Shown: piece by piece, positions 1 to 64,000 of the stretch
Layout: each line of letters starts with the position of its first letter
Position numbering within the stretch: position 1 is the stretch's first letter
Assembly: GCF_001311195.1 (NCBI RefSeq)
Contig: NZ_BBAJ01000002.1
Coordinates: 1-64,000 of the forward strand
DNA: 64,000 bases
From: Lacticaseibacillus camelliae DSM 22697 = JCM 13995
Lineage (GTDB): Bacteria; Bacillota; Bacilli; Lactobacillales; Lactobacillaceae
Direction of reading: 5' to 3'
Translations under genes and position numbers: made by a program
Notes under the pieces: generated by a model
Seen by the model: the letters and a program-made list of their open reading frames with translations, nothing else
What the model was told of the DNA's origin: nothing
Databases searched by the model: none

Positions 1-926
1 GCGGTGTTGACGCTGCGCCCAAACGCCGCCGGTGGGGCATGCGCCTGCTACTGGCAGCCGCCGGAGTACTGCTGGCGACCGGTGGCGCCTTTGCCGTTAG
101 CCCGGCAGTCGGTCAAGCGGTCGGGCAGGCCGTGAGTAACGCGACTTGGCTAAGCGAATTTTATTTACTTCACGGTGGGACGAACAGTGCTCGGACTTTT
201 CACGTCAACGGCACCGCCAAGGCCTTGAACCAGCAAGTGACCTCGCATGGGCTTACAGTCCGGTTGGTTGAAGCCTATTACTCCGGGAAAACAATTGGGA
301 TCACCGGTGAGGTCACCGGGCTGACGCATGAGCAAATCTATCGAAACGGCGAAGACGAGCTGGGACTAGACAATCAAATTACGCCACTGCCAGGCGTGGA
401 GGCTGATTCACTCGATTTTGCGCCGACCAAAACTGGTTACCGCTTCACTGAAACCTATCGCATCACCCGAGAGAAAGCGCCGACAAGCCTTCGCCTGCCC
501 GTCACGATCACTCATATTAATGGGGTGCGTGGTGACTGGCGCTTTAGGCTCAATTTTCAGCAGAAGCCGGCGGTCACTCACGAGTTAAGTGGCAACTATA
601 CGCTCAGGCCTGGTGTCACACTGGTGCCGCTGCAAGCTGTGAAATATAGTCAAGGGGCGGAGTTGCGGTTCAACCTGACGTTTGATCAGGAACAGTATCT
701 CGATGCCGCCATCACCGACATCAGAAGTGCCGATGGCCACTCCTTGCTTGACGTCAGCAATGGCTTCGACACGAAGAACGGCGTTAATTCTTTGCCGTTG
801 AAACAGCTGCCCAACGCGGGGCAATCGTATCGTGTCCGGCTGGATTACCAGCTGAAGACTCAGAACCGGGGCCATACTGTGGTGCGCGAGATTGTACTCG
901 TGCCTAAACCTAAGGGCACGCAATGA
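1..926 (+). CDS. DUF4179-like envelope protein, 5' end outside the window
   Basis: The frame is open to the left edge (first full codon at base 3). The first visible residues are basic (KRRRWG) and lead directly into a hydrophobic segment (about residues 14-35 of the visible part), so the ATG at 39 is probably internal. This is the layout of single-pass proteins with a short cytoplasmic tail, one membrane segment and a beta-rich extracellular domain. The roughly 260-residue exterior part resembles DUF4179 proteins, which often lie next to ECF sigma factor genes and act like anti-sigma or surface-stress proteins. That role is inferred from the family; the upstream partner lies outside the window. 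The stop is at 924-926 and no clear terminator follows. Confidence 0.6.
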   Translation, partial: GVDAAPKRRRWGMRLLLAAAGVLLATGGAFAVSPAVGQAVGQAVSNATWLSEFYLLHGGTNSARTFHVNGTAKALNQQVTSHGLTVRLVEAYYSGKTIGITGEVTGLTHEQIYRNGEDELGLDNQITPLPGVEADSLDFAPTKTGYRFTETYRITREKAPTSLRLPVTITHINGVRGDWRFRLNFQQKPAVTHELSGNYTLRPGVTLVPLQAVKYSQGAELRFNLTFDQEQYLDAAITDIRSADGHSLLDVSNGFDTKNGVNSLPLKQLPNAGQSYRVRLDYQLKTQNRGHTVVREIVLVPKPKGTQ

Positions 927-1022
927 TCATTGAACGTGTTGAATCTTGCACGCTCAGTCAGTTCCGAACTGGGTAACCGAAATTTGGCAGGCTGAACGGC
1001 GCCTAGTCGTCAACATTTTTTC

Positions 1023-1130
1023 TTTACACCGTCTGTCACCTATGCTAGAATTACATCTTGTGATAACTCACAAAACAACGATGTTCCGCTGGGCGGGATG
1101 CTTAAGAATGTCGACAAAGGAGCAGTTCTG
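1023..1130 (+). promoter_or_regulatory. rplS promoter and 5' leader
   Basis: TTTACA (1023-1028), a 17-base spacer and TAGAAT (1046-1051), with an extended TG at 1043-1044, form a strong sigma-A promoter. About 70 bases of leader follow before the rplS start, with paired segments around 1083-1105 (GTTCCGC facing GCGGGAT). Firmicute rplS genes often carry an autoregulatory L19 leader RNA. That this leader belongs to that class is inference from position and size, not from a consensus match. Confidence 0.6.
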
Positions 1131-1478
1131 ATGAATCCATTAATTGCAGAAATTACCAAGTCCCAGCTGCGCACCGATATCCCAGACTTTCGGCCTGGCG
1201 ATACGGTCCGTGTCCACGCGAAGATCGTCGAAGGCGACCGTGAACGTGTTCAGCTGTTTGAAGGCGTTGTGATCAAGCGCCGCGGCGTTGGCGTTAGCGC
1301 GACCTACACGGTTCGTAAGATTTCGAACGGTGTAGGCGTTGAGCGGACGTTCCCACTTAACACACCACGTGTTGAGAAGATCGACGTTGTCCGTCATGGC
1401 CAAGTCCGTCGGGCAAAGCTTTACTACCTGCGGGCACTCCGTGGGAAGGCTGCGCGGATCAAAGAGAAGCGCCGTTAA
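1131..1478 (+). CDS. rplS: 50S ribosomal protein L19
   Basis: A 115-residue protein with the full L19 sequence: N-terminal [17 protein letters not shown], a central basic block ([13 protein letters not shown]) and the C-terminal [11 protein letters not shown] segment. L19 sits at the interface of the 50S and 30S subunits and is needed for subunit bridging. The ATG at 1131 is chosen because AAAGGAG lies 8 bases upstream (1116-1122); the longer frame from 1098 has no such site. The gene is monocistronic here, between its own promoter and a strong terminator, rather than next to trmD as in many Firmicutes. No damage is seen. Confidence 0.97.
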
Positions 1479-1484
1479 TCCGAG

Positions 1485-1510
1485 AAGGCCGCGATTGCGG
1501 CCTTTTTTTT
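1485..1510 (+). terminator. Intrinsic terminator after rplS
   Basis: AAGGCCGC and GCGGCCTT enclose a four-base loop (GATT) and run into eight T residues. It begins 7 bases after the rplS stop. Confidence 0.93.
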
Positions 1511-1527
1511 GATGCCGCGGAGGAACT

Positions 1528-1698
1528 ATGGAAAAATTAATCACCGTCGTTTACTACCAACAAGGCTCGACTTTTCGCCTGATCAAAGCGTTCTCGTCGC
1601 CAACCCGCGCCGAAGAGTACCTGCGGATGATCCAGCACGCGCCGTTTCCGGGTGAGCAGCCGAGTGGTTACCAGCAAACAGTCTTACATCTGAACTAA
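1528..1698 (+). CDS. Small hypothetical protein, 56 aa
   Basis: This short ORF encodes MEKLITVVYYQQGSTFRL onward and ends in VLHLN. It has a good ribosome-binding site (GGAGG at 1519-1523, 4 bases before the ATG). Its stop codon overlaps the Shine-Dalgarno sequence of the next gene (UPF0291), which suggests translational coupling. There is no signal peptide or membrane segment. The composition is mixed, with an aromatic beta-like N-terminus and a short helical region (TRAEEYLRMIQ). I do not recognise the family. The coupling and ribosome-binding site are the main evidence that it is real. Confidence 0.6.
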   Translation: MEKLITVVYYQQGSTFRLIKAFSSPTRAEEYLRMIQHAPFPGEQPSGYQQTVLHLN

Positions 1699-1710
1699 GG
1701 AGTGAGCAGC

Positions 1711-1956
1711 ATGGCACAACAGCCACAGGAACGCATTGACCGGATCAACGAGCTGGCCCACAAAGCCAAGGCTGAAGGGTTGACCGAGGAGGAAAAGGCC
1801 GAGCGGCAAAAGCTTCGTGAGGCCTACCTCAAAGATTTCCGGGCGGGGTTTGCGGATCAGCTTGAGACCACCCAGTTTTTCGACAAACAGGGTCACGAAA
1901 TCACGCCGAAGAAAGTCCGCGAAGTGCAAAGAAAACGCGGATTGCGTAAAGATTAG
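1711..1956 (+). CDS. UPF0291 (DUF896) family protein
   Basis: An 81-residue, highly charged helical protein. The [21 protein letters not shown] segment followed by [12 protein letters not shown] is the hallmark of the UPF0291/YnzC family, small two-helix Firmicute proteins of unresolved function, some linked to the SOS region in Bacillus. The ATG at 1711 is preferred over the GTG at 1702 because AAGGAG (1697-1702) then lies at the normal 8-base spacing. It follows the 56-aa gene with only a few bases between them and probably shares its transcript. It is intact, with length normal for the family. Confidence 0.88.
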
Positions 1957-1958
1957 CC

Positions 1959-1987
1959 TTTCAATCAATGCAAGCGTTTTGTACAAT
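1959..1987 (+). promoter_or_regulatory. Candidate promoter before the UPF0154 gene
   Basis: TACAAT at 1982-1987 is a good -10 hexamer. The -35 hexamer at 17 bases (TTTCAA, 1959-1964) is weak. Position between two small genes supports a separate transcript for the downstream one. Confidence 0.4.
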
Positions 1988-2024
1988 GAGAGAGTTGAAT
2001 CTCACATGAAGGGGGGAATTTGAG

Positions 2025-2249
2025 ATGATGTTCGCAATTGGGCTCATCGTTGGCCTGTTGGCCGGCGCTGTAGCCGGGTTCTTTGGGGCTCGCGCATATA
2101 TGAAGAAGTACTTCCAAGATAATCCTCCTGTCAATGAGGAAATGCTGCAGAGCATGATGATGTCGATGGGTCAAAAGCCATCCCAGAAGAAGCTCAACCA
2201 GATGATGGCGCAGATGAAGCAGCAGCAAAAGAAAGCCAACAAGAAGTAG
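2025..2249 (+). CDS. yneF: UPF0154 (YneF-like) single-pass membrane protein
   Basis: A 74-residue protein with one N-terminal transmembrane helix (about residues 3-23, glycine- and alanine-rich, ending [12 protein letters not shown]) and a cytoplasmic helix holding the family motif [21 protein letters not shown]. This pattern defines UPF0154/YneF, a conserved Firmicute membrane protein of unknown function. The tail is rich in Gln and Lys ([11 protein letters not shown]). A strong AAGGGGGG site precedes tandem ATGs at 2025 and 2028, and either could be used. The gene is followed by a terminator and is intact. Confidence 0.9.
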
Positions 2250-2272
2250 GCTTTGGGTTCTAGACTTGGAAA

Positions 2273-2308
2273 CGGTCCGGCCATTTTTGGCTGGAGCGTT
2301 TTTCTTTT
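2273..2308 (+). terminator. Intrinsic terminator after the UPF0154 gene
   Basis: CGGTCCGGCC pairs imperfectly with GGCTGGAGCG across an ATTTTT loop, and a T-rich tail (TTTTTCTTTT) follows. Confidence 0.8.
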
Positions 2309-2405
2309 GGTCTGTTGCCGTTATTTCTCAGGGATTCGCTTGCAAACTCTTATCGTTTAATCATATAATTTTCAGACAGTGCGTTTTTGAGGAGGGCTGC
2401 TTGTA

Positions 2406-4172
2406 ATGGGTATTTTTAAGAAACTGGGTTGGTATTTCAAACAGGAGTGGCGACGGTATTTGTTCGGGGTCGTCTTCCTGTTGCTGGTGGCCTTAGTCAA
2501 CCTGATCCCGCCGCGCGTGATCGGCAGCCTGATCGATTTGATGGATGGGCACCAGTTGACGACGAGCAAGTTGTTTTTCATGCTCGGCCTGCTGGTCTTC
2601 GCCGGGGTCGGTCAGTACGTGTTCCGCTATGGCTGGCGCACCGCAATTTGGGGCGGCGCGGCCAAACTGGAAAAAACGCTGCGTTCGCGCCTGTTCTGGC
2701 ATTTCATGAAAATGGATGCAACGTTCTACCAGCGCCACCGGACCGGGGACTTGATGGCCCATGCCACCAACGACCTGAACGCGATTCAAAACGTCGCGGG
2801 CGCTGGGATCTTGACCTTATTTGATTCCATCATTACTGGTTCGACGACAATCATCGCGATGATCATGTTTGTCGACTGGCGCTTGACCTTGCTGGCGATC
2901 TTGCCGATGCCGCTTTTGGCGATCATGGCCCGGAAGCTTGGCATGCGGCTGCACCGCGAGTTTTCGCGTTCACAGGCGGCCTTTTCGCGGCTGAACGACA
3001 AGACCCAAGAGTCCATTTCTGGGATCAAGGTCATCAAGACGTTTGGCCAGGATAAAGAAGATACCGAGGACTTCGACAAAATCGTCGATAAAACCATCGG
3101 CATCAACAAGCGGGTCAACTTCATTGATTCGTTGTTTGATCCGACGACCAGTCTGATCATGGGTATTACTTATATCATTACCATCATTTACGGCGGTCAC
3201 TTGGTGATGAGCTCGGCAATCACCATTGGCCAACTGGTTTCGTTTGTTTCCTACGTGTCCGCGCTGGTTTGGCCCATGTTTGCGATCGGCCGGCTGTTTA
3301 ACGTGCTGGAACGCGGGAATGCCTCCTACGACCGTGTCGCGAGTCTGTTGCGCGAAAAAAAGCGCGATCATCGAGGCGCCAGATGCGATTCAGACGCCGG
3401 CTCACGGCGACATTCGCTTCAAGGTCAACAAGTTCAGTTATCCGGACGACGATCATGCAACGTTGGTGAACGTCCACTTCACGCTGCCGGAAGGCGAGAC
3501 CCTTGGCATTGTGGGGCGGGTCGGCGCCGGCAAGAGTACAATTTTCAAACTCCTGCTGCGCGAGTTTGACAACTACGACGGCGAGATCGACTTCGGCGGT
3601 CACAACATCAAGGAATACACACTTGATGCGCTGCTGGATTCGATCGGTTACGTGCCGCAGGATAACTTCCTATTCTCGACCACGGTCGCCGACAACATTC
3701 GCTTCTCTTCGTTTGATAAGCAGCAGGAGGAAGTCGAGGAAGCCGCGCGGGAAAGTGCTGTTCACAACGACATTCTGGACTTCACCGAAGGATACGGGAC
3801 GCTGGTCGGCGAGCGCGGTGTTAGCCTGTCAGGTGGGCAAAAACAGCGTTTGGCGATCGCACGGGCGGTCATTACCACGCCAGAGCTGTTGATCCTTGAC
3901 GATTCGCTCTCCGCGGTCGACGCGAAGACGGAAGCCGAGATCCTGCACAACCTGAAGCAGGAGCGGCAAAACAAGACCACCATCATTGCAGCGCAGCGCC
4001 TGAGCTCGGTGATGCATGCCAACCAGATTCTCGTCTTGGCTGACGGTCATGTGATCGAGCGCGGCACGCACGAGGAGCTGCTGAAGAACGACGTTGGTAC
4101 GCCGAAATGTGGGCCAAGCAGGAGCTGCAAGGCGAAATCGAAACGAAGATTGAAGGTGAGACCCTTGGCTAA
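2406..4172 (+). CDS. Heterodimeric ABC exporter, subunit with degenerate ATP site (two frameshifts)
   Basis: Reconstructed length is 588 residues: an N-terminal six-helix exporter domain (to about residue 310), then an ATPase domain with Walker A GRVGAGKST, signature LSGGQKQR and Walker B LLILDDSLSAVD. The residue after Walker B is Asp where a catalytic Glu is expected, as in the degenerate half of YheI/LmrC-type heterodimers. The best match by eye is YheI. The reading frame breaks at A7 (3355-3361, one A too many) and again near 4090-4096 (one G missing from the DGWYAEMW region). Correcting both carries the frame to TAA 4170-4172, which overlaps the TTG start of the partner gene. The substrate is unknown; drug or lipid export is inferred. 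Confidence 0.88.
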
Positions 4173-5952
4173 ATATCAAAGTGCATGGTCTAAAAGCATT
4201 CCCGTGCGTGAACAAGTTCATATTTTCGGCCGGTTGATGGGTTACACCAAGAAGTACTGGAAGCAGTTCACCATGGCGCTGGTCGGCGCCGCCTTGCTGG
4301 CCGGAATGAACATCGCGTTGCCGTATGTGCTGCAGGTGTTCATGGATAAGTACCTGACCAACAAGAGCGCAACTGTGCAGATCATCCTGATCTTCGCGGT
4401 GGTTTACGCTTTCGGGACCATCATGAAAGGCCTGTTTCAGTTCATGCAGAACTTTGCCTTTCAGATGGGAGCCGAGCGCGGCCTTGAGGACGTGCGTCGA
4501 GCTTTATTCAAAAAGCTGCACACGCTGGGAATGCGCTACTTCGACCAAGTCCCGGCTGGTTCCATCGTCAGCCGTGTGACTAACGATACGATGACGTTGG
4601 CGGATTTTTGGAACGTTATTCTATCGGTGATTGTCGGTATGTTCTCGGTCATCTCCAGCTTCATCGCGATGTGGACCCTGAGCCCACGGATCGCGCTGTA
4701 CGTATTGGCCTTCATGCCGCTGTTGATTTTTGCCATTTGGTATTACAGCCAGTACAGCTCCAAAGTCTACCGGCACATGCGCGAAAAGCTGTCCGAGCTG
4801 AACACGAAGCTTAACGAGTCGATCGAAGGCATTGGCATTATTCAACAGTTCAGGCAGGAAAACCGGATCACCAAGGAATTCGAAACGACTAACAACGACT
4901 ACCTGGAGACGCGCAACGCGATGATCAAAACCAACTCGCTCTTGCTGTCGCCAATCATCAACCTGCTGTACAGTCTGGGCCTGGTTGTCGTTCTCTGGGC
5001 GTTTGGGGCGATGTCGATGGACACTGTGGTCAAAGCCGGGGTCGTTTACGCCTTCACTCAGTACGTGGCCAACTTCTTTAACCCAATGACCAACATGATG
5101 GACTCGTTGTCTTCACTGCAGGATGGGATCGTTGCGGGTAGTCGCATTTTCCACATTCTGGACGAAACAGAGTATGCACCAGCCCAAAACCCTGGTGCCA
5201 ATGCCACCATCACGAAGGGGAAAATCGAGTTCCGGCACGTGTCCTTCGCGTATGACGGCAAGCACGATATTCTGCACGACATCAGCTTCATCGCCAATCC
5301 TGGCGAAACAGTCGCCTTAGTCGGGCACACCGGGTCTGGGAAGAGCTCGATCATCAACGTGATGATGCGCTTCTACGAATTCGGTACCGGCCAAATCCTG
5401 ATCGATGATAAAGACATCCGTGATTACCCAATGCCGGAATTGCGGCAAAAGCTTGGGTTAGTCCTTCAGGATTCCTTCATGTTCTATGGGGATATTTCCT
5501 CGAACATTCGCCTGTTTAATGAAAACATTACCGATGAACAGGTCGAAGCGGCCGCGAAGTTTGTGCAAGCCGACTCCTTCATTGAAAAGCTGCCAAACAA
5601 GTATCACGCGCGCGTGATCGAGGGCGGCGCGCAGTTCTCCAGTGGTGAACGACAATTGCTGTCGTTTGCCCGGACCATTGTGACCGACCCGAAGATTCTG
5701 GTACTAGATGAAGCCACCGCGAACATTGATACGGAAACCGAAGCACTGATTCAAGAAGGGTTGCGGCGCCTGCGCAAGGGCCGGACGTCAATTGCCATTG
5801 CACACCGGCTGTCGACGATTCAAGATGCCAACTTGATCTTGGTGCTTGACGCTGGTCGGATCATTGAACGGGGCACCCATGAGGAACTACTGGCCAAGCA
5901 TGGACGCTATTACGATATGTATGAGCTGCAAAATGGAACAATCACGGAATAA
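4165..5952 (+). CDS. Heterodimeric ABC exporter, catalytic subunit (YheH/LmrD-like)
   Basis: A 595-residue intact exporter half. It begins at TTG 4165, which overlaps the stop of the upstream subunit by 8 bases, so the two are translationally coupled. After a short basic N-terminus come six membrane helices (about residues 40-330) and an ATPase domain with Walker A GHTGSGKSS, a variant signature FSSGERQ and Walker B ILVLDEATANID with the catalytic Glu present. The canonical Glu here and the Asp in the partner together indicate an asymmetric heterodimer in which only one composite site is fully active. Such pairs export drugs or amphiphiles from the cytoplasmic membrane; the actual substrate cannot be read from the sequence. 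Confidence 0.92.
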   Translation: MAKYQSAWSKSIPVREQVHIFGRLMGYTKKYWKQFTMALVGAALLAGMNIALPYVLQVFMDKYLTNKSATVQIILIFAVVYAFGTIMKGLFQFMQNFAFQMGAERGLEDVRRALFKKLHTLGMRYFDQVPAGSIVSRVTNDTMTLADFWNVILSVIVGMFSVISSFIAMWTLSPRIALYVLAFMPLLIFAIWYYSQYSSKVYRHMREKLSELNTKLNESIEGIGIIQQFRQENRITKEFETTNNDYLETRNAMIKTNSLLLSPIINLLYSLGLVVVLWAFGAMSMDTVVKAGVVYAFTQYVANFFNPMTNMMDSLSSLQDGIVAGSRIFHILDETEYAPAQNPGANATITKGKIEFRHVSFAYDGKHDILHDISFIANPGETVALVGHTGSGKSSIINVMMRFYEFGTGQILIDDKDIRDYPMPELRQKLGLVLQDSFMFYGDISSNIRLFNENITDEQVEAAAKFVQADSFIEKLPNKYHARVIEGGAQFSSGERQLLSFARTIVTDPKILVLDEATANIDTETEALIQEGLRRLRKGRTSIAIAHRLSTIQDANLILVLDAGRIIERGTHEELLAKHGRYYDMYELQNGTITE

Positions 5953-5955
5953 AAT

Positions 5956-5992
5956 AAGAGTGCTGCGGACGTTCGCAGCACTCTTTTCTTTT
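5956..5992 (+). terminator. Intrinsic terminator after the ABC exporter operon
   Basis: AAGAGTGCTGCG and CGCAGCACTCTT form a perfect 12-base-pair stem around GACGTT, and a T-rich tail follows. It starts 4 bases after the exporter stop. Confidence 0.95.
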
Positions 5993-6066
5993 CCCTCTGT
6001 GAAACAGTATTATGTGGACGATACAACAGATTCATACCCTTATAAAGGCAAAGCGCAAAATTGTTC

Positions 6067-6093
6067 TTTCATTAATGAAACAGGTGTGATAAT
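6067..6093 (+). promoter_or_regulatory. alsS promoter region with a perfect palindrome
   Basis: TTTCATTAATGAAA (6067-6080) is a perfect 14-base palindrome. It ends 7 bases before GATAAT (6088-6093), which is preceded by a TG and looks like an extended -10 element. No good -35 hexamer is visible at 17 bases. The palindrome sits where RNA polymerase would contact the spacer, a natural place for a repressor operator or activator site. Its regulator is unknown. Confidence 0.5.
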
Positions 6094-6127
6094 CTTTGAA
6101 ACAGATATTTGAAAGGAAGTCTTTGCC

Positions 6128-7792
6128 ATGTCCAAACGTTTTGGGGCTGACCTTGTCGTCGAAAGCCTGATCAATCACCACGTGCCTTTTGTTTTTGGAA
6201 TTCCCGGGGCGAAAATCGACCGCGTCTTTGAACGGCTGGAGCACCCAGTGGCAACGAACACGCCTAAGCTTATCGTGACCCGCCACGAACAAAATGCCGC
6301 CTTCATGGCCGCAGCAGTCGGACGTATGACCGGCGAGCCAGGTGTGGTTCTCACGACCTCTGGCCCAGGCGCGGCCAATCTGGCGACTGGGCTCGTCACG
6401 GCGACCGCAGAAGGTGATCCGGTCTTGGCGCTGTCCGGCCAGGTCCAGCGCAAGGACCTCCTGCGGTCGGCGCACCAAAGCATGCGCAACGCCGAGATGT
6501 TTGCGCCCATCACCAAGTACTCGGCCGAGGTGCAGGACGTGGACAACATCTCAGAACTGATGGCCAACGCTTGGCGCACTGCTGCGTCCGGCAAGCAAGG
6601 GGCCAGTTTTGTCTCGATTCCCCAAGATGTGACCGATGCGGAGACGGACAAAGCGGCGCTGGCGGTGAGTGACAAGCCGAAGCTCGGCCCCGCTTCCCTG
6701 AACGACATGGTCGATTTGGCCCGCCGCATCAAGGAAGCTGAGCTGCCGGTTTTGCTGCTGGGGATGCGCGCTTCTGCCCAAGATGTCACTGACTCGGTGC
6801 GCGACCTGTTGAAAACCGCGGCGATTCCAGTCGTGGAGACTTTTCAGGGCGCCGGCATTGTTTCGCACGACCAGGAGGATCACTTCTTCGGCCGGGTCGG
6901 GTTGTTCCGCAATCAACCAGGCGATCAGTTGCTGCAGCGCAGCGACCTCGTGATCGCCATTGGGTACGATCCCGTGGAGTATGAGCCGCGAAACTGGAAT
7001 GCGGACGGGCGCGCCTCGATTGTGGTGATTGATTCGCAGGAAAGCGAGCTTGATCAGCACTTCCAGCCGCTTGAGGAGCTGGTGGGAGACATCTCGCAGA
7101 CCCTTGAGTTGCTGATCCCGCAGGTGCGCGGTTATCATGTTGCCCCAGGAGCAGCGCATTACCTTGAAGGCCTGCAGGCTCAACTCAAAGCCAGCGATGT
7201 CCCGCCAGTCGCAAAAGCGAACCGCGTCCACCCGCTCAGCATTGTGGCTGCCCTGCAGACACGCGTGACCGACAGCATGACCGTGACCGTCGATGTGGGC
7301 TCGCACTATATTTGGATGGCGCGGCACTTCCGCAGTTACGAACCCCGCCGGCTGCTTTTTTCCAACGGGATGCAGACGCTGGGTGTAGCGCTGCCATGGG
7401 CAATTGCGGCCACGTTGGTGCGGCCCGGGGAGAAAGCCGTTTCCGTTTCCGGTGATGGTGGGTTCCTGTTTTCCGGGATGGAGCTGGAAACAGCCGTCCG
7501 TCTGCACGCCAACTTGGTTCACGTGATCTGGAACGATGGTCATTACGACATGGTGAAGTTCCAGGAGGAAATGAAGTATGGCCAATCGGCCGGGGTCGAC
7601 TTCGGGCCGGTGGACTTTGTGAAGTACGCCGAGAGCTTCGGCGCCAAAGGGCTGCGCGTCGAGCGTCCAGATCAGCTTGGTGCCGTCCTAGATGAGGCAT
7701 TTGCCGCCGATGGGCCGGTGATCGTCGACATCCCGGTTGATTACTCGGACAACGCGCAGCTGGGTGAAGCGATGCTGGCTGACCAGTTCTAA
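6128..7792 (+). CDS. alsS: Acetolactate synthase, catabolic
   Basis: A 554-residue thiamine-diphosphate enzyme that joins two pyruvates to 2-acetolactate with loss of CO2. It has the catalytic Glu in [11 protein letters not shown], the N-terminal [12 protein letters not shown] segment, and the cofactor-binding motif beginning [13 protein letters not shown] and ending near NDGHYDMV. The FAD-independent catabolic type (AlsS) is indicated by the directly following acetolactate decarboxylase gene and by the absence of a regulatory subunit gene. The ATG at 6128 follows GAAAGGAAG. In lactic acid bacteria this branch makes neutral acetoin, relieving pyruvate and acid stress. The gene is intact although its neighbours are not. 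Confidence 0.95.
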
Positions 7793-7802
7793 GGAGGGCA
7801 CG

Positions 7803-8508
7803 ATGAAAAAAAGACTTGTTATATCAGCACGGCACGCTTGGCGCGCTGGTGCCGGGCTTGCTGAATGGCACGCAACCGCTGAGCGAGCTGCTGACGCACG
7901 GTGACTTTGGTATCGGCACGCTGACCGGCCTGAACGGGGAGCTGATCATTCTGGGCGGCAAGGTCTACCAGGTCCAAGCCTCCGGCAAGGTGGCTGAAAT
8001 CAGTTCTGGCAGCGTGCCGTTCGCCAACGTCCACTTTCCTGATTTTGGGGCGCCGCAGCGATTGAGGCCCGAACCGCGCAGGTGGTTCAGACTAAAATGC
8101 TGGCTCAAATCGGCACGCGGAATCTCTTCGCCGCAGTCTCGCTGCATGGGCGTTTCGCTCAGGTCAGGGCGCGTGCGGTAAAAGAGCAGCACCGGCCCTT
8201 TCCTGGGCTTGCAGCCACTGCGGCGGATCAGGCCGTGTTCAGCCGTCAGGACGTCACCGGCATGCTGATGGGGTACTGGTCGCCTCAGCTGTACGCGGGA
8301 ATGGCCTCGCCAGGGTTCCACCTGCATTTTTTTGAGCGATGACCACGACTTCGGCGGGCACGTGCTGGATTTTGCTGGCGTTACCGGTGAGCTTGCCACC
8401 CAGCGGTTCAGCGATGTTCAGTTGCACCTGCCTGCCGCCGACACTGAGTTCCTGCAGGCTGACCTTGAAGGCGATTTGCTGGCCGATATTACCAAAGCCG
8501 AGCACTGA
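7803..8508 (+). CDS. alsD: Alpha-acetolactate decarboxylase (three frameshifts)
   Basis: Reconstructed length is 234 residues, normal for AlsD/BudA, which turns 2-acetolactate into acetoin in the cytoplasm. Recognisable segments are the N-terminal YQHGTLGALVPGLLNGT, the TLTGLNGELIILGGKVYQV strand pair and the late metal-site region around GFHLHFLSDD and HDFGGHVLDF. Three indels break the frame: A7 at 7806-7812 (one extra A right after the ATG), a missing G at 8047-8050, and T7 at 8327-8333 (one extra T). The ATG at 7803 lies 10 bases after the alsS stop with AAGGAGG between, so the pair is one operon. It ends at TGA 8506-8508. Confidence 0.9.
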
Positions 8509-8516
8509 TCTTGCGG

Positions 8517-8546
8517 CCACCAGCTCATTTTGAGTTGGTGGTTTTT
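8517..8546 (+). terminator. Intrinsic terminator after alsD
   Basis: CCACCAGCTCA pairs with GAGTTGGTGG across a short T-rich loop and runs into TTTTT. It closes the alsS-alsD operon. Confidence 0.88.
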
Positions 8547-8599
8547 GCTTTTCAGGCGGGGTTCAGGTATAAGGGGGATAGGCAAAGGAGGTCATGTCG

Positions 8600-9046
8600 A
8601 TGATTCGCATTGCAACGGAAGCAGATATCCCAGCCGTGGTGAAGCTATTTCATGATTACTACCAAACTAGTACGGTGCCGCACGACTTTGACGATGACAA
8701 GATGACGGCATTTTTGACTGATCGCCTGAAAAATCAGCAGGCGGGCCTGTTAGTGGGCGTGGCAGATGACCAGGTCGTCGCCTTTGCGCTGCTTTACGTC
8801 ACCCAAAACACGCGGGATCTGGGCCCTCAGGTCATCATCAACGACGTGTTCGTTGCCGCCGCATACCGCCGGCGGGGGATCGCCCGGCAGCTGATGACCG
8901 CAAGCTTTAACTGGGGCCGCCAGCACGGCGCTAGGCACGTGACCTGGCAGACCAGAACGACCAATGCCGCGGCCCAGCCGTTGTATGATCAACTGGGTCA
9001 GCGGGAAAGCGGCTGGATCCATTACGATCACGATTTACCAGATTAA
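8600..9046 (+). CDS. GNAT-family N-acetyltransferase
   Basis: A 148-residue single-domain acetyltransferase. The N-terminus (MIRIATEADIPAVVKLFHDY) and the acetyl-CoA motif VAAAYRRRGIARQLM (Q/R-x-x-G-x-A loop) are typical GNAT features, and C-terminal NAAAQPLYDQLG is the usual last helix. The ATG at 8600 is chosen over that at 8594 because AAAGGAGG (8584-8591) then has 8-base spacing. The substrate cannot be told from sequence; amines, antibiotics and protein N-termini are all possible for this family. It stands alone, after the alsD terminator and facing the convergent permease gene. Confidence 0.88.
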   Translation: MIRIATEADIPAVVKLFHDYYQTSTVPHDFDDDKMTAFLTDRLKNQQAGLLVGVADDQVVAFALLYVTQNTRDLGPQVIINDVFVAAAYRRRGIARQLMTASFNWGRQHGARHVTWQTRTTNAAAQPLYDQLGQRESGWIHYDHDLPD

Positions 9047-9103
9047 AAAACGCCCGGCAATTAGTTTGACGGACGTACTTGGCGCAGTGGAAAGCTGCGC
9101 TAT

Positions 9104-10487
9104 TTATTTGCCGTGGCGGAAGCCGTAAGCGAAGTAGATCAGCAGGCCGATTCCAAACCAGATGAGGCTCATCATCCAGGTCTCTTTTGAAAGCTGGCTC
9201 ATCAGCAACAAGCAAAAGAGAAACGACACGACCGGGACGACTGGGTAACCTGGCACTTTAAACCCGGGGTTGTGAATCTGCTCGTGCTTACGCAACGGCA
9301 AAATGCCTAGGCTGACAATGGCAAAAGCGATCAGGGTCCCAATGTTGACTAGGTTGACCAGCTGAGTCAACGGCACGAGACCGCCAAGCACAGCGATGAC
9401 GATGGTGACCGTGGTGAGCGCGTGATGGGGCAGCTGGTTCTTGACCTCGCCGAACCATTTTGGCAAGAGACCGTCGCGGCCGATTGCGTAGACCAAGCGC
9501 GAGCTAGAGTAGATCATGGTGACCATCATTGTGAACATGCCCGCCAGTGCGCCGACTGCAATGATGCCGGCGAGCTGCGGCTGGTGGATGAAGTTCAGCG
9601 CGAACGACACCGGATCGGCCACGTTGAGGTGCGTGTACTTCACCATGCCGGTTAAAACGATTGCGACCAGCACATACAGGATGGTGGCGATGATCAAGGT
9701 GCCAATGATGCCGCGCGGCAGGGTCTTCTGCGGCTTTTTTCACTTCAGGCGCGCTGGCTGAAACGGCGTCAAAGCCCAGATAGGCAAAAAAGACGAGCGA
9801 CGCGCCGGCGAGAATGCCCTTGACGCCGAACGGCATGAAGGGGTGCCAGTTAACCGGCTTGATGTAAAAAGCCCCGACGACCACGAAGATGCCGATGATC
9901 AGCAGCTTAACGAGGACCATCGCGCGATTCACCGCCATGGAGGTGTTCATGCCGCGTGAAAGCATGGAGCCGATCAGCAGGATGACGAGCACCGCGATCA
10001 GGTTGATGTAGGTGCCATGCGCCGGATCAAACGCGCCACTGATGGCTTGAGGCAGGTGCAGGCCGAAACCGCTGATCAGACTGGCGAAGTAGGCGGAAAA
10101 ACTAGTCGACACAACGGCCACCGCCAGCATGTATTCGAGGATCAAGGCCCAGCCGATCACCCAGCCGACCAGCTGACCGAAGACGATGCTGCCATAGGCA
10201 TAGGCGGAGCCGGCCACAGGCAGGGCCGAAGCAAACTCGGCGTAGCACATCGCTGCTAGCGAGCAAACCACCGCGGCCAAGACAAAGGCCAGCGTGATGG
10301 CTGGCCCACTAGTCGTTGCCGCGACCGTGCCTGGTAAAATAAAGATCCCGGTGCCAATCACGGCACCGATGCCCAGGGCGATCAGGTCCCGAGTGGTCAG
10401 CGTGCGCGCCAGCTGGTGGTCCGCATTGAGGGTGCTTTCCACGTCTGGCTTGTGCGTGATGCGCTGCCAAAAGCTCGGTTTACTCAT
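9104..10487 (-). CDS. APC-family amino acid permease (frameshifted)
   Basis: Reconstructed length is 460 residues with about 12 membrane helices. The N-terminal TLTTRDLIALGIGAVIGTGI motif is diagnostic of the APC superfamily, and GFDAVSASAPEVKKPQ is the conserved loop before helix 7. It resembles the YfnA/cationic amino acid transporter branch. One extra base in the T6 run at 9735-9740 (A6 in the gene, A5 expected) shifts the frame; corrected, it reads KKPQKTLPRGIIGTL, as in homologues. The ATG at 10487 overlaps the plsC-like stop by four bases (ATGA), so the two are co-transcribed. The substrate is not determined. Confidence 0.88.
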
Positions 10488-11137
10488 TTAACTTTGCCAG
10501 CCTCCTTTTCCGCTAGGTACTTCTTCTGATCCGGCACGTACTTGAAGGTCGGGTCGATTGCCTTATCGATGGCGTCAAAAGACTGCTGCATCTGTTCGCC
10601 AAGCTGGGCGGTCATTGCGTCCGTCACGCGGCCTGCGGGCACGGTGATGGGATCGCCGAACCGGACGGTGATGCGCTTGCGCAGAAAAATGTGTGAGAAC
10701 TTGACCGGTCCTTGGTAAACGGCCGGGACGATCGGCACCTTGGCGAGCTTGGCAATCAAAACCGCGCCGCCCTTGAGCTGCTGCGAGTAGCGCGAGCCGG
10801 AAGGAAAAATCATTACGGCCAACTTGCCCTCTTTTAATGTACGCACAGGGATCTTGATGGTGCTTGGGCCGGGGTTTGCCCGGTTGACGGGAAAGGCGTT
10901 GGCATGGTCAAGAATCCAGCGTAAAATAGGATTCTTGAAGAGCTCCTCCTTGGCCATGAATGAGTATTTGCGTGGGCTGCCAGCCAGCGCGAAGAAAAGC
11001 GGGTCCCACCAGGTGCGGTGGGGGCCAACGAGCACGTATGGCCCGTCCGGCAAGGCTTGCTTATTTTCGTAATGGGTGTTGCCGTTGATCAGCAGGACAA
11101 GGACCCGCACGACCCAGCGGATGAATGAATAAAACAT
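10484..11137 (-). CDS. plsC: 1-acyl-sn-glycerol-3-phosphate acyltransferase family protein
   Basis: A 217-residue membrane-associated acyltransferase that would add the second acyl chain to lysophosphatidate. The N-terminus is one hydrophobic helix (FYSFIRWVVRVLVLLI). The catalytic H-x4-D motif appears as PHRTWWDP, and the substrate-binding block is FPSGSRYS in place of the usual FPEGTRS. The Glu-to-Ser change is unusual enough to leave the exact substrate open. The ATG at 11137 is picked from three in-frame ATGs because AAGGA lies 9 bases upstream. It is upstream of, and coupled to, the permease, and divergent from the methyltransferase gene. Confidence 0.8.
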   Translation of the reverse strand: MFYSFIRWVVRVLVLLINGNTHYENKQALPDGPYVLVGPHRTWWDPLFFALAGSPRKYSFMAKEELFKNPILRWILDHANAFPVNRANPGPSTIKIPVRTLKEGKLAVMIFPSGSRYSQQLKGGAVLIAKLAKVPIVPAVYQGPVKFSHIFLRKRITVRFGDPITVPAGRVTDAMTAQLGEQMQQSFDAIDKAIDPTFKYVPDQKKYLAEKEAGKVK

Positions 11138-11234
11138 GATGTTCATTCCTTCCATAAAATGCCGCTTGCGGCTTAGGATATTGTTCGATAAATTATACCA
11201 CAAACGCTTTACGGCGTTAGCAGGAGGCCATGGC

Positions 11235-11975
11235 ATGGGTGAAGTTGCTTTAGAGCCAGATGAACGCGTTGACGAGCTCAAGGGAGCCGGCATTCGCATT
11301 ATTCAAAGTCCACAAGTCTTTGCGTTTTCGTTGGATGCGGTGCTGCTTGCAGACTTTGCCATGATCAAAAAGACGAGTCGAGTCGTTGACCTGGCCGCTG
11401 GCAATGGGGCAGTGGGTCTGTTCGTGGCCCGTAAAACCACCAACCAGGTGACACTCATCGAACTGCAAGCCAGGCTAGCAGATATGGCGCAGCGCAGCGT
11501 CCGGTTGAACGACCTGACCAACGTTGATGTGCACCAGCAAGACCTGAAGGATGCCACTCAGATCGTGTCCAAAGATTCGGTCGACGTGGTGACCTGCAAT
11601 CCGCCGTACTTCAAGGTGACCGATCAGTCGTTGACCAACCCCAATGACCACCTGGCTCTGGCTCGCCATGAGTTGACCACCAATTTTCAAACGGTCTGTC
11701 AAACCGCGGCGAGCCTGCTGAAGTACCAGGGAAAGGCGTTTTTCGTGCACCGACCGGAGCGGCTTGAAGAATTGCTCTCAACCATGGCGGCCGCGGACCT
11801 TGCCCCTAAGCGCGTGCGGTTCATTCACCCCAAGGCGGACCGCGAGGCGAACATGGTCCTGCTGGAAGGCATTCGCTCTGGCAAACCGGCGGGGATGCGC
11901 ATCCTGCCACCACTGGTGGTGTACGGATCTGATGGGCGTTACGGGGAAGAGGTGCAGCACTTACTTTATGGCTAA
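11235..11975 (+). CDS. tRNA1(Val) adenine-37 N6-methyltransferase-like protein
   Basis: A 246-residue SAM-dependent methyltransferase of the TrmN6/YfiC type. The N-terminal [16 protein letters not shown] segment, the SAM-binding [13 protein letters not shown] motif and the catalytic NPPYF motif (in [11 protein letters not shown]) define the family, which methylates adenine N6 in tRNA. ATG 11235 is preferred to upstream in-frame starts because AGGAGG (11222-11227) is 7 bases away. Its last codons overlap the start of the GIY-YIG gene by 8 bases; this pair is conserved in many Firmicutes (yabB-yazA in Bacillus). It is intact. Confidence 0.88.
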
Positions 11976-12228
11976 ATACTTCTTTTACGTCCTGCTGTGC
12001 GCTGATGGGACATTCTATGGTGGTTATTCGACGGACGTGACTGCGCGCGTGGCCACCCACAACGCAGGGAAAGGGGCCAAGTACACGAAGACTCGGCGGC
12101 CGGTGCGGCTGATTTACTCGGCAGGTTTTGACAACGAACACGATGCGCTGTCAGCAGAGTGGCATTTTAAACACCAAAGTCGGGCCGCAAAAGAGGCGTT
12201 TCTGGCGGCCCATCAGGTGCACTGGTAA
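11968..12228 (+). CDS. GIY-YIG nuclease superfamily protein, UPF0213 (YazA-like)
   Basis: An 86-residue single GIY-YIG domain. The family core [19 protein letters not shown] holds the first motif as YVL and the second as YGG, followed by the conserved Arg ([21 protein letters not shown]) and a Glu near ALSAEWHFK. These are the catalytic positions of the fold. Stand-alone UPF0213 proteins are widespread and their cellular role is not settled. It starts inside the end of the methyltransferase gene, so expression is coupled. It is followed by the rpsB promoter without an obvious terminator. Confidence 0.9.
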
Positions 12229-12250
12229 GTCCTGCACCTAGCAAATAAAG

Positions 12251-12279
12251 TTGCACAACGCTGGTTTTCTCTGTATAAT
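12251..12279 (+). promoter_or_regulatory. rpsB promoter
   Basis: TTGCAC (12251-12256), a 17-base spacer and a consensus TATAAT (12274-12279). It is one of the strongest sigma-A matches in the window, fitting a ribosomal protein operon. Confidence 0.9.
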
Positions 12280-12284
12280 CTTTT

Positions 12285-12400
12285 AAGTGTGAAAAACACA
12301 CAACCCACATCAGGGTAAGATCGTCTGGCCGGTGCTTCGGGAGAAGTGGCCAAGCGAGTTGACGACTCTGAGAGGAATAAAACCATATGGAGGACTACAC
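12285..12400 (+). promoter_or_regulatory. rpsB 5' leader, candidate ribosomal-protein leader RNA
   Basis: About 115 untranslated bases separate the promoter from rpsB. They hold several short pairings, including GTGTG with CACAC near 12287-12302 and a GC-rich block around 12325-12370. Lactobacillales carry a known structured leader at this position (the Lacto-rpsB motif). Assignment to it is by position and size only. S2 binding to its own leader would be the expected control. Confidence 0.5.
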
Positions 12401-13204
12401 ATGTCTGTATTAAGCATGAAGCAATTGCTTGAAGCTGGTGTCCACTTCGGTCACCAGACCCGTCGTTGGAACCCAAAGATGAAGCCATTCATCTTCACGG
12501 AACGCAACGGGATCTACATCATCGACCTGCAAAAGACGGTCAAGATGATCGACGACGCCTATAACTTCGTCAAGGAAGAGGCTGCTGATGGCGGCGTGTT
12601 CCTGTTCGTCGGCACCAAGAAGCAGGCTCAGGATGCGATTCAAGAAGAAGCCACTCGCGCCGGTCAGTACTATGTCAACCACCGTTGGCTTGGCGGTACG
12701 CTGACCAACTGGAACACCATCCAGACTCGGATCAAGCGCCTTAAGGACATCAAGAAGATGGCCACTGATGGGACCTTCGATAAGTTGCCGAAGAAGGAAG
12801 TTTCCCTGCTCAAGAAGCAGCAGGCCAAACTTGAGAAGTTCCTCGGCGGGATCGAAGACATGCCTCGCATCCCAGACGTGATTTTCATCGTTGACCCACG
12901 CAAGGAAAAGATCGCCGTTCAGGAAGCACAAAAGCTGAACATCCCGATTGTTGCGATGGTCGACACGAACTCTGATCCTGACGACATCGATGTCATCATT
13001 CCTTCAAACGATGACGCGATCCGTGCTGTTCGCCTGATCACCTCCACCATGGCTGATGCCATCATTGAAGGCAACCAGGGTGAGGACCAGACCGAAGACG
13101 CTGATGCTGACCAGCAGCCAGCTGACGACGCACCTAAGTCCGATTCGATCGAAGACATTGTGAACGCCGTTGAAGGCGACAACACGAAGCCTGCTGCCGA
13201 ATAA
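12401..13204 (+). CDS. rpsB: 30S ribosomal protein S2
   Basis: A 267-residue protein with all S2 landmarks: [19 protein letters not shown] at the N-terminus, the [14 protein letters not shown] strand, [12 protein letters not shown], and [20 protein letters not shown] near the end. S2 is added late to the 30S body and is needed to bind S1 and mRNA. A long acidic tail (from about residue 227, rich in Asp, Glu and Ala) extends past the core, as in other lactobacilli. ATG 12401 follows ATGGAGGACTACAC. It begins the rpsB-tsf pair and is intact. Confidence 0.97.
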
Positions 13205-13224
13205 TTAAATCGTAAGTTAGACTC

Positions 13225-13272
13225 AGCCGTCTGTGCTTTGCAGCAATTGCAGGCGCAGGCGGCTTTTTTTTA
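13225..13272 (+). terminator. Hairpin with T-run between rpsB and tsf
   Basis: GCCGTCTGTGC pairs with GCGCAGGCGGC across a loop of about 15 bases and is followed by eight T residues. It likely reduces read-through into tsf, setting different levels of S2 and EF-Ts from one transcript. Confidence 0.8.
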
Positions 13273-13299
13273 AAACAAACTTTAGGAGGAACTCAAGAA

Positions 13300-14175
13300 A
13301 TGGCTATTACCGCAAAGCAAGTCAAGGAACTGCGCGACCGCACTCAGGTCGGCATGATGGATGCGAAAAAGGCACTGGTTGCCGCTGATGGCGACATGGA
13401 CAAGGCAATCGACGTTCTGCGCGAAAAGGGCCTCGCAAAGGCTGCTAAGAAGGCGGGCAACATTGCCGCTGAAGGGTTGACCGCCATTACGGTTGACGGG
13501 AACGCTGCTGCCATCATCGAGGTCAACTCGGAAACCGACTTCGTGGCGTCCAACGACAAGTTCCAAAACTTTGTGAACGGCGTTGCCAAAGCCGTTGCGG
13601 CGGGCAAGCCGGCTGACATGAACGCTGCCCTGAAGCTCGACGTTGACGGCCAGACGGTCGACGAAGCGGCCAAGGCGTTGACCGCTGTCATCGGCGAAAA
13701 GATCGACCTGCGCCGCTTCACGGTGGTCGAAAAGACCGACGGCGATCACTTCGGCGCATACCTGCACAACGGCGGCCAAGTCGCTGCGCTGGTCACGCTT
13801 GAAGGCGGCGACGACGAGACGGCCCACGACATTGCGATGCACGTGGCAGCCATCAACCCGCAGTACCTGGATCGCACTCAGGTGCCAGCCGATGAGTTGA
13901 AGAAGCAGACCGACTTGTTCACCAAGGAAACGGTTGATGAAGGTAAGCCAGAAAAGATCGTGCCGCGGATCGTTGAGGGCCGGGTCAACAAGTGGCTGTC
14001 CGAGATCTCCCTGGTGGATCAGGAGTTCGTGAAGGATTCCGATAAGACCGTTGCCGAATACGCCAAGAGCAAGGGTGCAACCGTTAAGGGCTTTGTTCGC
14101 TACGAAGTTGGTGAAGGCATCGAAAAGAAGCAAGATAACTTCGTCGATGAAGTCATGGGTCAGATCAAGGACTAG
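13300..14175 (+). CDS. tsf: Elongation factor Ts
   Basis: A 291-residue intact guanine-nucleotide exchange factor for EF-Tu. The N-terminal UBA-like domain carries [19 protein letters not shown], and the core holds the conserved [10 protein letters not shown] and [10 protein letters not shown] segments that enter the EF-Tu nucleotide pocket. A C-terminal coiled-coil region and the ending [16 protein letters not shown] match the family. Start ATG 13300 has AGGAGG about 9 bases upstream. It is transcribed from the rpsB promoter through the intervening hairpin, and a strong terminator follows. Confidence 0.97.
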
Positions 14176-14187
14176 TTTCTTTTTGGG

Positions 14188-14216
14188 GGTCACGCTTGGT
14201 GCGTGGCCTTTTTTTT
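14188..14216 (+). terminator. Intrinsic terminator after tsf
   Basis: GGTCACGC and GCGTGGCC pair around TTGGT and lead into eight T residues. Confidence 0.9.
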
Positions 14217-14299
14217 GCGAAGGCGGGTCACGCTCGTTGGGGCAAGGCCTACTCTGGTATGGTAAACTAGTAACAGCAACTCAGGAAGGGACAACTCTC

Positions 14300-15018
14300 A
14301 TGATCAAATACAAACGCATTGTACTCAAAGTTTCTGGTGAAGCGCTTGGCGGTGAAAGTGGCGCCGGCATTCAGCCACCGGTCATCAAGCTGATCGCCGA
14401 GCAGATCAAGCAGGTCCATGATATGGGCGTGCAGATCGCGATCGTGTGCGGCGGCGGCAACATCTGGCGCGGCGAAACCGGCGCGGCGATGGGGATGGAA
14501 CGTGCCCAAGCCGATTACATGGGGATGCTGGCCACCGTGATGAACGGGCTGGCGCTGCAGGACAGCCTCGAAAAGCTTGGTGTGGCGACCCGCGTGCAGA
14601 CTAGTATCGAAATGCGCCAAATCGCGGACCTTACATCCGGCGGAAGGCTGTTCGGCACCTTGAAAAAGGGCGCGTCGTGATTTTCGCCGGCGGCACGGGT
14701 AACCCGTACTTCAGCACGGATACCACGGCGGCACTGCGGGCGGCTGAAATTGGCGCCGACGCGATTCTGATGGCGAAAAACGGCGTTGACGGCGTTTATT
14801 CCGCGGATCCGAACAAGGACGCCAACGCAACGAAGTTTGATCACCTCAGCCACATGGACATCATCACAAAGGGGTTGAATGTCATGGACTCCACTGCCAG
14901 CACCTTATCCATGGATAATGACATTCCGCTGGTCGTATTCAATTTGAATGATCCGGACAACATCAAGAAGGTCGTTGAGGGCGAGCACATCGGCACAACG
15001 ATCCAAGGAAAGGATTAA
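14300..15018 (+). CDS. pyrH: UMP kinase (frameshifted)
   Basis: Reconstructed length is 239 residues, matching hexameric bacterial UMP kinase, which phosphorylates UMP to UDP. The N-terminus [14 protein letters not shown], the nucleotide-binding [19 protein letters not shown] and the later [20 protein letters not shown] and [15 protein letters not shown] segments are all diagnostic. A single missing base near 14627 (GCGGACC where GCGGAACC is expected) splits it between QIA and EPYI. ATG 14300 has an AGGAAGG site. The stop is 1 base before the frr start. This is an essential gene, so the break is most likely an error. Confidence 0.93.
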
Positions 15019-15019
15019 C

Positions 15020-15577
15020 ATGGCGAACCAAATTATTGATGACGCCAAGGCGTCAATGAAGAAGTCTGAGGACGCATTGTCCCGCCAGCTCGGCACAATC
15101 CGGGCCGGCCGCGCCAACGCCAGTCTGCTTAACCGCATCGAAGTTGAGTATTACGGCACGAAAACCCCGCTGAACCAAATTGCGGCGATCACGGTGCCAG
15201 AAGCCAGGGTCCTATTGGTTAGCCCGTATGACAAGTCCAGCTTGAAGGATATCGAGTCCGCGCTGAATGCGTCAGATCTGGGCATCAACCCGGCGAATGA
15301 TGGCAACGCGATTCGGTTGGTCGTTCCCCAGCTGACTGGCGAGCGGCGTGCTGAAATCGCCAAAGAAGTGGGCAAGTTCCAGGAAGAAGCCAAGATCGCG
15401 ATCCGCAACATTCGGCGCGACGCTTTGGACAAGCTGAAGAAGCAGGAAAAGGCCGGTGACATTACGGAAGACGACCTGCACCGCGGCGAAAAAGACGTCC
15501 AAAAGGTCACCGATGACTCTGCTAAACGCATTGAAGCCATTGCGGCAGCTAAGGAAGAAGAAATCAAGGAAGGCTGA
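15020..15577 (+). CDS. frr: Ribosome recycling factor
   Basis: A 185-residue intact protein that, with EF-G, splits the post-termination ribosome. It has the conserved [23 protein letters not shown] block, the hinge [16 protein letters not shown] and the C-terminal helix with RREALDKLKK-like sequence ([20 protein letters not shown]). The ribosome-binding site GGAAAGGA lies inside the end of pyrH, so the two are tightly coupled. A weak hairpin terminator follows. Length and domain order (triple-helix bundle plus small beta domain) are normal. Confidence 0.97.
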
Positions 15578-15590
15578 TCACCAGCCTCGG

Positions 15591-15615
15591 CCCGCGTGTC
15601 TCGCGCGGGTTTTTT
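15591..15615 (+). terminator. Intrinsic terminator after frr
   Basis: CCCGCG and CGCGCGGG form a short GC-rich stem with one bulge and run into six T residues. Confidence 0.75.
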
Positions 15616-15736
15616 GTTGTCAGCTGACGTTTGCCGGACCGGAGAGTCGGCACAGCAACTGCGGCCGCTTTTTCAGCGGGCCGTTTTCTGCTACAATACA
15701 TTAGATGTGACTAGTTTCACGATGGAGGAATTTCTG

Positions 15737-16473
15737 TTGGCCAATCAATCACTTGATCCCACACGCATTCCCGCGCATGTCGCCATCATTATGGATGGCA
15801 ATGGCCGCTGGGCCAAAGCCCGGCACCTGCCGCGCGTCGCCGGGCATAAACAAGGCATGGAAGTTGTCAAAACCATCACCAAGGCGGCGAGTCGTCTTGG
15901 CATTAAGGTGCTCACGCTTTATGCTTTTTCAACCGAGAATTGGAAACGGCCCACCAGCGAGGTTTCATACCTAATGAGGCTGCCAGTCGACTTTTTCGGC
16001 ACATTTATGCCTGAGCTGATTCAGGAAAATGTGCGCGTGCAGGTGATGGGCGAGCTCGATGCCTTGCCGGCAAAAACGCGGCAGGCCGCCGATGACGCGA
16101 TGGCTGACACTGCGCAAAACACGGGCATGATCCTCAACTTTGCGCTGAACTACGGCGCGCGCGACGAGCTGGTCCAAGCCGCTCGCAGCATGGCGCAGGA
16201 GGCCAAGGAAGGTCAGCTCGACCCCACTTCAATCGATGCGCAGGTTGTGGCTGATCACTTGATGACGCGCCACTTGGCGCCTTGGCGGACCCGGATCTGC
16301 TGATCCGCAGCAGCGGGGAGGAGCGGCTGTCAAACTTTTTGCTGTGGCAGCTGGCTTATTCCGAGCTGGTGTTCACCGATACTTATTGGCCTGATTTTAC
16401 CGGGGCGGTGCTTGAATCCTGTATCGTTGAGTATCAGGCACGTGACCGCCGGTTCGGCGGATTAACAAGTTAA
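15737..16473 (+). CDS. uppS: Undecaprenyl diphosphate synthase (frameshifted)
   Basis: Reconstructed length is 245 residues. This cis-prenyltransferase builds the C55 lipid carrier for cell-wall precursors. The catalytic P-loop [20 protein letters not shown], the STENWKRP segment and the C-terminal [20 protein letters not shown] are family hallmarks. The frame breaks at about 16280-16284, where one base is missing before [12 protein letters not shown] 15737 is chosen because GGAGG lies 8 bases upstream; the ATG at 15722 sits before that site. It is followed closely by cdsA, the usual order in Firmicutes. Confidence 0.93.
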
Positions 16474-16485
16474 CGGAGGTTGGTT

Positions 16486-17279
16486 ATGAAACAACGAATC
16501 ATTACAGCGGTGGTGGCGCTGATCATTTTCATCCCGATCCTGATCCTTGGCGGGGTCTGGATCGAGGTCGCCGGGTGCGCACTGGCTGTCATTGCACTGT
16601 CAGAAGTGTTCATCATGCGCAAGAAGATCATTGTCTCGTTTGATTTTCTCATCTCCGCGCTTGGCGTGCTGGCGGTAACGGTGCCGGACAGTCTGCTCAA
16701 ATGGCTGCCGGCTTACATTTCTCGGCTCGACGTCATTTACTTGTTCGTGGTGCTGCTGCTTTTGAACACGGTCGCCAGCAAGAACAGGACGACTTATGAC
16801 GACGTCGCCGTGTCCGCCTTGTCGATTTTTTACATCGGCACCGGCTTCCACTATTTCATCATGCTGCGCAACGACCCGAACGGAGGTTGGATACGTTGCT
16901 GTTCGCGATGCTGATTGTGTGGCTGACGGACTCCGGCGCTTACTTCTGCGGCCGGGCGTTCGGCAAGCACAAACTGTGGCCGGCGATCAGCCCCAACAAG
17001 ACTTGGGAAGGCAGCCTCGGCGGCAACCTGACGGCGCTCATCTTTGCGGCGATCTACTTGAACTTCTTCCCGCAGGCATACGGCTTTTGGCCGATGATGG
17101 GAATCGCACTGGTGCTTTCAATTATCGGCAGCCTCGGCGACCTGATTGAGTCGGCGCTGAAACGCTTTTACGGTGTCAAGGACTCTGGCAAGATTCTGCC
17201 CGGGCACGGCGGTATTTTGGACCGGTTCGACAGCATGCTGTTGGTCATGCCGATGATCCATTTCTTCGGGATCCTTTAA
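16486..17279 (+). CDS. cdsA: Phosphatidate cytidylyltransferase (frameshifted)
   Basis: Reconstructed length is 264 residues with several membrane helices. CdsA makes CDP-diacylglycerol, the branch-point of phospholipid synthesis. The family signature near the C-terminus is clear (SALKRFYGVKDSG followed by LPGHGGILDRFDSM), and WLTDSGAYFCGRAFGKHKL lies before it. One G is missing at about 16888-16890, splitting the protein after NGGW. A strong GGAGG precedes ATG 16486, 12 bases after uppS. The next gene is the site-2 protease rseP. Confidence 0.92.
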
Positions 17280-17304
17280 CCGCATTGCAGAGTAAGGAGG
17301 GCCT

Positions 17305-18544
17305 ATGACAACAATTATCGAATTTTTGGTCGTGTTTGTGATCCTGGTGCTGGTGCACGAATTCGGCCACTTTATTTTTGCCAAGTGGTCCGGCATTCTG
17401 GTCCGTGAGTTTTCCATCGGCATGGGCCGAAACTCGTTGCCTGGCACAAGAACCACACCACCTATACGCTGCGCCTGCTACCGCTGGGCGGTTACGTCCG
17501 CATGGCAGGCTGGCAGGATGAAGACGATGAGATCAAGCCGGGAACGATGCTTGCCATCGAGGTCAACGACCAGAATGTCGTCGAGCGAATCAACTTATCC
17601 AGTAAAACCACGCTCCAAGGCGGCATCCCGGTCCAGGCGGACAGGGTCGATCTGCAGCATGACCTGACAGTGGTCGGCTACGAAAACGGCGATGAGTCTG
17701 AGCTCAAAACCTGGTCCGTCGATCACGACGCCACCATCATTGAGGAAGACGGCACCGAGGTGATTATCGCCCCGGATGACGTCCAGTTCCAAAATGCCAA
17801 GCTTTGGAAACGGATGCTGGTCAATTTTGCCGGTCCAATGAATAATTTTCTGTTGGCCATTGTGGTTTTCATCGGCGTCGCACTGTTCAACGGCGTGGCC
17901 GTGACGAACACCAATCAAATCGGCAAAATCGAGCCGAATTCGCCCGCGGCCGCGGTGGGGCTGAAAGCGGACTCGCGCATTGAATCCATTGGCGGCACCA
18001 AGATCTCGGCGTTTGAAGATATTCAGGGTGCTGTGGCCCAGTACCGCGGGCGCACCACGACGCTGGTCGCCACCAAGGATGGGCAGACTCAGCACTTGAC
18101 GATCCGGCCAACCAGCGACGGCACGATTGGCGTGTACGCTAAGACCACCAAGGCGCCACTGGCGGCGATCAAGTCTGGCTTCACCACCACCTGGGCCTAT
18201 GTTACCGGCATCTTCCACGTCCTCGCTCAGATGGTCACTGGTCATTTTTCCCTGAACCAGCTGGCCGGGCCAGTGGGCATTTACACCATGACAGCAACTG
18301 CCGCCAAGGGTGGGCCGATGAACTTGATCCTGTTCTTAGGCGGCCTGTCGGTCAACCTGGGGATCATGAACCTGATCCCGATTCCGGTGCTTGATGGCGG
18401 CAAAATTTTACTCAACCTGCTTGAGGCAATTCGGCGCAAGCCGCTCAAGCAGGAGCACGAAGCCTGATCACCCTGATCGGGGCCGGTGTGATGTTCGCGT
18501 TGATCATTGCGGTGACCATCAACGATATCATGCGTAGTTTTTAA
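17305..18544 (+). CDS. rseP: Site-2 intramembrane zinc metalloprotease RseP (two frameshifts)
   Basis: Reconstructed length is 413 residues. The catalytic HExxH motif appears as VHEFGHF in the first membrane helix (about residues 18-24). A PDZ domain follows the second helix ([20 protein letters not shown]), and the metal-ligand segment is [17 protein letters not shown]. These proteases cut membrane-bound anti-sigma factors or signal-peptide remnants. Two single C losses break the frame, near 17424-17429 (GMGPKLVAW) and near 18462-18464 (EHEALITLIG). The second repair adds the last membrane helix and moves the stop to 18544. Confidence 0.92.
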
Positions 18545-20271
<1,727 letters not shown>

Positions 20272-20287
20272 TTTAACTCACCAAAGC

Positions 20288-20317
20288 GGCGCCGAGTCCG
20301 ACTCGGCGTCGTTTTTT
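20288..20317 (+). terminator. Intrinsic terminator after proS
   Basis: GGCGCCGAGT and ACTCGGCGTC form a 10-base-pair stem around CCG, followed by G and six T residues. Confidence 0.92.
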
Positions 20318-20332
20318 GCGCTCGTGGGCGGC

Positions 20333-20361
20333 TTGTTTGGCCCCTGAATTCGGGGTAACAT
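20333..20361 (+). promoter_or_regulatory. polC promoter
   Basis: TTGTTT (20333-20338) and TAACAT (20356-20361) are separated by 17 bases. Most of the spacer is CCCCTGAATTCGGGG (20341-20355), whose arms could pair. Confidence 0.55.
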
Positions 20362-20391
20362 GGTTGCATCATCAAAAAGGGAGTGGCTTTT

Positions 20392-23300
20392 TTGGCGCTA
20401 TCAAAAGCAGAAATGTTTCAAAAGCTGATCGAGCAGGCAAGCCTGCCTGACCCAATCAAGCAAGATCCGGCCTTGGCCGGGGCGACGGTCGAAGCCGTCA
20501 CTATTCACAGCCGCTCCAAGCGTTACGAATTTGTTCTGGGGACGCTGCGGTCTTGCCGTATGCTGTTTTCCTTCAGCTGGAATCGCATATTAAGTCCGCC
20601 TTCAAGGGCATCGCCGAAGCCAGCATCAGCGTGTCGCCGGCGACGGTCGACCTTGCTGCCAAGCATTTGTCCGCATACTGGTCCTACGTGGTCGCCAACG
20701 CCGGGATCGAGTCGGCCATTGTGGCAGAAACATGCATGAATCAGACGCCGCGGTTTGAGGACGGTAAGGTCACCCTGACAGCCGTAAACGAGCCCGTGCG
20801 CCAGTTTTTGATTCAACAGGGGCTGGGCAAACTGGTCGAAACTTACGCCCAGGTGGGACTGCCTGGCGTCAGCGTCGAGGCCACGGTCGACGCCACTGAA
20901 TCCGAGGCCAACCTGGCCGCGTTTAAGGCGCAGAAAGCCGAGGAAGCGGCCGCCATGGCCAAAAGGGCGCAAGCAGTGGTTGCCCAGCGCGAGCAAAACC
21001 CGGCCCCCAGTGGCCCAGTGCAGATCGGCCGCGGCTTAAAGAGTAGCGAGACCCCGACCCAGATGGTGGCAATCACCCAAGAGGAAAACGCCGTTCTGAT
21101 CGAAGGCTACGTGTTTGACGTCGAGGTGCGCCAGTTGCGCTCCAAGCGGTCGCTTTTGATTGCCAAGGTCACAGACTACACGTCCAGCTTTATCGTGAAA
21201 AAAAATTCAGCAACGGCGCCGACGACGAGGCCGCCTTTGGTCAAATCAAGGAAGGCATGTGGCTGAGGATCCGCGGCAGCGTGCAGGAGGATTCGTATTC
21301 TCGGGAGCTGACCGTGATGGCACGCGACATGGTGGAAGTGCCCCACGCTCAGCCCCAGGACACGGCCGAGGGGGAAAAGCGCGTCGAGCTGCACCTGCAC
21401 ACGAATATGAGTCAGATGGACGCGCTGCCGAGCATCACTGCCTATGTCAACCGAGCCAAGGCCTGGGGTCAAACCGCCATCGCGGTGACCGATCATGCCG
21501 GCTTGCAAGCTTATCCTGAGGCCCACACGGTGGCCACTCAAGCCAAGATCAAGATGCTGTACGGCGTGGAGATCAACCTCGTCGATGACGGGGCCCCGGT
21601 CGCTTACAACGCGGACGAACCGCGGACTTTGGCCGATGCGACTTACGTGGTGTTCGACATTGAAACGACCGGTCTATCGGCGGTCTACGACAAAGTGATC
21701 GAAGTGGCGGCGGTCAAGATGAAGGATGGTAAGGTGATCGACTCGTTTGAGGAGCTGATCGACCCGGGGTTCGCGCTGTCCGAATTTACGATCAACTTGA
21801 CCCACATTACTGACGACATGGTGCGCGGCTCCAAGACCGAAGCTGAGGTCTTGAGACTGTTCCGGCAATTTTGCACGGGTAGCATTATGAGCGGACACAA
21901 TGTGACGTTTGACGTCGGCTTTGAACAAAGGGTACGAGCGCTTGGGCGAAGAACCGATTCAAAACCCCGTGATCGACACCTTGGAGCTGTCCCGCATGCT
22001 GCACCCGGAGCGCAAGAACCACAAACTTGACACGCTCACCAAGGCCTATAAGATTCCTCTGAATCATCACCACCGGGCCAACGCCGACGCGGAGGCAACG
22101 GGGTACTTGCTGTTCGCGCTGGAAAAAGAGGCGCTGAAAAAGTACGACATTGAGCAGTTGAACCAGCTGAATTCGCGCATCGGCGAGGACGAAGCCTACA
22201 AGCAAAGCCGCCCGACGCACGCCATCGTGTTCGCTAAAACGCAGGCGGGGCTCAAGAATTTGTTCAAGCTGGTCAGCCAGTCTAACATCGATTATTACTA
22301 CCGGCTGCCGCGCGTCCCGCGGTCCGTACTGCAAAAGTTTCGCGAGGGGCTGTTAGTGGGTTCGGCCTGCGCGTCTGGTGAGGTGTTCGTCGCCGCGATG
22401 CAAAAAGGGGCCGCTGAAGCCGCCAAGCGGGCGAAGTTCTACGATTATCTCGAAGTCCAGCCGCTGGCTAACTACCAGCCGCTGATCGACGGTGGGCTGG
22501 TGCAGGGGCAGGCCCACCTGCAGGAAATCTTGAAGACCATTATCAAGATCGGGCAGGACCAGAACAAATTGGTGGTCGCGACCGGTGACGCCCACTACTT
22601 GGACAAAAACGATGCGATTTACCGCAAGATTCTGATTCACAGTCAGGGCGGTGCCAACCCGCTCAATCGGCATGAGTTGCCTGACGTGCACTTCCGTTCC
22701 ACCCAGGAGATGCTGGATGCATTCGCCTGGCTGAAGGATGATGCGCTGGCGCATCAGCTTGTCGTTGAGAACACGCACAAGGTGGCGGACATGATCGACG
22801 GCGACATCACACCGGTCAAAAAGCGTCTCTACACGCCAAACATTCCCGGTGTTGAAGACCACCTGCGCACCGACGTCATGAGCACCGCGCACAAGCTATA
22901 CGGCGATCCGCTGCCTGAAATCGTGCAGGCGCGTTTGGACAAGGAACTTAAAAGTATTATTGGGAACGGGTTCTCGGTGATTTACAACATCGCCCAGCAG
23001 CTCGTGCTCAAGTCGAACAAGGACGGATACTTGGTCGGGTCCCGGGGGTCGGTTGGCTCGAGTCTCGCGGCCACGATGTCTGGCATCACAGAAATTAATC
23101 CGCTGCCGCCGCATTACCGCTGTCCCCAGTGCCAGTACTCCGAATTCTTCACCAAGGGCGAGTATGGCTCCGGTTTTGACCTGCCAGACAAGGCCTGTCC
23201 GAAGTGCGGCGCCAACATGGTCAAGGATGGCCAGGATATCCCGTTTGAAACCTTCCTGGGGTTCAAGGGGGATAAGGTGCCAGATATTGATTTGAACTTC

Positions 23301-24719
23301 TCCGGGGACTACCAGCCCATCGCGCATAACTACATCAAGGTGCGGTTTGGGGAGAACCACGCTTTCCGGGCGGGGACCATCGGCACCGTGGCGGACAAAA
23401 CCGCATACGGCTATGTCAAAGCCTACGAGCGCGACACAGGCCAGATGCTGCGCGGAGCGGAAATTGACCGGTTGGCCAAAGGCGCGACTGGTGTCAAACG
23501 GACCACCGGCCAGCACCCGGCGGGGATCTTGATTGTGCCGGAAGACATGGATATCTACGATTTCTCGCCGATCCAGTATCCCGCCGACGATCAAAGCGCC
23601 GCCTGGAAGACGACCCATTTTGATTTTCACTCGATTCATGACAACATCCTCAAAATGGATGTGCTGGGACATGATGACCCGACCATGATCCGCATGCTGC
23701 AGGACCTTTCCGGGGTCGACCCGAAGAGTATTCCAATGGACGACCCCGGCGTCATGTCGCTGTTTTCGAGCCCGGATATTTTAGGGGTGACGCCTGAGCA
23801 AATCAATTCGAAAACCGGGACGCTGGGCGTGCCGGAGTTTGGGACCCGCTTCGTGCGGGGGATGCTGGAAGAGACGCACCCGAAGAAGTTCTCCGAGCTG
23901 CTGCAGATTTCTGGTCTGTCCCACGGCACCGACGTGTGGTTAGGCAACGCCGAAGAGCTGATTCAAAACGGCACCGTGACCATCAAAGAAGTCATCGGCT
24001 GTCGTGACAACATCATGATGGACCTCATCCACTGGGGGATGGACGACTCCATGGCGTTCAACATCATGGAACATGTTCGTAAGGGTCGCGGCATTCCTGA
24101 TGAGTGGCAGCAGGCCATGCGGGATAACCCCAATGTGCCAGACTGGTACATCGATTCATGCCTGAAGATCAAGTACATGTTTCCCAAGGCGCACGCGGCT
24201 GCGTACGACCTTATGGGCCTGCGTATCGCCTGGTTCAAGGTCTACTACCCGCTGGTGTACTACGCTTCTTACTTCTCTGTGCGCGCTGAGGACTTCGACC
24301 TGGTGGCCATGAGCCACGGTAAGGAGTCGTTGAAGGCGGCAATCAAGGCCATCACTGATCAGGGCAACGACGCGTCGGCCAAGGACAAAACTTTGCTGAC
24401 AGTGTTGGAGCTGGCCAATGAATGCCTTGAGCGCGGCTTCACCATTAAGATGGTCGACATCAACCACTCTGATGCGCATGATTTTCTGATTTTGGATGAC
24501 CACACGCTGCTGGCGCCGTTTCGGGCGGTGCCTGGCCTCGGAGATAACGTGGCCAAGCAGATCGTGGCGGCGCGCGAGGAAAAGCCGTTTCTTTCCAAGG
24601 AAGACTTGGCTAACCGCGGCAAGGTCTCCAAGACGCTGATCGATTACATGACTGAAAATCATGTGCTCGACACGCTGCCTGATGAAAATCAACTTTCGCT
24701 GTTTGATTCGATGTTCTAG
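20392..24719 (+). CDS. polC: DNA polymerase III PolC, Gram-positive replicase (three frameshifts)
   Basis: Reconstructed length is about 1,440 residues, normal for PolC. Order: N-terminal and OB domains, a PHP domain starting [17 protein letters not shown], a DEDD proofreading exonuclease inserted in it ([11 protein letters not shown]), the rest of PHP, a zinc knuckle (CPQC and CPKC pairs), and the polymerase palm ([12 protein letters not shown]). The frame breaks near 20542-20547 (one base lost), at A8 21198-21205 (two extra A after IVKK), and near 21919-21924 (net one extra or two missing before NKGYERLG). TTG 20392 has AAGGGAG at the proper distance. An essential gene, so the breaks must be artefacts. 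Confidence 0.95.
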
Positions 24720-24745
24720 CGGCGTAAGGCCGGCGCGATTTGGTG

Positions 24746-24774
24746 TTGCATTGGAAAGGGTTTTATGCTAGATT
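24746..24774 (+). promoter_or_regulatory. rimP-nusA operon promoter
   Basis: TTGCAT (24746-24751), a 17-base spacer and TAGATT (24769-24774), with an extended TG directly before the -10. It is the obvious start for the rimP-nusA-ylxR-ylxQ-infB-rbfA transcript. Confidence 0.8.
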
Positions 24775-24801
24775 ATCCATAGTAGTTAAATCCTTTGAGG
24801 A

Positions 24802-24832
24802 GGAGTGAGCAGAGATGCTCACTCCTTTTCTT
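24802..24832 (+). terminator. Terminator-like hairpin in the rimP leader
   Basis: GGAGTGAGCA and TGCTCACTCC form a perfect 10-base-pair stem with a GAGA loop, and TTTTCTT follows. It lies about 20 bases after the expected transcription start and 64 bases before rimP, with no gene between, so it is placed to attenuate the operon rather than to end an upstream gene. NusA autoregulation through such a site is a plausible inference. Confidence 0.7.
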
Positions 24833-24895
24833 AGGAGAGGTAACGGCTGCCGGAAACCAGACAGCCAGGACAACAACCTAAAAGGGGGGAAAGAC

Positions 24896-25371
24896 TTGAG
24901 CACGGTTGTCGAGACAGTGAAACAAATCGTTGATCCAATCCTTGAAGCCAACCATTTCGACCTGAGCAACATCGAGTTTGTGAAGGAGGGCGGCAGCTGG
25001 TATTTGCGGGTCTACATCGATAAGCCAGGTGGCATCACGCTCAACGAGTGTGTGATGGTCTCAGAGGCCTTGTCCGAGAAATTGGACGCCATGGACCCTG
25101 ATCCCATCCCGCAGGCCTACTTCTTGGAAGTTTCCTCGCCAGGTGCCGAGCGGCCGCTGAAGACCGACCAAGACTTTAATAACGCGGTCGGGGAATACAT
25201 TCATATTTCCTTGTTCCAAAAGCTCAATGGTAAAAAAAAGTGTTCGAAGGGACCCTTAAGGCCCTTGACGAGGATACTTTGACTCTGGAGCTGAAAGACA
25301 AGGCACGCAGGTTTGATCAGGCATTTGATCGCAAGACGATCGCAAACGCCCGTCTGGCCATCGAATTTTAA
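24896..25371 (+). CDS. rimP: Ribosome maturation factor RimP (frameshifted)
   Basis: Reconstructed length is 157 residues. RimP assists 30S assembly. It shows [37 protein letters not shown] and [15 protein letters not shown], the two-domain alpha-beta plus Sm-like fold of the family. The A8 run at 25232-25239 has two bases too many; with A6 the protein continues [20 protein letters not shown] to its natural end. TTG 24896 is the start because AAAGGGGGGA lies just upstream; the longer frame from 24815 would run through the leader hairpin. It is first in the nusA operon. Confidence 0.92.
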
Positions 25372-25403
25372 GCGGCAATCCCGCTGGCAAAGGAAGGAAC
25401 AAC

Positions 25404-26616
25404 ATGTCAAAGGAAATGATTGAAGCCCTTGACGCCCTCGAGACCGAAAAAGGCGTCAAAAAAAGAAGTTGTGATTGAGGCGCTTGAAGACGCGCTGGCC
25501 TCGGCGTACAAGCGTAATTACGATCAGGCACAAAACGTCGACGTCGAGTTCGACAAGGACCAAGGCGACATCCACGTGTACGCGGTCAAGGAAGTCACCG
25601 AAGAGGTGTTCGATTCCCGGCTTGAAGTCAGTCTGAAGGACGCGTTGGCCATCAACAAGGCCTACGAGGTCGGCGACAAGATCAAATTTGAGGTCACCCC
25701 GAAAGACTTTGGGCGCATTGCGGCGCAAACGGCCAAGCAGGTCATCATGCAGCGAGTGCGGGAAGCGGAACGCGGCATCATTTACGATGAGTACTCCCAG
25801 TACGAAAACGAGATCATGACGGGTGAAGTTGAACGCCGCGACAACAAGTTCATTTACGTGAACTTAGGCAAGATTGAAGCGGTCCTTGGCCGCGGCGATC
25901 AAATGCCAAACGAGCAGTACGAACCTCACGACCGCATTAAGGTTTTCGTGTCCAAGGTCGAAAACTCCAGCAAGGGCCCACAGGTCTTTGTTTCCCGGAC
26001 CAACCCGGGTCTGGTCAAGCGCTTGTTTGAGCAGGAGGTGCCGGAGATTTTTGACGGGACCGTTGAAATCGCGGGCATTGCCCGTGAAGCTGGTGACCGC
26101 ACGAAAATCGCGGTGCGTTCGACTAATCCGTCTGTCGATCCGGTCGGCACCACGGTTGGCCCACGGGGCGCCCGGGTGCAAGCGGTCGTCAATGAGCTCT
26201 CGGGCGAGAACATGGACGTCGTGCAGTACGAGGAAGACCCGGTGGATTACATCGCCAATGCCTTGAACCCGGCGCAGGTCATCGCCGTTCAGTTCAACGA
26301 CGAAGACAACGACCGGTCTTGCACAGTGATCGTGCCAGATTACCAGCTGTCGTTGGCGATCGGCAAGAAGGGCCAAAACGCCCGGCTTGCAGCTAAGTTG
26401 ACCGGCTACAAGATCGATATCAAGGCGGAATCGGACGTCGAATTCGTCGATGATGATGAGCTCGAGGAAAACGACGAGCAAGTCGAAGAGGCCCAAGCTG
26501 ACCAGTCCGAAGTCGCACCTGACACAGCCCCAGCATCAGACGCGCCGTCTGATGAAGCAACAGCGGCTGATGCCACAGGCGATGAGGCTGAGCCGGACTC
26601 GGCCGAGGCTAAGTAG
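25404..26616 (+). CDS. nusA: Transcription termination/antitermination factor NusA (frameshifted)
   Basis: Reconstructed length is 403 residues. The N-terminal RNA-polymerase-binding domain is followed by S1 (EIMTGEVERRDNKFIYVNLG) and two KH domains with VGPRGARVQAVVNEL and the GxxG loop IGKKGQNARLAAKLTG. NusA modulates pausing and termination. An acidic, Ala- and Asp-rich tail of about 60 residues ends the protein; the C-terminal repeats of E. coli NusA are absent, as usual in Firmicutes. One extra A in A7 at 25458-25464 breaks the frame at residue 19 (EKGVKKEVVIEAL). ATG 25404 has AAGGAAGGA upstream. Confidence 0.94.
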
Positions 26617-26625
26617 GAGGCAGCC

Positions 26626-26925
26626 ATGAAAAAGCGCAAGATCCCGATGCGCAAAGACTTGCTGTCGGGAGAGATGTTTCCGAAGAAATCCTTGGTGCGG
26701 ATCGTGCGGCAGGCGGATCAAACCGTCGCCATCGATCCCACCGGTAAGGCTCAGGGCCGCGGCGCTTATGTCGCACTTGACCCAGAAGCCGTGAAGCAGG
26801 CTCAAAGTAAACACATCATTGAGAAGGCGTTTGACGTCGCGGTCGATGACAGTTTTTACTCTGAGCTTTACGCCTACGTCGACCATCAGAAGGCTCGCCA
26901 AGAGCTGTTCGGCGACCAGGCATGA
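26626..26925 (+). CDS. ylxR: YlxR (DUF448) family protein
   Basis: A 99-residue basic protein with the DUF448 signature: MRKDLLSGEMFPKKSLVRIV followed by DPTGKAQGRGAYVALD. It is always found between nusA and infB in Firmicutes. The fold is RNA-binding-like, and a role as a nucleoid- or RNA-polymerase-associated regulator has been proposed for relatives. The ATG at 26626 follows GGAGG by 6 bases, 9 bases after nusA. Its stop overlaps the next start by ATGA. It is intact. Confidence 0.93.
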   Translation: MKKRKIPMRKDLLSGEMFPKKSLVRIVRQADQTVAIDPTGKAQGRGAYVALDPEAVKQAQSKHIIEKAFDVAVDDSFYSELYAYVDHQKARQELFGDQA

Positions 26926-27222
26926 ATAAGCAGCAAGCGCTAAACTTGCTGGGGCTGGCGCAGCGAGCCAACCGGCTGACGGCCGGTGAGGGCTTCGTGC
27001 TTGCGGCGATTCGCGATCAGAGTGCCAAGTTGGTGCTGGTCGCCTCCGACGCCTCAGCGAATACCAGAAAAAAAGTTTTCCGATAAAGGCAGCTTCTACC
27101 AGGTCCCAGTCAATTTATCATTGACGAGCCTGGAGCTGAGTTCTGCGATCGGCCGCAAACGGTCCGTCATCGCGGTGCAAGATCGCGGCTTTGCAACGAA
27201 GCTGGTCAAGCTGCTCACCTAA
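26922..27222 (+). CDS. ylxQ: L7Ae-family RNA-binding protein YlxQ (frameshifted)
   Basis: Reconstructed length is 99 residues. It matches YlxQ, a small L7Ae/L30e/S12e/Gadd45 fold protein that binds kink-turn [39 protein letters not shown], and [20 protein letters not shown]. The A7 run at 27068-27074 has one A too many; with A6 the protein reads [16 protein letters not shown]. The ATG overlaps the ylxR stop (ATGA), so translation is coupled. It lies immediately before infB. Confidence 0.9.
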
Positions 27223-27245
27223 AAAAAGACAGGGAGCGTGAAGAA

Positions 27246-30147
27246 ATGGGCAAACAACGAGTTTATGAATTTGCCAAAACTCTCGGCGTCCCGAGCAAAA
27301 CCGTGATCGACGCGGCAAAAGCTCAGGGCATCGAGCTCAAGAATCATATGTCAACGTTGGACGAAAAGCAGGAGGCTGCTTTGACGTCTGCGTTGCACGC
27401 AAAGCCGGCGAACGCTGCACCTAAAGCAGCGGCCAAAGCAGTTGCAAAACCGGCAGCCAAGGCGGTCGCAAAGACTGAGGCCAAGGCAGAAGCCAAACCA
27501 GCCGACAAACCAGCCGCTAAAGCTGAAGGCAAGCCTGCCGCAAAAGCAGAAGCTAAGGCTGAAACAAAGTCCGAAGCTAAACCTGAGCAAAAGCGTCTGC
27601 CAGTGCAAAGCCGGCAGAAGGCAAGAAGGTCCCAGGGACACACCACATGCCGCAAAAAAACGGCTGATGGGAAGACCCTGATTTCGAAGTCTGCCATCCG
27701 CCGGCCGCACAATACTCAGGCCAACGCGCGCGGTGGCCGGTTCAACCACACCGACAACCGCAATGGCCAAGGCCAAAACGGCGGTCAGCAGAATGCCGGT
27801 AACCGCAGTGGCAACCGGTCCACGGATAACCGCAACGGCAATCGGCAAAATGATAACCGGGGCGGCTACAACAACCGTGCGACCGACAACCGTAATGGCA
27901 ATCGGCGCAACGACAACCGCCGCGGCGGCGATCGCTACCTGAACCAAACCAACGTCAGCCCAATGCCACGGGCCGGTCGGCGGACCCAAGCCAATGGGAA
28001 CCCACGGCCAGTTGCCGGCAATGACGAAAAGTTCATTAAGCAGCTGGAAGAAAAGCGTCAGCAGGAGAAGGCCAAGGCAGCGGCCAAGCGTGAAACCGAA
28101 AAGGCGCTTGAAAAAGCTGCCGAAGAAAAACCGATCGCAGCCGCGTACACTGCACCGGTGCCGCCTGCAGCGGAGAAGCCAGCGAAGCCGAATGACAACC
28201 GGCGGACCGCGGATCACTCGAGCAATAACAATGAGAGCCGTGGCCGCAGCAGTCGTGGTGGTTACAACAATCGTGGCGGCTACAACAACCGTGGTGGCTA
28301 CGGCAATTCGAATCGCCGCAACAAGAAGAACAAACGCAGACAGCAGACGCAACCGAAGAAAGAAATGCCACAGCGCAAGGAGCGGCCATTGCCAGAAAAA
28401 CTCATCTACACTGTCGGAATGAACGCGCAGGATCTGGGCAAGATCTTGCACCGCGAGCCTGCCGAGATCATCAAGAAGCTCTTCATGCTTGGCGTCATGG
28501 TCAACCAGAACCAGAGCTTGGATAAGGATACGATCGAACTGGTCGCAACCGATTACGGCATCGACGCCGAGCAGAAGGTCGAAGAAGACATCACCGACTT
28601 GGACAAGATGTACAACGCCGAAGTCAAGAATAAGGACACTCAGACACCGCGGCCCCCAGTGGTCACGATCATGGGTCACGTTGACCACGGGAAAACCACC
28701 CTGCTCGATCGTCTGCGTCACACGCATGTGACCGAAGGCGAAGCCGGTGGGATCACGCAGCACATTGGCGCTTACCAGGTCAAGCTCAAGGACCGGCTGA
28801 TCACGTTCCTAGATACGCCAGGGCACGCGGCGTTCACGAACATGCGGGCGCGTGGTGCCGACATCACCGATATCATCGTGCTGGTGGTTGCCGCCGATGA
28901 TGGGGTCATGCCTCAGACAATCGAAGCCATCAACCATGCCAAGCCGCGAACGCGCCAATGATCGTTGCCATTAACAAGATCGATAAGCCGGGTGCAAATC
29001 CGCAAAAAGTTACTGAAGAGCTGATGAAGTACGACCTTGTGCCTGAGGATTATGGTGGTGACACCATCTTCGTCAACATTTCGGCGAAATTTGGGAAGAA
29101 CATCGACGAACTGCTGGAAATGATCCTGCTTGAGGCGGACGTCCTTGAGCTCAAGGCCAACCCTGACCAGAAGGCCATTGGGACGGTCATTGAGGCCCGG
29201 CTGGACAAGGGCCGCGGCCCAGTGGCCACGGTGCTGGTTCAGGAAGGCACACTGCACGTCGGTGACCCAATCGTTGTCGGGCACACCTTTGGTCGCGTGC
29301 GGACCATGACCAACGATCATGGTCGCCACGTCAAGGATGCCGTTCCTGCAATGCCAGTCGAGATCACCGGTTTGAATGATGTGCCGCAGTCGGCGGACAA
29401 GTTTGTCGTCTTTGACGATGAAAAGACCGCTCGTGCGGCCGGTGAAAAACGGGCTCAGCAGGCGCAGGAAGAAGATCGTCAGCAGACCCACCACGTCACG
29501 CTCGACAACCTGTTTGAAACCATGAAGGAAGGTCAACTCAAGGAAGTTGACATTATCATCAAGGCGGATGTCCAGGGTTCCGTTGAGGCGCTGGCCAATA
29601 GTCTGAAGAAGATCGACGTCAAGGGCGTGCGGGTGAACATCATTCACCAGCCGTCGGCGCGATCAACGAAAGCGACGTCACGTTGGCCTCGGCTTCAAAT
29701 GCGGTCATCATTGGGTTTAACGTGCGGCCAACGCCGCAGGCCAAGGCCCAGGCCGACTCCGAAGACGTGGATATCCGGTTGCACCGGGTCATCTACAAGG
29801 CCATCGAGGAAGTTGAATCCGCGATGAAGGGGATGCTGGAGCCAACTTACGAAGAGAAGGTCACCGGCAATATCACCGTGCGTGAGACCATTCCGGTTTC
29901 CAAGATTGGGACGGTCGTCGGCGGATACGTCGACAGTGGCTTCATTCGCCGTGATTCCAAGGTCCGTTTGATCCGAGACGGCATCGTGAAGTATGAAGGC
30001 GAGCTGGGCTCTTTGCGGCGGTTTAAGGATGATGTGAAGGAAGTCCGGCAGGGCTTCGAACTCGGGCTGACCATCGATGGTTACAACGACATCAAGGTCG
30101 ATGATCAAATCGAGGCGTACACGATGGAAGAGGTTCCCGTCAAGTAA
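27246..30147 (+). CDS. infB: Translation initiation factor IF-2 (four indels)
   Basis: Reconstructed length is 967 residues. Order: N-terminal IF2N module ([20 protein letters not shown]), a long Lys/Ala linker, an Asn/Arg/Gly-rich low-complexity tract, a second IF2N module ([18 protein letters not shown]), then the GTPase domain with [12 protein letters not shown] and DTPGHAAF, and domains II-IV. IF-2 brings fMet-tRNA to the 30S subunit. Indels: one A missing near 27589-27592 and one extra in A7 27654-27660 (these cancel, leaving about 23 residues in the wrong frame), one G missing at 28941-28945 ([10 protein letters not shown]) and one at 29649-29652 ([11 protein letters not shown]). Confidence 0.94.
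27740..28320 (+). repeat. Asn/Arg/Gly-coding low-complexity repeats inside infB
   Basis: Two tracts repeat short codon blocks. The first (about 27740-27930) encodes [16 protein letters not shown] variants; the second (28250-28310) repeats GGYNNR three times. They lie in the flexible linker of IF-2 and are in frame, so they are coding repeats and not a CRISPR or satellite array. Confidence 0.85.
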
Positions 30148-30172
30148 CCTCAGGCCATCCGAAGAGGCTCAC

Positions 30173-30526
30173 ATGAAACATCGCATAGGCCGCGTCGAGA
30201 CTCAGATCCAACGCGAAATTGACGACATTTTGTTAAAAGATGTCAACGATCCGCGGGTTCGGCCAGTCACGATTACCGGCGTGAAGTTGACTGGCGACCT
30301 CCAAGAGGCGACCGTCTACTTCAGCATTTTGGCTGACGATCCCAAGGCGCTGGCAGAGGCGCAGACCGGCCTGGATAAGGCCAAGGGCCTGATCCGCAGC
30401 GAAGTGGGACAGCGCATCAAGCTGTTCAAGGTGCCAACCTTGACGTTCAAGCAAGATACGTCTGTTCAGTACGGTGCGCACATCGACCAGTTGCTTAATG
30501 AAGTGAAACACGAAGGCCTAGAATAA
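30173..30526 (+). CDS. rbfA: Ribosome-binding factor A
   Basis: A 117-residue intact single KH-like protein that helps mature the 16S rRNA 5' end and cold adaptation. It has the N-terminal MKHRIGRVETQIQREIDDIL, the DPRVRPVTITGVKLTGDLQ strand region and the C-terminal PTLTFKQDTSVQYGAHIDQL, all family signatures. ATG 30173 has GAAGAGG upstream and lies 25 bases after infB. It is the last gene of the nusA-infB operon, closed by a strong terminator. Confidence 0.96.
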   Translation: MKHRIGRVETQIQREIDDILLKDVNDPRVRPVTITGVKLTGDLQEATVYFSILADDPKALAEAQTGLDKAKGLIRSEVGQRIKLFKVPTLTFKQDTSVQYGAHIDQLLNEVKHEGLE

Positions 30527-30535
30527 ATGGCCATG

Positions 30536-30565
30536 CGGCTCTCCAGCGATGGAGGGCCGTTTTTT
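30536..30565 (+). terminator. Intrinsic terminator after rbfA
   Basis: CGGCTCTCCA and TGGAGGGCCG pair around GCGA with one internal wobble, followed by six T residues. Confidence 0.93.
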
Positions 30566-30649
30566 AGTTGGATCTGGCGCGGACTGCGCCAGGCGGATGC
30601 ATCGGTGCCAGAGGAAATGTATAATAGAAAAAAATAAGGCGGTGGCGAC

Positions 30650-31408
30650 TTGAGTCTGATCGAGAAATTATACTTACCCTTTTTTGAAGCGAGTGACTGG
30701 CACCAGGCAGTGATGACAACGCAGGGCTGGACGACCATTTTGACCCTGGCTTTGCTCGAGTGCCTCCTGTCAGTGGATAATGCGGTGGTGCTCGCTGCCC
30801 AAACCAAGTCCCTACCCGACAAAAAAAAGATCAGCATCACGCGCTGATCTACGGCATGTGGGGGGGCGTACCTGTTCCGGTTCATCGCCATCGGGCTAGG
30901 GACGTACCTCATGAACTTTTGGGGCATTAAAGCCTTAGGCGCGGCCTACCTCGTCTGGATGTCGCTGCATTTCTTTTACGAGCAGCGTCACCCCAAGGAT
31001 GGGCCCAAACCGCAAACCGTCGCCAAGCCTAAACAAACCCATTTCTGGCGCACCGTGGCCTCAATTGAAGCGCTCGACATCGTGTTTTCCGTTGATTCGA
31101 TCCTGGCGGCGCTCGCGGTTGATAATAACCCTGTGATCGTGCTGATTGGCGGCTGTCTCGGCATTCTGGCGATGCGCTTTGTCGCCCAGGTCATTACTGA
31201 TTTCATCACGAAGGTCCCAGAGCTGGAGGTCATGGCCTACGCCTTGATCTTCATCATTGCGGTCAAGCTGGCGCTCAGCCTGCCGCAGATTGGCATTGAG
31301 GTGCCGAACTGGGCCTTCTCGGTGATTGTGGCGCTGGCTTTCCTGATCACGTGGCTGATCCACCAGCGGCGTGCCACCCGCAACCAACAGCAGAAGCGAG
31401 GAATTTGA
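30650..31408 (+). CDS. TerC-family integral membrane protein (two indels)
   Basis: Reconstructed length is 251 residues with about seven membrane helices. The TerC signatures are LLECLLSVDNAVVLAA in the first half and SIEALDIVFSVDSILAAL in the second, each holding the acidic residue pair thought to bind metal. Family members load or export manganese, including to exoenzymes. A8 at 30821-30828 (two extra A) and G7 at 30860-30866 (one extra G) together restore the frame, but a TGA lies between them; corrected, the region reads PDKKDQHHALIYGMWGAYLF. Start TTG 30650 follows AAGGCGG. A TATAAT at 30620-30625 may be its promoter. Confidence 0.88.
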
Positions 31409-31409
31409 C

Positions 31410-32316
31410 ATGGATGGAATTTTACCAGTTTATAAGCCGACCGGCATGACGTCGGCGGATGTGGTCAGTAGCTCCGCTACCTGTTGCAAATGAAAAAAGT
31501 CGGCCACTCGGGCACGCTTGATCCCAGTGTTGATGGGGTCTTACCGATTGCCCTGGGCGCGGCCACCAAGGCGGTGCCGGCGCTGATGGCGCTCGGCAAA
31601 ACGTACATTGGTAAAGCCACGCTGGGGTTTGCGACGGAAACCGAGGACCTCGATGGGGCAGAGGTGGCGCGCGTGAAGCTGACGGCGCCATTTACTGATG
31701 AGCAGATCGATCAGGCATTGGTGACACTGACTGGGGACATTACCCAAACGCCGCCGATGTACTCGGCGGTGAAGGTCAACGGCCGCAAGCTTTACCAATA
31801 CGCGCGCAACGGCCAGACCGTCGAGCGCCCGACGCGCCAGGTGCACGTTTACGCCTTCAAGCGGACCGGGCCGAGCAGGTTCGACGCCGTCACCGGGACG
31901 CAAGACTTTCCCTTTGAGGCACAGGTTTCAAAAGGCACATACATTCGGACGCTTGCCGTGGACGTAGGGCGCGCATTGGGCGTCCCAGCGGTCATGGCGC
32001 AGTTGACTCGGATCCAAAGCGGGGGGTTCAAACTTGAAGACACGCTGGACTTGCGTGAGCTGACGCGGGAGACCGCACCGGCAGCCGCGCAGGCCCACCT
32101 GCGACCAATCGAGTTTGCCTTTCCGCACTTGCCGCTGGTGGCCCTTTCTGCTAGCCAGTGGGACGGGGTCAGAAACGGGCGGGGACTGCCGCTCAGTGTG
32201 GCCGTGGCTGATGAGATCGGTCTGACCTACGAAGCGTCTTCAAGGCCCTTTACCAGAAGGAGGCCGCCGAGTATCGGCCGGCCCTGATGTTCTTAGCCAA
32301 TGAAGGTATTGGCTGA
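31410..32316 (+). CDS. truB: tRNA pseudouridine-55 synthase (two frameshifts)
   Basis: Reconstructed length is 302 residues. TruB makes the universal pseudouridine 55 in the T-loop. The N-terminus MDGILPVYKPTGMTSADVV and the catalytic HSGTLDPSVDGVLPIALG (Asp in LDP) are clear, and PPMYSAVKVNGRKLYQYAR and RCSKGTYIR-like SKGTYIRTLAVDVG follow. One base is missing near 31467-31471 (VVSKLRYLLQ) and one near 32231-32236 (YEGVFKALYQK), after which the protein ends properly at TGA 32314-32316. It starts one base after the terC-like gene, so they are probably co-transcribed, and ribF follows. Confidence 0.93.
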
Positions 32317-32335
32317 TGTTGATGAGGAGATAATT

Positions 32336-33282
32336 ATGCAAGTGATCGATATTCACCCGCCGCTTGCGGCGGACCAGGTGCCAGCCAGCCAATCGTGCTG
32401 GCTTTGGGCTTTTTTGACGGCGTGCATCGCGGCCATCAGGCGGTGATTGTCGCGGCGCGTGCGGAAGCCGACAAGCGGGGGCTCCCGCTGGCAGTGATGA
32501 CATTTGACGTTCACCCGGCCATTATTTACCGTGGGGTTCCGGCCAGCTCAGTGAAGTATCTGTCGCCGCGGCCGCGCAAAATCGAACTGATGGCCCACTT
32601 TGGCGTTGACCTGCTTTACTTCATTCACTTCACGCCGGCATTTTCCAAACTGCCTCCGCAGGCGTTTGTCGACCAGTATCTGGTCGGCATGAATGCAGTC
32701 GTGGTGGTTGCGGGATTTGACTACACGTATGGCAAACGCGACGTCGCGAACATGGTGACACTGCCCGAGTACGCCAAGGGGCGGTTTGAGATGATCACCG
32801 TCCCCAAGACAGTTGACGCCGGCCAAAAAGTCTCTTCCACGCGAATTCGCAAGGCTTTGGACGAAGGGGATGTTGATCTGGCCAATCACCTGCTGGGTTA
32901 TCCCTACCAAACCAGCGGGACGGTGGTGCACGGCGAAGCGCGCGGCCGCACCATCGGCTACCCGACGGCCAACGTCCAGGCACCAGCAGGAGAGCGCATC
33001 CCCGGCATTGCGGTGTACACAGTGCGGCTGAAGGTGGATGGTCAGTGGTATCCGGGCATGGCGTCAGTCGGCCGTAACATCACGTTTGGCCCAGGGCGGC
33101 CGGTGACGGTGGAGGTCAACTTGTTTGATTTTCACCAAGATATTTACGACGCTCCGGTGCGGGTGTCGTGGCTTCACCGCCTGCGTGGCGACATGATGTT
33201 TGATTCCGCGGCGGGTCTGGTGGCTCAGCTTGCGCAAGATGAAAAGGATTCAAAAGTGTTCTTGAAAGGGTTGACGGATTGA
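32336..33282 (+). CDS. ribF: Bifunctional riboflavin kinase / FAD synthetase (frameshifted)
   Basis: Reconstructed length is 315 residues. The N-terminal adenylyltransferase domain has LGFFDGVHRGHQ and SSTRIRKALDEGDVDLANHLLGYPY; the C-terminal kinase domain has GYPTANVQAP and GMASVGRN. The enzyme converts riboflavin to FMN and then FAD. One C is missing at 32387-32390 in PASPIVLALG, just before the nucleotide-binding motif. ATG 32336 follows GATGAGGAGATA. The truB-ribF pairing is standard in Firmicutes, and its TGA overlaps the hemW start by one base. Confidence 0.93.
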
Positions 33283-34428
33283 TGGCTGGGGCGTATGTCC
33301 ACATTCCCTTCTGCTCTCATATTTGTTACTACTGCAACTTTAACAAGGTGTTTATCGAGGGCCAACCGGTCGATGATTACGTCGACATGCTTATTCGCGA
33401 GATGCACCTGGTGATGGCCAGCCACCCCGAGGAAAAAAATCGAGACGGTGTATGTAGGCGGCGGTACGCCGACCACACTGACGCCTGACCAGCTTGACCG
33501 CCTCATTGGCGGCATTCGCCGTGAGCTGCACTTTGAGCAGGGCGAGTTCACTTTTGAGGCCAACCCCAACGATCTGCTCGAAAAGGACAAGCTGCTGGCG
33601 CTGTACGAAAACGGCGTGAACCGCCTATCAATCGGCGTACAGTCCTTTAATGACGAGATTCTCAAGGCCATTGGTCGGACCCATCGAGTCGCCGATGTGT
33701 ATCAGGCGATTGCCAATGCGCGTGCAGTGGGTTTTGATAACATTTCCATCGACCTGATTTTCCGCCTCCCGAAACAGACGCGTGAGGACTTTTTGGCCAG
33801 CCTGCACAAGGCGCTGGCGCTGGACCTGCCGCATTACTCGACCTACTCGCTGATTCTGGAAAAGAAAACGATCTTTTACAACCTGATGCGGTCCGGTCGG
33901 CTGCAGCTGCCAAACCAAGACGCCGAAGCCGATATGTACCAGGATGCGATTGATTTAATGGAAAGCACCGGCCGGCATCAGTACGAGATCTCGAATTTTG
34001 CCAAACCTGGGTATCAGTGCCAGCACAACCTGCTGTACTGGCGCAACGACCATTACTTCGGCTTTGGGGCCGGGGCCTTTGGTTACATCGGGCGCGATCG
34101 CTACCACAATTTTGGCCCGATCAAGCAGTACCTAGATCCGCTCCATGACCATAAGGTGCCGGTGATCGAGCATCATCTGGTGCCGCTGGAGGAGCAGATC
34201 GAAGAGGAGATGTTCCTGGGGCTGCGCACCCGCGAAGGTGTGTCCCAAAAGCGCTTTGCCGAACGCTACCACATGACGATCAGTGACGTGTACGGCGATT
34301 TGCTGACCAAACTAAGCGACCAACAGCTGGTCACCGTGGCCGGCGATGCGGTGCGCCTGACGAACCAAGGGCAATTTTTGGGCAACGAGGTCTTCCAGCA
34401 GTTTTTGCTTGACGATCCGCTGGTTTGA
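33282..34428 (+). CDS. hemW: Radical-SAM protein HemW (frameshifted)
   Basis: Reconstructed length is 381 residues. The radical-SAM cluster motif is at the N-terminus, CSHICYYCNF (CxxxCxxC), followed by VYVGGGTPTTL and RLSIGVQSFND. HemN-like family members were long annotated as coproporphyrinogen oxidases; the HemW group is now viewed as heme chaperones, and a lactobacillus without heme synthesis fits that reading. A7 at 33433-33439 has one extra A, breaking the frame at HPEEKIETVYVGG. It starts by overlapping the ribF stop (TGATG). Confidence 0.88.
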
Positions 34429-34524
34429 ACCGGCCCATCTGGTTCGCATTTTCAGAAAAACGCTTGTCGCTTCAGTCTTGAGGCCGATTTTTTTCGTGAA
34501 AACAGCAAAATTAGCAGACCGAGG

Positions 34525-34591
34525 TTGACTTTGCTAACCGCCATTGGTATATTAAGTATTGTACTTAGCACTCAAATGGTTTTAGTGCTAA
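34525..34591 (+). promoter_or_regulatory. hrcA operon promoter with CIRCE operator
   Basis: TTGACT (34525-34530), 17 bases, TATATT (34548-34553). A CIRCE inverted repeat follows at 34565-34591: TTAGCACTC, nine bases, TAGTGCTAA, with a single mismatch from the perfect repeat. It overlaps the start of transcription, where HrcA represses the class I heat-shock operon until misfolded protein titrates GroEL. Confidence 0.95.
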
Positions 34592-34605
34592 AAGAAGGTG
34601 GGATT

Positions 34606-35660
34606 ATGTTGACGAAACGCCAACTACTCGTCTTGAAACAGATCATTCGCTCCTATACGGAAACCGGCCAGCCGGTTGGTTCTAAAGCCTTAATGGCGCA
34701 GCTGCCGGTTCATGTCAGTTCAGCCACGATTCGCAATGACATGGCGGCACTGGAAGACGAAGGTCTGATCAGAAAGACGCACAGTAGTTCTGGCCGCGTC
34801 CCATCGACTAAGGGTTACCGTTACTACTTGGACAACCTCGTCGAGCCGGCCGCGGTCACGCCCAACGAGATTGCTGCGATTCAGCAAGGCTTCGGGGGGC
34901 ATTTTTACAAGATCGATGAAATTGTCGCCCAAAGCGCGCGCATTTTGTCGAACCTCACAAACTACACCGCGATCACACTGGGGCCTGAGGTCACCAACCT
35001 GAAACTCACGGGATTTCGGTTGGTGCCGTTGGGTAATCACCAAGTGATGGCGATCCTGGTCACGAGCAATGGCAACGTTGAAAGTCAGTTGTTTACGCTG
35101 CCTCCGGAAGTCGGCTCTGACGAGGTGGAAAAGGCCATTCGCATCATCAATGATGAGTTGGTCGGGTTATCGCTGGGTGAGGTTGCGCAGAAGCTGCAGT
35201 CGGAAGTGCCAGGTTTGTTGTTCAAGTACATGACTAGTCCGGACGGGTTTCTCGACCTCTTCGGTAATGTCTTACGCAAGGCCGCTGAGGAGCGCTTCTA
35301 CGTTGGCGGGCGGCTCAATCTCATGGATTACCTTGGTGATTCCGATGTGGATCAGCTCAAACGTCTGCTGGCGATGATGGATGATGATCAGGCACCGAGC
35401 GTCAGGCGTTCAACACCTTGCTCGGGCCGCTTCATGATTCCCATATCAAGGTCAAGCTCGGCTCGGAGCTTACGCCAGATGTGCTTGAAAATCTGAGCTT
35501 GTTGACCGCGAACTACTCAGTCGGTGAGCACGGAACTGGGATGATTGCCCTGATTGGGCCGACCCAGATGCCGTACTCGAAGATGATCGGTTTGCTCGAT
35601 GCCTTCCGCGAAGAACTCGCAAAACGGCTGACCGATTACTACAATCATTTTGATCAGTGA
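34606..35660 (+). CDS. hrcA: Heat-inducible transcription repressor HrcA (frameshifted)
   Basis: Reconstructed length is 351 residues. An N-terminal winged helix ([20 protein letters not shown] and [18 protein letters not shown]) is followed by the GAF-like dimerisation domain ending [21 protein letters not shown]. HrcA binds the CIRCE element seen 15 bases upstream of its start. One G is missing at 35394-35398 ([16 protein letters not shown]). ATG 34606 is preceded by AAGAAGGTGGG. It leads the hrcA-grpE-dnaK operon. Confidence 0.95.
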
Positions 35661-35674
35661 CAGGAGGCATGAAT

Positions 35675-36276
35675 TTGACAGAAAAGCAAACCAAGAAAGA
35701 GCAGAAAGCAGCCAAGGCTGAAGCAAAGCCCGAGGCAAAGGCAAAAGCGGCCAAGAAGGAACCCAGCCTGCGCGACGAAATCGCGGCGGAGATGCAAGAC
35801 GACCTCAAGGAAGAGGTCGAAGATTCCGGCGTGGACGTCGAGGCCTGAAGAAAGAGCGCGACGAGCTGGAGGACAAATACCTGCGCGCCGCGGCCGAAAT
35901 CAATAACATGAACAAGCGCTTCAATAAGGAGCGCGAGGACATGGCCAAGTACGATGGGCAGAAGCTGGCGACAGCCGTGCTGCCGGTCTTGGATAATCTT
36001 GAGCGGGCCTTGGCGACTGAGGTCAAGGATGACGGTGCGCAATCGCTGAAGAAGGGGGTCGAGATGGTTTACAGCCACCTTGACAATGCCCTCAAGGAGA
36101 ATGGGGTCACCGAAATTGAGGCGACCGGGAAGTTCGATCCGAACTTGCAGCAAGCGGTGCAAACCGTTCCCGCAGACAAGGACCACGCGAAGGATACGGT
36201 GGTCCAGGTTCTGCAAAAGGGTTACAAGCTCAAGGATCGGGTCCTTCGGCCAGCGATGGTCGTCGTTGCAAATTAG
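35675..36276 (+). CDS. grpE: Nucleotide exchange factor GrpE (frameshifted)
   Basis: Reconstructed length is 200 residues. GrpE releases ADP from DnaK. A Lys/Ala/Glu-rich N-terminal arm precedes the long dimerising coiled coil (ERDELEDKYLRAAAEINNMN) and the beta domain ending KDRVLRPAMVVVAN. One base is missing at 35842-35846 (VDVEALKKERDEL), turning CTGAAG into a premature TGA. TTG 35675 is preferred: AGGAGG (35662-35667) is 7 bases away, whereas the ATG at 35669 is only one base from it. It lies between hrcA and dnaK as usual. Confidence 0.93.
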
Positions 36277-36280
36277 CTAA

Positions 36281-38171
<1,891 letters not shown>

Positions 38172-38186
38172 CCGTCTGTCCGTGAG

Positions 38187-38216
38187 AAAAGCCAAGGCCA
38201 GCTGGCTTTGGCTTTT
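38187..38216 (+). terminator. Intrinsic terminator after dnaK
   Basis: AAAAGCCAAGGCCAG and CTGGCTTTGGCTTTTT form a long stem with almost no loop. It separates dnaJ from the hrcA operon. Confidence 0.88.
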
Positions 38217-38233
38217 TGTTTGGTGAGGCAGTT

Positions 38234-38263
38234 TTGCGTGCTTCACTGATAATATGGTATCCT
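38234..38263 (+). promoter_or_regulatory. Candidate dnaJ promoter
   Basis: TTGCGT (38234-38239) and TATCCT (38258-38263) are 18 bases apart, between the dnaK terminator and dnaJ. No CIRCE copy is visible here, so dnaJ may be only partly heat-regulated. Confidence 0.4.
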
Positions 38264-38309
38264 GAATAAGCTTTTTTTGGGCGCAAGTACCCAATTCAAG
38301 GAGGCAACA

Positions 38310-39481
38310 ATGGCAGACAAGGATTATTACGAAACACTCGGTGTCGCCCGGGATGCCAGCGATGACGAGATCAGGAAGGCCTTTCGACAGCTTTCTAAAA
38401 AAATATCACCCGGACATCAACCATGCCCCGGGGGCCGAGCAAAAATTTAAGGAAATCAATGAAGCCTATCAGGTCCTTTCCGACCCGCAAAAGCGTGCGG
38501 CTTATGATCAGTACGGTTCGGCCGATGGCGCTCAAGGCGGCTTTGGTGGCCAAGGCGGGTTCGGCGGTCAGGGCTTCTCCAACTTTGGCGGTGGCAGTGC
38601 CCAAGGTTTCGGCGGGTTCGATGACATTTTCAGTCAGTTCTTCGGCGGCGGCCAAGGGGGCGGCGCTCGCAGCGCGACTTCACCGCAGCAAGGCGCGACC
38701 TGCAGTATCGCATGGATCTGACGTTTGAAGAAGCGGTGTTCGGGAAGGACACCAAGATCTCGTATGACCGCGAAGCCGTGTGCCACACCTGCAATGGTTC
38801 GGGCGCCAAGCCTGGGACTAGTCCAGTCACTTGCTCCAAGTGCCACGGCTCGGGCTACATTCAGGTGCAGCGCAACACGCCGCTTGGCGCGATGATGACG
38901 CGCGAAGTCTGCGACGTGTGCCACGGCACTGGCAAGGAGATCAAGGAGAAGTGCCCGACTTGCCACGGCACTGGTCACGAGAAGCAGCGTCACACCATTG
39001 ATGTGACAGTTCCCGGCGGTGTTGAAGACGGCCAGCAGATTCGGCTGCATGGCGCCGGCGAAGCTGGTCAAAACAACGGCCTTACGGGGACTTGTTCATC
39101 GTTTTCCGGGTGGCGTCAAGCAGCAAGTACGACCGCGACGGCACGACCATTTACTACAAACTGCCGATCAGCTTTGCGCAGGCCGCCCTTGGTGACAACA
39201 TTAAGGTCGACACGGTGCACGGTCCGGTCGAGTTGAAGATCCCAGCCGGTACGCAAACCGAAAGCAAGTTCCGGTTGCGCGGCAAGGGGGCTCCGAACCC
39301 GAACAGGCCAAATGCGGGTTACGGTGATCAAATTGTCACCGTGACAGTTAAGACGCCGAAGAGCCTGAATTCGAAGCAAAAGGATGCCCTGATGGCCTTT
39401 GCGGCTGCGAGCGGCGAGGATGTGACGCCGCACGAAGGCTCGCTTTTCGACCGCGTCAAGGACGCATTCAAAAACAAGTAG
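38310..39481 (+). CDS. dnaJ: Co-chaperone DnaJ (Hsp40) (three frameshifts)
   Basis: Reconstructed length is 390 residues. J domain ([17 protein letters not shown], then the HPD motif), a Gly/Phe-rich linker ([20 protein letters not shown]), four zinc-knuckle CxxCxGxG repeats ([32 protein letters not shown]) and C-terminal substrate domains. It stimulates DnaK ATPase. A7 at 38397-38403 has one extra A (LSKKYHPD); single bases are lost at 38692-38700 ([12 protein letters not shown]) and 39078-39083 ([12 protein letters not shown]). ATG 38310 has AAGGAGG 8 bases upstream. Confidence 0.95.
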
Positions 39482-39488
39482 CCACTTT

Positions 39489-39518
39489 GAAACCGCTCGT
39501 GATGGGCGGTTTCTTTTT
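39489..39518 (+). terminator. Intrinsic terminator after dnaJ
   Basis: GAAACCGC and GCGGTTTC enclose a nine-base loop and are followed by five T residues, 8 bases after dnaJ. Confidence 0.88.
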
Positions 39519-39538
39519 GGCTTGGGGCGGCAGCTGGT

Positions 39539-39567
39539 TTGAGTCGAACGTTGCCGCTTGCTATAAT
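39539..39567 (+). promoter_or_regulatory. lepA promoter
   Basis: TTGAGT (39539-39544), a 17-base spacer and a consensus TATAAT (39562-39567), about 35 bases before the lepA start. Confidence 0.75.
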
Positions 39568-39601
39568 AGATTGACAAGCAATTTACAGAAAGTGGGCACT
39601 T

Positions 39602-41449
39602 ATGGCTGACATCGATATTCAGGCGTTGCGTGAACGCCAGAAGCACATTCGCAATTTTTCTATCGTGGCGCACATTGACCACGGCAAGTCGACCCTGGCC
39701 GATCGTATCTTGGAGCTGACGGATACGATCGCTAAGCGCGACATGCAGGCGCAAGTCCTCGATGACATGCCGCTGGAGCGGGAACGCGGCATCACCATCA
39801 AGCTGAACGCCGTCGAATTGCACTACAAGGCCAAGGACGGCGAGACCTACATCTTCCATCTGATCGATACGCCGGGCCACGTGGACTTTTCATACGAGGT
39901 CAGCCGCAGTTTGGCCGCCTGCGAAGGGGCACTGCTGCTGGTGGATGCCGCCCAAGGCGTTGAGGCCCAGACGCTGGCCAACGTTTACCTGGCGCTCGAT
40001 GACGACCTGGAGATCGTGCCAATCATCAATAAGGTCGACTTGCCTAGTGCGCAGCCAGAAGTGGTCAAGGAAGAAATTGAGGAAATGATCGGCCTTGACG
40101 CTTCGGACGCAATTTTGACCTCGGCCAAAACCGGGCTTGGCGTACCTGAGGTCCTCGAGCGGATCGTGTCTGACATCCCGGCCCCGAGTGGCGACCTTGA
40201 CAAGCCGCTGAAGGCGCTGATTTTTGACTCGGTCTACGATTCGTACCGCGGCGTGGTGCTGGCAGTCCGAATCGAGGATGGCATTGTGCAGGTCGGCGAT
40301 ACCATCGAACTGATGAGCAACAAGAAGCGCTACGAGGTCACCGAGGTCGGCGTGATGTCGCCCAAGGCCGTGCAAAAGGACTACCTGATGGTCGGCGACG
40401 TGGGTTACATTACGGCGGCCATCAAGACCATCCAAGACACGCGCGTCGGGGATACCGTCACGCTTGCGGATAATCCGGCAGATAAGCCGCTCGATGGGTT
40501 CCGGCAGATCACCCCAATGGTTTATTCGGGGCTGTTCCCGGTTGACAATGCCAAGTTCAACGACTTGCGCGAGGCCCTGGAAAAGCTGCAACTAAATGAT
40601 GCGGCGCTGGAGTTTGAGCCTGAAACGTCGCAGGCGCTCGGATTTGGGTTCCGCGTTGGGTTCCTGGGACTGCTGCACATGGACGTGGTGCAGGAGCGGC
40701 TGGAACGCGACTTTGACTTGGATCTGATCATGACGGCGCCGAGTGTGGACTATCAGGTCGACAAAACGGATGGGACGACGATCACCATTGATAACCCGGC
40801 GGAATTGCCGGATTCCAGTGAGGTCAAGGAAATCCGCGAGCCATACGTCAAGGCCAGCATCATGGTGCCGAACGATTACGTTGGCCCCGTCATGGAAATT
40901 GCCCAGCGCAAGCGTGGCGAGTTTGTCACGATGGATTACCTTGATAAGTACCGCGTCAACGTGATTTACAACCTGCCGCTGTCGGAAATCATCTACGACT
41001 TTTTCGACCAGCTGAAGTCCTCGACTAAGGGGTACGCGAGTCTGGATTACGAGGTCACCGGCTACCGGGCGTCGGACCTGGTCAAAATGGACATCCTGCT
41101 CAACGGCGATCCGGTCGACGCGCTTTCCAGCATCGTGCACAAGGACTTTGCCTACGACCGCGGCCGGGCCATCGTGGCTAAGCTGAAGGAGACCATTCCG
41201 CGGCAGCAATTCGAGGTGCCGATTCAGGCGGCAATCGGGACCAAAATCATCGCGCGCAGCACGGTCAAGGCATACCGCAAGAACGTTCTGGCAAAGTGCT
41301 ACGGCGGCGACATCACCCGTAAGCGTAAGCTGCTGGAAAAGCAGAAGGCTGGCAAGAAGCGCATGAAGGCGGTAGGCTCGGTCGAAGTCCCGCAGAAAGC
41401 GTTCATGAGCATTCTCAAAATGAACGAGGACGACAGCAAGGGCAAGTAG
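39602..41449 (+). CDS. lepA: Elongation factor 4 (LepA)
   Basis: A 615-residue translational GTPase, intact. The G1 motif is [15 protein letters not shown]3 is DTPGHVDF and G4 is NKVDLP; the C-terminal domain unique to LepA ends [21 protein letters not shown]4 back-translocates or remodels stalled ribosomes and affects initiation under stress. It has its own promoter after the dnaJ terminator, and AGAAAGTGGGC is its ribosome-binding site. It is one of the longest undisturbed frames in the window, useful as an internal check that the indels are not spread evenly. Confidence 0.97.
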
Positions 41450-41581
41450 CCTTGTGGCCGCATCAAGTATCCAGGTCCCGGTGGCTTGGGTGCTTTTTTT
41501 TGGTGGTCCAAGATTTTGAGCCGGCCCTGCTCGGCCAGCAGTTCAGGGTAAACGGGACTAAAGCGAAATGCGGCGATAGAG

Positions 41582-42173
41582 ATGAACAGTAACGTACGCG
41601 TCGCAGATATGTTGGTGCGGTTAATGGCAGGTGAACCGCTCGGCCTTTCCGTCGATGATGGCGTCTTTGTACGCACCTTTCAACGGGATCTGGCGACGAT
41701 ACGCCCGGCACTGGCGGCGCGGTCGGCCGGGAAACTGGTCGAAACCAAAGCGCATCATTGGCGCCTTGTGCTGCAAGGAGAAAGGGAAAACCTTCCTTTG
41801 ATCAGTGGCATTTCCTCAATTTTGCTGGGTTCGCGGTCTTTGACTACCGCGGAAATGACCGAGGCCTTGACGTTTGTTCAGGCGCGGCTGAGCCCTGATG
41901 AATCTCATACTGTCAACACTTGGCTCACGCAGGAAAAAGAGGACTATCGGCCGATTGCGCAGGCTCAACCGTTGATTGCCAAGCTGGATGAAGCAATCGC
42001 GAGTCGCCAGCGGTTGACGTTCACCTACCAAAGTCCGGGTCAATCTGATTAAACGGTGTTCGCCGGTCGGCTTGTGACCATGTATTTTGAACGTTTCTAC
42101 TTTTATGTGGCCATGTTTGTACGGGAGCAGAATCGTGATCAGTTGTTTCGACTGGATCGAATCCATTAGATTT
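41582..42173 (+). pseudogene. Remnant of a WYL-domain HTH transcriptional regulator
   Basis: The first 156 residues look like a DeoR/YafY-type regulator: an N-terminal winged helix (VRVADMLVRLMAGEPLG, TFQRDLATIRPAL) and the start of a WYL domain (SRQRLTFTYQSPG). A TAA at 42050-42052 stops it early. Reading on in the same frame, the WYL-like sequence continues (RLVTMYFERFYFYVAMF, then REQNRDQLFRLDRI) until a TAG at 42171-42173, after which similarity fades. Two in-frame stops with no shift between them are unlike the homopolymer indels elsewhere and suggest real decay. Its former targets are unknown. Confidence 0.7.
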
Positions 42174-42297
42174 TGACCGAAGAGAATGGGGAAAGTTGGT
42201 TCATGCGCGGCAATTTTCACTGCAGGAACACGACGACGCGGGCTGCAATTCAGCATCCTGAGGCTGGTGTCAGCACGGCCAGCCACCGCTCAGGCAG
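42174..42297. other. Degenerate sequence between two gene remnants
   Basis: No open frame, RNA gene or promoter is recognisable here. The frame of the WYL remnant still reads LTEENGESWFMRGNFHC at its left end, so the left part is probably more of that gene. With 42053-42173 and the next entry it accounts for the gene-free stretch before the ASCH gene. Confidence 0.4.
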
Positions 42298-42573
42298 GAC
42301 TATGATACGCTGAGTCAGGCTCAGAAGGCGGCTACTGAGACCCAGGAGGCGCAGGTCACCGCTGCCAAACTCGTTCGGGATGAGAGCTATAATGCCGCGC
42401 TCGCTCAAGTCGGCCGGCCTCAGTACCACCGCAGCTGCCAAGCGATCCGCTGGCCAGGCCAGCCTGCCAAAGACCGGTGAGGCGCCTCGACCACTGGGTT
42501 ACTTGTAATGCTCGGTGCGACCATCATCGCGTTGCTTGGCACGATCACGATGCGCAAGCGGCGTCGGGCGTAG
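42298..42573 (+). pseudogene. 3' remnant of an LPXTG cell-wall-anchored surface protein
   Basis: Pieces in three frames add up to the end of a sortase substrate. A helical stretch (YDTLSQAQKAATETQEAQVT, 42301 on) is followed, after a shift, by LSTTAAAKRSAGQAS, then the sorting motif LPKTGE (42464-42481), and after another shift a membrane helix (VMLGATIIALLGTITM) and a basic tail MRKRRRA ending at TAG 42571-42573. The order LPXTG, hydrophobic helix, positive tail is complete, but the body of the protein and any signal peptide are absent. It may be the scar of a deletion between lepA and the ASCH gene. Confidence 0.65.
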
Positions 42574-42606
42574 CTGATTCTCGGCTGCTTCGCGTTTTCG
42601 CAGAAT

Positions 42607-42655
42607 AAAAAAAAGGGACCTGGTTCAGCAAAGGCAGATTTGCTGGACCGGGTCC
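42607..42655 (-). terminator. Intrinsic terminator of the ASCH-domain gene (minus strand)
   Basis: A 17-base-pair stem (GGACCTGGTTCAGCAAA with TTTGCTGGACCGGGTCC) is flanked on the plus strand by eight A residues, that is, eight T residues downstream on the minus strand. Confidence 0.9.
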
Positions 42656-42667
42656 TATTTGATTGGG

Positions 42668-43145
42668 CTAAGCCTTGCCGCGTAACGGCGGGAAGATCAC
42701 ATGAAATGACTCGAGCACGACCATTGCTGTGGCCGGATCAAACACTAACCCTGAAGCATGGTAGTCTTTTGCAAAGAAAGTCTCGTGAACCCGGCGCCAG
42801 TAGCGCAAAGTCCGATCGCCTTCGCCCTCACGATAGGCGTGGGCGTCGTCCACCGCCGAAAATGAGCGAATCTCGACGCGATCCGTGTAAGTCAACGCCA
42901 CCGGCTCACCATGACCATTAAGTACGATGTCAAAGCTGCCCTGTTGGGGCAGCGGGTCGCCCGCCTTGGCGTAGAGTTCAAAGCCGCTGCTGGTGGCCGT
43001 TTTTTTTGCCCGCCAGCACCAATGCGGCCAGTTCGTCTTGTTCCTGCGGGGTACTGCCCATTGCGTAGGCGCTGTTTAGCTGCGTGTCGGCCGGAATGGC
43101 GCCGGCTTCAAGGGCTTGCTGAAAAAAGTGGGCAATTTTATCCAT
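42668..43145 (-). CDS. ASCH-domain protein (frameshifted)
   Basis: Reconstructed length is 158 residues. It matches the bacterial ASCH family, a PUA-like RNA-binding fold: ELAALVLAGKKTATSSG, then VEIRSFSAVDDAHAYREGEG and DRTLRYWRRVHETFF. Members are proposed RNA-binding regulators, and some are amidohydrolases acting on N4-acetylcytidine; which applies here is not known. The T8 run at 43000-43007 (A8 in the gene, A7 expected) carries one extra base. The second of two tandem ATGs (43145) is chosen because AGGAG is about 6 bases upstream. It is transcribed from a hypothetical gene's direction, with a terminator between the two. Confidence 0.85.
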
Positions 43146-43156
43146 CATCGACTCCT

Positions 43157-43188
43157 AAAAAAAGCGCCTGCCAAGGCTGGCAAGCGCG
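43157..43188 (-). terminator. Intrinsic terminator after the 121-aa gene (minus strand)
   Basis: On the minus strand GCGCTTGCCA pairs with TGGCAGGCGC and is followed by seven T residues. Confidence 0.88.
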
Positions 43189-43201
43189 AATCAGTTTTGC
43201 G

Positions 43202-43567
43202 TTAGAACGTTTCCTTGTCGGCTTTCGACAGCGTTTCGGTTGGCATGGTCAAACCCATGTGATCGGCCAGGGTGCGCTTGGCATCGTCCCGGGTCTTGAT
43301 CTTGTCCATGTTCCAGACGATGTTTCCAATTTCACCGCCAGCAAAATCGAACTCTTCACTGTAGATGTAGCCTTCCTCAGACTTGCCTTCGCGGGCTTTC
43401 GTCAGAGCAGCAGCCAGGGAACGCGAGTAGTCGATGTTCGTCAACTTTGGGAGTTCCTTCGGGGTGACAAACCCCTGATCGTTCATCGCTTTTTCGGCGG
43501 TTGCAACATCCTCGTCTGGGATGTCGACAACGATCTTGGTTGCCTTTTTAACTGTGTTTTCTGCCAT
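43202..43567 (-). CDS. Hypothetical protein, 121 aa
   Basis: A soluble, charged protein starting MAENTVKKATKIVVDIPDED and ending ETLSKADKETF. There is no signal peptide, membrane segment or known motif. The middle (GYIYSEEFDFAGGEIGNIVW) looks beta-rich and acidic, the flanks helical. ATG 43567 is preferred to the one 15 bases upstream because GGAGAG then lies at a usable distance. It has its own extended -10 promoter (TGGTATAAT, complement of 43633-43641) and terminator, so it is a stand-alone gene. It looks like a small lactobacillar protein of unknown role; I cannot assign a function. Confidence 0.7.
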   Translation of the reverse strand: MAENTVKKATKIVVDIPDEDVATAEKAMNDQGFVTPKELPKLTNIDYSRSLAAALTKAREGKSEEGYIYSEEFDFAGGEIGNIVWNMDKIKTRDDAKRTLADHMGLTMPTETLSKADKETF

Positions 43568-43632
43568 AATATTTCTCTCCATTTCGTTTCAGTCGCTGAT
43601 CGAAGTTGGGCTGAGATTCTTATAACACTTTG

Positions 43633-43700
43633 ATTATACCACGCTTTCATGACTGGCTTCCATAATCCTCAGGGCAGGGACCGCGAAAGTCTGATATACT
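43633..43700. promoter_or_regulatory. Divergent promoters for the 121-aa gene and recJ
   Basis: On the minus strand TGGTATAAT (TATAAT at 43638-43633) and on the plus strand TGATATACT (TATACT at 43695-43700) are both extended -10 elements. Neither has a good -35 hexamer. Confidence 0.6.
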
Positions 43701-43725
43701 ATTGCGGTTAGAAAGGAAGACGACG

Positions 43726-46003
43726 ATGGCACATTACCTTTGGCAAGAGGCCGCACAACCAAGCGCAGAAGAGACCAAGCAGGTGGCGGAGACACTATCA
43801 GTGCCGCCATTTTTGGCGCGGCTGCTGATTCAGCGCGGGATCACCGATCAGGCAGCCTACGATGCGTTCTGCACGCCGGACCTGAGTCGGTTGAACGATC
43901 CGTTTGCGTTGCATGACATGCAAAAGGCGGTCGACCGCATCAAGCAGGCCATCACCCAGCAGGAAAAAAATTACGATTTACGGTGATTATGACGTCGACG
44001 GGTTGACTGCCACGTCAATTATGAAGGACACGCTGGTGAATTCGCTTGGTGCCGACAACGTTGAGACGTTCATCCCGGATCGATTCACGGACGGCTACGG
44101 CCCCAACGCCGAGGTCTACGACTATTTGCGGAAAAACGGGACCCAGCTGGTGATCACCGTCGACAATGGGGTGGGTGGCGCAAGCGTCATCGATCAGGCC
44201 ATGGCGGCGGGGATGGACGTGGTCGTCACCGATCACCACGAGCTACCGCAGGTCCTGCCAAAAGCTGTCGCGGTGGTCCATCCGCGGCATCCTGACGGCC
44301 ATTATCCATTCAACGATTTGTCCGGCGCCGGGGTTGCCTTCAAGGTGGCCAGCGCGTTGTTGGGCGAGCCGGCGACGGATTGCTTGGATCTGGCCGCCTT
44401 GGGGACGGTTGCCGACATTGTCAGCATGACCGGAGAAAATCGACTGATCGTCCAGATGGGCCTGCAGATGATCCATCAGCAGCAGCGCCCAGGGATCAAC
44501 GCGCTGATCAAGGTCGCGGATCTTGACCCGGAGAAGGTGGATGAAACCTCGATTGGATTCGGAATCGGTCCGCGGCTGAACGCACTGGGCCGACTGGGTG
44601 ATGCAAATCCTGGGGTCACCCTGCTGACGACGTTTGACGACGACGAGGCCGATAAACTGGCCGCTAACGTCAATGAACTGAATCAGAAGCGGCAAGCCCT
44701 GGTGGCCAAAATCTCGCAAGAGGCGCTGACCATTGCGCAAAGTCCTGAGAACCAGGCGAAGAAGACCCTGATTGTCGCCCATGCCGGCTGGCATGAAGGG
44801 GTGCTGGGCATTGTGGCCTCACACCTGGTCGAAGCAACCGGCAAGCCGACCCTGGTCCTCAACATTGCGAAGGACGGGCAAACCGCGAAAGGGTCAGGGC
44901 GGTCAGTCCCGGCATACAACCTGTTCAAGGCACTGGATGCCGCGCGCGACCAGATGACCCATTTTGGCGGGCACGCGATGGCGGCCGGCCTGACCGTTCC
45001 AGTGGCCAACATTCCGGCGCTGCACGCGGCGATGGAGCAGGCCGCAGCAGTGGCCCTCAAGGATGCGCCGAAGCCGACCCTGGCCATCAGCGGCCGGCTG
45101 GAAGCCAGCGACATCAGCCTGGACAACTATCACCTGATGCGTAAGCTCGCGCCGTTTGGCCCAGGCAATGAGGAGCCGACGTTCGTTTACGTGCCTAAGC
45201 AGGTGACGGACGTCCAGCAAATGGGCAAAACCAAAGCGCACCTGCGTTTTTCGGCTGACGGGCAAAAGGTCGTCGCGTTCAACCGCGGCGGGGATGCCCC
45301 GTCACTGACGGCGGCCAGCCAAGTCAAGCTGGCACTGCGCATGGATGAGAACACCTGGCAGAACCGGACCAGCCTGCAGCTGCGCCTCGTGGACTGGGAG
45401 CTGAAACAACCCAGCGTGATCGACATGCGGCTGCCAGTGGCCAGTGCCGAGCAGTTTCGCGGCGCGTATAATTACGTGTTCTTTGACCCCAAGCGCAAGC
45501 AGGCCATGACTGCGACCTTTATGTTTGGGGGCCCGGTGATGATGGCGCAGGCCGTGACGACGCCGCTCGCCAATGCGGTGTTGGTTGATCTGCCGCCTGA
45601 TGAGGCCACCTTAAACACGTTGATGACGCACGTTCAGCTGCCGGTGCGAGTCGTCTTTACGGCTCAGGCTGCAGAGCTGGTCGCCGTGCCGAATCGGCAA
45701 GAGTGTGGCAGTGTGCTGCATTTTCTGGCGGCCAACCCCGGGTTTGACAAGCATCACCTGCCAGCGGCGGCCAAACAGGTGCATTTGACGATTCGTCAAG
45801 TGATTTTAGCCGTACAGGTGTTTTTTGAGTTGGGATTTGTTAAAATAGACGGGTCCCAAATTACCGTCACTGCGCATCCAGCTAAGAGAGCCTTGCAGGA
45901 AAGTGTCGCCTACCAGCGGCAGACGGCGTTTTTGAAGCTGGCACACTGGTTGCAAACCGCGAGTCGCCCCGCACTTGAGGCATGGCTGACGGCAAAGAAA
46001 TGA
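43726..46003 (+). CDS. recJ: Single-strand-specific exonuclease RecJ (frameshifted)
   Basis: Reconstructed length is 758 residues. RecJ degrades single-stranded DNA 5' to 3' in recombination and mismatch repair. The DHH phosphoesterase motifs are present: YGDYDVDGLTATSIM, VVTDHHELPQVLPKA and, in DHHA1, FGGHAMAAGL. OB-fold and a long Firmicute-type C-terminal extension follow. A7 at 43964-43970 has one extra A (QQEKITIYGDYD), placed just before the first metal motif. ATG 43726 has AAAGGAAG. apt follows 12 bases later, so the two share a transcript. Confidence 0.94.
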
Positions 46004-46015
46004 GGAATTGGATCA

Positions 46016-46543
46016 ATGACGATCAATTATAAAGATTACATCGCAAGTGTCCCGGACTTCCCTGAGCCTGGGATCATCTATCGCGACATTTCGCCTCTAA
46101 TGGCAGACGGCAAGGCATACGCCGCAGCAACGGACGAACTGGTCGCTTACGCCAAAGATAAGCAGGTTGAAATGGTCGTTGGCCCCGAGGCCCGCGGCTT
46201 CATCGTCGGGTGCCCGGTGGCCTACAAGCTCGGGGTCGGTTTCGCACCGGCTCGGAAAAAGGGCAAACTGCCGCGACCGACTGTGAGCGCCTCTTACAAC
46301 TTGGAGTACGGCAGTGAAACGCTGTACCTGCATAAGGATGCCGTCAAACCTGGCCAGCGCGTGCTGGTAGTCGATGACCTTCTGGCCACTGGGGGTACCA
46401 TCTCGGCGACAATTTCACTGGTTGAAAAACTGGGTGGCATTGTCGTGGGAACGGCTTTCATCGTCGAGCTGGAGGACCTGCACGGCCGCGATAAGCTGAA
46501 GGGTTACGATATGATGACCCTGACGACTTATAAAGGGGCTTAA
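46016..46543 (+). CDS. apt: Adenine phosphoribosyltransferase
   Basis: A 175-residue intact purine-salvage enzyme that makes AMP from adenine and PRPP. Signatures: [20 protein letters not shown] at the N-terminus, [19 protein letters not shown] and the PRPP-binding loop [13 protein letters not shown]. In Firmicutes apt regularly follows recJ and precedes relA; here relA is about 6 kb farther on, separated by several small genes, which hints at insertions in the ancestral order. A terminator follows at once. Confidence 0.97.
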
Positions 46544-46551
46544 CAAGCGGG

Positions 46552-46579
46552 AGGGTGCGAGCAGTCGCGCTCTTTTTTT
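46552..46579 (+). terminator. Intrinsic terminator after apt
   Basis: AGGGTGCGA and TCGCGCTCT pair (two wobbles) around GCAG and are followed by seven T residues. Confidence 0.85.
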
Positions 46580-46638
46580 GCAGCCGGTTTGCTTTTATTG
46601 CTCGGTCGGAATCGTTACAATGAAACCGGAGGCACGCC

Positions 46639-47152
46639 ATGAGTAAGAAGAAAAAAAGAGGACAAGACGCTGGTCGAGAAAATGCTCGACAAGCAAAATG
46701 TCGCCTATAAACAATACGAATTTCCCACGCATGAGGCCGGGGACGTGGCGCAGTTGAGTGTGGACCATCTGGCAGTGCCGGAGCATCTGATCTACAAGAC
46801 CCTGGCGCTGACCGGCAATAAAACTGGCCCGCTGATTGCGGTCGTGCCGCTGGATATGCACGTCGACTACAAGAAACTGGCCAAGGCTTCAGGCAACAAG
46901 AAGGTCGGCATGGTGCCACTGAAAGACCTGGTCAAAACGACAGGCTACGAGCACGGCGCCAACACCCCGATCGGCATCCACGCGCGGCACCGCTACCCGA
47001 TCTTCATTGGGGAAGAAGCCCTGAAGCAGCCGGAGATCATTGTCAGTTCAGGAAAAATCGGCCGCTCTGTGGGCATCGCCCCTAAGGCCCTAGCCAAAGT
47101 GGTCTCAGCGACGTTTGCCGCGATCACCAGCCCCGAGGAACAGGAGGAATAA
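46639..47152 (+). CDS. Cys-tRNA(Pro) deacylase YbaK/EbsC family (frameshifted)
   Basis: Reconstructed length is 170 residues. Family features: an N-terminal helix (EKMLDKQNVAYKQYEFPTHE), VDHLAVPEHLIYKTLAL with the catalytic-site Lys region, the KKLAKASGNKKVGMVP segment and GGISPIG-like HGANTPIGIHARH. These free-standing relatives of the ProRS editing domain hydrolyse mischarged Cys-tRNA(Pro). A7 at 46651-46657 carries one extra A directly after the start (MSKKKKEDKTLVEKM). ATG 46639 follows CCGGAGGC. It is two bases from the next gene, so they are co-expressed. Confidence 0.9.
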
Positions 47153-47153
47153 C

Positions 47154-47468
47154 ATGTTTTCAGCCAATCACAGTCGCTTCGCCACTTATGGTGTTATTGC
47201 CAAGCTGCCAGGTGAGATCATTGATTCAATTTGGATGATCATCGATCAGGACCTCACCGGCGTGGTCCCACTAGGTAATATACTGCGGTTTGATCTGCTC
47301 AACACGAAAGGGAAGCTGACCGTGGCCTTTTCGGAAAAGGGCGGCGACACGCAACTGGCCATTGACCTGCCGTTTGATTATGATGCGAGTTTTCTCGACA
47401 CGGTCATGGCGTACGACGACGGTGAGAATCAAACGATCCTCCTGCCCGAGGAAGGGCATCAGCAGTAG
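47154..47468 (+). CDS. DUF960 family protein
   Basis: A 104-residue protein with the DUF960 pattern: a start of the form MFSANHSRFATYGVIAKLP, then IIDSIWMIIDQDLT, and a final acidic-beta part ending in a DDG motif (AYDDGENQTILLPEEG). This small family is found in lactobacilli, streptococci and staphylococci, and no function is established. CAGGAGG precedes the ATG at 47154, which lies one base after the YbaK-like stop, indicating an operon. A bidirectional terminator follows. It is intact. Confidence 0.8.
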   Translation: MFSANHSRFATYGVIAKLPGEIIDSIWMIIDQDLTGVVPLGNILRFDLLNTKGKLTVAFSEKGGDTQLAIDLPFDYDASFLDTVMAYDDGENQTILLPEEGHQQ

Positions 47469-47481
47469 TCGGCGAAGACCG

Positions 47482-47513
47482 AAAAAGCGTCCAGAAGCCT
47501 CTGGACGCTTTTT
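47482..47513. terminator. Bidirectional intrinsic terminator
   Basis: AAAAAGCGTCCAGA and TCTGGACGCTTTTT form a perfect stem with an AGCC loop. It serves the DUF960 operon on the plus strand and the convergent 136-aa gene on the minus strand. Confidence 0.93.
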
Positions 47514-47548
47514 GTCACTCGCGGGTGCCGCTGGGCCACACCTGCGAG

Positions 47549-47959
47549 TTAGAATGCTGGCACGTTGATCTGCTCAAATGCAGTATTGATTTGCTCACGG
47601 GCGGATTGCTGCTGCTGCAGTGCCGTCGCAAACTGATGGTGATCCACGTGATCCGGCTGTATCGCTTCCAGCATGTCGATCACGGCTTCACGAATGCCTT
47701 TCAGCCCGTTGACCAACAGCTGGTTGAAGCGTTCATACCCTGAAGGGGCAGGCACCGCGGCGCACTGATCCACGAAACGATCGAACCGAATAATGTTTTT
47801 AGTGAAGTACAAGTGAATGCGCTCGAAGTTCTCGCTGGCGAGGCAGTTGCCTTTTTCGATGTTACTGCAGGTGTGCGCGTATTCCTTGAATACGGTTTCA
47901 AAAACCAATAAACGTTCGAGTTCTTGATTGACGCACTGAACATAATCCTGTGTTTGCAT
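47549..47959 (-). CDS. Hypothetical protein, 136 aa
   Basis: A soluble, mainly helical protein beginning MQTQDYVQCVNQELERLLVF and rich in Gln near its end (TALQQQQSAREQINTAF). It has three Cys (CVNQ, HTCSN, DQCAAV, plus one in GNCLAS), no signal peptide and no membrane helix. A strong AAGGGGG precedes the ATG at 47959. It is divergent from the 75-aa gene across an AT-rich intergenic region with repeated heptamers, so the two may be co-regulated. I do not recognise the family. Confidence 0.65.
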   Translation of the reverse strand: MQTQDYVQCVNQELERLLVFETVFKEYAHTCSNIEKGNCLASENFERIHLYFTKNIIRFDRFVDQCAAVPAPSGYERFNQLLVNGLKGIREAVIDMLEAIQPDHVDHHQFATALQQQQSAREQINTAFEQINVPAF

Positions 47960-48157
47960 AGTGATGCCCCCTTAGCTTGTTAATTAACCTACAATCCGAT
48001 GGTATCACTCAAAAAACTAATAATCAACATAATTGTGTACCTATAATTAAAAAATCAACGTTATTAATTGAATTAGTCAACTATCTGTTTCGAAAATTGG
48101 TAAACTAACAGCAGCAGCCGGCGATGGGGCTTTGAAACAGCCAGTCAGCGTGATCCT
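47960..48157. promoter_or_regulatory. AT-rich divergent regulatory region with phased heptamer repeats
   Basis: About 200 bases between two divergent small genes, far more AT-rich than the rest of the window (several TTAATTAA-like stretches between 47980 and 48075). AATCAAC occurs at 48022-48028 and 48053-48059, and AGTCAAC at 48075-48081, all in the same orientation. Start-to-start distances are 31 and 22 bases, close to three and two helix turns. Clear -35/-10 pairs are not obvious. The phasing suggests regulator binding sites; this is inference. Confidence 0.45.
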
Positions 48158-48170
48158 AGGAGGTAGCTTG

Positions 48171-48398
48171 ATGGAAGAGAAACAATTGCGTGCCTTGATC
48201 GCAGATGCGGCTGATTCGGTGGTCGCGAATGAGTTCACCGAAACTCAGATTCAGTCTCGGGCGGCAGAGTGGCAAAAGGCGGTACCGAACGCGACCTTAG
48301 CTGAAGCGACGACCTATGTGCTGGCGGAAAACCGGGCGTTCACGGAAGCACTGTTGGCGCAGGTGCTGGCCAAGATGACCAAGTCCGCACAGGATTGA
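48171..48398 (+). CDS. Hypothetical protein, 75 aa
   Basis: A short, alanine-rich helical protein starting MEEKQLRALIADAADSVVAN and ending LAKMTKSAQD. No motif, signal peptide or membrane helix is visible. ATG 48171 has an ideal AGGAGG (48158-48163) 7 bases upstream; in-frame extension to a TTG at 48132 lacks such a site. It is preceded by the AT-rich repeat region and followed by the tRNA-Ser locus on the opposite strand. The strong ribosome-binding site is the main support for calling it a gene. Confidence 0.65.
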   Translation: MEEKQLRALIADAADSVVANEFTETQIQSRAAEWQKAVPNATLAEATTYVLAENRAFTEALLAQVLAKMTKSAQD

Positions 48399-48428
48399 TG
48401 CGCCCATCACGTTGAATCGTGTTTGGGC

Positions 48429-48460
48429 AAAAAAAACGCCACAACCCCAGAAAAGGCGTT
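48429..48460 (-). terminator. Terminator downstream of tRNA-Ser (minus strand)
   Basis: On the minus strand AACGCC and GGCGTT pair across a 14-base loop and are followed by eight T residues. It lies about 20 bases past the tRNA 3' end. Confidence 0.8.
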
Positions 48461-48479
48461 GCGACGGACTTTTGATTAA

Positions 48480-48566
48480 GGAGAGTACAGGATTTGAACC
48501 TGCGCGCCGGTGTGAACCGGTTCGCCGGATTTCGAGTCCGGTGCATTACCACTCTGCCAACTCTCC
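48480..48566 (-). tRNA. tRNA-Ser(CGA)
   Basis: Read on the minus strand from 48566, a complete class II tRNA folds: acceptor GGAGAGT with ACTCTCC, a short D stem (GCA/TGC), anticodon stem CCGGA/TCCGG around CTCGAAA (anticodon CGA, reading UCG), a long variable arm with CCGG/CCGG, and a T arm GCAGG-TTCAAAT-CCTGT. CCA is not encoded: the bases after the acceptor read TTAATC. The discriminator position is therefore U, where G is usual for serine tRNAs. Confidence 0.95.
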
Positions 48567-48641
48567 ATGTGGTAAACTATTTGCAGAACGTTATTTAGTA
48601 TAGCAAATGTTTAGTTTTTTTGCAAATAGCCTGAGCAAGTT

Positions 48642-48669
48642 TTGTGATTAAAGTTGAAGCTCGTATACT
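48642..48669 (+). promoter_or_regulatory. Promoter for the membrane-protein/YxeA gene group
   Basis: TTGTGA (48642-48647) and TATACT (48664-48669) are separated by 16 bases, about 30 bases before the start of the 123-aa gene. Confidence 0.6.
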
Positions 48670-48698
48670 GAATGTATTCTTACTAAGGATTGGTCAAG

Positions 48699-49070
48699 AT
48701 GAAACCTTCTGTCATTAAACTGATTGGCTTGTACAGCTTGCTGTATGCCGTTTTTACCGTCGTGGTGCTGCTGTGGGCGAGTTTGACCGCCCTGCGCTCC
48801 GGCTTTAGCTTTCCGGCAGTGGGGCGCCTGATGATGCTGTGGGAGCCGCGGTGGTGGCTGAGTGTGATCGGGATCGCCTTGCATGTGCTGGCCTACCTGA
48901 AGGCTCTGAGGCGGCCCCGGCTTCTGCTCGGCAACCTTCTTTGCATCTGGGCGTTTGTCGCCTACGCGCTGGTGCCAAATTACAGCTTGTACCTGGCAAT
49001 CATGCAGCTGGCTGGCGTGTTTATCATCATGACCTATCACCGGCCAGAACCGGCTGCAGTCGAGGAGTGA
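48699..49070 (+). CDS. Hypothetical integral membrane protein, 123 aa
   Basis: Four predicted membrane helices: roughly residues 5-27 (IKLIGLYSLLYAVFTVVVLL), 48-66 (WWLSVIGIALHVLAYLKAL), 74-91 and 95-113 (YLAIMQLAGVFIIMTY). Loops are short, with basic residues between helices 2 and 3 (KALRRPR). The C-terminus is acidic (EPAAVEE). ATG 48699 has AAGGA 9 bases upstream. It lies 5 bases before a 57-aa gene and a YxeA-family gene, so the three form a small operon with a possible envelope role. The family is not recognised. Confidence 0.72.
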   Translation: MKPSVIKLIGLYSLLYAVFTVVVLLWASLTALRSGFSFPAVGRLMMLWEPRWWLSVIGIALHVLAYLKALRRPRLLLGNLLCIWAFVAYALVPNYSLYLAIMQLAGVFIIMTYHRPEPAAVEE

Positions 49071-49075
49071 ACAGT

Positions 49076-49250
49076 ATGAGTTTATTTAAGAAAAAAACAG
49101 CCCGACACGCCGCAGCTGCCGCAGTCATACGACTTTGCTAAAATGGTCAAGAACGCTCGGGAACAAGATCCGAGCCGCTTCGCCAAGCTTCAGGCCACGT
49201 TTGGACACCTGAAAAAAACGCCACATCATCATCAGGAGGGAGAACGATGA
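49076..49250 (+). CDS. Small hypothetical protein, 57 aa (frameshifted)
   Basis: Reconstructed, it reads MSLFKKKQPDTPQLPQSYDF, then AKMVKNAREQDPSRFAKLQA and a His-rich tail (TPHHHQEGER). A7 at 49091-49097 holds one A too many. Without that correction the frame ends after 21 residues. The first codons are lysine-rich and the protein has no membrane helix. Its TGA overlaps the next ATG (ATGA), a sign of coupling with the YxeA-family gene. The precise overlap and consistent frame repair support its reality; no function can be given. Confidence 0.6.
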
Positions 49251-49635
49251 AAAAAAGTTTTCGGCGGGATCGCCGCAGTCCTTGTCGTGATTATCGGCTT
49301 TTGGGGCTACAATTACTGGCGCACGACCTATCAAACCACGACCGCATACGCCAAAGTGACCACGGTCACCAAGAAAAAAAGCGGTCGAAAACGGTAAGGA
49401 CTACAAGGTCAACGGTCAGCAGTATTATTATTACGACTACGACCTGACCTGGGTCACGGCCAGTGGGGACACTCGCGATTTGGGCTACGAGACCAAGCAG
49501 GCCCCTGATGGGCCAATGCCGTATGCCCAGGGCCAATACCTGACCGCCAAGATCTCGCAAAAGCGCGTCGTGGCAGGGCCAAGTTTGATCGATGCCGCCA
49601 AGCTGCCTGCCAGCGTGAAGGCCAAACTGAATTAG
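49247..49635 (+). CDS. YxeA-family (DUF1093) protein (two frameshifts)
   Basis: Reconstructed length is 128 residues. An N-terminal basic stretch and one membrane helix or signal anchor (KKVFGGIAAVLVVIIGFWGY) are followed by a small beta domain with QYYYYDYDLTWVTASGDTRD and ending in GQYLTAKISQKRVV, the layout of YxeA/DUF1093 exported proteins. Their function is unknown; some lie beside cell-envelope-stress or peptide-transport genes. Both indels are extra A residues in A7 runs, at 49250-49256 directly after the start and at 49374-49380. A terminator follows. Confidence 0.78.
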
Positions 49636-49637
49636 TC

Positions 49638-49670
49638 AAAATGCCGATCCGGCCATCGGCATTTTTCTTT
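49638..49670 (+). terminator. Intrinsic terminator after the YxeA-family gene
   Basis: AAATGCCGAT and ATCGGCATTT pair around CCGGCC and lead into a T-rich tail. Confidence 0.93.
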
Positions 49671-49703
49671 GACTTCGACGTCTTCTGGCCGGGACACTTT
49701 TCC

Positions 49704-49731
49704 TTGTCGCGGTAGTAGTTTAAGATATACG
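49704..49731 (+). promoter_or_regulatory. Candidate mpg promoter very close to the start codon
   Basis: TTGTCG (49704-49709) and TATACG (49726-49731), 16 bases apart. The -10 ends only 4 bases before the ATG at 49736, so a transcript from here would be leaderless or nearly so. Confidence 0.45.
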
Positions 49732-49735
49732 AGTA

Positions 49736-50378
49736 ATGAAAGATAAACTAATTAATTGGCTCACGCAGAGCACTACGGTTATGGCTGCCCGGGGGCTGCT
49801 GGGCGCGGTGCTGAAAGTTGGCGACTGTGCGGGGCTGGTGGTTGAAACCGAGGCTTACTTAGGCGTATCTGACCGTGCCGCGCACGCGTTTGGCGGGCGG
49901 CGCACGAAAACCAACGAGGCGTTGTACGGGCGGCCGGGACGGTTTACGTCTACCAGATGCGGCAGTACTGCCTACTCAATGTGGTCACGCAACCAGCGAC
50001 GATTCCGCAGTGTGTGTTGATTCGGGCGGTTGAACCCATTGCCGGTGTGGCCGCAATGGCGATGCGGCGAGGGCGCAGCGGACCGGCAATGACGTCCGGC
50101 CCTGGCAAGCTGTGTCAAGCGTTTGGCATCACCCTGGCGGACAACAATCGGGCCGTGAATCAGGGGCGGGTCCAGCTCATCTGGCCGGGGCGCACGCCGG
50201 CCTTGATCAGGCGACGCCGCGGATTGGGGTTCCGAACAAGGGAACAGCGACAACGGCCGCGTTGCGCTTTTTCGTTGCTGGCAACGCGAATGTCTCAGAT
50301 ATGAAGAAAAGGGCAATTGACCTAACGGAGGATGGCAATGAAGCAGACCGAGAACATGCTGGACTATATCGGCGATAA
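49736..50378 (+). CDS. DNA-3-methyladenine glycosylase, Mpg/AAG type (two frameshifts)
   Basis: Reconstructed length is 214 residues. This base-excision enzyme removes alkylated purines. The family features are AARGLLGAVLKV, VVETEAYLGVSDRAAHAFGG with the catalytic Glu, RTKTNEALYGRPG, TVYVYQMRQYCLLNVVT and ATPRIGVPN. One G is missing at 49936-49938 (RPGTVYVYQ) and one at 50187-50190 (WPGAHAGLDQ). No proper Shine-Dalgarno precedes the ATG. The corrected frame ends at 50378, 41 bases inside the next gene, so another undetected error near the 3' end is possible. Confidence 0.82.
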
Positions 50379-50835
50379 GATCGACGCGATGGATTTCGAT
50401 GGGGACCTGGACCTGAACTGGGACAAGGAAGCACGCGTTTTTGAAGTGGAGCTGACCATGACGGTCGAAGCGGCAAAGGGTTATGAGGTCGAGGACCAGG
50501 ACGGCCAAACCATCGACGACGGTGAGATCGACTATTCCGATGCCATTTTGTTTTACGATGCAACGCGCCTAAATGGTGACGACTACAAGGACAACTATCT
50601 GGCCGTGTTTGGGTTCCAAGGTAAGCAAGGCATCGCGAAGGCCACCGTCGATGCTGTGTTTGCTTACCTGCAGGACCTGCTTGATGATGGCCAATCCGAC
50701 CTCATGGACTTTGTTGACGGCACTTCGGACGCGGACACTTTTGAGCTTCACTTTGATGACGCGAAGTATCAAACCGCCTATGCGAAGCAGCCGGAAGCGG
50801 CGCGGCACCAATTACTGCCGTACCCCCAGTATTAG
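50338..50835 (+). CDS. DUF3013 family protein
   Basis: A 165-residue, strongly acidic protein. It starts KQTENMLDYIGDKIDAMDFD, has NWDKEARVFEVELTMTVEAA, and ends in a segment around FELHFDDAKYQTAY. DUF3013 proteins are limited to Lactobacillales and are commonly found directly before prmA, as here; the function is unknown. ATG 50338 is preferred over that at 50332 because GGAGG is then 7 bases away. It is 9 bases from prmA and part of the same operon. Intact. Confidence 0.85.
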   Translation: MKQTENMLDYIGDKIDAMDFDGDLDLNWDKEARVFEVELTMTVEAAKGYEVEDQDGQTIDDGEIDYSDAILFYDATRLNGDDYKDNYLAVFGFQGKQGIAKATVDAVFAYLQDLLDDGQSDLMDFVDGTSDADTFELHFDDAKYQTAYAKQPEAARHQLLPYPQY

Positions 50836-50844
50836 GAGGTCTGC

Positions 50845-51800
50845 ATGGATCAGTGGGTTGAATTCGCGATCGAAACCAGCAGTGAGGCAGTGGATGCCGT
50901 TGCCAATTTTTTAATGGCCGAAGGGGCTGACGGCGTTCAAATTGAGGACGCGGCAGACTTTCAAGGCGGCCAAACGACCAATGCGCGCGGGGGGTGGTTT
51001 GATCCCGTCAGCATCCCTCATCGGCAAAGCGGCGCGAAGGTCAGTGGTTATTTTGATGGGCGCCGCCACCCGGCGGAGTTGGTCGCCACGCTCCAGGCGC
51101 GGGTGGCTCAGCTGCCTAGTTTTGGGCTGGCGGAGGGCCCGGGCACGGTCACGGCGCACGCGCTGGCACAAGAAAGCTGGGCGAACGAGTGGAAAAAGTA
51201 CTACCACCCGCTGCGCATCACCCGCTTTTTGACCATCGTGCCGCCTGGCTGGATTATCAACCGCAGCAGTCTGGGGAACTGGTGATGCGGCTAGACCCGG
51301 ACATGGCCTTTGGGACTGGCAGTCACCCGACGACCGCACTGATGCTGCGGCTGCTTGAAAGTCAGATTCGCGGCGGCGAAACCATGATCGATGTGGGTAC
51401 TGGCTCCGGCATCCTGGCTTTGGGCGCGCGCATGCTGGGTGCCAAGCACGTGTTAGCGACAGATGTTGACGAGGCGGCAGTTGCCAATGCCAAGGCGAAC
51501 TTGGCCCTTAACGACATTGATGGCATTGAGGTCGTGGCCAATGATTTACTCAAGGGAATCGAGACGCGCGTTGACATGGTCGCCGCTAACATTCTGGCCG
51601 ACGTGCTGACGCCTTTGATCCCGCAAGTGCCGTCTGTCCTCAAGCCTCATGGCCGGTTGCTGTTATCTGGGGTTTATCACGACAAGGTGGCGGCGATTGA
51701 CCAGACGCTTAACGAGAACGGCCTGCGCGTGTTGGCGCAGGCCCGGCTGGGCGACTGGGTCGCGCTTGTGGCCGGCCTGGCAGCGGAGGCGGACGAATGA
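50845..51800 (+). CDS. prmA: Ribosomal protein L11 methyltransferase (frameshifted)
   Basis: Reconstructed length is 318 residues. PrmA trimethylates L11 using SAM. The N-terminal domain starts [20 protein letters not shown]; the catalytic domain has [19 protein letters not shown] and the SAM motif [15 protein letters not shown], then [13 protein letters not shown]. One base is missing at about 51240-51243 ([13 protein letters not shown]), just before the catalytic domain. TAGGAGG lies 8 bases before ATG 50845. Its TGA overlaps the rsmE start (ATGA). Confidence 0.93.
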
Positions 51801-52531
51801 ACCGGTTTTTCACCGCGCGCGCGTTGCACGCAGACACTGTGATCGACCTTGAGCCAGCCATTCAAAAGCACGCGATCCAGGTCCTACGGCTGAGTGAGGG
51901 CGACCAGCTTGAGTTGGTCGGGCCCGAAGCCCTGCCGCACCTGGCCACGATTCTTACCGCTGCACCGCTGCGAGTGCAAGTGGGCGCAGCGCTGACTCGG
52001 CGCACTGAGCTGCCGGTCGCTGTGCACCTGATCTGCGGCATTCCCAAGGGCGAAAAAGCTGAGCTGATTGTTCAAAAAGCGACGGAGCTGGGGGCCGCAG
52101 CAATTAGTTTTTTCAATAGTCAATGGGCCACGGCCAAGTGGGCGCCAAACCGCGTGGTGAAAAAGCTTGAACGCTTTCAAGCCATCGCGCAGGGTGCCGC
52201 CGAGCAGTCACACCGGAGTGTTGTCCCAAGCATTGATGTGGTAACATTGAACGAAATGACAAAGCTTCACGCCGATGCGAGACTGATCGCGTACGAGGAA
52301 AGTGCCAAAGCGGGGGAAACCGCCGCACTGGTTGCGGCGATGGCCCGGCGGCCGCAGTCGCTGATCGCCGTGTTTGGCCCGGAAGGCGGCCTGAGTCCGG
52401 TGGAGGTCAGCACGTTGCAAAGCGCTGGCTACGTTCCGGTCGGCCTGGGTCCGCGGATCCTGCGAACCGAAACTGCGCCATTATATCTGCTCAGCGCGGT
52501 ATCTGTGCTCAGCGAATTGCAGGGAGATTAG
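51797..52531 (+). CDS. rsmE: 16S rRNA m3U1498 methyltransferase
   Basis: A 244-residue intact SPOUT-class methyltransferase. N-terminal PUA-like part ([34 protein letters not shown]) and the knotted C-terminal domain with [28 protein letters not shown] and the SAM-binding [12 protein letters not shown] and [13 protein letters not shown]. It modifies U1498 in the 30S decoding centre. Coupled to prmA by a four-base overlap, the standard pair in Firmicutes, and followed one base later by a small membrane-protein gene. Confidence 0.96.
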
Positions 52532-52532
52532 A

Positions 52533-52856
52533 ATGAGTAAAGTCAAAGCCTGGTTGAAGACGCCTTCAGCCATGATTATTTTGCTAAGTGTGATCGCGAC
52601 AATGGTCCTGCCATGGGGCTTCACTTTGCTGCACGTTCATGTGGCCGTGCGCGTCCTGATCCTGTGGATCATCATTAACATGGGGCTGTGCCTCTGGTTT
52701 GGCCGCCTTATGAGCAAGCACCACCTGCAGTGGTGGCTGACGTTGGTCCTGCCGGCGCTGTTTGCGCTGATGGTGTTTATTCGCTTTGCCAACTATGGCT
52801 ACTGGTTTGTGCCGGTATACTGGCTGTTGACCATGCTGGCTTGGACGCGCGACTAG
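52533..52856 (+). CDS. Hypothetical integral membrane protein, 107 aa
   Basis: Four hydrophobic segments: about residues 12-30 (AMIILLSVIATMVLPWGFTL), 36-57 (VAVRVLILWIIINMGLCLWF), 66-83 (WWLTLVLPALFALMVFI) and 87-104 (YGYWFVPVYWLLTMLAW). Loops are short and basic, and no motif is recognisable. The ATG directly follows the rsmE stop by one base, so it is in the prmA-rsmE operon by position. A similar four-helix pattern occurs in the 123-aa protein at 48699, but sequence likeness between them is not evident. Confidence 0.75.
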   Translation: MSKVKAWLKTPSAMIILLSVIATMVLPWGFTLLHVHVAVRVLILWIIINMGLCLWFGRLMSKHHLQWWLTLVLPALFALMVFIRFANYGYWFVPVYWLLTMLAWTRD

Positions 52857-52875
52857 TTTTTTTCTGCAAAGTCGG

Positions 52876-52927
52876 TATAATCAATCATAAGAAACTCTGC
52901 AAAAGCACGTTTCAGACGTGCTTTTTT
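52876..52927 (+). promoter_or_regulatory. relA leader: -10 element followed by a terminator-like hairpin
   Basis: TATAAT at 52876-52881 is followed, 20 bases later, by AAAAGCACGT and ACGTGCTTTT pairing around TTCAG and running into TTTTTT (52901-52927). The hairpin ends 56 bases before the relA start. If the -10 is active, most transcripts would meet this terminator first. It could instead end the upstream operon. The -35 region is weak. Confidence 0.6.
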
Positions 52928-52983
52928 GGTCACTACGGGCGGCTGCTGACACGCTCCGGCTGCGCGCGAGAAAGGGGACTATC

Positions 52984-55207
52984 ATGGCAGAAGAACCAGA
53001 ACTGACGCAAGAGCAAGTGATGGCGCTGTGCGCGAAGTACATGAATGACGAGCACCTGGCCTTTGTGAAGAAGGCTTACGATTTTGCCGCGTATGTGCAT
53101 AAGGACCAAAAGCGAAAGTCGGGTGAGCCGTACATCATTCACCCCATTCAGGTGGCAGGCATTCTCGCCAACCTGAAGATGGATCCGATTACGGTCGCGT
53201 CCGGCTACCTGCACGATGTTGTGGAGGATACCAACATCACCCTCGGCGACATTCAGGAGATGTTTGGCAAGGAAACGGCTGTCATTGTCGACGGGCTGAC
53301 CAAGCTAAGCAAGGTCACCTACGTCGCCCACAAGGACGAACTGGCGGAAAATCACCGCAAAATGCTACTGGCGATGGCCAAGGACATGCGGGTCATTCTC
53401 GTCAAGCTCGCCGACCGCCTGCACAACATGCGGACCCTGATGCACCTGCGGCCGGACAAGCAGCGCCGCATCGCCAACGAAACGCTGGAAATTTACGCGC
53501 CGCTGGCCGACCGGCTGGGCATTAGCACTATCAAGTGGGAGCTTGAGGACCTGTCTTTGCGCTACCTCAACCCGCAGCAGTACTACCGGATCGCCCAACT
53601 GATGAAGTCCAAACGCACCGAGCGCGAGGAGTACATTGCCAAGGCCATTGTCGACATCAAAAAGGCCCTGGCCGACCTCAACATCCATTACGAGATCTAC
53701 GGCCGGCCGAAGCACATCTACTCCATTTACAAAAAGATGCGTGACAAGCACAAGCAGTTCGACGAGTTGTACGATTTGCTGGCCGTGCGCGTGATCACGC
53801 AAAACATCAAGGATTGCTACGCGGTGCTCGGCGTCATTCACACGCAGTGGAAGCCGATGCCAGGACGGTTCAAGGACTACATCGCAATGCCCAAGGCCAA
53901 CGGTTACCAAAGTCTGCACACGACTGTGATCGGGCCGATGGGCAAGCCGCTGGAGGTCCAGATCCGCACCGAGGAAATGCACCACGTCGCAGAATTCGGG
54001 GTCGCCGCCCACTGGGCGTACAAGGAAGGGCAGACTAGCGAGGTCCAGTACGACAAGGCCGGCAAGCAGATCGACATGTTCCGCGAGATCCTGGAGATCC
54101 AGGACGAGACCAACGATGCGCACGACTTCATGGACAGCGTCAAAGGCGACATTTTCACCGACCGCGTTTACGTGTTCACGCCGCAAGGGGATGTTTACGA
54201 ACTACCCAAGGGTTCCGTACCGCTTGATTTTGCCTACATGGTCCACACCGAAGTCGGCAATCACAGTGTCGGCGCCAAGGTCAACGGCAAAATCGTGCCG
54301 CTGAATTATCAGCTCAAAAACGGGGATATTGTCGAGATGCTGACCAACAGCAGCTCGAAGCCGAGCCGCGACTGGGTCAACATCGCCTTCACTTCGCGGG
54401 CCCGCAACAAGATCCGGCGCTACTTCAAGCAGGCCGACAAAGGCTAAAACTCCGAAAAAGGCCGCGAGGAACTTGAGCGGACCCTGACCGAAATGGGTTA
54501 TGCCCCGAAGGACTTCATGGGCCAAAAGCGGGACATGGGCGACTTGCTCAAGCGGCTGAACTTTGCGACCGAAGCGGAGCTACTCTCTGCGATCGGTTAT
54601 GGTGAATACTCCGCCAAGGTCATCGCCAATCGCTTAACTGAGCGGGTCCGCCGCGAGAAGGCCGACGCGACAAGAAGGCCAAGGAAGACGCGATCCTGGC
54701 GAATAACCAGAAGGTCACGACCATGTCCAAGGAGAAAAAGCCGGTTTCCCGCACCGAGGAAGGCGTCGTCATCGAAGGCGTCGACAACCTGCTGGTGCAC
54801 CTGGCTAAGTGCTGCAGTCCGGTCCCAGGCGATCCAATCATCGGGTACGTCACCAAGGGCCGCGGGGTCACCATTCACCGCGCGACTGCCCTAACGTTGA
54901 CAGCTCGCCGGCCATGGCCGGGCGCCTGATCGATGTCCGCTGGCAGAACCTGAACGACCAAAGTCAATTGTTTGACACAGAGCTGGAGATTTACGGCTAT
55001 AACCGCAACGGCCTGCTGAACGAGGTCCTGCAAACGCTGAATTCGCAGACGAAGAACCTGACCAACGTCAACGGCCGGGTCGATCATGACAAAATGGCGG
55101 ACATTCACGTGACCGTCGGCATTCCGAACCTGGGTGCCCTGGAGCACATGATGGATTCCATCAAGAACATTCCAGATATTTACGAAGTCAAGCGCGCTCA
55201 AGGCTGA
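52984..55207 (+). CDS. relA: Bifunctional (p)ppGpp synthetase/hydrolase RelA/Rsh (four indels)
   Basis: Reconstructed length is 741 residues. HD hydrolase (GYLHDVVEDTNITLGDI with intact HDxxED), synthetase (RFKDYIAMPKANGYQSLHTT), TGS domain (RVYVFTPQGDVYELPKGS), zinc-finger region with HLAKCCSPVPGD, and C-terminal ACT domain. It governs the stringent response. A compensating pair at 54439-54449 (one extra A, one missing A) turns DKAKNSEKG into an in-frame TAA at 54445; single bases are also missing near 54664-54669 (ADKKAKED) and 54880-54885 (HRADCPNVD). ATG 52984 has AAAGGGG. Confidence 0.95.
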
Positions 55208-55254
55208 GCGCGGTGGCAGGCGGCAAACGCCTGCTTTTTTTCAGGAGGAAATCA

Positions 55255-55709
55255 ATGAGAGCAGTGGTCCAGCGCGTGAGCCGCGCGAGTGTCAGCATTG
55301 AGGGTCAGGTGACCGGGGAGGTTGGCCAAGCTTTTTGATCTTACTCGGCGTCGGGCCCAACGACTCGGCAGCGGATGTCGACTATCTGGTTAATAAGATC
55401 AGTAAGTTGCGCGTATTCAGCGACGATCAGGGTAAAATGAACCGCGCGCTGGCTGCGGTGGGCGGTTCGGTGTTAGTCGTTTCGCAGTTCACGCTGTATG
55501 CCGACACGCGCAAGGGCAACCGGCCCAGCTTTACCGGGGCGGCCGCGCCGGAACTTGGGGAGCGCCTCTATGAGGCCTTTCTGACCAAGTTTGCGCAGAC
55601 CGGCGCCCGGGTCGCCCACGGCGAGTTTGGCGCAGATATGCAGGTGAGCCTGACCAATGACGGTCCGGTCACCATTATTTTTGATACGGAGGAACAACAT
55701 GCTGGTTAA
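55255..55709 (+). CDS. dtd: D-aminoacyl-tRNA deacylase (frameshifted)
   Basis: Reconstructed length is 151 residues. Dtd frees tRNAs from D-amino acids and glycine mischarging. Signatures: [32 protein letters not shown], the [17 protein letters not shown] core and the GPVTI cross-subunit motif near the end ([11 protein letters not shown]). The T5 run at 55332-55336 should be T6, so [10 protein letters not shown] is broken. AGGAGG precedes the ATG. It follows relA as in most Firmicutes, and its end overlaps the next gene by 11 bases. Confidence 0.93.
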
Positions 55710-56337
55710 TGCGATTTGGGATCTTGATGGAACACTGTTTGACACGTACCCGGAAATGCTTGCGGCGCTGGTCAAGACGTTGCACTACTACGGCCAAGTG
55801 ACCGTTGATGAGGGGGCGCTGCTTAAAACGGTTAAACGGGGCTCCATCACCGCTACCCTGACGCAATTGGCGCCGCAGCTTGACACGACGCCCGAGCGGA
55901 TACTCAGTCATTTTCATACGCTGGAGCGGCAGCAGGTGATGATCGCGCAACCTTACCCTGAGGTGCCCGGCGTGCTTCACGCCATTCACGACGCCGGCGG
56001 GTTGAACTTGCTGATGACGCACCGAGACCATTCCGCCTGGGCGCTGCTGCGTCAGGCGGGGTTGAAGGACCTGTTTTTGGATGGGGTGACCTCGGATCTG
56101 GGTCTGCCACGTAAACCCGCGCCAGATGCAGTGCTGCATCTCGTGGCCGCACACCAGTTGAATCCCGAACGGACGGCGATGATCGGTGATCGCAAGCTCG
56201 ACGTGATCGCCGGGCAAAATGCCGGGGTCAAAGGGGTGTACTTCAACGTCGACGGGCTCAATGATGCGCCAATGGCCGATGTTCAAGTCGATCACCTGAC
56301 CGAGTTGCTGCCGCTGTTCAACGCTCACGAAGGCTGA
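55699..56337 (+). CDS. HAD-family hydrolase, phosphoglycolate phosphatase-like
   Basis: A 212-residue intact HAD phosphatase. Motif I is [15 protein letters not shown] (nucleophile and acid Asp), a helical cap (about residues 17-80) follows, motif II is the [10 protein letters not shown] segment, motif III the Lys in PRKPAPDAV, and motif [14 protein letters not shown]. Substrate is not predictable within this broad family; phosphoglycolate or sugar phosphates are typical. ATG 55699 has GGAGG 7 bases upstream, inside the end of dtd, so the two are coupled. A shared bidirectional terminator follows. Confidence 0.88.
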
Positions 56338-56348
56338 CTCTGCCAAGC

Positions 56349-56399
56349 AAACTAAATGAGCGTGTGGCTTAACTCAAAGCCGCACGCTCATTTAGTTTT
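56349..56399. terminator. Bidirectional intrinsic terminator
   Basis: AAACTAAATGAGCGTG and CACGCTCATTTAGTTT, with inner GGCTT/AAGCC pairing, form one of the longest stems in the window. It ends the relA-dtd-HAD transcript and the convergent amidase gene. Confidence 0.95.
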
Positions 56400-56414
56400 A
56401 CTCTAATCGTTTAT

Positions 56415-57741
56415 TTATTGATGATTACCGGCCTTGAAGTAGGCGGTCAATCCTTTGACGACATCGCCTGCGACTTGTTGCTGGTAAGCGCCAGACGCGA
56501 TGTGGGCGAAGTCTTTGTCGTTGTTGATGTAGCCCATTTCCAGCAGGACCGCCGGCTGGGTGTTGTTGCGAATGACCTCGAAGTTGCCGAACTGGACGCC
56601 GCGATTGGTCATTTTCAGATTTGAATCAAACGCGCTGTTCAGCGACTTGGCCAGTTGCATGTCTTTCTTGGCGTTGTAGTAGTAGGTGGTGAATCCGGAG
56701 GCCTCGTTGGCATTGGCGCTGGAATCAAAGTGGACGGAGATGAAGGCATCGGCGTGCGCTTTTTCCCCGACGACCGGCCGGGGGGCAAGGTCGACGAACT
56801 TATCGCTGGAGCGGGTATAGATCACGTTGGCGCCTTGCGCCTTCAGCGCAGCGCCAATGGCTTCGGCGGTTTGCAGCGTGTACGTTTTTTTCAAACCGCC
56901 CGCTGGTCGATTCGGCGCCTGAGTCACTGCCGCCGTGCCCAGGATCAAGGACGATGGTGGCCTCGGCGAGGTTGGTCGCCGCCTTGGCGGACTTGGTACC
57001 CGGTGTCGTTACCGTCCAAGAGGCCAGGTAGCCGGTTTTGCCGCTGGCCGTTTGCACTTTGTACCACTCGCTGGATTGGTCCAGGACCGTCAGCGTCGTG
57101 TTCTTGGGCAGTTGCGTCATGACCGGCGCGTTGAGGCCGGCGGCGGAGCGCAGATTCACGGCGAGGTTGGTCGTCACCTTGATGGCGCTGACCGTCTGGG
57201 CGGGCTGCTTACTTTGCGGCTGCGTCTGCTCAGGCGAGGCAAGGGTGACGGTTTTGCCGGTCAAGTCAACGGTGCTGGTGCTGACCCAGGCCGCGGTGTT
57301 CTTGTACGCGATTTGGGTCCAGCTGCCCTCCTGGTAAATCACGTCCAGGGTGTCGCCGGCCGCGGCCGTGCCCAGCACCTTGGCACTGGTGGAAGCGTAT
57401 TGGCGAATATTGGCGCCAGTTTTGACCGTCGCGGTTCGCGCGCTGGTGGTCGTGGCTTCGTCTTGGTCGACGAGCCACGAGGCGACCCAGCCGATCTTAT
57501 TGCCAGCCAGGCGCACCTGATCCCAGGAATTTTCCTGTTTGATGATCGTCAGCTTGGTGCCGCGCTGCACTTGGCCCATGAGGCCATATGACAGGCCCGG
57601 GCCGAGTCGCACGTTCAGCACGCTGGCCCGCACCGTGAGCGAGTTACTTTCGGCCAGGACGGTGGTGGTCGCGACCGACACGCCGGTCAGGAGCACAAAC
57701 GCAATGATCAGCGGCCATCGTTTTAGCTGTTTGATTTTCAC
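56415..57741 (-). CDS. N-acetylmuramoyl-L-alanine amidase with three SH3b domains (frameshifted)
   Basis: Reconstructed length is 441 residues. A signal peptide (about residues 1-31) is followed by three SH3b repeats, each with a VRxGPG/IRQYAS/LRSAAG-type start (about residues 34-90, 103-160, 190-247), then an Amidase_3 domain with DPGHGGSDSGAE, SVHFDSSANANE and LLEMGYINN, the zinc ligands and catalytic Glu. It would cut the amide between muramic acid and the stem peptide in the wall. T7 at 56885-56891 (A7 in the gene) has one extra base (FEKTYTLQTAEA). The start is GTG 57741 after AGGGG. Confidence 0.9.
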
Positions 57742-57831
57742 ATCTTCATCCCCTACGCAAATTGCTGCTAGGGTGATTATACCAAATCTAATCGGTTAAA
57801 ACCCGACCCTGGTGTTTTTCCGCCTGAACCG
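57742..57831. other. Intergenic spacer between the amidase and the hisS leader
   Basis: Divergent spacer with GATTATACC near 57774-57782; its complement GGTATAATC gives a TATAAT -10 for the amidase gene. No open frame or other structure is seen. Together with the T-box region below it makes up the gene-free stretch from 57742 to 58082. Confidence 0.5.
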
Positions 57832-57860
57832 TTGACAATTTACTGAAAACAACGTACGCT
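57832..57860 (+). promoter_or_regulatory. hisS-aspS promoter
   Basis: A consensus TTGACA (57832-57837), a 17-base spacer and TACGCT (57855-57860), placed just before the T-box leader. Confidence 0.8.
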
Positions 57861-57869
57861 AAACTCAAA

Positions 57870-58055
57870 TACAAGCGCCGATGAGGAAGCAGGATAGGTC
57901 AATTTCACGCAGCGACCCGGAGATGGTGAAAGCCGGGACCGACCGAAAAGACACTTCTGAGGCTGACGAGCTCCGGTTGCCACCGTTATGGCTGAGTAAA
58001 ACACAAGGTGGTACCGTGTCCGCACCCTTCGTCTATGACGAGGGGTGTTTTTTTT
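57870..58055 (+). promoter_or_regulatory. T-box riboswitch leader of hisS-aspS
   Basis: The apical part of Stem I is clear (AGCGACCCGG, then AGATGGTGAAAGCCGGGA, 57911-57938). The specifier region reads GACACTTC with CAC (His) at 57952-57954 and an overlapping GAC (Asp) at 57950-57952. The T-box sequence AAGGTGGTACCGTG (58005-58018) pairs with uncharged tRNA 3' ends through TGG. An 11-base-pair terminator stem (CACCCTTCGTC with GACGAGGGGTG) and eight T residues end at 58055. Uncharged tRNA would favour the antiterminator and expression of both synthetases. Confidence 0.93.
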
Positions 58056-58082
58056 GTTGGCTAAGCGTTTAAGGAGGAAAAT

Positions 58083-59359
58083 ATGAGTTATCAACGACCA
58101 AAAGGAACGGCAGATATTCTGCCGGGCCAAAGTGAGCTGTGGCAGCGTGTCGAAACGATCGCCAAAACCGTGATGGAAAATTACCGTTACCGCGAGATCC
58201 GCACGCCGCTGTTTGAAAGCTACGACGTGTTCGCCCGTTCCAGTGGTGAAACCTCTGATGTCGTGTCCAAGGAAATGTACACTTTTGAAGACAAGGGCGG
58301 CCGGCAAATGGCGCTGCGGCCAGAAGGCACTGCCGGCGTTGTCCGCGCCTATGTGGAAAACAAGCTGTATGGGCTGATCACCAAAAGCCGTACAAGGTCT
58401 ACTACATGGGCCCAATGTACCGTTACGAGCGGCCGCAAAGTGGGCGGCAGCGCGAGTTCCATCAAATCGGGGTGGAGGCGTTTGGCGTTGATAGTCCGGC
58501 CCTTGACGCCGAGGTGATCGCTTTGGCGAAGGACCTGCTAGAAGCGCTGGGGGCCAAGCAGCTCAAGTTCGCCATCAACACGCTGGGCGATCCCGAGTCG
58601 CGCGCGGCCTATCATCAGGCACTGGTCGCCTTCCTGACTCCGTTCAAGGATCAGCTGTCAGAGGATTCCAAGATTCGGCTGGAAAAGAACCCGCTGCGCA
58701 TCCTCGACAGCAAGGACAAGGGCGATCAGGCATCGTGGCAGACGCGCCGAAGATCCTGGATTACCTGACGCCGGCGGCCACCGCTCACTTCGAGGCCGTG
58801 CAAGGCTTTTTGAAAGACTTGGGGATCGATTTTGAAATCGACGCCGATATGGTGCGCGGGCTGGATTACTATAACCACACCATTTTTGAGGTTATGAGCA
58901 ACGACGCGGTATTCGGTGGCGGCTACACGACCGTGCTCGCCGGCGGCCGCTACAACGGCCTGGTCGAGGAACTGGGCGGCCCGGAGACTCCAGGCGTCGG
59001 CTTTGCCATGGGCGTTGAGCGCGCGATGCTACTCCTGTCAGGCCAGAAAGTTCAGGAAAGCCTGCCGGTTTACATCGTTGCCATCGATTCGGCTGCGCAA
59101 GGGCCGGCCCTGCGGCTGGCGCACGCGCTGCGGCTGCAAGGCGTTGAGGTCGACATGGACTTCCAAGGCCGCAAACCCAAGGCGCAGTTCAAGTCGGCAA
59201 ACAAGGACAACGCGCAGCTGGTCATGACGTTAGGGGAAAGTGAGCTTCAGGCCGGCACGATTCAGGTCAAAAATATGCAAAGCGGTGTGCAAAAAGAATT
59301 TAAGCAGGCCGAGGTCGAAGCAGACCTCAGCAAGCTCGCCGCACAATTGGAGGCAGATC

Positions 59360-59367
<8 letters not shown>
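58083..59367 (+). CDS. hisS: Histidyl-tRNA synthetase (two frameshifts)
   Basis: Reconstructed length is 428 residues. Class II motif 2 is [17 protein letters not shown], the histidine-specific block is [13 protein letters not shown], and motif 3 includes [13 protein letters not shown]; the C-terminal anticodon-binding domain follows ([18 protein letters not shown]). One base is missing near 58371-58375 ([16 protein letters not shown]) and one near 58729-58733 ([16 protein letters not shown]). AGGAGG lies 8 bases before ATG 58083. The stop overlaps the aspS start by 8 bases. It is controlled by the upstream T-box. Confidence 0.95.
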
Positions 59368-61155
<1,788 letters not shown>

Positions 61156-61172
61156 CTGAATAATGAGCACTG

Positions 61173-61202
61173 AGTCGTCGCCTGATCGCGGCGACTTTTT
61201 TT
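61173..61202 (+). terminator. Intrinsic terminator after aspS
   Basis: AGTCGTCGC and GCGGCGACT pair around CTGATC and are followed by seven T residues. Confidence 0.92.
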
Positions 61203-61286
61203 GCAGACGAAAAAGTTAGAACATCTGCAACTAGATTGCTGGCAATCTATCGGCAAAACTCGTATACTGAGCGCGAGGTGATAAGC

Positions 61287-61723
61287 ATGGAAAAAGACTT
61301 AAATGAACTGCGCAAGAAGCTGACGCCGGAGCAGTTCGACGTGACGCAGAAGGCGGGGACAGAGCGGCCGTTCAGCAGTGCGTACGACGACTTTTACGAG
61401 CCCGGGATATACGTCGACGTGGTGTCGGGCGAGCCGCTGTTTTCCTCACAGGACAAGTACGACGCCGGGTGCGGCTGGCCGTCCTTCACCAAGCCACTCG
61501 CCAAGCTGACGGAAAAGCGGGACAGTCGCTTTTTCATGGAACGCGTGGAAGTGCGCAGCAGGATGCCGATTCGCACTTAGGCCATGTCTTCAATGACGGC
61601 CCGCAGGACAAGGGTGGGCTGCGCTACTGCATCAACGGGGCGGCACTGCGCTTTGTGCCACTAGCCGACCTTGATGCCCAGGGTTACGGGCAGTACAAGC
61701 AAATGTTTGAGGAGGGAAAGTAA
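61287..61723 (+). CDS. msrB: Peptide-methionine (R)-S-oxide reductase (frameshifted)
   Basis: Reconstructed length is 145 residues. MsrB repairs the R-form of methionine sulfoxide in proteins. It has [33 protein letters not shown], the substrate-pocket [11 protein letters not shown] and the catalytic Cys in [11 protein letters not shown]. The zinc CxxC pairs of some MsrBs are absent. One A is missing at 61557-61562 ([19 protein letters not shown]). ATG 61287 follows GCGAGGTGATAAGC, with TATACT at 61263-61268 as a likely -10. The msrA start follows its stop directly. Confidence 0.93.
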
Positions 61724-62245
61724 ATGGCAGAAGAAACGGCAATTTTTGCCGGTGGGTGTTTCTGGTGCATGGTCCAGCCGTTTGATACTCAGCCTGGGAT
61801 CAACGCGGTGATTTCCGGTTACACTGGCGGCCATGTCGCCAATCCCACTTACGAGCAGGTCGCCAGTCACACGACGGGCCACACGGAGGCCGTGGAGATC
61901 AAGTTTGATCCGGCCGTGATTTCCTACGCCCAGCTGGTTGAAATCTACTGGCAGCAAACCGATCCGACTGACGCGATGGGCCAGTTCCAGGACCGCGGCG
62001 ATTCCTATCGCCCGGTGATCTTCTACAACTCACCAGAGCAAAAGGCGATTGCCGAAGCGTCAAAGGCCAAGCTGGCGGCCAGCGGCAAGTTTAAGGACCC
62101 CATTGTGACCAGCATCGAGCCGGCCAAGCCGTTTTACCCGGCCGAGGACTACCATCAGGACTTCTACAAGAAGAATCCGCTGCGCTTTGAGATGGAAGAG
62201 CGCGGCGGCCGTGAGCAGTTTAAATCCAAGCACTGGCAGCACTAA
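61724..62245 (+). CDS. msrA: Peptide-methionine (S)-S-oxide reductase
   Basis: A 173-residue intact enzyme repairing S-methionine sulfoxide. The catalytic GCFWC motif is near the N-terminus ([15 protein letters not shown]), followed by [26 protein letters not shown] and the C-terminal [10 protein letters not shown]. No resolving Cys is seen in the tail, so recycling probably uses thioredoxin by a two-Cys arrangement within GCFWC or directly. Its ATG abuts the msrB stop with no gap; GAGGGAAAGTAA provides the ribosome-binding site. With MsrB it covers both oxide diastereomers. Confidence 0.95.
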
Positions 62246-62249
62246 AATG

Positions 62250-62287
62250 ACCGACTCTAGGCAATTTCTGGAGTCGGTTAATTTTTT
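62250..62287 (+). terminator. Intrinsic terminator after msrA
   Basis: ACCGACTC and GAGTCGGT pair across a 13-base loop, and TAATTTTTT follows. Confidence 0.88.
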
Positions 62288-62365
62288 CTGAAAGCCGTTA
62301 GGGCGCGAAGCAGTGCGGTTTGCTGTGGTATACTGGCAATACCAAGCTTTCAGAAAGGGATCGTT

Positions 62366-63286
62366 ATGCAGGAAATTGACCGATTGATCCGCCGTCATCA
62401 AAATTGGAGCCGGCTGACCGCCGCGTTTTTCTATAGTATTTGCGTGGCGCTGGCGTTAAACATGTTCTGGGAACCAGGGGGCGTGTTTGCCAGTGGCGTC
62501 ACCGGGGCCGCCCAGCTGCTGGCCACCGTCGTCCGCAAGTGGTTCAATGTCTCCTTTGGCACCCCGTTTGGCCCGATGGCGACCACTGACCTGTTTTCCA
62601 CTGGGACGCTGCTGTTCCTGCTGAACGTGCCGCTGTTTGTGGTGGCGTGGAAGCAGATCGGCCACCGCTTCACTTTCTTTACGTTTCTGGCAGTTATTTT
62701 CTCGACCATCATGATCCGGCTGCTGGGCGTTGTGAAGCCCTTGACCTCTGATCCAATCGTGTGCGCGATTTTCGGGGCCGTGATCAACGGCCTCGGCACG
62801 GGCTTCGCGCTGCGCAATAACATCTCCACCGGGGGCCTCGACATTGTCGGGATCGTCTGGCGGAAAAAGACTGGGGCCACAATTGGCTCGGTCAACATCG
62901 CCATCAACATCGTGATCATCTTCTTGGCGGGGTTTGTCAACGACTGGCCGCATGCGTTGTATTCCGCCTTGGCAATTTTCATTAACGGTCGCGTGATGGA
63001 CGCGATGTACACGAGGCAGCAGCGCCTGCAGGTTATGATCGTCACCGACCAGCAAAAGGCGGTGGTCAACGAGATCCAAAACACCCTGCGGCGGGGAATC
63101 ACTATCGTGCACGATGCGGAAGGCGCGTTTCATCACGAGGAGAAAACGATCCTGTTCACGATCATCACGCGGGCGGAGATTTACGACCTCGAGGACGCGA
63201 TGCGGCGAAGCGACCCGTATGCTTTTGTCTCGATCACCCAATCGGTGAAAATCATGGGGCACTTTTACGAACCGAAAACTGACTAA
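62366..63286 (+). CDS. YitT-family membrane protein (DUF161 plus DUF2179)
   Basis: A 306-residue intact protein with about five to six membrane helices in the first two thirds. FWEPGGVFASGVTGAAQLL and RNNISTGGLDIVGIVWRKKTG are family signatures (YitT/YpjC type). The soluble C-terminal DUF2179 domain runs from about residue 225 (QVMIVTDQQKAVVNEIQ) to VKIMGHFYEP. Transport or membrane-sensing roles have been suggested for relatives, none proven here. An extended -10 TGGTATACT (62326-62334) lies upstream, and AGAAAGGGA precedes the ATG. Confidence 0.88.
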   Translation: MQEIDRLIRRHQNWSRLTAAFFYSICVALALNMFWEPGGVFASGVTGAAQLLATVVRKWFNVSFGTPFGPMATTDLFSTGTLLFLLNVPLFVVAWKQIGHRFTFFTFLAVIFSTIMIRLLGVVKPLTSDPIVCAIFGAVINGLGTGFALRNNISTGGLDIVGIVWRKKTGATIGSVNIAINIVIIFLAGFVNDWPHALYSALAIFINGRVMDAMYTRQQRLQVMIVTDQQKAVVNEIQNTLRRGITIVHDAEGAFHHEEKTILFTIITRAEIYDLEDAMRRSDPYAFVSITQSVKIMGHFYEPKTD

Positions 63287-63291
63287 ACTGG

Positions 63292-63313
63292 GGCCGCGGT
63301 GACGCGGCCTTTT
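63292..63313 (+). terminator. Short hairpin after the YitT-family gene
   Basis: GGCCGC and GCGGCC form a short stem followed by only four T residues. It is a weak terminator, so some read-through into nfo is likely. Confidence 0.5.
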
Positions 63314-63327
63314 GAGGAGGAAAAACG

Positions 63328-64000
63328 ATGCTGATCGGAGCCAATGTGTCGATGAAGGGTAAAGGGATGTTCGTGGGTGCGGTGGCGGAGGCTGCCAGCT
63401 ACGGTGCCACCACACTGCAATTTTACACCGGCGCGCCGCAGAATACGCGGCGCAAGGACGTGTCGCAAATGCGCATTCCGGAGGGCCTTGCTGACATGAA
63501 AAGTGCGGGACTGTCCCATTTGGTCATTCACGCGCCGTACATTGTCAATTTGGGTAACACCATCAAGCCGGAAAATTATCCGTTCGCGGTTCAGTTCATG
63601 AAGGAAGAGGTTGCCCGCGCCGACGCACTGCACGCCTACGCGATGCCGTTTCACCCAGGGGCTCATGTCGGCGCTGGCGCAGGCGCCGCCATTGCGCAGA
63701 TTGCCAAGGGCCTTAACCAAATCATTTCACCAGACCAACACGTGCTGATTGCCTTGGAAACTATGGCGGGCAAGGGCACGGAGGTCGGGCGCACCTTTGA
63801 GCAGCTCGCGGCGATCATCGATCGAGTCGAGCAGCCGGACAAAATTGCGGTCACCATGGATACCTGCCATATGAGTGATGCCGGCTACGCCGTCAAGAAC
63901 GATTTTGATGGCGTGCTGAATGAATTTGATCACGTGATCGGCCTGAACAAGCTGGCGGTCATCCACGTCAACGATTCTAAAAACCCCCAGGGGGCGCACA
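63328..64000 (+). CDS. nfo: Endonuclease IV, 3' end outside the window
   Basis: The first 224 codons of an AP endonuclease are visible and uninterrupted up to the right edge. Features: [20 protein letters not shown] (where homologues start with GxHVS), [15 protein letters not shown] and [13 protein letters not shown] with metal-binding His residues, [16 protein letters not shown] with the metal-binding Glu, and [13 protein letters not shown]. The enzyme cuts DNA at abasic sites using three zinc ions. A strong GAGGAGG lies before ATG 63328. About 70 residues at the C-terminus are missing. Confidence 0.95.

Follow-up and report, generated by a model that had tools for sequence, protein, structure and literature searches.

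The leader in front of hisS and aspS in Lacticaseibacillus camelliae DSM 22697 raises the question of whether a single T-box RNA answers to one tRNA or to two. Its specifier region contains GACAC (57950–57954; positions are those of the window, the whole 64,000-nucleotide stretch of DNA analysed here), in which the aspartate triplet GAC (57950–57952) and the histidine triplet CAC (57952–57954) have C57952 in common. This arrangement, described in an earlier sequence-only reading of the locus, was confirmed; the same reading proposed that the leader could sense either uncharged tRNA, in which case the supply of two unrelated synthetases would be linked through a single RNA. Both the GACAC overlap and the dual-tRNA idea are already in print. 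In the available text of PMC5313534, the only paper among the matches listed in which GACAC, T-box and specifier occur together, GACAC is called characteristic of hisS-aspS T-boxes, and Gutierrez-Preciado et al. (2009) are cited there as suggesting tRNA-Asp as the main partner. An excerpt of PMC4342826 cites the same study for a pair of alternative structures through which both tRNAs are sensed, and in the accessible part of PMC7927825 the hisS-aspS operon of MRSA is spoken of as having a histidine T-box.

A cmscan search of 381 bases, together with a whole-genome search, gave a T-box leader (RF00230) at 57872–58032 on the + strand, with a score of 44.5 bits and an E-value of 9.2e-9. The score is below the Rfam gathering score of 93, and the default scan of the window therefore listed only a tRNA gene. 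Such a low score is normal for L. camelliae, since 29 of the 30 RF00230 matches listed in its genome, the hisS-aspS leader among them, fall under the gathering score and one passes. The alignment to the covariance model covers its full length (1–219) and includes Stem I with a specifier loop. The leader also has the T-box sequence with the UGGN bulge (AAGGUGGUACCG at 58005–58016), a competing intrinsic terminator and, downstream, the amino-acid genes hisS and aspS. The tRNA gene in the window (48479–48566, − strand) has a long variable arm and by eye a CGA anticodon, and probably encodes tRNA-Ser. Elsewhere in the genome, four leaders (L138, L146, L147 and L150) on visual inspection carry ATG in the specifier region, with AATGGTACC replacing GGTGGTACC at the bulge. 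Four near-alike leaders (L007, L134, L136 and L139), in which C or T separates TGGACCAC from GAGG, look like duplicates, and their specifier reads by eye as Trp TGG or Thr ACC.

In the covariance-model alignment the specifier columns of the consensus are taken up by GAC, the column after them by A57953 and the first helix column by C57954, so that GAC lies inside the specifier loop, as the proposal of dual sensing had presupposed. The 5′ side of this loop is the seven-nucleotide CAGGATA (57890–57896, + strand), matching the RF00230 consensus, and the 3′ side has nine nucleotides. Directly below the loop, the 5′ strand GGAAG (57885–57889, + strand) of the Stem I helix pairs with the 3′ strand CTTCT (57954–57958, + strand), in agreement with a blind frame call. 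That call and the alignment also agree on a single purine, A57953, as the spacer between specifier and helix. GAC is thus the in-frame specifier (Asp), while the overlapping CAC (His) is out of frame and ends on the first base of the helix, C57954. The canonical Stem I with its five lower pairs has a folding energy of −13.0 kcal/mol, which changes to −10.1 kcal/mol with the C57954 pair open and to −9.0 kcal/mol with two pairs open; freeing CAC would accordingly cost 2.9 (one pair) or 4.0 (two pairs) kcal/mol, measured from a canonical stem that does not have the lowest energy. An alternative fold of the isolated Stem I is better (−16.3 versus −13.0 kcal/mol), and the isolated stem is no more stable than shuffled sequences (z +0.90), so that the case for the canonical stem comes from homology, not from energy. 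Further downstream, UGGU of the T-box bulge (58009–58012, + strand), the element that pairs with the NCCA end of a tRNA, is followed by an intrinsic terminator (58022–58056, + strand) made of a 12-bp hairpin (58022–58048) and a T run; the fold of 57996–58056 is strong, with −23.7 kcal/mol and a z-score of −3.55.

The genes hisS (58083–59367, + strand) and aspS (59360–61164, + strand) follow, both with interrupted reading frames in this assembly (2.54 Mb, 161 contigs, 84.5% completeness). Their identities come from NCBIfam matches on the pieces of the broken frames: TIGR00442 is the best match on three pieces of hisS, and NF001750 and TIGR00459 match two pieces of aspS, the end of which was taken from alignment with the closest relative, G007. 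Compared with G007, in which both genes are intact, the frames are broken by insertions or deletions of single bases, and the breaks are therefore likely to be assembly errors. None of these differences lies within 57866–58053. Over the start of HisS the window and G007 are 97% identical, and the leader (57875–58035) differs between them at a single base, in the terminator loop, so that the specifier region cannot be put down to faulty assembly. Upstream in the window (52918–54900), the frame of a gene that is probably relA is also interrupted. The location of GACAC in the specifier region of a T-box before hisS-aspS, a further element of the sequence-only reading, is thus borne out by the RF00230 match, the specifier columns and the NCBIfam genes. 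Among 61 named leaders that received a call, counting L009 and L010 and reading L026 and L041 at their own coordinates, 60 have aspS adjacent to hisS; at the remaining one, L085, the contig ends first.

For the comparison within Lactobacillaceae, 154 regions upstream of hisS were examined, 12 of which were dropped for lack of the strict GGTGGNACC motif near GTTA or GATA, leaving 142 that were counted. The specifier site was assigned manually, by reading the sequence, in 18 of the Lactobacillaceae leaders and in 12 leaders from outside the family. In this set, which was searched for GAC only and in which many leaders are close relatives and hence not independent events, GAC was present in the specifier region of 141 leaders. 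CAC was found in 94 and CAY (CAC or CAU) in 96 of the 142, so that the comparison of hisS-aspS leaders, which had been put forward as a check on dual sensing, upheld GAC but not its partner. The GAC triplet is followed by 13 kinds of dinucleotide, namely AC (94), GC (11), GT (7), AA (6), CA (6), AG (5), TG (3), TT, CC and AT (2 each) and TA, GG and GA (1 each). GAC without CAY occurs in 45 of the 141 leaders, spread over 14 of the 36 genera. Within Lacticaseibacillus all 30 leaders have GAC, as GACAC in 25, GACGC in three and GACAA in two, the five without CAY being L104, L105, L106, L110 and L118. The sole counted leader of the family that lacks GAC at the specifier is L232 (GAAGCTACTTTTGAG). 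Judged from the aligned leaders, GAC at the specifier position is not a product of chance (141 of 142), and the overlapping CAC is close to background level.

The level of that background was taken from histidine T-boxes upstream of hisZ-like genes. A search of 121 genomes with TIGR00443, in which hisS itself was listed below the hisZ-like matches, provided a control set of 30 loci of best matches (L294–L323), one of which passes the curated cut-off and 29 of which have a T-box motif; all six loci checked out of the 30 match the hisZ model best, above the hisS model. The specifier frame was called blind, from the helices and loop motifs near the site and with the triplet ignored. A blind search of the whole leader produced many spurious stems in divergent Lactobacillaceae leaders (GAC in 50 calls), and the anchored call was adopted for this reason. 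In the hisZ-like leaders CAC was in frame in 27 of the 29 calls, the other two being ACA, and the triplet was followed by a purine in 26 of these 27. Among the Lactobacillaceae hisS leaders with CAY, the call fell on the GAC frame in 71 of 96 and on the CAC frame in four, with the rest at other offsets, and for GAC leaders with CAY from outside the family the corresponding numbers were 60 and two of 70, again with the rest elsewhere. For Lactobacillaceae leaders as a whole the caller picked the GAC frame in 87 of 141 and missed it in 54.

The hisZ-like leaders furthermore show how readily a histidine codon can appear at this place. By eye, A and then a pyrimidine follow CAC in 24 of the 29, where such an overlap carries no additional meaning, and the overlapping CAY of hisS leaders is therefore regarded as background; exact CAC two bases on is found in 11 of the 29 controls versus 94 of the 142 Lactobacillaceae hisS leaders. 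The pheS-pheT T-box of the same genome (TTC-A-CTTC / TTC-A-CTTCTTGAG) contains CAC as well. Overlapping triplets in T-box loops thus invite over-interpretation: where the last base of the triplet is C, the usual A comes next and the helix opens with C or U, a histidine codon arises of itself.

The partner of the third CAC base was read across Stem I after the lower and upper helices had been searched with this one pair left out of the score. Of the 325 assigned leaders, 308 were above the score limit and entered the table. Within Lactobacillaceae, C faced G in 78 of 103 leaders, U faced A in five of seven, A faced U in eight of 14 and G faced C or U in five of six. Outside the family, GAC leaders had C-G in 32 of 40 and U-A in 45 of 45, with A paired in none of 10 and G in three of eight, and leaders assigned AAC had C-G in 62 of 71 and U-A in four of four. 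The third CAC base thus appears to pair across Stem I, with a pair type that varies with the base in most groups, though not universally; the result is support and not proof, since the neighbouring pairs were used in choosing the register.

The acceptor end points in the same direction as the frame. N of UGGN is U in all 142 Lactobacillaceae hisS leaders, and in L. camelliae tRNA-Asp has G73 and tRNA-His has C73, so that the U can pair with G73 of tRNA-Asp and not with C73 of tRNA-His. In the 29 hisZ-like leaders N is A in 15, G in nine and U in five, and UGGU alone consequently does not exclude tRNA-His. UGGA and UGGG predominate in L294–L323 even though A cannot pair with C73 of tRNA-His. 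As the position is mixed in histidine T-boxes, and as TBDB left the discriminator out for histidine (PMC7778990, in the part available), the UGGN evidence is supporting only.

It is most probable, with an estimated probability of about 75%, that the leader is an ordinary transcription-antitermination T-box read by tRNA-Asp and that the CAC overlap is a by-product. The anatomy, the frame, the conservation of GAC, the pairing of the third CAC base in most leaders and the terminator are observed here, and the tRNA binding and regulation are what we infer: the GUC anticodon of uncharged tRNA-Asp would pair with GAC at 57950–57952 and its GCCA end with UGGU at 58009–58012, upon which the terminator at 58022–58056 would not be formed and hisS-aspS would be transcribed. 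The overlap would arise from the usual make-up of the loop, in which the last base of the triplet is C, the spacer is A and the helix begins with C. Alternatively, this loop might shift its register by two bases, open the first pair or pairs of the helix and so read either tRNA-Asp or tRNA-His, with a shortage of either raising both synthetases. The two overlapping codons do match the tRNAs of the genes downstream, dual sensing of hisS-aspS leaders has been suggested before (PMC4342826, excerpt), and for C. acetobutylicum a two-codon T-box with overlapping Asn and Glu codons, on which both tRNAs were tested, is credited to Saad et al. (2013) in an excerpt of PMC4052509, in line with the earlier statement that two overlapping specifiers had been described for other tRNA pairs. 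CAY also accompanies GAC in 96 of 141 leaders in Lactobacillaceae and in 70 of 104 outside, accompanies AAC in 78 of the 80 leaders assigned that triplet in place of GAC, and its exact form, CAC, occurs more often than in the hisZ controls.

Such a two-codon loop is nevertheless unlikely here. Its two codons are not both kept among relatives in Lactobacillaceae (GAC in 141 versus CAY in 96 of 142), almost a third of the GAC-keeping leaders doing without CAY; CAC stands outside the frame used by histidine T-boxes and is followed by a pyrimidine where the control triplets have a purine; A and a pyrimidine come after the triplet just as often in controls in which they have no meaning; and UGGU cannot pair with C73. 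Dual sensing is accordingly weakly supported: from the proposal that either tRNA is sensed, the T-box, GAC in its loop and the overlap of CAC have stood, whereas CAC as a working second specifier has not, being out of the standard frame and, in most leaders, reaching with its last base into the Stem I helix. A T-box reading CAC only, with GAC as a chance neighbour, would suit hisS as the first gene, the grouping of the MRSA leader with histidine T-boxes in the accessible part of PMC7927825 and the nearly constant CAY of AAC-assigned leaders, but it is very improbable given the wrong frame of CAC and the presence of GAC in 141 versus CAC in 94 of the 142 Lactobacillaceae leaders.

Beyond Lactobacillaceae a sharper question emerges, namely why so many leaders carry AAC (Asn) where others carry GAC. 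The outside set, which is not an even sample and again includes many close relatives, comprised 216 loci, of which 26 without the motif were dropped and 190 kept, and 184 were assigned after a search for NAC triplets. Of these 184, 104 received GAC and 80 AAC, totals that are partly selected because the search gave a bonus to GAC or AAC. CAY is present in 70 of the 104 GAC leaders and in 78 of the 80 AAC leaders, and N of UGGN is C in 58, U in 45 and A in one of the former and C in 48, A in 24 and U in eight of the latter. AACAC or AACAU, which can be read as an in-frame Asn or an out-of-frame His codon, is seen in many hisS-aspS leaders of Bacillaceae and Planococcaceae (e.g. L019, L023, L031, L350 and L371); these and the other taxon labels on families outside Lactobacillaceae are inferred. 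Two genomes of one genus (L413 and L399, family f29) have AACGC upstream of hisS, with neither GAC nor CAY. The eight leaders of a staphylococcus-like family, f14 (L406–L408, L410, L411, L417, L426 and L430), carry AACACAAGAA, which parses as AAC-A-helix or as GAA-CAC-A-helix; the automatic assignment at first gave CAC for three of them and AAC was entered manually, and only four of the eight came out as AAC in the blind call.

These leaders allow the tentative and rather doubtful suggestion that across Bacilli the in-frame specifier of hisS-aspS leaders corresponds to a tRNA substrate of AspRS rather than of HisRS, namely tRNA-Asp in the GAC leaders of Lactobacillaceae and many other groups and tRNA-Asn in the AAC leaders of many Bacillaceae and Planococcaceae; if true, leaders of the AAC type would place hisS-aspS under the control of uncharged tRNA-Asn. 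AspRS is reported to charge tRNA-Asn also, for the amidotransferase route, in B. subtilis and B. halodurans, and a response of AAC leaders to tRNA-Asn would fit such enzymes. In the AAC set without f14 (n = 72), the blind call fell on the AAC frame in 60 leaders and on the CAC frame in two, and the third CAY base was mostly paired (C-G in 59 of 67, U-A in four of four), to which the two AACGC leaders lacking CAY may be added. In two AAC families, f8 and f40 (one genome each), tRNA-Asn and tRNA-Asp have G73 and tRNA-His has C73; with N being C in 40, A in 24 and U in eight of the 72, UGGC or UGGU fits G73 of tRNA-Asn in 48. Against the suggestion, CAY is retained in 70 of the 72, which is what one would expect of a histidine reading, and the 24 with UGGA, the commonest form in histidine T-boxes (15 of 29), pair with neither G73 nor C73. 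The f14 leaders moreover parse also with CAC in frame, as noted above, and the MRSA leader is called a histidine T-box in the accessible part of PMC7927825. An Asn reading of hisS-aspS leaders was not found in the literature among the matches listed, PMC4206432 naming T-boxes, in its available text, in the reference list only.

Among known systems, the leaders of Gutierrez-Preciado et al. (2009), described for bacilli and lactobacilli, are identical to the present one in operon and in GACAC, and within the excerpts available no essential difference is seen. The hisZ-like histidine T-boxes of Lactobacillaceae share architecture and family with the hisS-aspS leader, but have CAC in frame, a purine next to it and mostly A or G in UGGN, where the hisS-aspS leader has GAC and UGGU. 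The Asn and Glu codons of the two-codon T-box of C. acetobutylicum are reportedly one base apart. As far as the excerpt of PMC4052509 describes it, that T-box resembles the hisS-aspS leader in holding two overlapping codons in one specifier loop, whereas the leader of L. camelliae, known here from sequence alone, differs from it in a two-base offset and in a second triplet that reaches into the helix.
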